Source of the DNA: an uncultured Eudoraea sp.
Lineage (GTDB): Bacteria; Bacteroidota; Bacteroidia; Flavobacteriales; Flavobacteriaceae
DNA length: 40,816 bases
Direction: 5' to 3'
Assembly: GCA_947258555.1 (NCBI GenBank)
Contig: CAMYJF010000026.1
Location: 1 to 40,816 of the forward strand
A program made the position numbers and the translations under genes. The notes below the pieces were generated by a model that saw only the letters and a list, made by a program, of their open reading frames with translations, did not search any database and was not told where the DNA came from. How positions within the stretch are numbered: position 1 is the stretch's first letter; the number at the start of each line of letters is the position of its first letter. Positions 1 to 40,816 of the stretch are shown here, piece by piece.

Positions 1-1179
1 CGACATAGCAACTCGCACTATAATTGTCATAACCACAATGGCGATACCAAAGGGAAGGAAGGATGTCAAAAAACCGTAAAAAGGTGTAAAAATATATCGG
101 TTGATCCAGCCAAAGATCCCCCATCCGTAAGGGATGGAATCGGCCAGGCCGTATTCCTTATAATCATCCAGGACCCGTAAATCCGTTGGCCCGTAATACC
201 AGTTCATGGCATAGTTCAGTTCCCCGGCCGTATACTGGAGGGGTACTTTAGTCGTATACTGTTTTGTAAACTGCGTTTCTTTACTTTCCTCTTCTACCAA
301 ATTGACAGTGGTCAGTTCGGCGGTTTCAAAAGGTGTTTTTGTAGCCAGGATAGAACTGAAGAAATGCTGCCTGTAAGAAAGCCACTGGACATCTACTTCC
401 GATTCTTCATCGTCGCTGGATTCCGATAGCTTGCTCACCTTATCGCCTTCATATTTATATGTCAAGCGTGAATAGCGATTCTCATACTGCACACTTTTGT
501 TATGGCGTATCCCTTTCAGATCCCATTCCAGGCTGGCCGGCTGGGAGCTATTAAAGGTAGCATTCAAGCCTTGTGAACGCACGGCAAAGTCCAGCATATA
601 CTCATCCGGCTTCATTTCATAACGGTACTCCAGGAACTGTGTGTCTGAGATCTTTGCCTTCATAGACAAGACCTGGTTGTCCCCATTGGCTTGCATGCTG
701 GGTTCAAAAAAGAGGTCGCGTGTATTCAATACCCTGTTATCACGGGTCGAAAAAACAAGGTTGAAATCGGAATTGGCTTCATTAATAAGGTATACCGGTA
801 CAGAATCGTAGGTGACGAATTGCTTCATTCGCGCCTCTGTGATCTGTCCGCCTTTATTGGCGATCTCTAAATACAACAACTCATTTTCCAAAACCGTCGT
901 TCCTTCTGTCGAAGGGGTAAAGCTAAAAGCGCCTGCAGCCGACAAATACTGGGATTGCCTTACGGAATCATTGGCAACGGGTTCAGGAACTACCACAACT
1001 TCTTCTTTGGCTTTTTCAGCATCCTGCTGCGCCTGTTGTTGCTCTACTTGTTCCTGTTGTGCTTTTTGGGCTTCAAGTTCTTCGGGGGTAGGCTGACTCT
1101 GGTAAAACCAGAAGATCAGGATGACGAAGATCAGGACGAAGCCTATTATTGAATTGAGATCGAGTTTGTTTTCTTCCAT
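1..1179 (-). CDS. yidC: Membrane protein insertase YidC (partial, C-terminus beyond window)
   Basis: YidC inserts and folds inner-membrane proteins, alone or with SecYEG. The 393 visible codons begin MEENKLDLNSIIGF, with a membrane helix at about residues 8-27, then a Gln/Glu/Ala-rich charged linker (to about 70). The large periplasmic P1 beta domain follows. The last visible residues enter the first helices of the conserved insertase core (motifs YGWGIFGWINRYIF and FGIAIVVMTIIVRV near residues 350-390). The long N-terminal anchor plus P1 domain is the Gram-negative form. It lies 71 nt downstream of pyrG on the same strand and may have its own promoter inside that gap. The rest of the insertase core lies left of the window. 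Identity is firm; nothing is broken in what is visible. Confidence 0.93.
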   Translation of the reverse strand, partial: MEENKLDLNSIIGFVLIFVILIFWFYQSQPTPEELEAQKAQQEQVEQQQAQQDAEKAKEEVVVVPEPVANDSVRQSQYLSAAGAFSFTPSTEGTTVLENELLYLEIANKGGQITEARMKQFVTYDSVPVYLINEANSDFNLVFSTRDNRVLNTRDLFFEPSMQANGDNQVLSMKAKISDTQFLEYRYEMKPDEYMLDFAVRSQGLNATFNSSQPASLEWDLKGIRHNKSVQYENRYSRLTYKYEGDKVSKLSESSDDEESEVDVQWLSYRQHFFSSILATKTPFETAELTTVNLVEEESKETQFTKQYTTKVPLQYTAGELNYAMNWYYGPTDLRVLDDYKEYGLADSIPYGWGIFGWINRYIFTPFYGFLTSFLPFGIAIVVMTIIVRVAMS

Positions 1180-1226
1180 TACGGGCTAATACATAAGGCC
1201 ATTTCTACACGACCCCAAGCGGTCTG

Positions 1227-2951
<1,725 letters not shown>

Positions 2952-2965
2952 CTAAAATCTAAAAA

Positions 2966-3514
2966 TTAATCCCAGACTTCTCCTGTTCTGGCAAGTTCGG
3001 TGTAGACCTTTTGCTGCCATTCACGCTGCCTGTCCTGCAGGCGGGAGGAATTTGTTTCCAGATCATAGCGATCCTGATACTCAGACAGTTCCCTGTTTAT
3101 TTTTTTAAACATAGTTCTGACTTCGGCCTTGATGTTGTCCGTAAAACGTGTTTGAGCCAATTGGGCACGAAATTTACGGGCGAATAATTCAGTGATATCA
3201 AAATGTAGTTGTTCATGTGCCAAAATATGAGCACTGGCCAGGTGGTCCTGTACCCAACTTCTAGTGGGATAAAAAAAGGCAGACACGGTAAAGCCGGCTA
3301 TCATTTCCCCATTGCGTTCCATCGAACTAAAGGAATAACTGATGCCACTTGCGGTTAGCGCTGCGACCGGACTTGAATCAGGGGATTCATCTTTAAAGTC
3401 GCTCCAATTGAGTCGGCGTTCTACAGACCAGGCCATAGGTTCTTCCTCTTGGGCAAATAACCCAATCACAGGAAAGAAAAGTAATAGGATCAGGATATTT
3501 CTTAGAATTCCCAT
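2966..3514 (-). CDS. Secreted DUF922-family protein, predicted zinc protease
   Basis: A 182-residue protein with a signal peptide (hydrophobic residues 5-20, likely cleavage after FAQ at 20-22). The mature part carries HEQLH at residues 100-104, an HExxH zinc-metalloprotease motif, inside AHILAHEQLHFDITE. This is the hallmark of DUF922, a family predicted to be Zn-dependent proteases but not assigned a substrate. The C-terminal third is rich in charged residues and probably helical. Its start overlaps the end of the OsmC gene by 13 nt, so the two are probably translated from one mRNA. It probably acts in the periplasm. Activity is inferred from the motif only. Confidence 0.82.
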   Translation of the reverse strand: MGILRNILILLLFFPVIGLFAQEEEPMAWSVERRLNWSDFKDESPDSSPVAALTASGISYSFSSMERNGEMIAGFTVSAFFYPTRSWVQDHLASAHILAHEQLHFDITELFARKFRAQLAQTRFTDNIKAEVRTMFKKINRELSEYQDRYDLETNSSRLQDRQREWQQKVYTELARTGEVWD

Positions 3515-3906
3515 TGAAAACTAATGTCTTTTTCAATATCAGGATGTATGCTGTAGATAACAGGGCAGGTATTTGCTGTTTTCTCTAAAATAGCCCGGTG
3601 TTCTTCCGGAATGCCCATAGGCATTTTTATATGCACTTTGATCTCACTGATCCGTCGGGGTGTAGAAGCCATCGTTTTGGTGACTTCAGCCATGGCATTG
3701 GTGATATCAATTCCAAGGCTCCTGGCTTTAATACCCATTACCGTCAGCATACAATTGGCAAGGCCGGTTGCCACAGTATCTGTGGGCGAAAAAGCCTGAC
3801 CCAGACCGTGATTGTCTTTTGGGGCGTCTGTAATAAATTCACTGCCCGATGTTATATGGATGTTGGTAGTCCTGAGTTCGCCTGTGTAAATTACTTTTGA
3901 TGTCAT
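3502..3906 (-). CDS. OsmC family peroxidase-like protein
   Basis: A 134-residue OsmC/Ohr-superfamily protein. These thiol peroxidases reduce organic hydroperoxides using two cysteines. Both are present: Cys52 in ATGLANCMLTVMG and Cys114 in ANTCPVIYSIHP. The FSPTDTVATGLANC stretch is typical of the OsmC (rather than Ohr) branch found in Bacteroidota. It overlaps the upstream LysM gene by 4 nt (ATGA) and the downstream DUF922 gene by 13 nt, indicating translational coupling. Cytosolic; no signal peptide. The specific substrate cannot be read from sequence. Confidence 0.92.
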   Translation of the reverse strand: MTSKVIYTGELRTTNIHITSGSEFITDAPKDNHGLGQAFSPTDTVATGLANCMLTVMGIKARSLGIDITNAMAEVTKTMASTPRRISEIKVHIKMPMGIPEEHRAILEKTANTCPVIYSIHPDIEKDISFQWEF

Positions 3907-6062
3907 TGCGGGGAGCTAACTTCTTTGATTCGCATGTTGTCGTAGGTCATAATGTAAGCGGCAATATTGTAAAACCCTGCACGCATATCCCGGGCATAAT
4001 TGAATTTATTAGCCGAGTATTCTGTTACACCGATCTCTCCGGAAACCTCGATCAGGTCCGGTTTATAAGCTAATTTCAATAGAAGATCATAGCCCAGGTC
4101 AAATCCCCGGATCGCATATCTGTCTGGCGCTTTACCAAATCGACGCTCATATTTTTTGCTGAAATCGCTTCCATTCTCCTCGCCGCTTATAGATGGGTAT
4201 GTAAACCTAAGGCTGGATAAATGGGATCCTGAGATCACATCATTTTCAAAGGCTTTATTCTTGTTCGTTGTAAACATACGCACCTTAGTTAGTTCTGTAT
4301 TCGAAGAGTTCAGGATAGAGCTTATACTGGACACGAACTTAGAATTATCCGATTCTACGAATACCCAATTCTCTTTTTCTTCTGAAAGCAGGAGTGCAAA
4401 TTTCTCCAGGTCTACAGCGATATTTTTTTCCTCCTCTGTAAGATCTACCACAGTTGCGTCCTCAAAGTGTGACAAGATCTCATCCCGTTCAAGTTCATGA
4501 AGATTGTCTGCAATGATGATCACTTTTTGATCTGTAACCTGCTCCTTCATATACAAGAGCATTTTCTCCCTCATGGCTTTCTCTGAAGGTACTGAATAAA
4601 AGACATTGGACAAACTAAGATCAGTTTCGGAGCTCAGCGGCGCTACGACCGGGATATCATATTTGGCAGCTTCCATGGAAACGGCAGTAAGCGCCTTGGC
4701 TTGTAATGGACCAAAGATCATATCATACCTGCTCAGGTCTTCGCCCATGAGAAGCAATCTGGCCTTCTCATCACTTAGCTCTGTATCCAGGGTTTTCACA
4801 TCTACAGAGATCCCCAGTTCCGCTATAGAATCCAGGGCGACCAGCAATCCCGAATACAGTCCAAAACTATATTTCATGGCATTACTATTCTCAATAGCAT
4901 TGGCCGAATTAGATTTTTCTCGCACATTGAGTCGATTCAATCGGAATGGCAACATGACCAGGATCTTGGGATTGATAGCTATGTTGATGCTATCCAAAAG
5001 ATCGATCCGATCGAGAATAAGGGAATTTTTTACATCCAGGTCGAGGGATTTTTCAATAGGGAGTTTTAAGACCATACCGGCCTTCAGTCCGTCTAACAGA
5101 TCCGGATTTGAGGCTTTTAGTTCGTCATAACTCACTTTCAACTGGCGAGTGAGCGAATAGATGGTCTGCTTGGGCTTCACTTCATAAAAAACGTAATTAT
5201 CCGTACTGATCTCCAGGTCGGGCACCATTTTTTGAGGTAGTCGAAGGACCATCCCTTCTTTTAGTCCGCTGGCTTCAACGATCTGTGGATTCAGTTTAAT
5301 GATCTCCTGGGAAGTGATCCCGTATTCCTTACTCAGGCTATATAAGGTCATTTTCGCCGGCACGGTATAGGACTCAAAAAGCTGGACTTCTTCTTCCAGG
5401 GCAGTGGCCGGTTTTGGCACCTGAAGTTCCTGGCCGGCAGCTACATAATTTGTTCCTGTTGCCAGTCTCGGGTTAAGGGCTACCAGACTATCTATGGTGA
5501 TCCCATACCTATGGGCAATGCTCCAACGTGTTTCCTTTGGTTGCACCTCGTGCACCGTATAATCATTCGGGTCTATTTCCTCCACTTCCGGCAATTCAGG
5601 GTATTTAGGGATCTGCAGCCACATTCCTTTTTTCAAAGATGTAGAATAGAGTACGCGGTTATAACGTTTTATATCTTCTTCTGTGAGCTCATAGCGCCTT
5701 GAGATGCCAAAAAGTGTCTCCCTGCGTTTTACTTTATGGGTGAGAAAGCCCACGGGTCTTCGTTGTTCATCTAAAGCTTCGTCACTTGTATTTTCTTCTT
5801 TGACGATCTCCTTAGGGGGTTCATTTGAAATTCCTCCTGCCCCGGGAATAACGAGGACCATCCCCGGGGATAATTCATCCGATCTTTTGATATCCGAATT
5901 CACGCGCAATAAATTATACGGCGTTACCCGGTAGTCGCGGGCAATACTCATGACCGTTTCTCCTTCTTTTACTACATGAGTTTTCCTGTTCTGAGACCAG
6001 AGCGATCCAGGTAGCAAGAATGCCAGCAGCAGTACTGCTAATAATGTCCTTAGGTTTTTCAT
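3903..6062 (-). CDS. Five-LysM protein with C-terminal periplasmic-binding-protein-like domain
   Basis: A 719-residue secreted protein with a signal peptide (residues 1-23, ending LWSQ). Five LysM repeats follow at about 28-72, 108-152, 168-216, 231-276 and 291-335, each with the (Y/H)xVxxxxTxxSIxxxYgit...LxxxNP pattern ending in a (L/V)xIP-type strand. LysM binds the GlcNAc backbone of peptidoglycan. Residues about 366-705 look like a type I periplasmic binding protein (LivJ-like: KILVMLPFRLN, YDMIFGPLQAKALTAVS, IPVVAPLSSETDL, and a GFDLGYDLLLK segment). This pairing is familiar in Bacteroidota but its job is not established; a wall-anchored sensor or scaffold is a guess. It sits 1 nt after guaA and overlaps osmC by 4 nt. 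Confidence 0.88.
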   Translation of the reverse strand: MKNLRTLLAVLLLAFLLPGSLWSQNRKTHVVKEGETVMSIARDYRVTPYNLLRVNSDIKRSDELSPGMVLVIPGAGGISNEPPKEIVKEENTSDEALDEQRRPVGFLTHKVKRRETLFGISRRYELTEEDIKRYNRVLYSTSLKKGMWLQIPKYPELPEVEEIDPNDYTVHEVQPKETRWSIAHRYGITIDSLVALNPRLATGTNYVAAGQELQVPKPATALEEEVQLFESYTVPAKMTLYSLSKEYGITSQEIIKLNPQIVEASGLKEGMVLRLPQKMVPDLEISTDNYVFYEVKPKQTIYSLTRQLKVSYDELKASNPDLLDGLKAGMVLKLPIEKSLDLDVKNSLILDRIDLLDSINIAINPKILVMLPFRLNRLNVREKSNSANAIENSNAMKYSFGLYSGLLVALDSIAELGISVDVKTLDTELSDEKARLLLMGEDLSRYDMIFGPLQAKALTAVSMEAAKYDIPVVAPLSSETDLSLSNVFYSVPSEKAMREKMLLYMKEQVTDQKVIIIADNLHELERDEILSHFEDATVVDLTEEEKNIAVDLEKFALLLSEEKENWVFVESDNSKFVSSISSILNSSNTELTKVRMFTTNKNKAFENDVISGSHLSSLRFTYPSISGEENGSDFSKKYERRFGKAPDRYAIRGFDLGYDLLLKLAYKPDLIEVSGEIGVTEYSANKFNYARDMRAGFYNIAAYIMTYDNMRIKEVSSPQ

Positions 6063-6063
6063 T

Positions 6064-7596
6064 TTATTCCCATTCTATTGTAGCCGGGGGTTTTGAGCTG
6101 ATATCATAGACCACTCTATTGACACCGGGAACTTTATTGATTATTTCGTTCGATATTTCTTGTAAAAACTCATAGGGTAAATTTACCCAATCTGCCGTCA
6201 TGCCATCCGTACTTTCTACGGCTCTCAAGGCTACACATTTCTCATACGTTCGTTCATCTCCCATAACCCCTACACTATGTACGGGTAAAAGTATGGCTCC
6301 GGCCTGCCAGATGCTGTCATAAAGATCCCATTTTTGTAATCCTTCAATAAAAATGGCATCAACTTCCTGAAGCAAGGCCACCTTTTCGGGTGTAATATCG
6401 CCCAAAATGCGTATCGCCAGACCAGGTCCGGGAAAAGGGTGCCTCCCAAGGCGTTCTTTTGGTATCCCCAAACTGCTGCCCACTCTTCGCACCTCATCTT
6501 TAAACAGCATTTTAAGCGGTTCTACCACTTCCATCTTCATAAAATCGGGTAAGCCACCTACATTATGATGACTCTTGATCGTTGCCGAAGGTCCGCCGGA
6601 AGCGGATACGGATTCGATCCGATCCGGATAAATGGTTCCCTGTCCAAGCCAGCGGGCGTCTTTCACTTTATGCGCTTCATCGTCAAAAACTTCAATAAAA
6701 ACACGCCCGATGATCTTTCTCTTTTTCTCAGGATCATCTTCCCCTGCCAATGCTTCCAAAAAGCGTGCCGAAGCATCTACGCCTTTGACATTCAAGCCCA
6801 TTTTCTTGTATTGTTCCAACACATCTGTGAACTCATTCTTGCGCAACAAGCCGTTATTTACAAAAATGCAATTCAGTTGATCCCCGATAGCCTTTTGCAG
6901 GATCACTGCTGCTACGGTTGAATCTACCCCTCCGGATAATCCCAGAATGACATTGTCGGATCCAATTGTTTCTTTTAATTCGTCGACGGTGGAATCGACA
7001 AAGGCATCCGGTGTCCAGTCTTGTTTGATCCCGGTAATATGCACCAGGAAGTTTTCCAGGATCTGTTTGCCTTGCATGGTATGGTATACCTCGGGGTGAA
7101 ACTGTATCCCAAATGTGCATTCACCTTCAATACAGTAAGCTGCATTCTTAACATCATTGGTACTTGCCAATAACTTGCCTCCTTTGGGCAACTCCTGTAT
7201 GGTATCCCCGTGACTCATCCATACCTGCGAACCTTCTGTGATCTCGTAGAAAAAAGGTTCATCTGCCCGGATCGCCGATAAACGCGCTCTTCCATACTCC
7301 CGGGTATTCGATGCAGCTACAAGGCCTCCAAAGCTATGGGCCATATACTGGGCTCCATAACATATACCAAGGAGGGCTTTCTCGCCACGGATGCCGCTAA
7401 GGTCTACTTCCAGTATTTCGTCTGAACGAACGGAGTTAGGGGAACCGGATAGGATCACTGCCTTGTAAAGAGACAGGTCTTCAGGGATCTTATTAAAGGG
7501 TTTGATTTCACAATAAATATTCAGTTCTCTGACGCGGCGCGCGATCAATTGTGTATACTGAGAACCGAAGTCGAGGATCAGGACTTGATTTGCCAT
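6064..7596 (-). CDS. guaA: GMP synthase (glutamine-hydrolysing)
   Basis: GuaA aminates XMP to GMP using ATP and glutamine. The start at 7596 ([15 protein letters not shown]) matches the family's first residues; an upstream ATG at 7680 would add 28 unconserved residues and overlap the divergent SIMPL gene. The protein has 510 residues. The amidotransferase domain carries Cys79 (GICYGAQ) and His167/Glu169 (QFHPEV). The ATP pyrophosphatase P-loop SGGVDS is at 221-226, and the C-terminal dimerisation domain contains [13 protein letters not shown] and ends KPPATIEWE, the standard GuaA terminus. It is the first gene of a tight minus-strand run (1 nt to the LysM gene). A TATTTTTG box lies 4-11 nt before the start, which would give an almost leaderless mRNA. 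Confidence 0.97.
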
Positions 7597-7671
7597 GGGC
7601 AAAAATAAAAATTTGGGTCGGTTGAAAAAGCATCTTTTCGGTATATTTATACAAGCAAACAAACAACGTCC

Positions 7672-8043
7672 ATGAAACACCTCACCGCAATTATCTTTGG
7701 GGCCGCAATTGTTATAGCCGCACTGCTCCTGGGTAATTCCTATGTAAAGCGCGCCAATCCGCCACAGATCATCTCAGTTACCGGCTTGGGAAACAAGGAT
7801 TTTGTCTCCGATCTCATTGTTTGGGAAGGCCGTTTTAATGCCAGCAATGTTGAGCTCAAAGCCGCTTTTGATCAATTGATCAGGGATAAGGACCAGGTAA
7901 AAAATTATCTGATCTCTAAAGGTCTTAAGGAAGAGAATATCATTTTCGAAGCGACTGGAGTACAAAGTGAATTAATAAAAAAGAAAAACCCCGTAGTACG
8001 AACTACGGGGACTTCAAAATCAAAAACCAACCTAAACACATGA
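7672..8043 (+). CDS. Truncated SIMPL (DUF541) domain protein, probable gene remnant
   Basis: A 123-residue reading frame. Residues 1-24 form a signal anchor ([19 protein letters not shown]); then [24 protein letters not shown] and [25 protein letters not shown] are the first half of a SIMPL/DUF541 domain. Flavobacterial members that I recall are about 230-240 residues long, so the second half is missing. Family likeness stops near residue 103 (about position 7980). The last 20 residues ([11 protein letters not shown]...) are translated from a palindrome and following AT-rich DNA and look non-native. It is divergent from guaA. The truncated product might still be made, but a working SIMPL fold is unlikely. 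Confidence 0.7.
7981..8010 (-). terminator. Perfect 9-bp palindrome, intrinsic terminator on the minus strand
   Basis: CCCCGTAGT (7989-7997) and ACTACGGGG (8002-8010) form a perfect 9-bp stem around a 4-nt loop. On the minus strand the stem is followed directly by a U-rich run (complement of aaaaaagaaaaa), the textbook layout of an intrinsic terminator for leftward transcription. On the plus strand no U-run follows. No minus-strand gene ends here: the next leftward gene on that strand, bshC, ends at 8720 with a plus-strand gene in between. The terminator lies inside the 3' end of the truncated SIMPL frame. Confidence 0.65.
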
Positions 8044-8185
8044 ACTTATTATAACTAACTCAAACTTTTAAATTATGGTTTGAATATTTTCTTTTTCATA
8101 GCAATTTGATTATAAAACAAGCATCTAAGGAAATACCCTACCTTAATTCTTATTTTTTTTATTATTTTTTTCTAAATATCTGATA

Positions 8186-8731
8186 ATGAGCCAGTCATAC
8201 TACAAAAAAATAGTTGATTCCTTGCAGGAAGCAGTGGAAAATAGGTCGCATCCCTTCAAGATCTTCACCCTGGGAACCGTTGGATTAGATCGCATGGCGC
8301 GACTCAGAACGGTAGTACTTCGCGATATTACGGCAAATCAGGAATTGGTGTTTTACACGGATAGAAGATCTAAGAAAGTCACCCATATGAAGGAGAACAA
8401 TAAAGTGGGTATGCTTTTTTATGATCAGGAAAATAAAATTCAGCTTAAAGCCGAAGGCGTGGCCAGCCTGATCAAAGATGAGGACATATTAGCGGGATTA
8501 TGGAAGGATATTGCCGAAGTAAACAGGAAGGACTACACAACTACAACCCCACCGGGAAGTATTGTAAAACATCCGGACGATGTTGAATATTTAAAGGACA
8601 AGGATTATTTCACTGCTGTCAAGGTAACTCTCTTCAAACTAGAATACCTGCAACTGCAACCCGTTAATCATATTAAGATCCGGTATTCAAAACTCGAAGG
8701 CAATTGGGTAAGTGAATATCTAGTACCGTAA
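8186..8731 (+). CDS. Pyridoxamine 5'-phosphate oxidase-like flavoprotein
   Basis: A 181-residue member of the PNPOx-like split-barrel FMN-binding superfamily. RMARLRTVVLRDIT (residues 36-49), ELVFYTDRRSKKVTHMKEN (54-72) and VGMLFYDQENKIQLKAEGVA are the core strands that hold FMN phosphate in this group (Alr4036-type pyridoxamine 5'-phosphate oxidase family). It lacks the C-terminal substrate-binding RxxR-type region of true PdxH, so PLP synthesis should not be assumed. Cytosolic. It converges on bshC, and the two stop codons overlap by 12 nt. The gap upstream (8044-8185) is very AT-rich with no clear promoter box. Confidence 0.85.
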   Translation: MSQSYYKKIVDSLQEAVENRSHPFKIFTLGTVGLDRMARLRTVVLRDITANQELVFYTDRRSKKVTHMKENNKVGMLFYDQENKIQLKAEGVASLIKDEDILAGLWKDIAEVNRKDYTTTTPPGSIVKHPDDVEYLKDKDYFTAVKVTLFKLEYLQLQPVNHIKIRYSKLEGNWVSEYLVP

Positions 8732-10321
8732 TACAGTAAATCTGAGATCGAGCGGATCCAGATTCTTTTGAAGGCCTTGCAAGAGGCCCTCTCCTAATTC
8801 CAAATAAAATTGAGAGAAATTCACCTGCCTCTCCTGCAAACTTCCATTTGGGAATAAGGCTTGTTGTATTTCTGTCATCCGTTCTACCTGGTCTTTTAGT
8901 TTTCTCTTCTGTGCTTTCAAAAGTCGTTTTTCAAGATGTTCCAGGCCCTTGACCTGTTTGCGTTCTTGCGCCTTTACGGCCCCCAGGAAAGAGGCATCGG
9001 TTTGTGTGGCCAGATCAAGCAGGTTCTTGAATTGTTCCTGTAGTACTTCCTTCTGAGGATTAAAGTCGATTATAATATTCGATATCTCCCTTACTTTCTT
9101 ATTGATAAACCGATTTGTATCGAGGAAAATATCAGGGAGTTCGATTTGAAGTTTTTCTAATTTGTTTCCTTGTTTCTCAGACATCAGCAAAGCTGAATTC
9201 CGAAGCAAGAGCACGGGCAGTGGAATATCAAAGGCTTCAAAAGTGCTTTTTAATTGCAGCCAATAGGCGATCTCTCCCCCACCCCCTATATAACACAGGT
9301 TGGGAAGGATACATTCCTGGTATACAGGCCGCATGATCACATTAGGTGAAAAACGTTCGGGATGTTCGGCTATTTCTTTTTTAAGTTCAGCTTGACTGAA
9401 ACGCAGGTCTGAATTCAAAACCTGGTATTCCCCGTCTGTAAATACCATCCGTTCCCTCAATCCCGGGATCAGATAGAAATAGTTGATCTCCCTGGGATTC
9501 ACCTGCACTTTGTAAGGGAGGTTTTTTGCTTTCCATTTAGCCAGGGTATCGTTCACATTCTTAAATCCTGTTTGCTTAAGAATGTCACCTTCCATTAATG
9601 GAATTGACAGCTCCTTTAATTTTTTATCGTCACCGTCAATGATGACAAGTCCAAGGGATCCAAACAGCTCATTGGCCAAATATCGGGTAGCCGCTGTGAG
9701 ACTATCGTGATCCTCATATGCCTTCTTAAATAGGGATGCCAGGTATTGTCCTTTTTCAGACGTCCCAAGTTCATCCGGTAGCCTTTCGCCTAATTTCTCG
9801 AGTCCGTTTGTTTTGAAATGACCGACTGCCCCGGAGGAATCTGCATTCCATACCCACTTCTTTCCGTGTAAGGTAAAATGATTGATCTCTTCAAAATCGT
9901 GATCCTCCGTAGCCATCCAGAATACAGGCACGAAGTTTTTCTTTGGATGTGCCTTTTTTAATTGAGCACATAAATTGACAACGGAGATGATCTTGTAGAA
10001 AACATATAAAGGGCCGGTAAAAAGATTGAGTTGATGGCCGGTTACTACAGTAAACGTACTATCCGAACCCAGCGATTCTATGTTTTTTTGAGTAGTCTTC
10101 GAGAGGGTCAGTGTCTCATTTTGCTTTTCGACGGCCTCTTGAAGAATGGGTCGGTAAGAAGTTGGATATGAAGCCGCTTTCTCTTCGATCTGGGCTGCAT
10201 ATTCCTCCAGTTTAGGAAAGCGATTATAGAATGGCCTGACATCTTTGTGCTGGTCTAAATAATCACATATGAGTGAGGAAAAATATCCGGTATCGCAGTA
10301 AGGTATTTTATCAACCTTCAT
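8720..10321 (-). CDS. bshC: Bacillithiol biosynthesis cysteine-adding enzyme BshC
   Basis: BshC ligates cysteine to glucosaminyl-malate, the last step to bacillithiol, the low-molecular-weight thiol used by Firmicutes and many Bacteroidota. The start at 10321 (MKVDKIPYCDTGYFS) gives 533 residues, the normal length; an ATG at 10393 only adds a non-conserved leader. Characteristic segments are VTGHQLNLFTGPLYVFYKI (about residues 90-110), VPVFWMATEDHDFEEIN, and a long C-terminal coiled-coil-like region rich in Lys/Glu/Gln (about 420-510). Bacillithiol synthesis also needs BshA and BshB, which are not in this window. It is divergent from the M14 peptidase gene and convergent with the PNPOx-like gene. 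Confidence 0.95.
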   Translation of the reverse strand: MKVDKIPYCDTGYFSSLICDYLDQHKDVRPFYNRFPKLEEYAAQIEEKAASYPTSYRPILQEAVEKQNETLTLSKTTQKNIESLGSDSTFTVVTGHQLNLFTGPLYVFYKIISVVNLCAQLKKAHPKKNFVPVFWMATEDHDFEEINHFTLHGKKWVWNADSSGAVGHFKTNGLEKLGERLPDELGTSEKGQYLASLFKKAYEDHDSLTAATRYLANELFGSLGLVIIDGDDKKLKELSIPLMEGDILKQTGFKNVNDTLAKWKAKNLPYKVQVNPREINYFYLIPGLRERMVFTDGEYQVLNSDLRFSQAELKKEIAEHPERFSPNVIMRPVYQECILPNLCYIGGGGEIAYWLQLKSTFEAFDIPLPVLLLRNSALLMSEKQGNKLEKLQIELPDIFLDTNRFINKKVREISNIIIDFNPQKEVLQEQFKNLLDLATQTDASFLGAVKAQERKQVKGLEHLEKRLLKAQKRKLKDQVERMTEIQQALFPNGSLQERQVNFSQFYLELGEGLLQGLQKNLDPLDLRFTVLRY

Positions 10322-10401
10322 AATAATCGTAATCCCGCCAAAGATAGAATTCCTCTCCCATTCTATGGCGGTTTTGGGGGGATAAGTTAACATTTATTTA
10401 G

Positions 10402-10409
10402 TAGCTTTG
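10402..10409 (+). promoter_or_regulatory. Candidate -7 element upstream of the M14 peptidase gene
   Basis: TAGCTTTG matches TAnnTTTG and lies 26 nt before the ATG at 10436. A TTTG occurs about 25 nt upstream (10373-10376), slightly further than usual. Motif match only. Confidence 0.4.
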
Positions 10410-10435
10410 GTAGCACACCAATCACTTACTAATCA

Positions 10436-12895
10436 ATGAAAAAATTCTACACTGGCCTTCTGAGCCTTTTCTGTTTATCCCTGTTTGGACAAGCCCTGCA
10501 ATCGCCATCCGATTTTCTCGGATATGAGCTCGGCACCCAATTTACAAGGCATCACGAAGTAGTAGATTATTACGAACAAGTTGCCAGGGCCGAACCGGGT
10601 CGTGTCAAACTCATCAGCTACGGAAAAACAAATGAACGCAGGCCCTTGCTTTTAGCCTACCTGAGTTCGGCAGAGAATATGGCAAATCTGGAAGAGATCC
10701 GCCAGGCGCATTTAGCCAGCACTACAGGTGGACCCGTTTCTGAAAAAGCCATCGTGTGGCTTAGCTATAATGTTCATGGAAATGAGAGCGTGAGTACAGA
10801 GGCATCGATGCAAACCATCTATGAGCTGCTGACAAAGAAAGCCGACTACCTTGAAAATACAGTTGTGATCATGGATCCCTGCATCAACCCGGATGGCCGA
10901 GACCGCTATGTAAACTGGTATAATCAATACAAGAATACCCCGTTTAATGTAGATCCCAACAGTAAGGAACATCACGAAGGATGGTGGAGCGGTCGGAGTA
11001 ATCACTATATGTTCGACCTGAATCGGGATTGGGCATGGCTTTCCCAGGTAGAGAGTCAGCAGCGCCTAAAAAAATTCAATGAATGGCTGCCGCATATCCA
11101 TGTGGATTTCCATGAGCAAGGTGTAAATAATCCATATTTCTTTGCCCCGGCAGCGCAGCCTTATCACGAGGTTATAACCCAGTTTCAACGCGATTTCCAG
11201 GAAACGATCGGCAGGAACCACGCCCGGTATTTTGATGCTAATGGCTGGTTCTATTTTACAAAGGAAGTCTTCGATCTCTTTTATCCCAGCTATGGGGATA
11301 CCTATCCTACCTATAACGGAGGTATCGGCATGACCTATGAGCAGGGAGGCAGTGGCCGCGCCGGACTTGGCGTAATAACAGCTATTAAGGATACCCTGAC
11401 CTTACAAGACAGGATATCCCATCATCATACAACCGGCCTTTCCACAGTTGAAGTAGCTAAGAACAATGCCGGGCGTTTAACCGAAGAATTCCAAAAATTC
11501 TATCAGCGTAATAATTTCAAATACAAAAGCTACTTGCTGGATGGTGGGATAGATCAACTCACACAACTGGCAAGCCTGCTTGATAAACACCAGATCAAAT
11601 ACGGTAAGGGATCCGGAGTTTCTGCCAAAGGCTATAATTACAAAACAGGCCAAAACGGTAGTATAAGGGGTGGAGAAAACAGCCTGCTGATATCTGCTAA
11701 CCAGACTAAAGGCACCCTGGTTAAAGTACTTTTCGAGCCTGATGCCAAGTTAGTGGATTCGCTGACTTATGATATAACAGCCTGGTCCCTCCCCTATGCC
11801 TATGGCCTGAATGCCGTTGCCTCTGAGTCGGATCTCGGACAAGGAAATGGTAACTGGGAGAAAGGATCGGTGACCGCTTTGGATGTGAATACCAATGCAT
11901 ATGCCTATGTGACAGATTGGAACAGTATGGATGACGCCCGTTTCCTTGCCGACCTGCTCAAAAAAGGAATCCGCATTCGCAAGGCACATAAATCGTTTCA
12001 ACTTGAAGGAAAGAAGTATGCGCGTGGCAGTTTGATCATCACCCGTGCCGACAATGATGGCAAGCTTGATTTCCTTAACAGCCTAAAGGAAGCAGCCCAA
12101 AAACACAATAAAGACATCACCCCGGTTCAAACCGGATTTGTAGACAGCGGCAAGGACTTTGGCTCCTTCTATGTGGATATGATACCCAAAGCTAAAATAG
12201 CCTTGCTATCGGGCAATCCGGCAAGTACCCTCCGCTTTGGGGAGATCTGGCATTTCTTTGAACAGCAACTGCATTATCCTTTAACTGTGATCGATGCAGA
12301 TTATATTAACGGGGTAGACATGGCAGACTATGATGTCCTGATCCTGCCCGATGGCTGGGGTTACGGCAAATTTATGAATGAAGATCGTTTAAAGGAACTA
12401 AAAACATGGGTGCGGGAAGGCGGCAGGTTGATCGCCATGGGCCGATCCATCAAAGCCATTGATGGTGATGATGGTTTTAGTATAAAACTCAAAGAAGCCG
12501 AGAAAGAAGAGTCGGAGGAAAAAGTGGCACCCTTTGACAGCTCCCAACGCGAACAAATGAAAACTGCGATCACCGGGGCGATCTTTAAAACACGTGTAGA
12601 TACGTCTAACCCCTTGGCATATGGCTATGGGGACACCTATTTCACCTTAAAACTCGGTAATGATTCCTATAAATATTTAAAACGGGGAACGGCGGTATAC
12701 CTGGAAGACCAAACAAAGCCTTATTCCGGATTCGCCGGCAGTGAGGCGCAGAAAAAATTGGGGAAAACCCTCGTTTTCGGCATGGAGAACCACGGTCGCG
12801 GAGAAGTGGTTTATATGGTAGATAACCCCTTATTCAGAGCCTTCTGGGAAGGCGGCAAATTGTTCTTTGCAAATGCCCTGTTTATGGTAGATTAA
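10436..12895 (+). CDS. Secreted M14-family zinc carboxypeptidase with C-terminal GATase-like domain
   Basis: An 819-residue exported protein (signal peptide 1-19, ending LFGQ). Residues about 30-330 form the M14 carboxypeptidase domain. Zinc ligands His114 and Glu117 lie in VHGNES and His226 in VDFHEQG. NPDGRDR (151-157) is the conserved substrate-binding motif, and Glu302 in TYEQGG is the likely catalytic base. The segment between NPDGRDR and NHYMFDLNRDW is complete here, including the EHHEGWWSGR stretch (178-187). The C-terminal part (about 585-690) resembles a class I glutamine-amidotransferase/ThuA-like fold (KIALLSGNP, YDVLILPDGWG, WVREGGRLIAMG) without a clear catalytic Cys. It probably digests peptides in the periplasm or outside the cell. 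A second, broken paralogue lies at 38203-40673. Confidence 0.93.
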   Translation: MKKFYTGLLSLFCLSLFGQALQSPSDFLGYELGTQFTRHHEVVDYYEQVARAEPGRVKLISYGKTNERRPLLLAYLSSAENMANLEEIRQAHLASTTGGPVSEKAIVWLSYNVHGNESVSTEASMQTIYELLTKKADYLENTVVIMDPCINPDGRDRYVNWYNQYKNTPFNVDPNSKEHHEGWWSGRSNHYMFDLNRDWAWLSQVESQQRLKKFNEWLPHIHVDFHEQGVNNPYFFAPAAQPYHEVITQFQRDFQETIGRNHARYFDANGWFYFTKEVFDLFYPSYGDTYPTYNGGIGMTYEQGGSGRAGLGVITAIKDTLTLQDRISHHHTTGLSTVEVAKNNAGRLTEEFQKFYQRNNFKYKSYLLDGGIDQLTQLASLLDKHQIKYGKGSGVSAKGYNYKTGQNGSIRGGENSLLISANQTKGTLVKVLFEPDAKLVDSLTYDITAWSLPYAYGLNAVASESDLGQGNGNWEKGSVTALDVNTNAYAYVTDWNSMDDARFLADLLKKGIRIRKAHKSFQLEGKKYARGSLIITRADNDGKLDFLNSLKEAAQKHNKDITPVQTGFVDSGKDFGSFYVDMIPKAKIALLSGNPASTLRFGEIWHFFEQQLHYPLTVIDADYINGVDMADYDVLILPDGWGYGKFMNEDRLKELKTWVREGGRLIAMGRSIKAIDGDDGFSIKLKEAEKEESEEKVAPFDSSQREQMKTAITGAIFKTRVDTSNPLAYGYGDTYFTLKLGNDSYKYLKRGTAVYLEDQTKPYSGFAGSEAQKKLGKTLVFGMENHGRGEVVYMVDNPLFRAFWEGGKLFFANALFMVD

Positions 12896-12931
12896 AAAAT
12901 ATTTGTTCACTGAATTCAATTCTTCTAATAA

Positions 12932-14548
12932 GTGCTGACAAAAGAAGAAAAAAGGATTTTTAGGCAGGACCTGTTCCAATATCTCGACGGACTTGGGGCC
13001 GGCCCATCGACATACGTACTTTTCAAAAATGGTATTTTGGAACATATCATTCACAAGGGGCGTGTGAACCTATCTTCTATAGCTGCTGATTTCAAAGCCA
13101 ATGAAGGCTATTTAAATGTGGCACTCCGACTTATGGCTTCCCAGGGGTGGCTGCTGCATGAAGTTGATAACACTACTGATAAGGTTGTCTATTACATTAC
13201 TGAGAAAACAAGCTATTTACACGCCCATTGTGAGCTATACAAGGAAGTCTATGAACTCTTGTTACTCTCCGGCAAGTACCACAAGCGCTTGTTTGATAAG
13301 GAACCTTTTGACATATGGCTTGGTATTTCCAATAAGTTCAGAACGGGTTATGGAATTACGCTCTCCGATGATCCAGTAGAACAGGAAGTCCAGGCACAAA
13401 TACTCAAGCATATTGAAGGCATGCTGATGGCACCCTCACTGGTCGCACTGGGAATGAATGGGATGTTCCATCAGTATTTTATGGAGCATTCATTTAAGGC
13501 CGAGGAATTCCACCAGGATCCTGAAAGTTTTACCTCATTATTAGATTTCTTTGCCCACCTGGGCTGGTTCCGACGCAAGAACGACACCTTCCAGTTTACT
13601 GAAAAAGGTTTGTTCTTTGCAAAAAGAGCCTCTGCTTTTGGTGTGACTGTTTCCTATAATCCCACTTTCAGAAATATAGAAACCTTGCTATTCGGGGATC
13701 CGTATGAGATGTGGAATGTAGCTGAAGGACAGCCGGAAAAACATGTAGATCGGGCTATGAATGTTTGGGGAAGCGGCGGTGCCCACTCCGCCTACTTTAA
13801 GAAAGTAGATGACATCATCATTGCCTTCTTCAATAAACCTATTCACGAACAACCCAAGGGCATCGTGGATATGGGATGCGGGAATGGGGCCTATCTGGAA
13901 CATTTATTTGATGTCATCGAGCAACGCACTCAACGCGGAAAGATCCTGGATGAATACCCCTTATTTCTTGTGGGTGCCGACTTCAATGAGGTGGCTTTGA
14001 AAGTAACCCGTGCCAATCTTATAAATGCAGACATCTGGGCAAAAGTGATCAAAGGGGATATCAGCAGGCCTGATCTCCTGGCAAAAGACCTGGAGGAAAA
14101 CTACGGCATGGATCTGGGCGATTTGCTAAACGTACGCACCTTCCTGGACCACAATCGTATTTGGGAAGACCCGCCTGAGAATGGTTCAAACAAACGCAGC
14201 ACATCAACCGGAGCATACGCCTACCGGGGCAATAGACTTTCGAATACACTTGTAGAAAAAAATCTGACCGAGCACTTAAAACGCTGGACGCCCTATCTAA
14301 AAAAGTTCGGCTTGCTGGTTATAGAATTGCACACCATCCCCCCACTAGTAACAGCCGCTAATCTGGGCAGAACAGCTGCCACGGCCTATGATGCCACTCA
14401 TGGATTTTCGGATCAGTATATTGTAGAGGTCGATGTGTTTCACCGAGTTGCCCGCGAAGCGGGACTGATCCTGGATACAGATCATTTTAGCAAATTCCCC
14501 AATTCAGAACTGGCTACCGTGAGCATCAATTTATTCAAAGCATCTTAA
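12932..14548 (+). CDS. Class I SAM-dependent methyltransferase with N-terminal winged-helix-like region
   Basis: A 538-residue protein starting at GTG (LTKEEKRIFRQDLF); no in-frame ATG fits as well. Residues about 30-95 (GILEHIIHKGRVNLSSIAADF...LRLMASQGWL) and 200-235 (LLDFFAHLGWF...FTEKGLFFA) look like winged-helix dimerisation units, as in O-methyltransferases. The SAM-binding motif I is VDMGCGNGAY (312-321), and motif II is VGADFNEVALKVTRANL. Later segments (GDLLNVRTFLDHNR, LVIELHTIPP) agree with a Rossmann methyltransferase. The layout recalls methyltransferases related to polyketide assembly enzymes, but no biosynthetic genes surround it. The substrate is unknown. It starts 36 nt after the M14 gene and may share its transcript. 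Confidence 0.82.
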   Translation: MLTKEEKRIFRQDLFQYLDGLGAGPSTYVLFKNGILEHIIHKGRVNLSSIAADFKANEGYLNVALRLMASQGWLLHEVDNTTDKVVYYITEKTSYLHAHCELYKEVYELLLLSGKYHKRLFDKEPFDIWLGISNKFRTGYGITLSDDPVEQEVQAQILKHIEGMLMAPSLVALGMNGMFHQYFMEHSFKAEEFHQDPESFTSLLDFFAHLGWFRRKNDTFQFTEKGLFFAKRASAFGVTVSYNPTFRNIETLLFGDPYEMWNVAEGQPEKHVDRAMNVWGSGGAHSAYFKKVDDIIIAFFNKPIHEQPKGIVDMGCGNGAYLEHLFDVIEQRTQRGKILDEYPLFLVGADFNEVALKVTRANLINADIWAKVIKGDISRPDLLAKDLEENYGMDLGDLLNVRTFLDHNRIWEDPPENGSNKRSTSTGAYAYRGNRLSNTLVEKNLTEHLKRWTPYLKKFGLLVIELHTIPPLVTAANLGRTAATAYDATHGFSDQYIVEVDVFHRVAREAGLILDTDHFSKFPNSELATVSINLFKAS

Positions 14549-14560
14549 CACCCAATTTGA

Positions 14561-15610
14561 TCAGTAGATCATAAAAGAGACCAAAGCGATACCTGCAAAG
14601 GCTACTGGCACTATGATCAGCATAAAAACGAAGGTTACAATGTTCGCCTTTACAATAGCCCCGATCCATCTGCTCCTATAAAAATTCCTGAGCGCGAGGA
14701 TCAGGTAAACAATAAAGGAGAGGAAAAAGAGGAATTCGATCCACAATGGAATATCAAAGACCATTTCAGCAAGTAACAACACGCAAAATGCAGTGAACAG
14801 AAAGGTAAAGAAATAGAAACTGAACACCATATGATGGGCAAAGCTCGCCCTGCGCCAATAAAATATCTTTAGAAGAATAGCAAAGAATGGTAACATAAAG
14901 AACATGGCGATCGGAATCGTATCATATAATGTTTGCAAAATACCATCGCCTTTTTGTTGGTAGAATTTCAATAGCTGAGCATAAAACATTCGTTTGAATC
15001 CACCTGCATCCTCCTCCATGCCCATGGCCTCCAATTTCTCTTCTTCCGGTGCATTGATCTTAATTAAGGAATCTAATTTACTTCGGTCAAAAGAAAAGCT
15101 CATTTCCGGTCGCCCTTTTCCTGAAGCAATGGCAGAATCGATCTCCTGAGCGTCTTCATCTGAGATGCCCATAAATTTCCTGTTTTCTTTAAACGCCTCC
15201 CTGGCTTTTTCTATAGCTATTGAATCTTGTTCTATGTTAATTGAATCCGGGACTATTTCTTTATCAAATCCTTTTTTAAGCGCCTGGCTTACCTGGCTGT
15301 CTGCCTTTCTGATACTAAAGGAGAATATAAAAAAGAAGAGAACTGAGAAGAAGAGATAGAATTGCGCTGGATGCAAATAGGACAATCGCTTTCCATCCAC
15401 AAATCGGCGTGCAAGGACCCCAGGTTTGAACATCAAAGGGAAAAAACTTCTGAAAAAACGGGCATCGATGGAAAAGAAATTCTCGATCGTATTGTGGAAC
15501 AGGATCCCGAAAGTGAGATTATCCGCTAATTCCTGGCCGCATTCCGGGCAGAACCGGTAATCCGGTTCGCAGGGAGTCTCGCAATTTTTACAACGCCTTT
15601 GATCGGTCAT
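14561..15610 (-). CDS. DUF3667 membrane protein with N-terminal zinc ribbon
   Basis: A 349-residue integral membrane protein. It begins with a zinc ribbon (Cys7, Cys10, Cys21, Cys24 in CKNC and CPECG), then the DUF3667 signature TIENFFSIDARFFRSFFPLMFKPG and YLHPAQFYLFFSVLFFFIF (first membrane helix about 85-100). A charged, mostly soluble stretch of about 120 residues follows, and then four more hydrophobic helices between about 230 and 349. The function is unknown. It converges on the methyltransferase gene (12-nt gap) and lies upstream of rny in the opposite-facing block. Confidence 0.85.
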   Translation of the reverse strand: MTDQRRCKNCETPCEPDYRFCPECGQELADNLTFGILFHNTIENFFSIDARFFRSFFPLMFKPGVLARRFVDGKRLSYLHPAQFYLFFSVLFFFIFSFSIRKADSQVSQALKKGFDKEIVPDSINIEQDSIAIEKAREAFKENRKFMGISDEDAQEIDSAIASGKGRPEMSFSFDRSKLDSLIKINAPEEEKLEAMGMEEDAGGFKRMFYAQLLKFYQQKGDGILQTLYDTIPIAMFFMLPFFAILLKIFYWRRASFAHHMVFSFYFFTFLFTAFCVLLLAEMVFDIPLWIEFLFFLSFIVYLILALRNFYRSRWIGAIVKANIVTFVFMLIIVPVAFAGIALVSFMIY

Positions 15611-15706
15611 CGGTTTGGTTTCGATAAAAGTAAGAACTTCTTTCGAAATTCAAATACAATCGTATTGACTGTCTTGCCCTCAATTAGGGTTTTTTGTATC
15701 ACCCTG

Positions 15707-17275
15707 TTATTTTGCAACATTCACAGAGCGTGTCTCCCGGATCACTGTGACCTTTACCTGGCCCGGGTAAGTCATATCTGTCTGGATCTTTTGGGAGATC
15801 TCAAAGGACAATTGGGCAGCTTTCTCATCACTGACCTTTTCACTTTCAACAATGACCCTCAATTCTCTTCCCGCTTGAATAGCATAAGCCTTTTGTACAC
15901 CGTTAAAGGCGAAGGCGATATCCTCAAGATCCTTAAGTCTTTGTATGTACGAATCCAGCACTTGCCTTCTTGCGCCCGGTCTCGCACCGCTGATCGCATC
16001 ACAAACCTGAATGATGGGTGAGATCAAGGTATTCATTTCAATTTCATCGTGGTGGGCTCCGATGGCATTACACACATCTTTCTTTTCACCATATTTTTCA
16101 GCCCATTGCATACCCAGGATAGCATGAGGCGTTTCCACTTCGCTTTCTACAAAGGGGACTTTTCCGATATCATGTAGCAAACCGGCGCGTTTTGCCATCT
16201 TCGCATTTAAGCCCAGTTCTGCCGCCATGATGCCGCAGAGTTTAGCGACCTCCCTGGAGTGCTGCAGTAAATTCTGTCCGTAAGAAGAACGATACTTCAT
16301 ACGCCCCACTGCCTTGATCAATTCCGGGTGCAGTCCGTGGATACCTAAGTCTATAACGGTGCGTTTTCCTACTTCAACGATCTCCTGTTCGATCTGTTTT
16401 TCGGTTTTCTTCACGATCTCCTCTATCCGCGCAGGGTGGATCCTTCCATCGGTCACCAGCTTATGTAAAGACAGCCTGGCTACTTCCCTTCTTACCGAAT
16501 CAAAACAAGAGAGAATAATGGCTTCAGGGGTATCATCTACAATGATCTCCACCCCGGTTGCCGATTCAATAGCCCTGATATTCCGGCCTTCACGGCCAAT
16601 GATCCGGCCTTTCACATCGTCTGATTCCAGGTTAAAAACCGAGACACAGTTCTCTATGGTCTCTTCGGTACCAATCCGTTGAATCGTATTTATGATGACT
16701 TTTTTGGCTTCCTGCTGTGCCGTTAGCTTGGCTTCTTCCATGGTGGTCTGGAGGTACGCCATGGCATCTGTCTTTGCCGTTTCTTTAAGCGATTCCAACA
16801 GCTGGCTCTTTGCATCCTCTGCTGAAAGTCCGGAGATAACCTCTAATTGCTGAACCTGACTTTTATGCAGTTTTTCAAGTTCAGACTGTTTCTTTTCGTA
16901 AAAATCCCGTTTATGGGTTACTTCCTTTAACTGGCCCTCCAACTGTTCGTTAAGCTTCTTTTTCTTTGCCAGTTCACTGCTTACTTGCGACTCTTTATCG
17001 CGGGTTCTTTTCTCTGCTTCACCTATCTTTTTATCCTTATTGATGATAACCTTTTCGTGTTCTGCTTTTAATTCCAGAAACTTCTCTTTGGCCTGGAAGA
17101 TCTTGTCTTTCTTTATTCCTTCCCCTTCTTTCTGCGCGTCCTTGACAATTCGTGAAGCTTCTCTTTTGGCATTTATTAGGGTTTTAGAAGCTTTTCCTTT
17201 TTCCAATAATTTGGCGATTATAAAGCCGATAAGTAACCCAATACCCAGACCGATCGCTATAGTTGTAACATCCAT
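15707..17275 (-). CDS. rny: Ribonuclease Y
   Basis: RNase Y is a membrane-anchored endoribonuclease that starts mRNA decay. The start at 17275 ([13 protein letters not shown]) puts the membrane helix at residues 4-21, as the family expects; an ATG seven codons upstream is less likely. The protein has 522 residues. In order: a long coiled coil (about 28-200), a KH domain with [15 protein letters not shown] (223-237), and an HD domain with LLQHSREVA (His339) and LLHDIGK (His368, Asp369). The terminus ...[19 protein letters not shown] is typical. It lies just downstream of a 6S-like RNA with its U-run terminator, so transcription past that terminator or a promoter of its own is needed. Confidence 0.96.
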
Positions 17276-17334
17276 TGTATTCCATTTTATCGTCACTTTT
17301 AGAGCTCTGCAGGGTGTCCACTTGGATGTACTCT

Positions 17335-17502
17335 AAAAAAAAAGCCCACATCGATGAAGTTTTGTACAAACTCCATTAAACAGGTTTAGGGCTAACAGCT
17401 TGCTCAAGGATCCTCTACAAGGAGGCCTGCTTTTACAAACTAAACTCACCCTTTTCAAACAAATTAGTGTTGAGTTTGTCAAAAATTATTACCAATGTGG
17501 GC
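17335..17502 (-). ncRNA. ssrS: 6S RNA-like gene (ssrS)
   Basis: The minus strand folds as a long imperfect hairpin. GCCCACAU (from 17502) pairs with AUGUGGGC (ending 17344) to close an RNA of about 159 nt. ACAAACUC pairs with GAGUUUGU further in, GUUUAG pairs with CUAAAC, and AGCAG/CUGUU and CCUC/GAGG make the apical arms. A run of nine U follows at once (17343-17335). Size, a single bulged rod and the U-run end fit 6S RNA, which binds housekeeping RNA polymerase. Position supports it: 6S genes lie next to zapA in many bacteria, and zapA ends 28 nt upstream. The identification is by structure and context, not by a covariance search. Confidence 0.72.
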
Positions 17503-17529
17503 AGTAACTTAATTATTTAAAAGAACATA

Positions 17530-17826
17530 TTATTTCATCTCCAATTTGGCACTGATCAATTCATCCAACGCTTTTAAGCGCTCAGTGGCATGGAGGGTAT
17601 CTTCAGACGAACTTATACCGCGTTGCTCTATTTTGGAAGCAAACTGCAGGGCACACATGGCAAGTACATCTTGCTTGTCCCTTACGGCATAATTCTTCTC
17701 AAAACGCTTAGCCAGTTGTTCGATATTCTTGGCTGCTTTTCGCAAGCCTTCTTCCTGGCTTGGATCAATGGTTAACGGATACACCCTATCCGCAATTGAA
17801 AGCTTAATCTTGAGCTTCTCCCCCAT
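17530..17826 (-). CDS. zapA: Cell division protein ZapA
   Basis: ZapA binds FtsZ and bundles its filaments at the division ring. This 98-residue protein has the family's N-terminal LKIKLSIADRVYPLTIDPSQEEGLRKAAKNIEQ and the C-terminal helical part with VLAMCALQFASKIEQ. It is preceded by a 96-residue coiled-coil gene (15-nt gap) and followed by the 6S-like RNA. The three probably share the promoter at about 18156-18186. Confidence 0.93.
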   Translation of the reverse strand: MGEKLKIKLSIADRVYPLTIDPSQEEGLRKAAKNIEQLAKRFEKNYAVRDKQDVLAMCALQFASKIEQRGISSSEDTLHATERLKALDELISAKLEMK

Positions 17827-17841
17827 ATTTTCCTTGTAAAC

Positions 17842-18132
17842 TTATTCGGCCAATTGTGCTATGCAATGGTCTATTTCCCGAATAAGTGAATTTATTTTGA
17901 GCTTTGCTTCTGTCTTGTCATTTTCACTACCCACCATAGAACTTGCGAGCTTTAGGGAGTTATATTTTTCCTCCCATTCAGAAGCCGTGACCTCGGTAGA
18001 ATTGTGCTCATTCTTCAGCGATTCCAATTCTACTTCCAACTTCGAGTTGGTCTGCCCGAGCACATCTATTTTGTGCAGGAGCTTGCTAATTTTATTCTCG
18101 AGGGCATCTACGATTTCTGATAAATCGCTCAT
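17842..18132 (-). CDS. Small coiled-coil protein upstream of zapA
   Basis: A 96-residue, almost wholly helical protein with heptad-like spacing (IVDALENKISKLLHKIDVL, NSKLEVELESLKNE) and a conserved-looking end LKINSLIREIDHCIAQLAE. There is no signal peptide or membrane helix. Its length, coiled coil and place directly before zapA recall ZapB, but sequence likeness to ZapB cannot be shown here. A division-ring partner of ZapA is an inference from position. It is first in the transcript that includes zapA and the 6S-like RNA. Confidence 0.8.
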   Translation of the reverse strand: MSDLSEIVDALENKISKLLHKIDVLGQTNSKLEVELESLKNEHNSTEVTASEWEEKYNSLKLASSMVGSENDKTEAKLKINSLIREIDHCIAQLAE

Positions 18133-18155
18133 ACAATCATCCTATGCGTTATACA

Positions 18156-18186
18156 CAAAGTTAACATTCCGAAAAGGACTTCGCAA
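18156..18186 (-). promoter_or_regulatory. Bacteroidota-type promoter for the coiled-coil gene, zapA and 6S-like RNA
   Basis: The minus strand has TTG (18184-18186), 20 nt, then TAACTTTG (18156-18163). This fits the TTG-N17-23-TAnnTTTG promoter of Bacteroidota. Transcription would start near 18150, about 20 nt before the first ATG (18132). Confidence 0.6.
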
Positions 18187-18321
18187 TACTTTTAACCATA
18201 ATTATTCTGGGCCTTATTCTTAAGGCAAAAAGGAGTCAGCCCTTTATTTTTGGCATATTTTATGCAATCCTATCGTATTCAATTAAATGGGTTTAATTAT
18301 TTTCGCACCAATATTTGGGCC

Positions 18322-20013
18322 ATGAAAATTGTTCTTAGCATTCTATTCTTCTTCTTGGTCAGTACTGTTTATGGACAATACGAGTACCCCCAAAACACCT
18401 TTAGGTCTCCTTTGGATATTCCGCTTATCTTATCCGGTACATTTGGAGAATTACGATCGAACCACTTCCACGCCGGCATTGATATCAAAACCCAAAAGAG
18501 AACAGGTTTACCTATTTACGCCATAGCAGATGGGACTGTCAGCCGGATCAAGATCTCACATTGGGGCTATGGAAAGGCTTTATATATAGCACATCCCAAT
18601 GGATATACTTCGGTCTATGCACACCTTAAAAATTTCTCCCCTGAGATCGAGGCCTACATTAAAAAGATCCAATACGAACGTAAATCCTATGAGATCGAAG
18701 TTTTCCCTGATTACGGGGAACTCAATGTAGTTAAAGACGAAGTAATGGCCTATACCGGGAATACTGGCGGATCATCGGGTCCACATCTCCATTTTGAGAT
18801 CCGAAGCAGCATCACAGAAAAACCGACCAACCCATTGCTCTACGGCATTGATGTGAAAGATCAAACAAAGCCTACCATCAATAATTTATACGCCTATCCA
18901 CTTAGTAGCAATGCCCAGGTAAACCAGCAGCAGACCAAAGTACAGATCCCAATCACAAGACAAAAAGATGGGACATACAGGGCCAATACAGTCCTTGCCC
19001 AAGGAACCATTGGTTTTGGGATAAATGCCTATGACAGACAAGACCTGGCAACGAATAGAAATGGACTTTTTGCCGTAGAACAAAAAGTAGATGGGAAAGT
19101 CATCTGCCAATACGATTTTGAAACCTTCTCATTTTCTGAATCCCGTTATATTAACACCTTTATAGATTACGATCATTTTGGCAGGCACCGCCAACGTATT
19201 CAGTTGTTTTATCTGTCAGAAGGCAATGAACTAGGCATATACAATACGCTCGTTAATGAGGGTAAATTGCAAGTGGTGGCTGGTAGGACCTATGAAGTGG
19301 AAGTGGGGCTCACAGATATTAAAGGCAATGAAACAACCCTGATCATACCTGTAGAAGGTCGCAATAGCTCGTTGCAACAAATAGAAAAGGAAAGCCCGTC
19401 TGGCCAGTATATCAAAGCCTCTAAACCCAATAATTTTGACTTGGATGGAGCCCGGGTATACTTTCCCGCAAATACATTTTACAAAGACTATTACGCGAAC
19501 CTGATCCCGGGGAAGGACACCGTCACCATACATAATAATCGAATTCCCGCTCATAAGAACTTCACGCTTACTTTTGATGTCGCCTCCTATCCTGAGTCGG
19601 TTCGCAAGAAGATGTTTATTGCCAGGCTGGATAGAAAAGGAAGGCCCGATTTCATGAAAACATATAAACGCGGGAATACATTTACCACCCGTACACGCAG
19701 CCTGGGTACTTTTACATTGGCTAAGGACAGCGTGCCACCTTCCATCAGGGCTAAAAATTTCAAAGACAAGCAGTGGCTGACAAATTATCACTACCTCAGC
19801 CTGCGCATCTCAGATGATCTCAGCGGGATCAATACGTATTCTGCCACCCTAAACGGACAGTGGATCCTCATGGAATATGAACCAAAGACCAAAACTATTA
19901 CGTATAACTTTGATGACAAGATCTTGAATACTACCCAATGCGACCTCAGGGTAGAAGTAACCGATAACGTAGGGAATACTTCAATGTTTAGAAGTGTCTT
20001 TTTCAGGAAATAG
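18322..20013 (+). CDS. Secreted M23-family (LytM-type) metallopeptidase
   Basis: A 563-residue exported protein. The start at 18322 (MKIVLSILFFFLVSTVYGQ) is chosen because it opens directly with a signal peptide (1-19); an ATG at 18250 would put 24 residues in front of it. The LytM domain comes first: HAGID with His50 and Asp54, HPNGYTSVYAHL (91-102), and HLHFE with His155/His157. These complete the zinc site of an active M23 endopeptidase that cuts peptidoglycan cross-bridges. An insertion (about 105-140) interrupts the domain between HL and the GNTGGSSGPHLHFE motif. Residues 200-563 are beta-rich Ig-like repeats. Its 3' end lies 4 nt before the start of the next gene. Confidence 0.93.
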   Translation: MKIVLSILFFFLVSTVYGQYEYPQNTFRSPLDIPLILSGTFGELRSNHFHAGIDIKTQKRTGLPIYAIADGTVSRIKISHWGYGKALYIAHPNGYTSVYAHLKNFSPEIEAYIKKIQYERKSYEIEVFPDYGELNVVKDEVMAYTGNTGGSSGPHLHFEIRSSITEKPTNPLLYGIDVKDQTKPTINNLYAYPLSSNAQVNQQQTKVQIPITRQKDGTYRANTVLAQGTIGFGINAYDRQDLATNRNGLFAVEQKVDGKVICQYDFETFSFSESRYINTFIDYDHFGRHRQRIQLFYLSEGNELGIYNTLVNEGKLQVVAGRTYEVEVGLTDIKGNETTLIIPVEGRNSSLQQIEKESPSGQYIKASKPNNFDLDGARVYFPANTFYKDYYANLIPGKDTVTIHNNRIPAHKNFTLTFDVASYPESVRKKMFIARLDRKGRPDFMKTYKRGNTFTTRTRSLGTFTLAKDSVPPSIRAKNFKDKQWLTNYHYLSLRISDDLSGINTYSATLNGQWILMEYEPKTKTITYNFDDKILNTTQCDLRVEVTDNVGNTSMFRSVFFRK

Positions 20014-20017
20014 ATAT

Positions 20018-20659
20018 ATGAGATTGGGATCCTTCATTATTAGTATTTTTTTATTCGTAAGCCTCCAGGCCTACGGGCAAAAGAATATTTATGAAAGTGG
20101 ACGATTTGAAGAGCTTAGTAAAGATCACAAGGAGCTCGCCATCATTCCTTTTATCACGCATTTGGACCTGGATGATAATATTTCCAGGAAGGAGTATTTG
20201 AAGTTAGAGGAGCGGGAAGGCTACGAAGTTCAGAACGCCCTGGAAACCTATTTCGGACGAGGTAAGAAAAGAAAGAAATTCTCTGTTGATTTTCAGAACA
20301 TCAAGAATACCAATGCCATCTTGCAACAGAACAATATTACCTATGAGAATATAGATACCTATACCATCAAGCAATTGTGTAAGTTGCTCGAAGTAGATGG
20401 GATCATCAGCGGAAATATGGATCTCACCATCTTATTATCTAAAGGCGTTCCCACCGACTTCAATTTTATGGATTATATCACTGGAAAATCCGATTACGGT
20501 CGGATCGGCATTAAGGTCAGTGATGGGGCTACCGGAAAACTTTTATGGAAATACGAAAAGGAGATCAATAAAAAATCTGGTCGGAATACAATAGAGCTCA
20601 TAGATAAAATGATGAAGAAAGCCACGAGAAGATTTCCTTATGAGAAGGAAAGGCAATAA
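20018..20659 (+). CDS. Secreted protein of unknown function, co-transcribed with the M23 peptidase
   Basis: A 213-residue protein that begins with a signal peptide (MRLGSFIISIFLFVSLQAYGQ; start at 20018, 4 nt after the M23 stop). The mature part is mixed alpha/beta with ELAIIPFITHLDL, YTIKQLCKLLEVDGIISGNMDL and VSDGATGKLLWKYEKEI. This pattern (a nucleotide-binding-like 'regulator of a pathway' fold: predicted binding strands followed by 'xVDGIIxG') recalls periplasmic proteins of the DUF4136/GNA1162/CsgG-like group, but I cannot assign it. The tight spacing suggests a shared transcript and possibly a role with the M23 protein in the envelope. Confidence 0.78.
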   Translation: MRLGSFIISIFLFVSLQAYGQKNIYESGRFEELSKDHKELAIIPFITHLDLDDNISRKEYLKLEEREGYEVQNALETYFGRGKKRKKFSVDFQNIKNTNAILQQNNITYENIDTYTIKQLCKLLEVDGIISGNMDLTILLSKGVPTDFNFMDYITGKSDYGRIGIKVSDGATGKLLWKYEKEINKKSGRNTIELIDKMMKKATRRFPYEKERQ

Positions 20660-20663
20660 AAGG

Positions 20664-21809
20664 TCAGCTTTCTACAAAATCCTTCAGCACCCCGATCGTA
20701 TAATCCAATTCTTCGATAGTATTGTATTTGGAAAAAGAGAACCTCAGCGAAGGGGTGTTCAATTGTTTATCAGTGAGGATTTCTGCGAGTACATGTGATC
20801 CTTTCGCACTCCCCGATTGACAAGCACTTCCTTTGGAGCAGGCTATTCCTTTCAGGTCGAGGTGAAATAAAAGCATTAAGGCTTTCTCTTCCGGGATCGG
20901 CAACCTGAGATTAACCAGGGTATAGGTGCTTTTCTCCAGGTCTCCAGACAGGCCATTAAATTCGATGCCAGGAATGGCTTCCATTATTCCATTTAAAAAA
21001 TGTGCTTTAAGGCCCTTTACATAGGCCGTTTCTTCTTCCAGGTTATCATAAGCCTTTTTGAAAGCACATTCCAGGCCTACAATGTTGTGATAAGGCTCTG
21101 TACCGGCTCTGTATCCCCGCTCCTGTGCGCCGCCAACGATCATGGGCTTAAAGCCCGAATTCTTTCGGATAAAAGCAAACCCGATCCCTTTTGGACCGTG
21201 GAATTTATGAGCTGCCGCAATGAGGAAATCAATGGGTACTTCTTGCAGGTCCCAGCTGTAATGACCAATGGATTGTACCGTATCTGAATGGAATAAGGTT
21301 TTGTATTGCTTGCAAAGTGACGCCACAGCTTTTATGTCAAGGATATTGCCGATCTCATTGTTGATATGCATCAGGCTTACCAGGGCATTAGAATTATTCC
21401 TCAAAACCTCTTCCAGTTCGGTTAGTTGTATAGACCCATGGGCATCTACGTCCAGATAGATCAGCTGTATACCGTATTCTTTTTCGAGGTCTTTTACAGT
21501 ATGCAAAACGGCATGGTGCTCTATATGGGTAGTAATGATCGTCCTGACACCCAGATCGCGCACTGCACACCGCAGGATCATATTGTCTGCTTCTGTACCC
21601 CCTGATGTAAAAATGATCTCGGAAGGTTGTGCATTTAAATACTTAGCAATAGTCTTTCGTGCGTGCTCTATCCCGCTTTTGGCCGTGCGACCAAATCCAT
21701 GTGAGGAAGAAGGGTTCCCAAAACATTGACTAAGGGCTTCTTGCATACACGCTACAACCTCTGTTCGTACCGGCGTGGTCGCCGCATTATCGAGATATAC
21801 TTTAGCCAT
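20664..21809 (-). CDS. Cysteine desulfurase (NifS/IscS family)
   Basis: A PLP enzyme that removes sulfur from cysteine to feed Fe-S cluster and tRNA thiolation pathways. The start at 21809 (MAKVYLDNAATTPVR) is the family start; an upstream ATG at 21878 adds 23 unlikely residues. The protein has 381 residues. TSGGTEADN (68-76), TIEHHA-type THIEHHA (94-100), the PLP lysine Lys202 in AAHKFHGPKG, and catalytic Cys330 in GSACQSGS are present. The motifs fit the group I (NifS/IscS) branch rather than SufS. No isc or nif scaffold genes are adjacent, so a more precise name is not justified. It converges on the secreted protein at 20018-20659 and diverges from a lipoprotein gene. Confidence 0.93.
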   Translation of the reverse strand: MAKVYLDNAATTPVRTEVVACMQEALSQCFGNPSSSHGFGRTAKSGIEHARKTIAKYLNAQPSEIIFTSGGTEADNMILRCAVRDLGVRTIITTHIEHHAVLHTVKDLEKEYGIQLIYLDVDAHGSIQLTELEEVLRNNSNALVSLMHINNEIGNILDIKAVASLCKQYKTLFHSDTVQSIGHYSWDLQEVPIDFLIAAAHKFHGPKGIGFAFIRKNSGFKPMIVGGAQERGYRAGTEPYHNIVGLECAFKKAYDNLEEETAYVKGLKAHFLNGIMEAIPGIEFNGLSGDLEKSTYTLVNLRLPIPEEKALMLLFHLDLKGIACSKGSACQSGSAKGSHVLAEILTDKQLNTPSLRFSFSKYNTIEELDYTIGVLKDFVES

Positions 21810-21917
21810 TTTCAAATTAGTAAATGCGTCAGCTAATGTACAAGAAATTGACCTAATTGAAAGTGATTTTTGATACATATATTAGGGGATATTCAATTTT
21901 CGGCTACCTTTGAATCC

Positions 21918-22424
21918 ATGAAAAAATGGCTTGGAATACCCCTGCTTTTTACCCTGTTAGCCTGCAATGATGGCGACCTGGAGATCAGTGCGATCGACTT
22001 TGACGATACGATTGTCCAATATTGTGACAGCCAGGTGTCTACTTCTACTACCCTTTTCTTTAAATTAAATTCTGAGGAAGCCCTCATTCTTGAACTGCAG
22101 TCTGGCCTATTGGAAAATACAGAAACTACTGAAGACATAAGCAGTAATATACCTGGGCAGTCCCAGGTCACTTACCGGACATTCGATGGTACTGTCTCCA
22201 CCGATTACTTCTGCAGCAATGTTCCTCTTGTCAGTCCTATAGTGATCGACGATATACTGGCAGAAAGTGGTCAGGTGCTTATCAGCACGCTTCGTAATGA
22301 AACCGATACTACCTTATTTGATCATACGATCTCTTTGCAAAACCTCAGTTTGATCAATGAGAAAGGCGAGCGGATTAGCGATCTTACTGCCTTGGAATTT
22401 GGTACGATTACGACTTCTGAATAG
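21918..22424 (+). CDS. Hypothetical lipoprotein
   Basis: A 168-residue protein beginning MKKWLGIPLLFTLLACNDGD. The lipobox LLAC gives a lipid-modified Cys16, and the following N-D-G-D would place it in the outer-membrane sorting class seen in Bacteroidota. The start at 21918 is preferred over 21870 because only this one opens with the signal peptide. The rest is Thr/Ser-rich and beta-like, with no family recognised. A TACCTTTG box ends six nt upstream of the ATG. It is the first gene of a plus-strand group that continues with DUF2752 and CCC membrane proteins. Confidence 0.78.
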   Translation: MKKWLGIPLLFTLLACNDGDLEISAIDFDDTIVQYCDSQVSTSTTLFFKLNSEEALILELQSGLLENTETTEDISSNIPGQSQVTYRTFDGTVSTDYFCSNVPLVSPIVIDDILAESGQVLISTLRNETDTTLFDHTISLQNLSLINEKGERISDLTALEFGTITTSE

Positions 22425-22504
22425 CCAAGATCCCTTCATTTATTTTTATGCCCATCCATAGAGATTTTCCTAAAAAATTATGCTAAATTTCAAGTCTATT
22501 ACGC

Positions 22505-22813
22505 ATGATGAATAGTATCATTCTTTATTTGGCCATCTTCACGGAGCAAAACATGTTGCCTTGTATGAGCAAAGTACTTTTTGGCTTTGATTGTCCTGGC
22601 TGTGGGCTGCAAAGGTCCGTTGCCTTTTTATTGAAAGGGGAATTCCTTGAAGCATTTAAGATGTATCCGGCCATATATGGAATGATCCTGCTCTTCTCTT
22701 TTCTGATCTATGATCACTTCTTTAAAGCAAAATATTCAAACAAGATCACCATGTTCCTTATGATACTGACGGTGGCAATGATCTTGATCAACTACGTCAT
22801 TAAATTTATTTAA
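22505..22813 (+). CDS. DUF2752 membrane protein
   Basis: A 102-residue protein with the DUF2752 signature FGFDCPGCGLQRSVAFLLKGEFLEAFKMYP (about residues 27-56) and two to three membrane helices (about 3-15, 55-73, 80-101). The CPGCGLQR motif contains two cysteines that could face a membrane surface. The function is unknown. Two start codons follow each other (ATGATG); the first is used here. It is followed 14 nt later by the first CCC protein. Confidence 0.85.
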   Translation: MMNSIILYLAIFTEQNMLPCMSKVLFGFDCPGCGLQRSVAFLLKGEFLEAFKMYPAIYGMILLFSFLIYDHFFKAKYSNKITMFLMILTVAMILINYVIKFI

Positions 22814-22827
22814 ACCACAAACTAATT

Positions 22828-23172
22828 ATGGACCAGCAAAAATTACCCAATGTAACCCTAGCCATCGTACTCTCATGTTTAGGATTCGTCTGCTGTTGTT
22901 TTTACGGACTTCCGGCAGTTATTCTGAGTGGGATCTCCCTCATTGTTCTAAACAACGACAAGAAAAAATATATTGCCGATCCAGAGAAGTATAGCAATTA
23001 CAGCACATTTAAAACGGCACGGATCATATCAATTATTGTCATGGTCATAGGTGTTATTTACATGGCATTCGCTATTTACAAAATAATTCAACTGGGAGGA
23101 ATAGACGGAATGATGGAAGAGGCTTGTCGTGCCTATGAAGAAGCAGGTATTGACATGCCTTTCTGTGATTAA
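22828..23172 (+). CDS. CCC-motif membrane protein
   Basis: A 114-residue protein with two membrane helices (about 10-38 and 66-90). The first ends in the triple cysteine FVCCCFYGLP that names this Bacteroidota family. Between them lies a soluble loop with NNDKKKYIADPEKYSNYSTFKTAR, in the style of DUF4190 and CD225/dispanin-like proteins. The function is unknown. It is clearly related in layout to the next gene. Confidence 0.82.
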   Translation: MDQQKLPNVTLAIVLSCLGFVCCCFYGLPAVILSGISLIVLNNDKKKYIADPEKYSNYSTFKTARIISIIVMVIGVIYMAFAIYKIIQLGGIDGMMEEACRAYEEAGIDMPFCD

Positions 23173-23199
23173 GCTGTCCCACTTATAAATGACACACAT

Positions 23200-23511
23200 A
23201 TGAATCAGGAATCACTTCCGGGGGCCAGTACGGCCCTCACAATGGGAATTATATCAGTAGTAGGCGCCGTAGTGTGCTGTGGCCCTTTTGCCGCGATCTT
23301 TAGCATCATAGGCTTGAATAATGCCAAAAAAGCCCGCTTGGCTAACGATGAGTCGCCCGGTCAATATACCGGGATCGAGAGCGCTAATACGGGGAGGATC
23401 CTTTCCTATGTAGGGCTGGCATTATCAGTGATCATGCTGATCTTCCTCATCCTTTATTTCGGGGTGATCATGGCATTGATCGCTTCCGGAGAGTTTCAGG
23501 AAGATTGGTAA
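23200..23511 (+). CDS. CCC-like small membrane protein, paralogue-like neighbour
   Basis: A 103-residue protein with the same plan as its neighbour: N-terminal polar leader, first helix with VVCCGPFAAIFSIIGL (CC rather than CCC), a loop with NNAKKARLANDESPGQYTGIESANTGR, and a second helix (about 70-92). The loop Asn-Asn-x-Lys-Lys start is shared with the preceding protein (NNDKKKY), which suggests an old duplication. It starts 27 nt after it, so they probably share a transcript. The function is unknown. Confidence 0.82.
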   Translation: MNQESLPGASTALTMGIISVVGAVVCCGPFAAIFSIIGLNNAKKARLANDESPGQYTGIESANTGRILSYVGLALSVIMLIFLILYFGVIMALIASGEFQEDW

Positions 23512-23540
23512 GAGCTATTTGAGAGGTAATTTACTACAGC

Positions 23541-25742
23541 TTAATTCGCAACCTCACTCATGAATTTGAGTCGGTACAGGCGTAGTTCGTCATCGTCGTA
23601 TTCCCCATCAAATTCATCGATGGCCGTTTGAATATTGTCTGTTTCTGATTCCAGGAAGTAGTCATGGATCTCTTCCTGCTGGTCTTCATCCAGGATCTCA
23701 TCGATCCAATAACCAATATTGAGCTTGGTTCCGCTAAAAACGATCTGTTCCATAGACTTGACCAGATCGGGGATTTGCAGCCCCTTGGCAGAAGCTATGT
23801 CGCTCAGCGGTAGTTTACGGTCAATATTCTGAATGATATACAATTTCAGCGCAGAGTTAGCGCCCGTACTTTTTACAACAAGGTCATCAGGTCTGACAAT
23901 GTCATTTTCGGCTACATATCTTTCGATCAGTTTCAGGAAGGGTTGCCCATATTTCCTGGCTTTCCCTTCGCCTACGCCATGTATATTAAGCAACTCGTTC
24001 TGAGAAATAGGGTATTTCAAGGCCATGTCATCCAGGGAAGGATCTTGAAAAACCACATAAGGAGGTACATCCATCTTTTTGGCTTCAGCCTTCCTGAGAT
24101 CTTTTAGCAACTTCAGCAATTGGGTATCGGAAACAGCCCCGTTGCTTTTAGCAGCCAGAACGATGGCATCTGTTGTTTTTTGATCATAAACGTGGTCCTT
24201 GGTCATCATAAAGGATGATGGGGATGCGAGGAATTGCTCACCGCTTTCGGCAATATGCAAGATCCCGTACTGTTCTATCTCCTTTCGGATCAAACCAGCC
24301 ACAAGTACCTGCCTGATCAGCGCCATCCAGTAGTTCTTGTCATGTGCTTCACCACAGCCGAAGAAATCCTTCTCATTGGTCTTATGCGAGGCGATCAGTG
24401 CATTTGTAGCACCCACTAAGGTATTGACGATCTCCTTCGACTTAAACTTTTCATTTGTCCCCCGGATCACTTTCAGCAATGCAACCACATTGTCTTTTGC
24501 CTCCTCTTTCTTCTTCGGATTCCTGGCGTTGTCGTCCATATCGGCTCCATCGCCATTGACCTCATCGAACTCTTCCCCGAAATAATGAAGGATAAATTTT
24601 CTTCTGGACATAGAGGTCTCGGCATAGGCCACGATCTCCTGAAGTAAGGCATTTCCGATCTCTTGCTCCGCTACGGGTTTCCCCGACATGAATTTTTCCA
24701 GTTTCTCTATGTCTTTATAGGAATAGAAAGCCAGGCAATGTCCCTCTCCCCCATCTCTACCGGCCCTTCCGGTTTCCTGGTAGTAGCTTTCTATGCTCTT
24801 GGGAATATCGTGATGGATGACAAAGCGTACATCCGGTTTATCTATTCCCATACCAAAGGCTATGGTCGCCACAACAATATCTACATCTTCCATGAGGAAC
24901 ATATCCTGGTATCGGGCGCGGGTTTTAGAGTCAAATCCAGCGTGATAAGGCACTGCGCTTATGCCATTGACCTGTAAGACATTGGCCAAAGCCTCCACCT
25001 TCTTCCTGCTCAGGCAATACAAGATGCCTGATTTCCCACTATTCTTTTTAACAAATCGTGTGATGTCTGCCTCTACATTTTCTGTTTTAGGCCTGACTTC
25101 ATAAAATAGATTCGGTCTGTTAAATGATGCTTTAAAAAGCTTGGCATCTGTTATGGATAAATTTTTAAGAATGTCTTCCTGCACTTTTGGAGTGGCCGTT
25201 GCCGTAAGCCCAATGATGGGTATGCCGTCCCTTAACTTATCTACAATATTCCTGAGGTTTCGGTATTCCGGTCGGAAATCATGTCCCCACTCAGAGATAC
25301 AATGCGCTTCATCCACGGCGACAAAAGACACATGTACTGTTCTAAAGAATTCGATGTATTCTTTCTTGGTCAGCGATTCCGGGGCTACGTAAAGTAGTTT
25401 AGTGACCCCATCAGTAATATCGGCCATGACCTGTTTTACTTCGCCTTTAGTGAGTGAAGAATTCAAGACATGTGCAATTCCATGATGTTCGGAGACCCCG
25501 CGAATGGCATCTACCTGGTTTTTCATCAGGGCGATTAATGGAGAAACCACAATGGCTGTCCCATCCATAATTAGCGCGGGTAATTGGTAACATAGAGATT
25601 TACCTCCGCCAGTTGGCATAACTACGAAGGTATTCTTACCATCAATCACATTTTTGATCACTTCTTCCTGAAGTCCCTTGAATTGTGTGAAACCGAAATA
25701 TTTCTTCAACGACTCAAGAAGATCAATTCCATTCGAAATCAT
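23541..25742 (-). CDS. recQ: ATP-dependent DNA helicase RecQ
   Basis: A 3'-5' DNA helicase for recombination and repair. The 733-residue protein has Walker A MPTGGGKSLCY (42-52), DEAH at 144-147 followed by CISEWGHDFRPEY, and motif VI HHDIPKSIESYYQETGRAGRDG. A RecQ-C-terminal region follows, then an HRDC-like domain (about 565-635, PPYVVFQDPSLDDMALKYP) and a helical C-terminal tail. After SRRKFILHYFGEEFDE the four cysteines that bind zinc in E. coli RecQ are absent; the segment reads GADMDDNARNP instead. I recall this as common in Flavobacteria. It is divergent from kdsD with a 227-nt gap. Confidence 0.95.
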   Translation of the reverse strand: MISNGIDLLESLKKYFGFTQFKGLQEEVIKNVIDGKNTFVVMPTGGGKSLCYQLPALIMDGTAIVVSPLIALMKNQVDAIRGVSEHHGIAHVLNSSLTKGEVKQVMADITDGVTKLLYVAPESLTKKEYIEFFRTVHVSFVAVDEAHCISEWGHDFRPEYRNLRNIVDKLRDGIPIIGLTATATPKVQEDILKNLSITDAKLFKASFNRPNLFYEVRPKTENVEADITRFVKKNSGKSGILYCLSRKKVEALANVLQVNGISAVPYHAGFDSKTRARYQDMFLMEDVDIVVATIAFGMGIDKPDVRFVIHHDIPKSIESYYQETGRAGRDGGEGHCLAFYSYKDIEKLEKFMSGKPVAEQEIGNALLQEIVAYAETSMSRRKFILHYFGEEFDEVNGDGADMDDNARNPKKKEEAKDNVVALLKVIRGTNEKFKSKEIVNTLVGATNALIASHKTNEKDFFGCGEAHDKNYWMALIRQVLVAGLIRKEIEQYGILHIAESGEQFLASPSSFMMTKDHVYDQKTTDAIVLAAKSNGAVSDTQLLKLLKDLRKAEAKKMDVPPYVVFQDPSLDDMALKYPISQNELLNIHGVGEGKARKYGQPFLKLIERYVAENDIVRPDDLVVKSTGANSALKLYIIQNIDRKLPLSDIASAKGLQIPDLVKSMEQIVFSGTKLNIGYWIDEILDEDQQEEIHDYFLESETDNIQTAIDEFDGEYDDDELRLYRLKFMSEVAN

Positions 25743-25850
25743 TCGACTATATTTTCATAACATTGGTAAACCTGAAGTTCTAATTCACTGTATTATTGTC
25801 ATAAGATCTGATGGCTGGTAGGTGGTAAAGACAATACAGCTAGTGGTTAC

Positions 25851-25886
25851 TTTGAAAATGGTATAAAATTAGATTACGTACTTTTG
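25851..25886 (+). promoter_or_regulatory. Candidate promoter of the kdsD-tatC unit
   Basis: TTTG (25851-25854) and TACTTTTG (25879-25886) match the Bacteroidota -33 and -7 elements, with a slightly long 24-nt gap. It sits in the 227-nt space between recQ and kdsD (25743-25969), which otherwise shows no open frame or strong hairpin. A transcript would carry a leader of about 75 nt before the TTG start. Confidence 0.45.
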
Positions 25887-25969
25887 TTTCTTAAATATAA
25901 ACAATCTTTTCGTTCGGTTTTAAATTTTAACCAAATTATAAACGTCGGCATAACAGTCCTTAGTATTCC

Positions 25970-26890
25970 TTGAGTAAAAACACTTCCATTTTAGCACTAG
26001 CGAAGAAAACAATCGCACATCAAAGCGCTGCCATCGGAGAATTGAATTCACAACTCACCGAAGCATTTGCAGAAGCTGTACAATGTATTTATGAAAGTGA
26101 AGGCCGCGTTATCGTAAGTGGGATAGGTAAAAGCGCCATCATTGCTTCAAAGATCGTGGCAACATTCAATTCTACCGGAACGCCTGCTATCTTCATGCAT
26201 GCTGCAGATGCCATTCATGGGGATCTCGGCATCATACAGAAAGACGATGTCGTTATTTGTATATCGAAGAGCGGAAATACCCCGGAGATAAAAATGCTGG
26301 TTCCCTTAATTAAACAGGCTAAAAATAAACTGATCGGGATGAGCGGAAATCCAAAGTCATTTTTGGCAGAACAGTCTGATTTCCTTCTTAACGCTGCCGT
26401 TGAAAAAGAGGCATGTCCGAATAACCTGGCCCCAACAACAAGTACTACAGCGCAATTGGTAATGGGTGATGCCCTTGCCATTTGCCTCCTTGATCTACGT
26501 GGGTTCAGTGAGGAGGATTTTGCCAAATACCATCCGGGCGGCACTTTGGGAAAGAAATTATACCTGCGGGTTTCAGATATAGCGAGTGAAAATATGAAGC
26601 CGGTAGTGAATGCCGATGCCGATGTCCGCGAAGTGATCATAGAGATCTCTGTCGGGATAATAACGGATGGCGACATCCGAAGAATGCTTAAAAAGTATTC
26701 AGACATTAATGGACTCAAGGCAAAGGATATAATGACTACAGCCCCAAAGACCATTGAAATGGATGTATTGGCGGTCAAAGCCCTGAAAGAGATGCGAGCC
26801 AAAGGGATCTCCCAGCTCTTGGCTGTGGAAAATGGCACATACAAAGGTGTGGTACACCTGCATAACCTCATGAACCAAGGAATACTGTAA
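25970..26890 (+). CDS. kdsD: KpsF/GutQ-type arabinose-5-phosphate isomerase with a gap in its first CBS domain
   Basis: KdsD interconverts ribulose-5-phosphate and arabinose-5-phosphate, the first step to Kdo for LPS. The start is a TTG at 25970 (SKNTSILALAKKT); no ATG lies in frame near it. The SIS domain (about 40-185) is complete: GIGKSAIIASKI, ADAIHGDLG, ISKSGNTPE, TSTTAQLVMGDALA, and HPGGTLGKKL. Two CBS domains should follow. In the first, VREVIIEIS (219-227) runs straight into VGIITDGDIRRML; the family has about 15 more residues between them (a LGxTAV strand and turn). The total of 306 residues is about 15 short of usual. The reading frame is kept. The isomerase domain should be active; CBS regulation may be lost. 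Confidence 0.9.
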   Translation: MSKNTSILALAKKTIAHQSAAIGELNSQLTEAFAEAVQCIYESEGRVIVSGIGKSAIIASKIVATFNSTGTPAIFMHAADAIHGDLGIIQKDDVVICISKSGNTPEIKMLVPLIKQAKNKLIGMSGNPKSFLAEQSDFLLNAAVEKEACPNNLAPTTSTTAQLVMGDALAICLLDLRGFSEEDFAKYHPGGTLGKKLYLRVSDIASENMKPVVNADADVREVIIEISVGIITDGDIRRMLKKYSDINGLKAKDIMTTAPKTIEMDVLAVKALKEMRAKGISQLLAVENGTYKGVVHLHNLMNQGIL

Positions 26891-27744
26891 TGGCCGAACC
26901 TGTGCAAGACCCTAACGAAATGTCCTTCCTGGACCACCTTGAAGAATTGCGCTGGCACCTGATCAGGTCTACTTTTGCCATCGTAATAGTAGGTGTCGTG
27001 GCATTTCTGATGAAGGATTTTATTTTTGACACCGTCATATTCGGACCAAAAAAGCCCGATTTCCCAACATATAAAATGTTTTGTACACTTTCCAAATGGC
27101 TGGGGTTCAGTGAAGCATTTTGTGGAACAGAACCCTTATTTCGGGTTCAAAGCAGGGTTATGGCCGGACAGTTCTCAGCACATATATGGACATCCATCTG
27201 GGCCGGATTTATTTTGGCCTTCCCATATCTCTTATGGGAGCTGTGGCGCTTTATTAGTCCGGGGCTTCATGATAATGAACGCAAATACTCCCGAGGCTTC
27301 ATATTTGTCGCTTCTATGCTATTCTTTATGGGCGTCTTGTTTGGCTACTATATCGTATCGCCTTTATCTATCAATTTCCTTGGCAGCTACACCGTAAGCG
27401 AAGAAGTTTTCAATGATATAGACCTGCAATCCTACATAGCCACTGTACGAGCTTCTGTGCTGGCATGCGGCCTCATATTTGAACTCCCCATCCTGATCTA
27501 TTTCCTGACGAAGATTGGGCTGGTCACACCAGAGATCCTTAAAAAGTATCGTAAGATCGCTCTGGTTTTAGTGTTAATTCTCTCGGCAATTATCACTCCT
27601 CCGGATATTGCGAGCCAGATCATAGTTGCTGTTCCAGTGTTGATCCTGTACCAGATCAGTATCTATATTTCTAAAAGAGTTATTAAAGCGGAAGCAAAAA
27701 GGGAGAAGCAAAGAGCCGCTGAGCGAGCTCTTAAAAAATCGTAA
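26890..27744 (+). CDS. tatC: Sec-independent protein translocase TatC
   Basis: TatC is the receptor for twin-arginine signal peptides in the Tat system, which exports folded proteins. The 284-residue protein opens with MSFLDHLEELRWHLIRS (from residue 11), the best-known TatC motif, and has six membrane helices. In the first loop it carries an insertion (residues about 50-90, KPDFPTYKMFCTLSKWLG) that is usual in Bacteroidota. LWRFISPGLHDNERKY (117-132) is the second conserved block. The ATG overlaps the kdsD stop by one base (TAATG), so the two are translationally coupled. TatA/TatB are not in the window. Confidence 0.95.
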   Translation: MAEPVQDPNEMSFLDHLEELRWHLIRSTFAIVIVGVVAFLMKDFIFDTVIFGPKKPDFPTYKMFCTLSKWLGFSEAFCGTEPLFRVQSRVMAGQFSAHIWTSIWAGFILAFPYLLWELWRFISPGLHDNERKYSRGFIFVASMLFFMGVLFGYYIVSPLSINFLGSYTVSEEVFNDIDLQSYIATVRASVLACGLIFELPILIYFLTKIGLVTPEILKKYRKIALVLVLILSAIITPPDIASQIIVAVPVLILYQISIYISKRVIKAEAKREKQRAAERALKKS

Positions 27745-27773
27745 AAGGACCTGCCCGTTCTGATTTAAAAAAG

Positions 27774-27781
27774 TAGCTTTG
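27774..27781 (+). promoter_or_regulatory. Candidate -7 element upstream of lptB
   Basis: TAGCTTTG matches TAnnTTTG and lies 11 nt before the lptB ATG, in the 48-nt gap after tatC. No TTG is found at the expected distance. lptB could also be read through from kdsD-tatC. Confidence 0.35.
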
Positions 27782-27792
27782 ACACATTTCAT

Positions 27793-28545
27793 ATGAAATT
27801 ACGCGCCGAAAAAATAATGAAGGCCTACCGGGGCCGTAAAGTGGTGAAAGGGATCACCCTTGAAGTAAACCAGGGAGAGATCGTTGGATTATTAGGGCCC
27901 AATGGTGCGGGGAAAACTACTTGTTTCTATATGATCGTCGGACTGATCAAACCCAATGGCGGGAGGATCTTTTTAGACGATACGGAGATCACAAAATTCC
28001 CAATGTACAAACGGGCACAGAATGGTATAGGGTATCTCGCACAAGAGGCTTCTGTCTTCAGGAAGCTCACAGTTGAACAAAATATCATGAGCGTGCTACA
28101 GCTCACAGACCTAAGCAAGCAGGAGCAGCAACATAGAACGGAAGAATTATTGGAAGAATTCGGTCTGACCCATCTCCGAAAGAACCGGGGTGATCTGCTT
28201 TCCGGTGGTGAACGCAGACGGACGGAGATCGCACGCGCCCTCGCTACCAGCCCGAAATTTATATTACTCGATGAACCCTTTGCGGGAGTAGACCCTGTAG
28301 CTGTGGAGGATATACAGCGCATCGTGGCTCAGCTTAAAACTAAGAATATCGGCATCCTTATCACTGACCATAATGTGCAGGAAACCCTGGCCATTACAGA
28401 GCGCAGTTATCTGATGTTTGAAGGGGGTATCTTAAAATCTGGTATACCAGAAGTTCTGGCTGAGGATGAAATGGTAAGAAAAGTATACCTGGGTCAGAAC
28501 TTTGAATTGCGGCGGAAGAAACTCGACTTCACAGAACCTTCCTGA
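27793..28545 (+). CDS. lptB: LPS export ABC transporter ATP-binding protein LptB
   Basis: LptB powers LptFG, which lifts LPS out of the inner membrane for passage to the outer membrane. The 250-residue ATPase has Walker [10 protein letters not shown] (35-43), a Q-loop in [13 protein letters not shown], signature LSGGE (135-139), Walker B FILLDEP (155-161) and H-loop [11 protein letters not shown]. The LptB-specific segment [16 protein letters not shown] and the end [16 protein letters not shown] are typical. It follows kdsD and tatC on the same strand, which puts Kdo supply and LPS export together. It converges on the AtoE-type gene (8-nt gap). Confidence 0.96.
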
Positions 28546-28553
28546 TCCCTGTT

Positions 28554-29951
28554 TTAAAGCGGTAGTAAACCCACCAGAATTCCTTGAACCAGAAAGAAAA
28601 CCAGAAAGGGGATCACCAAATAGCCCATTACATCCCGTGCCTGTATCTTTATTCCTTTGGCCATTACCGGAATGATCAATAATAAAAAGAAGGGTTGCAG
28701 GCAATTGGTCAAAGCTTCACCATAGGCTATGGCCATTGAGGCCCGTGAAGTCATCTCCAACAAAGCTTCCGGAGGCAGGCCCTGGCCTAGTTGTTGGATT
28801 GCCTCTATAACACTTGGCCCAATAACTGCAAATTCTCCCCCCGCAGATGGGATGGCAAAATTGACAATGCCCCCTAGTGCAAATGCGAAATACGGATAGG
28901 TATCCAGAGTCGCGGCTTCGGCCATAACCTGGCCTAAATGTTCCCCCAGACCGGTATAGGTCATGATACCCATAATTCCGGCATAAAAAGGAAATTGAAA
29001 TATGATCGCAGAGACATTACTACTGGCCCTGCGCATCGCAATGGTAAATCGCATTGGCGTTCTGTGCAGGAATAAACCCAAGACTATAAAAACGAAGATC
29101 ATGATATTCAGATTCAGGTCAAATCCCTTCGTCATAAAATAATGTCCCAGGAAAACAGCCCCCATCCCCCCTATGGTAAATTGCAATACTACACTGTTAT
29201 TTAAAAAGTCTGATAAGGCTTTAAATGGAAGTCGGGCCGACTCTGCCTCCTCATTTATGGACAGTGATTCTGCCTGGTCTGTCTCCAGCATATCTGCTAA
29301 TTGCAGGGGGTCTGATTTCTTTTTTGGCGCTAAAAGCCACATAAAAAGCGGCCCTAAGATCAATAAGGTGGCGATCATTCCGAAGTTCATTGCAGAACCC
29401 AGTGTATTTTCCGAAGCAATGGTTTCTGTTAAGATGCCCTCTTCGATCAGGTAATTATCAGGCGTATTCAGTAATAGCGGAATGGAACTTGAAAGTCCGG
29501 TTACCCAGCTTATCATAGAGAAATAGACACAGGCAATAAGGTAGGGATAGTGAATGCCTTTTACCCTCAAAGCCAAATGCCTGGCGAGAACGGCCGTGAT
29601 GATAACCCATCCCCAGCTAATCATAGATAACAGAAATCCGACAAGGACAACGAAGAAATAGACTTGACCTGGTGTTTTGAGGAAGCCCGAAAGCTTGTCA
29701 ATCCCTTTTTGAATAGTGGAAGACAAGGCGATACTATAGCCGGTCACGATCAAAAGAACCATTTGCATACCAAATTCCAAAAGCAAGTAGAAACCATCAT
29801 ACCATGATGTGAGCACCTCCAGAGGTGTAGCTTTCATCCAGGACATGGCAACAACCGCCGTTATCAACGTCAGGATCAATGCGAATACAAAAGCATCCGG
29901 CATATTTTTCTTAAAAAGGTCTGTGAATTTTTGGCCCAGGCGCTCTAGCAT
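28554..29951 (-). CDS. Short-chain fatty acid transporter (AtoE family)
   Basis: A 465-residue polytopic membrane protein of the AtoE/short-chain fatty acid transporter family. It begins MLERLGQKFTDLFKKNMPDAFVFALILT, the family's usual opening, and has about 12 hydrophobic helices. The blocks FAIPSAGGEFAVIGPSVIEAI and YGEALTNCLQPFFLLLIIPVMA near the C-terminus are the conserved core. Members carry butyrate or acetoacetate; the exact substrate here is not readable. A soluble linker rich in acidic residues (about 210-240) lies between the halves. It starts 9 nt after pssA and probably shares its transcript. There are no ato pathway genes beside it. Confidence 0.88.
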   Translation of the reverse strand: MLERLGQKFTDLFKKNMPDAFVFALILTLITAVVAMSWMKATPLEVLTSWYDGFYLLLEFGMQMVLLIVTGYSIALSSTIQKGIDKLSGFLKTPGQVYFFVVLVGFLLSMISWGWVIITAVLARHLALRVKGIHYPYLIACVYFSMISWVTGLSSSIPLLLNTPDNYLIEEGILTETIASENTLGSAMNFGMIATLLILGPLFMWLLAPKKKSDPLQLADMLETDQAESLSINEEAESARLPFKALSDFLNNSVVLQFTIGGMGAVFLGHYFMTKGFDLNLNIMIFVFIVLGLFLHRTPMRFTIAMRRASSNVSAIIFQFPFYAGIMGIMTYTGLGEHLGQVMAEAATLDTYPYFAFALGGIVNFAIPSAGGEFAVIGPSVIEAIQQLGQGLPPEALLEMTSRASMAIAYGEALTNCLQPFFLLLIIPVMAKGIKIQARDVMGYLVIPFLVFFLVQGILVGLLPL

Positions 29952-29960
29952 AAACCGGAA

Positions 29961-30722
29961 TTAACTTTGGCTATTGGAAGAAGTCCAATTGGACACCAGT
30001 GAGCCTAAAATATAAAATGCGATGATAATGGGTATAGCCAGAAATGATAGGGTTAATAACAGGACAGCGCTGATCAATATAAATATGTAGCGAAAGGCAT
30101 TTTCTTTAAAACTCCAATTGGAAAATTTAAGCGCAAATAGTTTGATCGGCGAATTCAATAAATAAGCAGAGAGCAAGGTTGAAATAATCAAGACCCAGGG
30201 ATTCAGGATTATTTGGTTGAGGGTATCATTACCCTGATACAAAAGGATCAGCGGAAATGATAGGATCAGCAAGGCATTCGCAGGCGTAGGCAGGCCGATA
30301 AATGAATCTACCTGATCTTCATCAATATTAAATTTCGCCAGTCGGTATGCAGAGGCCATTGGGATCAGAAATCCCAGAAAAGGTATCCAGGAGGTAAACA
30401 TACCTTCTCCACTACCATTGATCATATCCGGATCGAGTGTCATATTCCAACCCCCGGTTTGTGACATGTTCAGTAACTGGAACATCACGATCCCGGGTGC
30501 TAATCCGCAGGTTACCATATCGGCCAGGGAGTCCAGCTGGATACCAAATTCGCTTTTTACATCAAGCCAGCGAGCGGCTAGTCCATCAAAAAAATCAAAG
30601 AATATCCCTGCAAAAACGAAAATAGCCGCATATTCCAATTTATTCAATGCAGCGAAAACAGCGGCGATACTTCCGCAAAAAACATTACATAAGGTGAGAA
30701 AGTTAGGAATGTGCTGCTTCAT
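29961..30722 (-). CDS. pssA: CDP-diacylglycerol-serine O-phosphatidyltransferase
   Basis: PssA makes phosphatidylserine, the precursor of phosphatidylethanolamine. The start at 30722 (MKQHIPNFLTLCNVFCG) is the family start; the ATG at 30749 adds nine residues. The 253-residue protein carries the full CDP-alcohol phosphotransferase motif: Asp43, Asp46-Gly47, Ala50-Arg51, Gly60, Asp64 and Asp68 (DFFDGLAAR...G...D...D). About six to eight membrane helices follow. NFLTLCNVFCG is the PssA-type N-terminus. It is divergent from the DUF4105 gene and followed at 9 nt by the AtoE-type transporter. Confidence 0.94.
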   Translation of the reverse strand: MKQHIPNFLTLCNVFCGSIAAVFAALNKLEYAAIFVFAGIFFDFFDGLAARWLDVKSEFGIQLDSLADMVTCGLAPGIVMFQLLNMSQTGGWNMTLDPDMINGSGEGMFTSWIPFLGFLIPMASAYRLAKFNIDEDQVDSFIGLPTPANALLILSFPLILLYQGNDTLNQIILNPWVLIISTLLSAYLLNSPIKLFALKFSNWSFKENAFRYIFILISAVLLLTLSFLAIPIIIAFYILGSLVSNWTSSNSQS

Positions 30723-30826
30723 GGAAGGTCGTTTAAGTAAAAATAGCAAAATTTTATAGCAGGTATGGGGTCAAAATATTTATTTAGATATTTGCAGACA
30801 CCGGCAGCTACTAGCCTTAACAGATC

Positions 30827-31996
30827 ATGCAACGCAACTTAGGTCTCCTCATTCTTTTCCTTTGTTTAGGTATACAAGCCTATTCCCGACCCGTACAGTT
30901 GTCCGCCAAGGCGGAGATAAGTGTGCTGACCTGTGGACCCGGGGATGATCTTTATGCCACTTTCGGTCATAGTGCAATACGCGTTAAGGATCCAAATTTG
31001 GGAATTGATATTGTGTATAACTACGGCACATTCGATTTTAATACGCCAAATTTCTACAGCAAGTTTGCACGGGGTCAGCTTCTTTACTCCCTGAGCCGCG
31101 AGCGTTTCGAAAATTTCTTATACACTTATCAACTGGAGAGTCGATGGGTAAAGGAACAGATCCTCGATCTGGATACCCGGGAGAAGAATGCACTGTTTCA
31201 ATTCCTGGAGAACAACTATAAACCGGAAAATCGAAAATATAAGTACGATTTCCTTTTTGATAATTGCTCCACCAAAATACCTTTTGTCATTACTTCAGTT
31301 TTTGATAATAAAATAGGGTTTTCGGAAGACCACCTTGAAGAAACCTCAAGCTTCAGGGATCTAATTCAGGAGAATTTGAAAAGAAATTCATGGTCAAGCT
31401 TAGGAATAGATCTGGCTTTAGGAGCCGATATAGATCGGAAGGCAACAGTGCAAGAACATATGTTTTTACCGATTTATGTATTAAAGCAATTCAACCATAC
31501 TGAGATTGATAATAAACCACTGGTAAAACGAGAAAGGACGGTCTTGGACCCATCCAATGGGGACAACAGGACTTACTTCACAACATCTCCTTTATTTTGG
31601 TTACTCCTGTTATTTTTTTTCGTTGCGACCATTACGTATATAGACTACAGGAATCTAACGCGCAGCAGATGGTTAGATGTATTTCTTTTTCTGGTAACCG
31701 GGGTGATCGGTATTTTTATCATTTTGCTTTGGTTCTTTACCGATCATACGGCAACAGCAAATAATGGGAATCTATTATGGGCAGTACCCAGCCACATCGG
31801 TCTGGTCTATATGCTGAGCCGTAAAAAAACCATCCCTGATTGGTTCCATAAATACACGCTTTTTTCTTTAGTGTTTATGGGCTTGCTATTTATAGTATGG
31901 CTGACGGGGATCCAGGCATTCTCTCCTGTACTACTCCCTTTGCTCCTGGCACTTCTTCTCCGGATGGCCTATTTATGGAGGTTTACAAAAACTTGA
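30827..31996 (+). CDS. DUF4105 (Lnb N-terminal-like) periplasmic domain protein with membrane anchor
   Basis: A 389-residue protein with a signal peptide (1-20), then a DUF4105 domain: VLTCGPGDDLYATFGHSAIRV with His48, YNYGTFDF, and KYDFLFDNCSTKIP with Cys147. The DNCST cysteine with the upstream FGHSA histidine is the signature that this family shares with Lnb, the lipoprotein N-acylation enzyme that moves an acyl chain within a diacyl lipoprotein. From about 250 there are four or five membrane helices. Acylation is therefore a plausible role but has not been shown for this branch. It is divergent from pssA across a 104-nt gap. Confidence 0.87.
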   Translation: MQRNLGLLILFLCLGIQAYSRPVQLSAKAEISVLTCGPGDDLYATFGHSAIRVKDPNLGIDIVYNYGTFDFNTPNFYSKFARGQLLYSLSRERFENFLYTYQLESRWVKEQILDLDTREKNALFQFLENNYKPENRKYKYDFLFDNCSTKIPFVITSVFDNKIGFSEDHLEETSSFRDLIQENLKRNSWSSLGIDLALGADIDRKATVQEHMFLPIYVLKQFNHTEIDNKPLVKRERTVLDPSNGDNRTYFTTSPLFWLLLLFFFVATITYIDYRNLTRSRWLDVFLFLVTGVIGIFIILLWFFTDHTATANNGNLLWAVPSHIGLVYMLSRKKTIPDWFHKYTLFSLVFMGLLFIVWLTGIQAFSPVLLPLLLALLLRMAYLWRFTKT

Positions 31997-32087
31997 TAAT
32001 TTCGTTGAAAAGCCCCTGAATTTCTGGAATAATTATAGAGGATTTGAGGCTATTAAGTTGTACTTTTAAAGGAGTATTAAGGAATTC

Positions 32088-32240
32088 ATGGACAATACTA
32101 TATATGTCGTACTAGCCGTATTATTCATAGTCTATTTATGGATCTCCATTTACAATAAACGTTCTGCCAAAAAACGGAGGAGAAGAAAGTTTATGGAGCA
32201 CTACAGAAGAAAAGATAAGACGCGCAATGATTCTGAGTAG
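32088..32240 (+). CDS. 50-residue single-helix membrane protein with a basic tail
   Basis: A short frame: MDNTIYVVLAVLFIVYLWIS forms one membrane helix (residues 4-21), followed by a strongly basic tail (KRSAKKRRRRKF, then EHYRRKDKTRNDSE). The positive tail predicts a cytoplasmic C-terminus. It is preceded by a purine-rich stretch (aaaggagtattaaggaattc) and lies 29 nt before the adenosyltransferase gene. The function is unknown. The good coding character (helix plus charge asymmetry) and the fit between two genes support a real gene. Confidence 0.68.
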   Translation: MDNTIYVVLAVLFIVYLWISIYNKRSAKKRRRRKFMEHYRRKDKTRNDSE

Positions 32241-32269
32241 CGGCAATCACCCATAATTCGTCATACCAT

Positions 32270-32848
32270 ATGAAAATTTATACTAAAACAGGTGATGAAG
32301 GCACAACCGGCCTTCTTGGAGGTACAAGGGTAGAAAAACATCATATCCGTATCAATGCATATGGAACTATTGATGAATTGAACAGTTGGATAGGCTTGTT
32401 GCGCGACCAGAAAATATCAAAGGTGTATAAAGGCGAGTTGATCGCTATTCAAAATAATCTCTTCACCCTGGGTTCCAGGCTGGCCACCGATCCGGAAAAG
32501 AAAACACTTAAAAGCGGGGCCGAACGCGTTCCTATCAAATCCCTCAGCGAAGACGATGTCGTTGCACTGGAAATGGCCATTGACAGTATGAACAACGTTT
32601 TACCCCCGATGACCCACTTTATTCTTCCAGGCGGGCACGATACTGTGTCATACTGTCATATATGCCGTACCATTTGCCGTCGGGCAGAACGCAGGATGAC
32701 CGAATTGCATGCGCAACAGCCTATTAATCAGCTATTTTTGGCTTATATCAACAGGCTTTCGGACTATTTCTTTGTACTGGCACGAAAGTTGTCTGCAGAC
32801 TTACATGTAGACGAAGTGAAATGGATTCCAGAAAAAAAGAGCACATAA
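32270..32848 (+). CDS. Cob(I)yrinic acid a,c-diamide adenosyltransferase, PduO type
   Basis: This enzyme adds the adenosyl group of ATP to cob(I)alamin to make adenosylcobalamin. The 192-residue protein opens MKIYTKTGDEGTTGLLGGTRVEK (the PduO ATP-binding loop), then INAYGTIDELNSWIGLLR (29-46), LPGGHD (122-127) and CRTICRRAERR (134-144), all family landmarks. It is PduO-type, not CobA or EutT. No cobalamin biosynthesis or B12-dependent enzymes lie nearby; it may serve salvage of imported B12. Confidence 0.94.
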   Translation: MKIYTKTGDEGTTGLLGGTRVEKHHIRINAYGTIDELNSWIGLLRDQKISKVYKGELIAIQNNLFTLGSRLATDPEKKTLKSGAERVPIKSLSEDDVVALEMAIDSMNNVLPPMTHFILPGGHDTVSYCHICRTICRRAERRMTELHAQQPINQLFLAYINRLSDYFFVLARKLSADLHVDEVKWIPEKKST

Positions 32849-32883
32849 TTTCCTGAATTCTTCGTTATTTATTAAATATAGTG

Positions 32884-32915
32884 GGTGTATTCAACAATTT
32901 TCGTTGAAATACACC
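32884..32915 (+). other. 12-bp inverted repeat after the adenosyltransferase gene
   Basis: GGTGTATTCAAC (32884-32895) pairs with GTTGA-A-ATACACC (32903-32915) with one bulged A and a 7-nt loop. It follows the stop codon by 35 nt, as a terminator would, but no run of T follows on the plus strand. It may be a weak terminator or an mRNA 3' end stabiliser. Confidence 0.4.
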
Positions 32916-32923
32916 TAAAAAAC

Positions 32924-32953
32924 TTGGACATTAAATGATAAAAATTACTTTTG
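32924..32953 (+). promoter_or_regulatory. Bacteroidota-type promoter for the DUF2795 gene
   Basis: TTG (32924-32926), a 19-nt spacer and TACTTTTG (32946-32953) match TTG-N19-TAnnTTTG exactly. Transcription would begin near 32960, about 20 nt before the ATG at 32981. This is the cleanest match of its kind in the window. Confidence 0.65.
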
Positions 32954-32980
32954 CAAAAATTTCAAAATCTTAGCTGAAAA

Positions 32981-33205
32981 ATGTATTGGACCTTAGAACT
33001 TGCATCATATTTAAGTGATGCCCCGTGGCCAGCTACTAAAGATGAACTGATCGATTACTCGATTCGTACAGGTGCACCCCTCGAAGTTGTGGAGAATTTA
33101 CAATCCATGGAAGAAGAAGGTGGTGAGATATATGAATCGATAGAAGAGATCTGGCCGGACTACCCCACAGAAGAAGATTACCTCTGGAATGAGGATGAAT
33201 ATTAA
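32981..33205 (+). CDS. DUF2795-family small acidic protein
   Basis: A 74-residue acidic protein of the DUF2795 type: MYWTLELASYLSDAPWPATKDELIDYSIRTGAPLEVVENLQSM, followed by an acidic tail with EEIWPDYPTEEDYLWNEDEY. DUF2795 proteins are small and uncharacterised; the shape recalls a helical adaptor. It has its own promoter and terminator (33229-33256), so it forms a single-gene unit directly upstream of secA. This strong single-gene expression unit suggests an abundant protein. Confidence 0.82.
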   Translation: MYWTLELASYLSDAPWPATKDELIDYSIRTGAPLEVVENLQSMEEEGGEIYESIEEIWPDYPTEEDYLWNEDEY

Positions 33206-33228
33206 ATTAAATCCCCTTTAAATAGCAT

Positions 33229-33256
33229 AAAAAGTCTCATTCGAGGCTTTTTTTTT
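33229..33256 (+). terminator. Intrinsic terminator after the DUF2795 gene
   Basis: AAAAAGTCTC (33229-33238) pairs with GAGGCTTTTT (33243-33252; one G-U pair) around loop ATTC, followed by further T residues to 33256. It separates the DUF2795 gene from the secA leader. Confidence 0.78.
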
Positions 33257-33301
33257 ATGTAATTTTGACAGCCGATCGGCAATTTTGCCTGACATTTTAA
33301 T

Positions 33302-33318
33302 TTGGAACACCTTTTGCA
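33302..33318 (+). promoter_or_regulatory. Candidate sigma-54 (-24/-12) promoter upstream of secA
   Basis: TTGGAACACCTTTTGCA has GG (33304-33305) and GC (33316-33317) separated by exactly ten bases and differs from the sigma-54 consensus TGGCACG-N4-TTGCA at only two informative positions. If C33317 is -12, transcription starts near 33329, inside the leader that holds the short frames described below. No rpoN or enhancer-binding protein gene is in the window. Confidence 0.5.
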
Positions 33319-33330
33319 CGCCCTGGAGCT

Positions 33331-33364
33331 ATGAGTGCCGATGAGTAAATCGGTTCTCTGCTAA
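33331..33364 (+). other. Tandem mini-ORF leader of secA
   Basis: Between the candidate promoter and secA lie two overlapping tiny frames: ATG at 33331 encodes MSADE then stop (33346-33348), and ATG at 33341 encodes MSKSVLC then stop (33362-33364). The second stop overlaps a third ATG (33364) that reads 19 codons out of frame across the secA start. Two small stems, GCCGAT/ATCGGT (33337-33354) and TTCTC/GAGAA (33354-33370), can form here. The arrangement may be chance in a short leader; it is listed because it might couple translation to secA. Confidence 0.3.
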
Positions 33365-33379
33365 TGAGAAGATTCAAGT

Positions 33380-36300
33380 ATGAGCATACTCAATTCTGTA
33401 ATAAAAGCCTTTGTTGGAGATAAGGCAAAGAAAGATGTAAAGGCGCTTCAGCCTTTGGTAGAGGAAGTTAAGTCTTTCGAAGCTTCCATAGAAGCATTAT
33501 CTCACGATGAACTGAGGCAGAAGACCTCAGATTTTAAAACCCGGATCGCCAAAGATCGTGAACCGATCATGGAAAAAATACAGGCCCTGCAGTCCGAAGT
33601 TGATACTTCTGACGATGTAGATAGGAAAGAGTCCATCTACGGGGAGATAGACGCATTAAACGAAGAGGCCTACAAGATCACAGAAGACACCTTAAATGAT
33701 ATGCTCCCTGAAGCCTTTGCTGTTGTAAAAGAAACGGCAAAGAGATTCGTTAACAATTCTTCCATAAAGGTTGAGGCCTCTGCTTTTGACAGGCAATTGT
33801 CGGGCACTAAGGAATATGTTAGCCTGGAAGGCGATCATGCGGTCTGGAGCAATTCCTGGGATGCCGCAGGGAAAGAAGTAACCTGGGATATGGTACATTA
33901 TGATGTACAATTGATCGGGGGTATTTGTATGCACCAGGGAAAGATCGCCGAGATGCAGACCGGGGAAGGAAAGACATTGGTCGCTACCCTCCCACTCTAC
34001 CTGAACGCACTTTCGGGCCATGGGGCCCATTTGGTTACTGTAAACGATTACCTGGCCAAAAGGGATAGTGCCTGGATGGCACCCATTTTTGAATTCCACG
34101 GCTTGTCTGTAGATTGTATCGACCTGCATAAACCGAATTCTGAAGGCCGAAGAGCTGCCTATAACGCCGATATCACCTACGGGACGAATAATGAGTTTGG
34201 CTTTGACTATCTGCGCGATAATATGGCCCATACTCCGGCAGACCTTGTTCAACGGCCCCATCATTACGCCATCGTAGATGAAGTAGATTCGGTATTGGTC
34301 GATGATGCAAGGACGCCACTGATCATTTCCGGACCTGTACCGGAAGGAGACCGACATGAATTCAATGAGTTGCGACCCAAGATCTCTGCCATCGTCCAAA
34401 AACAAAGACAATATCTCATAGGGGTCCTGGCAGAAGCTAAAAAATTGATCAAGGAAGGCGATACCAAGGAAGGCGGATTTTTATTATTGCGTGTTCACAG
34501 AGGTTTGCCAAAAAATAAGGCCTTGATAAAATTCCTGAGTGAAGAAGGGATAAAGCAACTACTCCAAAAGACAGAGAACTTCTATATGCAGGATAACAAC
34601 CGGGAAATGCCCAAGGTAGATGCCGAGTTGTTATTTGTTATTGAAGAAAAGAATAATCAGATCGAACTCACAGATAGGGGGATCGAACATATATCCGGCG
34701 ATCAGGATCATGAATTCTTCATCATGCCGGACATAGGAAGTGAGATCGCCAAAATAGAAGAACAGGGATTAGAACTGGAAAAGGAAGCGGAATTAAAGGA
34801 AAGCCTGTTCAAGGATTTCTCGGTAAAAAGTGAACGCATCCATACCATGACCCAACTCCTGAAAGCATATACCCTCTTCGAAAAAGATGTGGAGTATGTA
34901 GTCATAGAGAATAAAGTGATGATCGTGGATGAGCAGACCGGGCGTATCATGGACGGGCGTCGCTATTCAGACGGATTGCACCAGGCGATTGAAGCAAAGG
35001 AGAATGTGAAGATCGAGGCTATGACCCAGACCTTTGCAACCATCACCTTGCAAAATTACTTCCGGATGTATAACAAGCTGGCCGGGATGACGGGTACTGC
35101 AGTTACAGAGGCCGGTGAATTATGGGAGATCTATGCCTTGGATGTAATGGAGATCCCAACCAACAGGCCGATCGCCAGAGATGATAAGAACGACCTGATC
35201 TACAAAACCAAACGCGAAAAATACAATGCCATCATTGACGAGGTCACAGCCTTGTCAGAGGCAGGCAGGCCGGTATTGATCGGTACTACTTCGGTGGAAG
35301 TATCTGAATTGCTTTCACGAATGCTCGGCCTTCGAAAGATCCCGCACAATGTGCTGAATGCAAAACTTCATAAAAAGGAAGCAGACATTGTAGCGGAAGC
35401 CGGTTACAAGGGCGTCGTAACCATTGCCACGAACATGGCAGGTAGGGGTACGGATATTAAGTTGTCTCAGGAAGTGAAAGATGCAGGCGGACTCGCAATT
35501 GTGGGTACAGAACGCCATGATTCACGTCGGGTTGACAGGCAGCTGCGTGGTCGGTCCGGTCGACAAGGAGACCCGGGAAGTTCACAATTTTACGTGTCCC
35601 TGGAAGATAATTTAATGCGACTGTTTGGATCGGAACGTGTGGCCAAAATGATGGACCGCATGGGACTCAAAGAAGGCGAAGTGATCCAGCATTCCATGAT
35701 GACAAAGTCCATTGAGCGCGCACAGAAGAAAGTGGAGGAAAACAATTTCGGTATCCGTAAGCGCTTGCTGGAGTATGATGATGTCATGAATGCACAGCGG
35801 GAAGTAGTGTATAAAAGAAGAAGGCATGCCTTGCAAGGGGAACGACTAAAAGTTGATGTTGCCAATATGATCTTTGACACCTGCGAACTTATTACCCAGA
35901 CGAATAAGGATGCGAGCGACTACAAGAACTTTGAATTTGAATTGATAAAATATTTTTCAATAACCTCTCCGGTTTCACAGGAAGAATTCACCAAAGTCGG
36001 TTTCCAGGAGATCACTGATAAGATCTATGATGCTGCCTTTGCGCACTACCAGGACAAAATGGAGCGCAGCGCCGAAACGGCATTTCCTGTCATCAAGCGC
36101 GTCTATGAAGATAAATCCAACACTTACGAACGCATAGTAGTGCCCTTTACAGATGGTATCAAGACCTTAAATGTAGTTACGGACCTGGCGCAGGCCTATG
36201 AATCTAATGGGAAGCAATTGGTCACCGACTTCGAAAAAAATATTACCCTGGCCATCATAGACGATGCCTGGAAAACACATCTGCGTAAGATGGATGAGCT

Positions 36301-36748
36301 GAAGCAATCTGTGCAATTGGCTGTTCATGAGCAGAAAGATCCCTTATTGATCTATAAATTTGAAGCCTTTGAATTGTTCAGGTCGATGATCGAAAAGGTC
36401 AATAAAGACGTGATATCCTTCCTCTTTAAAGGGGAACTTCCCACTGCCTCTGATACGAATATCCAGGAAGCCCGGCAAGTAAGGCGACCAAAGGAAAAAC
36501 TCCGTACTACCAAAGAGGAGATCCCGAATAGCGATGAATTGGCTTCCCGTTCCAGAGCTGTTGGTCAAAACCAGCAAGGCAGGCCACAAGTAACTGAGAC
36601 CATTACCCGGGAAACACCAAAAATTGGCAGAAACGAACGCGTGACCATAAAAAATGTCATGTCTGGCGAAAGCAAGGTGGTTAAATTCAAGCAGGCAGAA
36701 CCTTTGATCCTGAAAGGAGACTGGGTACTTATTGATCAGGAAGCTTAG
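33380..36748 (+). CDS. secA: Preprotein translocase ATPase SecA
   Basis: SecA drives preproteins through SecYEG by ATP hydrolysis. The 1122-residue protein has Walker A in EMQTGEGKTLVATLPL (GEGKT 195-199), the DEAD-like IVDEVDSVLVDDARTPLIISGP, the preprotein cross-linking domain (enlarged, about 315-470), NBD2 with IATNMAGRGTDIKL and RQLRGRSGRQGDPGSSQFYVSLEDNLMR, and the helical scaffold and wing domains. It ends KIGRNERVTIKNVMSGESKVVKFKQAEPLILKGDWVLI without the CxCxSGxxxxxCH zinc tail of proteobacterial SecA, as is usual in Flavobacteria. The extended length is typical for Bacteroidota. It is followed by a terminator at 36786-36816. Confidence 0.97.
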   Translation: MSILNSVIKAFVGDKAKKDVKALQPLVEEVKSFEASIEALSHDELRQKTSDFKTRIAKDREPIMEKIQALQSEVDTSDDVDRKESIYGEIDALNEEAYKITEDTLNDMLPEAFAVVKETAKRFVNNSSIKVEASAFDRQLSGTKEYVSLEGDHAVWSNSWDAAGKEVTWDMVHYDVQLIGGICMHQGKIAEMQTGEGKTLVATLPLYLNALSGHGAHLVTVNDYLAKRDSAWMAPIFEFHGLSVDCIDLHKPNSEGRRAAYNADITYGTNNEFGFDYLRDNMAHTPADLVQRPHHYAIVDEVDSVLVDDARTPLIISGPVPEGDRHEFNELRPKISAIVQKQRQYLIGVLAEAKKLIKEGDTKEGGFLLLRVHRGLPKNKALIKFLSEEGIKQLLQKTENFYMQDNNREMPKVDAELLFVIEEKNNQIELTDRGIEHISGDQDHEFFIMPDIGSEIAKIEEQGLELEKEAELKESLFKDFSVKSERIHTMTQLLKAYTLFEKDVEYVVIENKVMIVDEQTGRIMDGRRYSDGLHQAIEAKENVKIEAMTQTFATITLQNYFRMYNKLAGMTGTAVTEAGELWEIYALDVMEIPTNRPIARDDKNDLIYKTKREKYNAIIDEVTALSEAGRPVLIGTTSVEVSELLSRMLGLRKIPHNVLNAKLHKKEADIVAEAGYKGVVTIATNMAGRGTDIKLSQEVKDAGGLAIVGTERHDSRRVDRQLRGRSGRQGDPGSSQFYVSLEDNLMRLFGSERVAKMMDRMGLKEGEVIQHSMMTKSIERAQKKVEENNFGIRKRLLEYDDVMNAQREVVYKRRRHALQGERLKVDVANMIFDTCELITQTNKDASDYKNFEFELIKYFSITSPVSQEEFTKVGFQEITDKIYDAAFAHYQDKMERSAETAFPVIKRVYEDKSNTYERIVVPFTDGIKTLNVVTDLAQAYESNGKQLVTDFEKNITLAIIDDAWKTHLRKMDELKQSVQLAVHEQKDPLLIYKFEAFELFRSMIEKVNKDVISFLFKGELPTASDTNIQEARQVRRPKEKLRTTKEEIPNSDELASRSRAVGQNQQGRPQVTETITRETPKIGRNERVTIKNVMSGESKVVKFKQAEPLILKGDWVLIDQEA

Positions 36749-36785
36749 GTATAAACTCTTTTAAGTGAAGGGCAAAGCCTATAAT

Positions 36786-36816
36786 GGAGAGTCGAATTTA
36801 TTTCACTCTTCTTTTT
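36786..36816 (+). terminator. Intrinsic terminator after secA
   Basis: GGAGAGT (36786-36792) pairs with ACTCTTC (36805-36811) and GAA with TTC inside it, with one unpaired C and a 5-nt loop, followed by five T (36812-36816). It lies 38 nt after the secA stop. Confidence 0.6.
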
Positions 36817-36897
36817 AATTACCACAAACAATAGTAGCTTTACAAGGCGGATAGCTAAGGAACGCTTGTTCTTTTATCCTGTCCGAACCTATTTCTT

Positions 36898-38109
36898 ATG
36901 CAAGATACCTCTAAGGATATCCCCACTGTGCTCGCGTTACAGCAGCGCACATTGCGGGCGGCTTATACAGCTTCTGCTTTAGCTGTTTTAGCGGCAGTGA
37001 TTTCTTTTTTCTTATTAGGTACAGGCAATATGGTGCCTTTTATCCTTGGCGGATTTGGCATTTTGAGCCTGGTAATCATAAGTTTTTATAAGAATAACCC
37101 GAATAGGGATGTGTGGCGATTCAGCTTGCCCTGGCTAGGTGCTGCTTCCATTTTTTCGTTGGCGATCTTTACCGGGGGGATAGCAAGTCCGGCACTCGTA
37201 CTCTTAACGGTGGCAGTCATTGCAGCCTATCTGCAATCAGATACACAGGGAAATCTCCATTTGATCGTTGGATTAGCTGGAATAGGTGCTTTATTGCTTC
37301 CATGGGTGAGGGAGAATCTCGTTCAAAACCAGGTATCAGGATCCATGACTATGTATTTTTCTGCCCTATGTATTGCCATGGCAGTCATCTTGCTCGGTAT
37401 ACTAGGGAAGGAAATAATAGACCACACTAAGGAATTACAAGCTGTACGAAAAAGCATCGCACAGGAATTGCAGGAAAAAGAGACGCTGATCAAGGAAGTG
37501 CACCACAGGGTAAAGAATAACCTGCAAACCGTCTCCAGCTTGCTCAGTCTGCAATCCAGGACCATTGCGGATAAAAAGATCCAAAACCTCATCAAAAGCA
37601 GTCAGAATAGGGTGATTTCGATGGCCATGGTGCATGAAATGCTCTATATGCGAGACGATATCACCAAGATCGAATACAAGACCTATATCAACGAACTCAT
37701 AAACTATTTGATCAAATCCGTTAAAGGGGCGGAAAGCAAAGTAAAAGTCGTTGTAGATGTGCCTGAAATGGAATTAGGCATTGATACAGCTATTCCACTG
37801 GGTCTTCTTATCAATGAGACCATGACGAATGCCTTAAAGTATGGGATCAAAAATGATGATGAAGGCGAGATCCGTATCGCTATGAAACAGGAAGCAGATC
37901 AAAGCTATATCCTGACGATGGGCGACAATGGTATTGGCTTTTCGGAAAAAGTGACATTCGAGACCTCAAAATCACTGGGCCTGAAGCTCATTCATAACCT
38001 TGCTAAGCAGTTAAAAGGCACGATAACCCGTGACACTACCAGAAAAGGCACTAATTATATTCTAAAATTCCGTGAGATCGGACATGATGAATTTAATTCT
38101 GTCGCCTGA
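36898..38109 (+). CDS. Sensor histidine kinase, HisKA_2 family
   Basis: A 403-residue membrane-bound kinase. The N-terminal half has six hydrophobic helices (about 20-41, 44-62, 75-92, 97-112, 119-136, 150-170) and no extracellular sensor domain, so any signal is sensed in or near the membrane. A short coiled coil (170-198) leads to the HisKA_2 box EVHHRVKNNLQTVSSLLSLQ (200-219; phospho-accepting His203). The HATPase_c domain has N-box LLINETMTNALKYG, G1 MGDNGIGF and G2 SLGLKLI. No response regulator gene is adjacent, so the partner is unknown. Transcription follows the secA terminator; a weak TAGCTTTA box is seen upstream. Confidence 0.9.
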   Translation: MQDTSKDIPTVLALQQRTLRAAYTASALAVLAAVISFFLLGTGNMVPFILGGFGILSLVIISFYKNNPNRDVWRFSLPWLGAASIFSLAIFTGGIASPALVLLTVAVIAAYLQSDTQGNLHLIVGLAGIGALLLPWVRENLVQNQVSGSMTMYFSALCIAMAVILLGILGKEIIDHTKELQAVRKSIAQELQEKETLIKEVHHRVKNNLQTVSSLLSLQSRTIADKKIQNLIKSSQNRVISMAMVHEMLYMRDDITKIEYKTYINELINYLIKSVKGAESKVKVVVDVPEMELGIDTAIPLGLLINETMTNALKYGIKNDDEGEIRIAMKQEADQSYILTMGDNGIGFSEKVTFETSKSLGLKLIHNLAKQLKGTITRDTTRKGTNYILKFREIGHDEFNSVA

Positions 38110-38202
38110 CCCCCTACTTCTCTCTTTCGCTCATAGTCCATTATTGGGCTTTAAAATGTCGATTAATCTCTTATCTTTAGAGACCAACTAATAATTCAAA
38201 CC

Positions 38203-40673
38203 ATGCGTAGTATTCTTGCCATAGGGCTGCTATTCTGCAGCGCTTCTCTCGTTGCACAAGATTATTTTTTTAAAAAGTTTCACCCCTTTAATTCAGATAT
38301 TCCAAGTCCTGAAGAATACCTGGGATATGGTATAGGGGATCACCATACACGACACGACCGGATCGTGGGATACCTCGAGGCCCTTGCAGCGGCCTCAGAT
38401 CGCGCCAGTATCTACGAATACGGCAAAACGCACGAAGGCCGCAGATTGGTCATTTTAACGATCACAACGCCGGAAAACCTTCAAAACCTGGATGCGATCA
38501 AACAACAACACCTTGCATTCACAGATCCTGGTCAAAGTCCATCTAATTACAATGATGTGCCCGTATTCATCAACCTGGGATATAATGTACATGGAAATGA
38601 GCCCTCGAGTTCCGAAGCGGCTATGCTATCAGCCTATACATTTACAGCGTCTAACAATCCGGAGATCCTGAAGTATATAGAAAATGCCGTGATCTTTGTA
38701 GACCCGACGATCAATCCTGATGGTCGTGACCGACACACCCATTGGGCCAATATGTACCAGGGAAATCCAATGGAAGAACGAATCACTATTGGTTCGACCT
38801 TAACCGCGATTGGTTACTGGGAATCAACCCGGAAAGCAGGGGGAAACTTGGATGGTATCACGAATGGTACCCAAATGTAGTAACGGATTTCCATGAAATG
38901 GGTAGTAGAAGCTCTTATTTCTTTGAACCGATGAAAGATAACGGCTCCCTAAATCCCATCATGCCCAGAGAGAATTATGTGGAATTGAACAATATGTTCG
39001 GGGAATATTTTGCGGCAGCTCTTGATAGCATCGGATCCTTTTATTTTACAAAAGAGGTTTTTGATGGCACTTATCCAGGTTATGGGTCTTCCTATCCGGA
39101 CCTGCAAGGCGGACTCGGACTTTTATTTGAGCAAGCCAGCTCCAGGGGACATAAACAAAAGACGGAGTATGGCGAGATCACTTTTCCCTTTACTATCCGA
39201 AATCAATACACCTCAAGCATCACTACTGTAAAGGCGGCTGTTGAGAATAAAGCCTATTTGCGAAAATACCAGCAAGACTTCTTTAAATCGGCTTTGAGAC
39301 GGGCAGACAGGAGTCGGGTGAAAGCCTATAGTTTTGGTGATGATCACGACAAGAACAGAGTTAAGGCCTTTATAGACAAGCTGTTACTGCATAAAATAAA
39401 AGTATATAAGGGAAATAACAATCAATTTGTTGTTCCCACTTCCCAACCTCAGTACAGAATGGTTCAAACTATGTTTGAAACTTATGATCGCTACAGGGAT
39501 AGCGTTTATTATGATGCCTCTGCCTGGTCCGTAGCCAATTTTTATAACATGAAGTACCGCAACCTCATTCAATTCAGGTTAGGCGAAGAAGTGACAAGCA
39601 CGGATGATCTCACACAAAACCCGGCGGTAACTAAGGCATCCTATGCGTATATTATTGATGGGGACGACTACAATGCGATCACTACTTTAAACTTCCTCCA
39701 GGAGAATGGCATCGTAGTGGCCGGAGCCTTTAAACCCTTCACGGCGCGCACTACAACAGGAAACAAGACATTCCAACAGGGAAGTCTGGTTGTTCCGATA
39801 TCACTTCAGAAGAAAGATGCAGATGCTGTATTTGAACTGGTGAGCAAGGCGCAAATGAAATATCAGGCACCTGTATACGGTGTGGAAACAGGCTATAATG
39901 CCAGTGGTATTGATCTGGGAAGTCGGTATGTAGAATCCCTCACAAAGCCCAAAGCGGCTATGTTAATTGGGCAAGGGACCCGCTCCTATGAGGCCGGGGA
40001 AGTATGGCATTTGCTCGATACCCGGGTTCATATGCCCATCACAAAGATCCCACTCAGGAACTTTAACCGTGCAGCCCTCGACAAATACAATACCCTGGTC
40101 ATGGTTTCTGGTAATTACTCCCTGACCGAAAAGCAGCAGGAGAAGGTCAAGAATTGGGTAAGCCAGGGGAATACCTTGATCACTATAGGAACAGCCTCCA
40201 AATGGATTGTTGAAAAGAAATGGGTGAAAGAAAAACTCATTGAGAAAGAGGAAGACAGTACCAAGGCTGTAAAAAGACTTCCTTTTATTGATGCCTCGGA
40301 GCATAGCGGCAGAGAGCGACTTGGAGGTGTGATCTTAAAAGGAGAGTTAGACAACACCCATCCCCTTGGATTTGGGTATAGGGACAACAGTATCCCGGTG
40401 TATAAGAATAACACTGTCTATCTCGCTCCGAGTAGAAATAAGTATTCCACGGTCATCAAGTACGCGCGAAATCCACATATCGACGGTTTTATAAGCCCCA
40501 AGAACATGGAAGAGAATATAAAACCTTCGGCCTCCTTACTAGTTAGTAAACTGGGAAGCGGGCGCGTGATCCTCTTTGCAGACAATCCAAATTTCCGGGG
40601 TTCCTGGTATGGGACCAACAGGCTTTTCCTGAATGCCTTATTCCTCGGTGATAAAATATACGTTCCAAACTAA
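38203..40673 (+). pseudogene. Second M14-family zinc carboxypeptidase, frame broken at about 38766
   Basis: A paralogue of the peptidase at 10436, in two frames. Frame one starts at 38203 with a signal peptide (1-19) and the M14 fold with NVHGNE (His130, Glu133) and NPDGRDRHTHW, then runs to HWANMYQGNP and drifts to a stop at 38880. Frame two resumes with GRTNHYWFDLNRDW at about 38772 and runs to 40673 (VTDFHEMG with the third zinc His, LFEQASSRG, and a GATase-like C-terminus). The paralogue has about 16 more residues (FNVDPNSKEHHEGWWS) at the junction, so about 48 codon-bases plus one were lost. A GGGAAAT heptamer (38760-38766) sits exactly at the switch, so a -1 slip cannot be excluded, but the missing segment favours damage or an assembly error. 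Confidence 0.82.
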
Positions 40674-40679
40674 TTCATT

Positions 40680-40816
40680 ATGAAGCAACTATTGCTGGCA
40701 TTAGCCATTTTCGGGAGCATGATCTCCACAATACAGGCCCAGGGAGACGGCCCGCATTCACAACTGATAATACGGGGGGTAACCCTAATTAATGGCAATG
40801 GCGCCCCACCACAAGG
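40680..40816 (+). CDS. Amidohydrolase family protein (partial, N-terminus only)
   Basis: The first 45 codons of a secreted protein: a signal peptide (residues 1-21, ending IQAQ), then HSQLIIRGVTLINGNGAPP, the N-terminal beta strands typical of metal-dependent amidohydrolases of the imidazolonepropionase/dipeptidase type. It starts 6 nt after the stop of the broken M14 gene and probably shares its transcript, which would fit a peptide-degradation pairing. The metal site lies beyond the window, so class and activity cannot be confirmed. Confidence 0.7.
   Translation, partial: MKQLLLALAIFGSMISTIQAQGDGPHSQLIIRGVTLINGNGAPPQ

Follow-up and report, generated by a model that had tools for sequence, protein, structure and literature searches.

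A putative small RNA gene beside a truncated SIMPL gene in Eudoraea and its candidate partner RNA in Flavobacteriaceae

In the GcvB/SroC and ChiX/chbBC systems a decoy RNA titrates a repressing sRNA, and the decoys derive from mRNAs. The putative RNA gene described here, Y, has a promoter-like element and a terminator of its own, unlike those decoys.

Sponge or antagonist RNAs are known in Vibrio cholerae (PMC9732341, available part), and a cis-encoded sRNA antagonist with RNase III processing has been described (PMC8687705, available part). As far as these accounts go, the present case is similar in that one sRNA, Y, would pair with another, here called X. It differs in the bacteria and the sequences concerned, in that Y would be a mimic of a start codon, and in that the promoter motif of Y is that of a putative ECF regulon with one candidate target inside it.

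The Rfp sRNAs of Flavobacterium psychrophilum, among them Rfp18, come from the same family, Flavobacteriaceae, as the host of X and Y, and the available part of that paper also gives an ECF-type promoter motif (PMC9723704). Rfp18 is said there to pair through its third stem-loop, whereas X would pair by an unpaired linker. X may be one of the Rfp RNAs, which are known here by description and not by sequence.

Signalling by FecI, FecR and a TonB receptor has been reviewed (PMC9249621, available part), and the genome studied here has genes for an ECF sigma factor, FecR and a TonB receptor in that order. In this case, in contrast to the signalling outlined there, one promoter motif is common to Y and a divergent lipoprotein gene.

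No description of X, Y or their proposed circuit was found in Rfam or in the titles and abstract openings of the open literature searched, and PMC9723704, to judge from the part available, was the only directly relevant paper among the matches listed; PMC11109978 contains none of six terms looked for in it. Should X and Y be real, they form two conserved RNA families that bring a pairing hypothesis with them: the seed is constant, there is a mimic, and both are linked to cell-surface signalling. An apparent oddity such as a truncated gene can conceal a conserved RNA gene.

The SIMPL deletion and the palindrome

The window, which is the whole stretch of 40,816 nucleotides that was analysed, belongs to a draft genome of 2.73 Mb in 104 contigs (95%-complete; G000 in Table 1). 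A sequence-only reading had proposed a SIMPL gene cut short at a palindrome that may mark the boundary of a small inserted element or of a short antisense RNA ending in that gene. The perfect 9-bp palindrome with its minus-strand U-run is present exactly as described, as CCCCGTAGT-ACGA-ACTACGGGG at 7989-8010, with nine stem pairs (six G-C) and the minus-strand tail TTTTTCTTTT. It is the richest in G-C pairs among the terminator-like sites in a scan of 5000-11000, and 100 dinucleotide shuffles of the window gave no match to the palindrome. The AT-rich flank is likewise there, with 21.7% GC at 8011-8185 against 43.7% in the window, and so is the small frame MKKKIFKP-stop, on the minus strand at 8099-8073.

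The truncation itself has another origin. The SIMPL reading frame is genuine to about residue 93 and has a Pfam match at residues 34-102 of 123; true homology to the relatives ends at about 7951, and a frameshifted tail then crosses the palindrome. The homologue has 241 amino acids in one congener (G002) and at least 229 in the other (G001), where a contig end cuts the gene. Compared with each of them, 422 bp are missing from the gene in the window: both congeners align to the window through query position 281 and resume at 280, with extra bases between. The ancestral stop would fall at 7973-7975, and because the loss shifts the frame, reading runs beyond it into the hairpin. The deletion is internal and precedes the old stop, which rules out the palindrome as the cause of the truncation. 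In the congeners, whose genes are without the deletion and thus do not share the truncation, the palindrome also lies downstream of the native stop. The SIMPL deletion and the palindrome with Y are separate, independent events. A search of the 95%-complete assembly for the lost C-terminal part gave one match, to residues 1-97, and no second location for that part. The species is represented by a single genome, and an assembly error may be an alternative source of the 422-bp loss.

A truncated SIMPL gene followed by an AT-rich stretch with a palindrome is what an inserted mobile element or its scar could leave behind. This origin is hardly conceivable here, since both congeners have the same intergenic stretch after a SIMPL gene without the deletion and bases were lost rather than gained. 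The full flank proved to be single-copy in the genome of the window when copies of it with the palindrome were sought. Neither the repeated copies nor the empty site in relatives that would mark an insertion sequence or MITE was found, and the congeners refute such an element.

The stem itself does recur. Stems resembling CCCYGTAGT-N4-ACTACRGGG were found at ten places in the genome, including the window, with up to three mismatches (reversed control 0), and several of them are flanked by an A-run and a T-run. The terminator alone might then be functional, as a member of a repeated stem family of this genome, and the remainder an AT-rich spacer. This is very improbable, because conservation between genera lies in the flank, and the stem differs in sequence while its pairing is kept. 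The earlier statement that no leftward gene ends at the palindrome holds for protein genes, whereas a leftward RNA gene seems to end there.

Table 1. Features of the locus and related sites. Coordinates without a prefix are those of the window; C, contig; L, locus.
Feature	Location	Strand	Basis or remark
SIMPL/DUF541 gene remnant, 123-aa ORF	7672..8043	+	homologues in G001, G002
Junction of 422-bp internal deletion	7951..7952	.	2-bp GC overlap; 422 mod 3 = 2
Putative RNA gene Y, ~130 nt, presumed transcript ends	7979..8108	-	conserved blocks, promoter-like element, terminator
Y intrinsic terminator hairpin (the palindrome of the sequence-only reading)	7989..8010; U-run 7988-7977	-	compensated pairs
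Second conserved block of Y, minus-strand AAGTTCATGTGTTTAGGTTGGTTTTTGATTTTGA	8015..8049	-	alignment
Tiny frame MKKKIFKP, start-codon-like part of Y 5' segment	8073..8099	-	probably not a gene
Y 5' segment AAATTGCTATGAAAAAGAAAAT	8086..8107	-	22-nt complementarity to RNA X
-10-like element TGTTTTA of Y promoter	8113..8119	-	motif comparison
-35-like element GTAGGGT of Y promoter	8135..8141	-	spacing to seed (see text)
Divergent pyridoxamine 5'-phosphate oxidase-like (PNPOx-like) gene	8186..8731	+	Pfam
Recurring terminator stem	7989-8010; G000 C10:44623, C3:40048, C9:66731, C13:43585, C13:46543		CCCYGTAGT-N4-ACTACRGGG-like
Recurring terminator stem, further sites	G000 C15:95757, C27:21127, C25:19294, C25:20669		CCCYGTAGT-N4-ACTACRGGG-like
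Exact promoter motif sites, G000	Y; two lipoprotein genes; 55-codon ORF; C24:23207
Type-B RNA beside type-A RNA (Maribacter)	L122, L123, L125, L130, L131, L142, L144, L145, L148, L149, L150, L151, L154, L177, L184
RNA X	G000:C23:23463-23562	+	downstream of dnaJ (DnaJ by Pfam)

The candidate RNA gene Y and its promoter-like element

Comparison of 7976-8186 with 199 genomes of the family gave matches in other genera of Flavobacteriaceae with E values down to 1.2e-21; matches were obtained in 108 genomes, many of them solely through the 22-nt part of X. Across genera the similarity consists of either one long match or two blocks. Read on the minus strand, the loci share a layout in which GTAGGGT, 15 nt and TGTTNTA precede the seed AAATTGCTATGAAAAAGA; after a stretch that varies come AATTCATGTGTTTAGGTTGGTTTTTGATTTTGAT and the intrinsic terminator.

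The seed was found in 71 distinct contexts: 45 of type A with GTAGGGT, the window included, 20 of type B and six without a terminator. Type-A copies were classed by GTAGGGT, and the informative result is therefore not the presence of the motif but its spacing: 40 of 44 distinct copies have it at a distance of 33 or 34 nt from the seed. In an alignment of 34 of the 45 type-A copies, which had been selected for having a terminator but not for its base changes, the pairing of the terminator stem is kept by two-sided changes in 7 of 11 pairs. The RNA of the window has a fold z of -3.6. With these features, Y very probably exists as an RNA gene.

The suggestion of a short RNA has support at the level of sequence. 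A promoter-like element on the minus strand, conserved blocks and a covarying terminator in several genera agree with it, but Y would converge on the SIMPL gene and not be antisense to it, because the last base of the U-run is at about 7977, past the ancestral stop.

In type B, all 20 copies of which are in Maribacter, a TGTAAG or CGTAAG element replaces GTAGGGT, and the copy adjoins a type-A copy in 15 of the 20 loci. The promoters of the type-B RNAs are TGTAAGG..CGAC-like, and many of their seeds are flanked by GAATAC/GTATTC.

A start codon is common at the seed, with ATG in 31 of 44 distinct copies, GTG or TTG in nine more and no usual start codon in four. The peptides begun by ATG have 1-21 residues and little similarity past the first of them. 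MKKKIFKP was rejected as a peptide gene, since 13 of 44 copies are without the ATG and neither length nor sequence of the peptides is constant.

In Rfam searches of the window only 6S-Flavo RNA reached its gathering score, away from Y (RF01685, positions 17368-17475 of the minus strand, 106 bits). Among 13 loci with X or Y no match was at or above the gathering score, and three sub-threshold matches had E values of 0.04-0.33.

The promoter-like motif GTAGGGT-N15-TGTTNTA has five exact sites in the genome of the window, and the reversed control has none. One of the five, at C24:23207, lies inside a gene that we take to be dapD; near-identical counterparts of this site occur in four other genomes (G002, G088, G105 and G127), and it is probably due to chance. 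Another precedes a conserved ORF of 55 codons, apparently a small membrane protein (G000:C6:29529-29557, L313; G002:C142, L453), and a similar small membrane-like protein follows the motif in G106 (L447). When one mismatch is allowed the genome has 10 sites against 9 in the control. One of these sites, which separates the ECF sigma gene from FecR, with the TonB receptor gene next and a lipoprotein gene divergent, therefore counts by its position only.

In the 199 genomes of the family the exact motif was found at 230 sites and the reversed pattern at 35. Thirteen pairs of divergent sites, 0.6-0.9 kb apart, have FecR on one side in all 13 cases and, on the other side, a lipoprotein gene in nine and no ORF found in four. 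The class counts among the motif sites that were read are biased, because these include the 13 loci chosen as divergent pairs; of the 17 sites in the lipoprotein class L371 and L438, at the least, look misassigned, and the class without a gene took in one or more Y sites (L433). Other motif sites, one being subtracted for Y, average 2.8 in the genomes whose Y seed was verified and 0.8 in the remaining 177, a difference to which shared ancestry may contribute; as the genomes are related, its P values serve as no more than a guide. The verified group consists of 22 of the 199 genomes, with G077 counted and five genomes left out in which the match was weak or confined to the second block.

Since the same motif precedes the FecR and lipoprotein genes of the ECF sigma/FecR locus, Y probably belongs to the regulon of that locus. 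Its promoter is most likely that of the ECF sigma/FecR sigma factor, as far as motif and gene order can tell.

The neighbourhood of Y offers another explanation for the conservation. In 8 of 10 loci whose neighbours were read by eye a PNPOx-like gene lies to the right of Y, whereas the left neighbour varies and is guaA-like in four of the 10. The conserved stretch might be the control region or leader of this plus-strand gene together with a bidirectional terminator of the left gene, and the A-run ahead of the stem in 41 of 44 copies would permit termination on the plus strand too. We consider this improbable. The GTAGGGT/TGTT element is directed leftwards at a fixed spacing to the seed, precedes the FecR and lipoprotein genes in their own sense, and in Maribacter a second RNA of type B so often adjoins the first; moreover, Y persists beside other right-hand neighbours in L087 and L092. 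Neither the window nor its congeners have a TATCTTTA box 16 nt to the right of ACCCTACC, but 5 of the 12 loci shown (15 tried) do. In those five the box suggests a separate start for the divergent gene, and a plus-strand transcript would begin there, past the conserved blocks. A part of the conservation in the Y region could nevertheless serve the PNPOx-like gene.

The putative RNA X and its complementarity to Y

The 18-nt seed of Y has one further exact occurrence in the genome, in the opposite sense, downstream of dnaJ. This is the locus of X, of which 45 examples in Flavobacteriaceae were taken; L193 was dropped as Y-like, L196 had no match and 43 were aligned. The sequence CTTTTTCATAGCAA is invariant in the 43, partly by choice because a match to the pairing segment was what brought a locus into the set. 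The other features of X played no part in that choice. X has a hairpin at its 5' end and a terminator, 10 of 17 pairs being compensated.

In all 43 loci a TAnnTT[T/A]G box lies 36-43 nt ahead of the CTTTTTC of the linker, a count that has no shuffle control beside it. The box matches the flavobacterial sigma-A consensus TAnnTTTG (PMC9723704, available part), and a sigma-A-type promoter was therefore assigned to X.

In a model search exactly one X was found in each of the 31 genomes with a type-A or type-B Y locus, and the 21-nt segment of X is identical in the 30 that were read, the 31st being without a locus. The order-wide search, under strict filters and at E <= 0.01, covered 395 genomes and gave X in 50 of them and Y in 41; 9-10 candidates were scored per genome there and four in the family search, so that absences in either mean little. 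We rely on the 11 of the 41 Y genomes with E < 1e-9, and all 11 have X at E <= 1.2e-15. Of 20 further X regions, 19 contain CTTTTTCATAGCAATTT without a change, and the one that lacks it is a weak match (L398). Six genomes have 3 to 8 copies of X (G393, G268, G485, G442, G132 of genus g131, and G120); the copies read keep the pairing core and vary in their 5' hairpins.

The 5' end of Y in the genome of the window is complementary to X over 22 nt. A cofold of the two RNAs has 22 intermolecular pairs at positions 1-22 of Y and an energy of -77.1, compared with -24.8 and -27.3 for the RNAs alone. As a partner of the X linker, Y has an energy of -26.7 and the best of 437 sampled gene starts -17.7; the sample consists of the first ATG of ORFs of at least 100 amino acids in about 454 kb, or 17% of the genome, with the lipoprotein stretch included deliberately. 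The full-length duplex of X and Y, at -33.0, is not outstanding among shuffled versions of Y (mean -24.6, sd 4.2, minimum -40.6), and this comparison was set aside as evidence because X is U-rich.

X is invariant in the 30 genomes read, and the changes in the seed of Y preserve a G-U pair with X in only 22 of 72 cases in type A but in 29 of 35 in type B. Position 7 of the type-B seed, for instance, has changed from C to T in 13 of 20 copies (such as L121, L125, L130 and L132), and the G-U pair is kept. From the complementarity and its conservation it is likely that X and Y pair with each other.

Matches to the seed in the genome were rejected as a list of targets, with 20 places at up to three mismatches (X and Y included) against 12 in the reversed control. 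At five of the 16 places that were read, an ATG begins an ORF of at least 61 codons.

A candidate target and the proposed circuit

The divergent lipoprotein gene of the ECF sigma/FecR locus has TCCAAATC[G/A]TT directly before its ATG in 8 of 9 Y-bearing genomes read. Over these eight the mean identity of the leader is 98% at positions -11 to -1, 61% at -30 to -12 and 77% in the first 24 coding bases; the lipoprotein gene of G185 (L426), which is without the leader motif, was left out of this profile, and the evidence for Y in G121 is its second block alone. Together with ATGAAAAAG the leader is close to the seed of Y and can pair with X. In the genome of the window it ranks 7th of the 437 starts by duplex energy with X. 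The leaders of the Y-bearing genomes have one constant mismatch and one wobble against X, for which pairing with X gives no explanation. The leader of G103, AAATTGCTATGAAAAA, is perfectly complementary to X, and neither X nor Y of that genome is among the matches of the family search, in which four candidates were scored per genome. The lipoprotein mRNA is a candidate target of X; the similarity of its leader to the seed is suggestive but not proof.

From the DNA we infer transcription of X and Y, recognition by the sigma factor, pairing in cells, the direction of control and the targets. The reading that we favour by some distance short of confidence is that Y is a trans-acting sRNA of the putative ECF/FecR regulon, a mimic of a start region that titrates X, and that the break in SIMPL is independent of it. 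A released ECF sigma factor would start transcription of Y from the regulon-like promoter. The 5' end of Y would copy a translation start region (AAAUUGCUAUGAAAAAG) and form the 22-bp duplex with the exposed linker of X. X, presumably made from its sigma-A-type promoter immediately after dnaJ, would ordinarily hold down mRNAs whose starts are of the AUGAAAAAG type, including the lipoprotein mRNA of the regulon itself, and Y as a decoy would free the mRNAs repressed by X.

On the direction of this control, with Y titrating X, the sequence comparisons leave the scales level. The circuit as a whole, in which a housekeeping X silences AUGAAAAAG-type starts of lipoproteins and secreted proteins across Flavobacteriaceae and a sponge made under ECF/FecR control relieves them, is put forward tentatively.

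The roles might instead be reversed or different, with Y a true sRNA that targets mRNAs through its second block, AGUUCAUGUGUUUAGGUUGGUUUUUGAUUUU, and X its antagonist or processing partner. Strong conservation of the second block and the likeness of its complement to a start region (..CCAACCUAAACACAUGAA) speak for this, and within the order sample X has confident matches in a larger number of genomes than Y. Yet no other site in the genome of the window fits 24 nt of the complement of the block with up to three mismatches, and there are genomes in which no Y was found but X is present, with as many as eight copies that have the same core. This arrangement is therefore doubtful. The presence of several copies of X where Y was not found also means that X needs other partners.

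If Y is the sponge and X the repressor, the tandem RNA of Maribacter may be a second sponge under a different ECF-like promoter, and two signals may converge on X.

One more type-B-like RNA, with GAATAT/ATATTC around its seed, was seen by eye in L193 (G043:C121:16400-17000) and lies outside the Y count.
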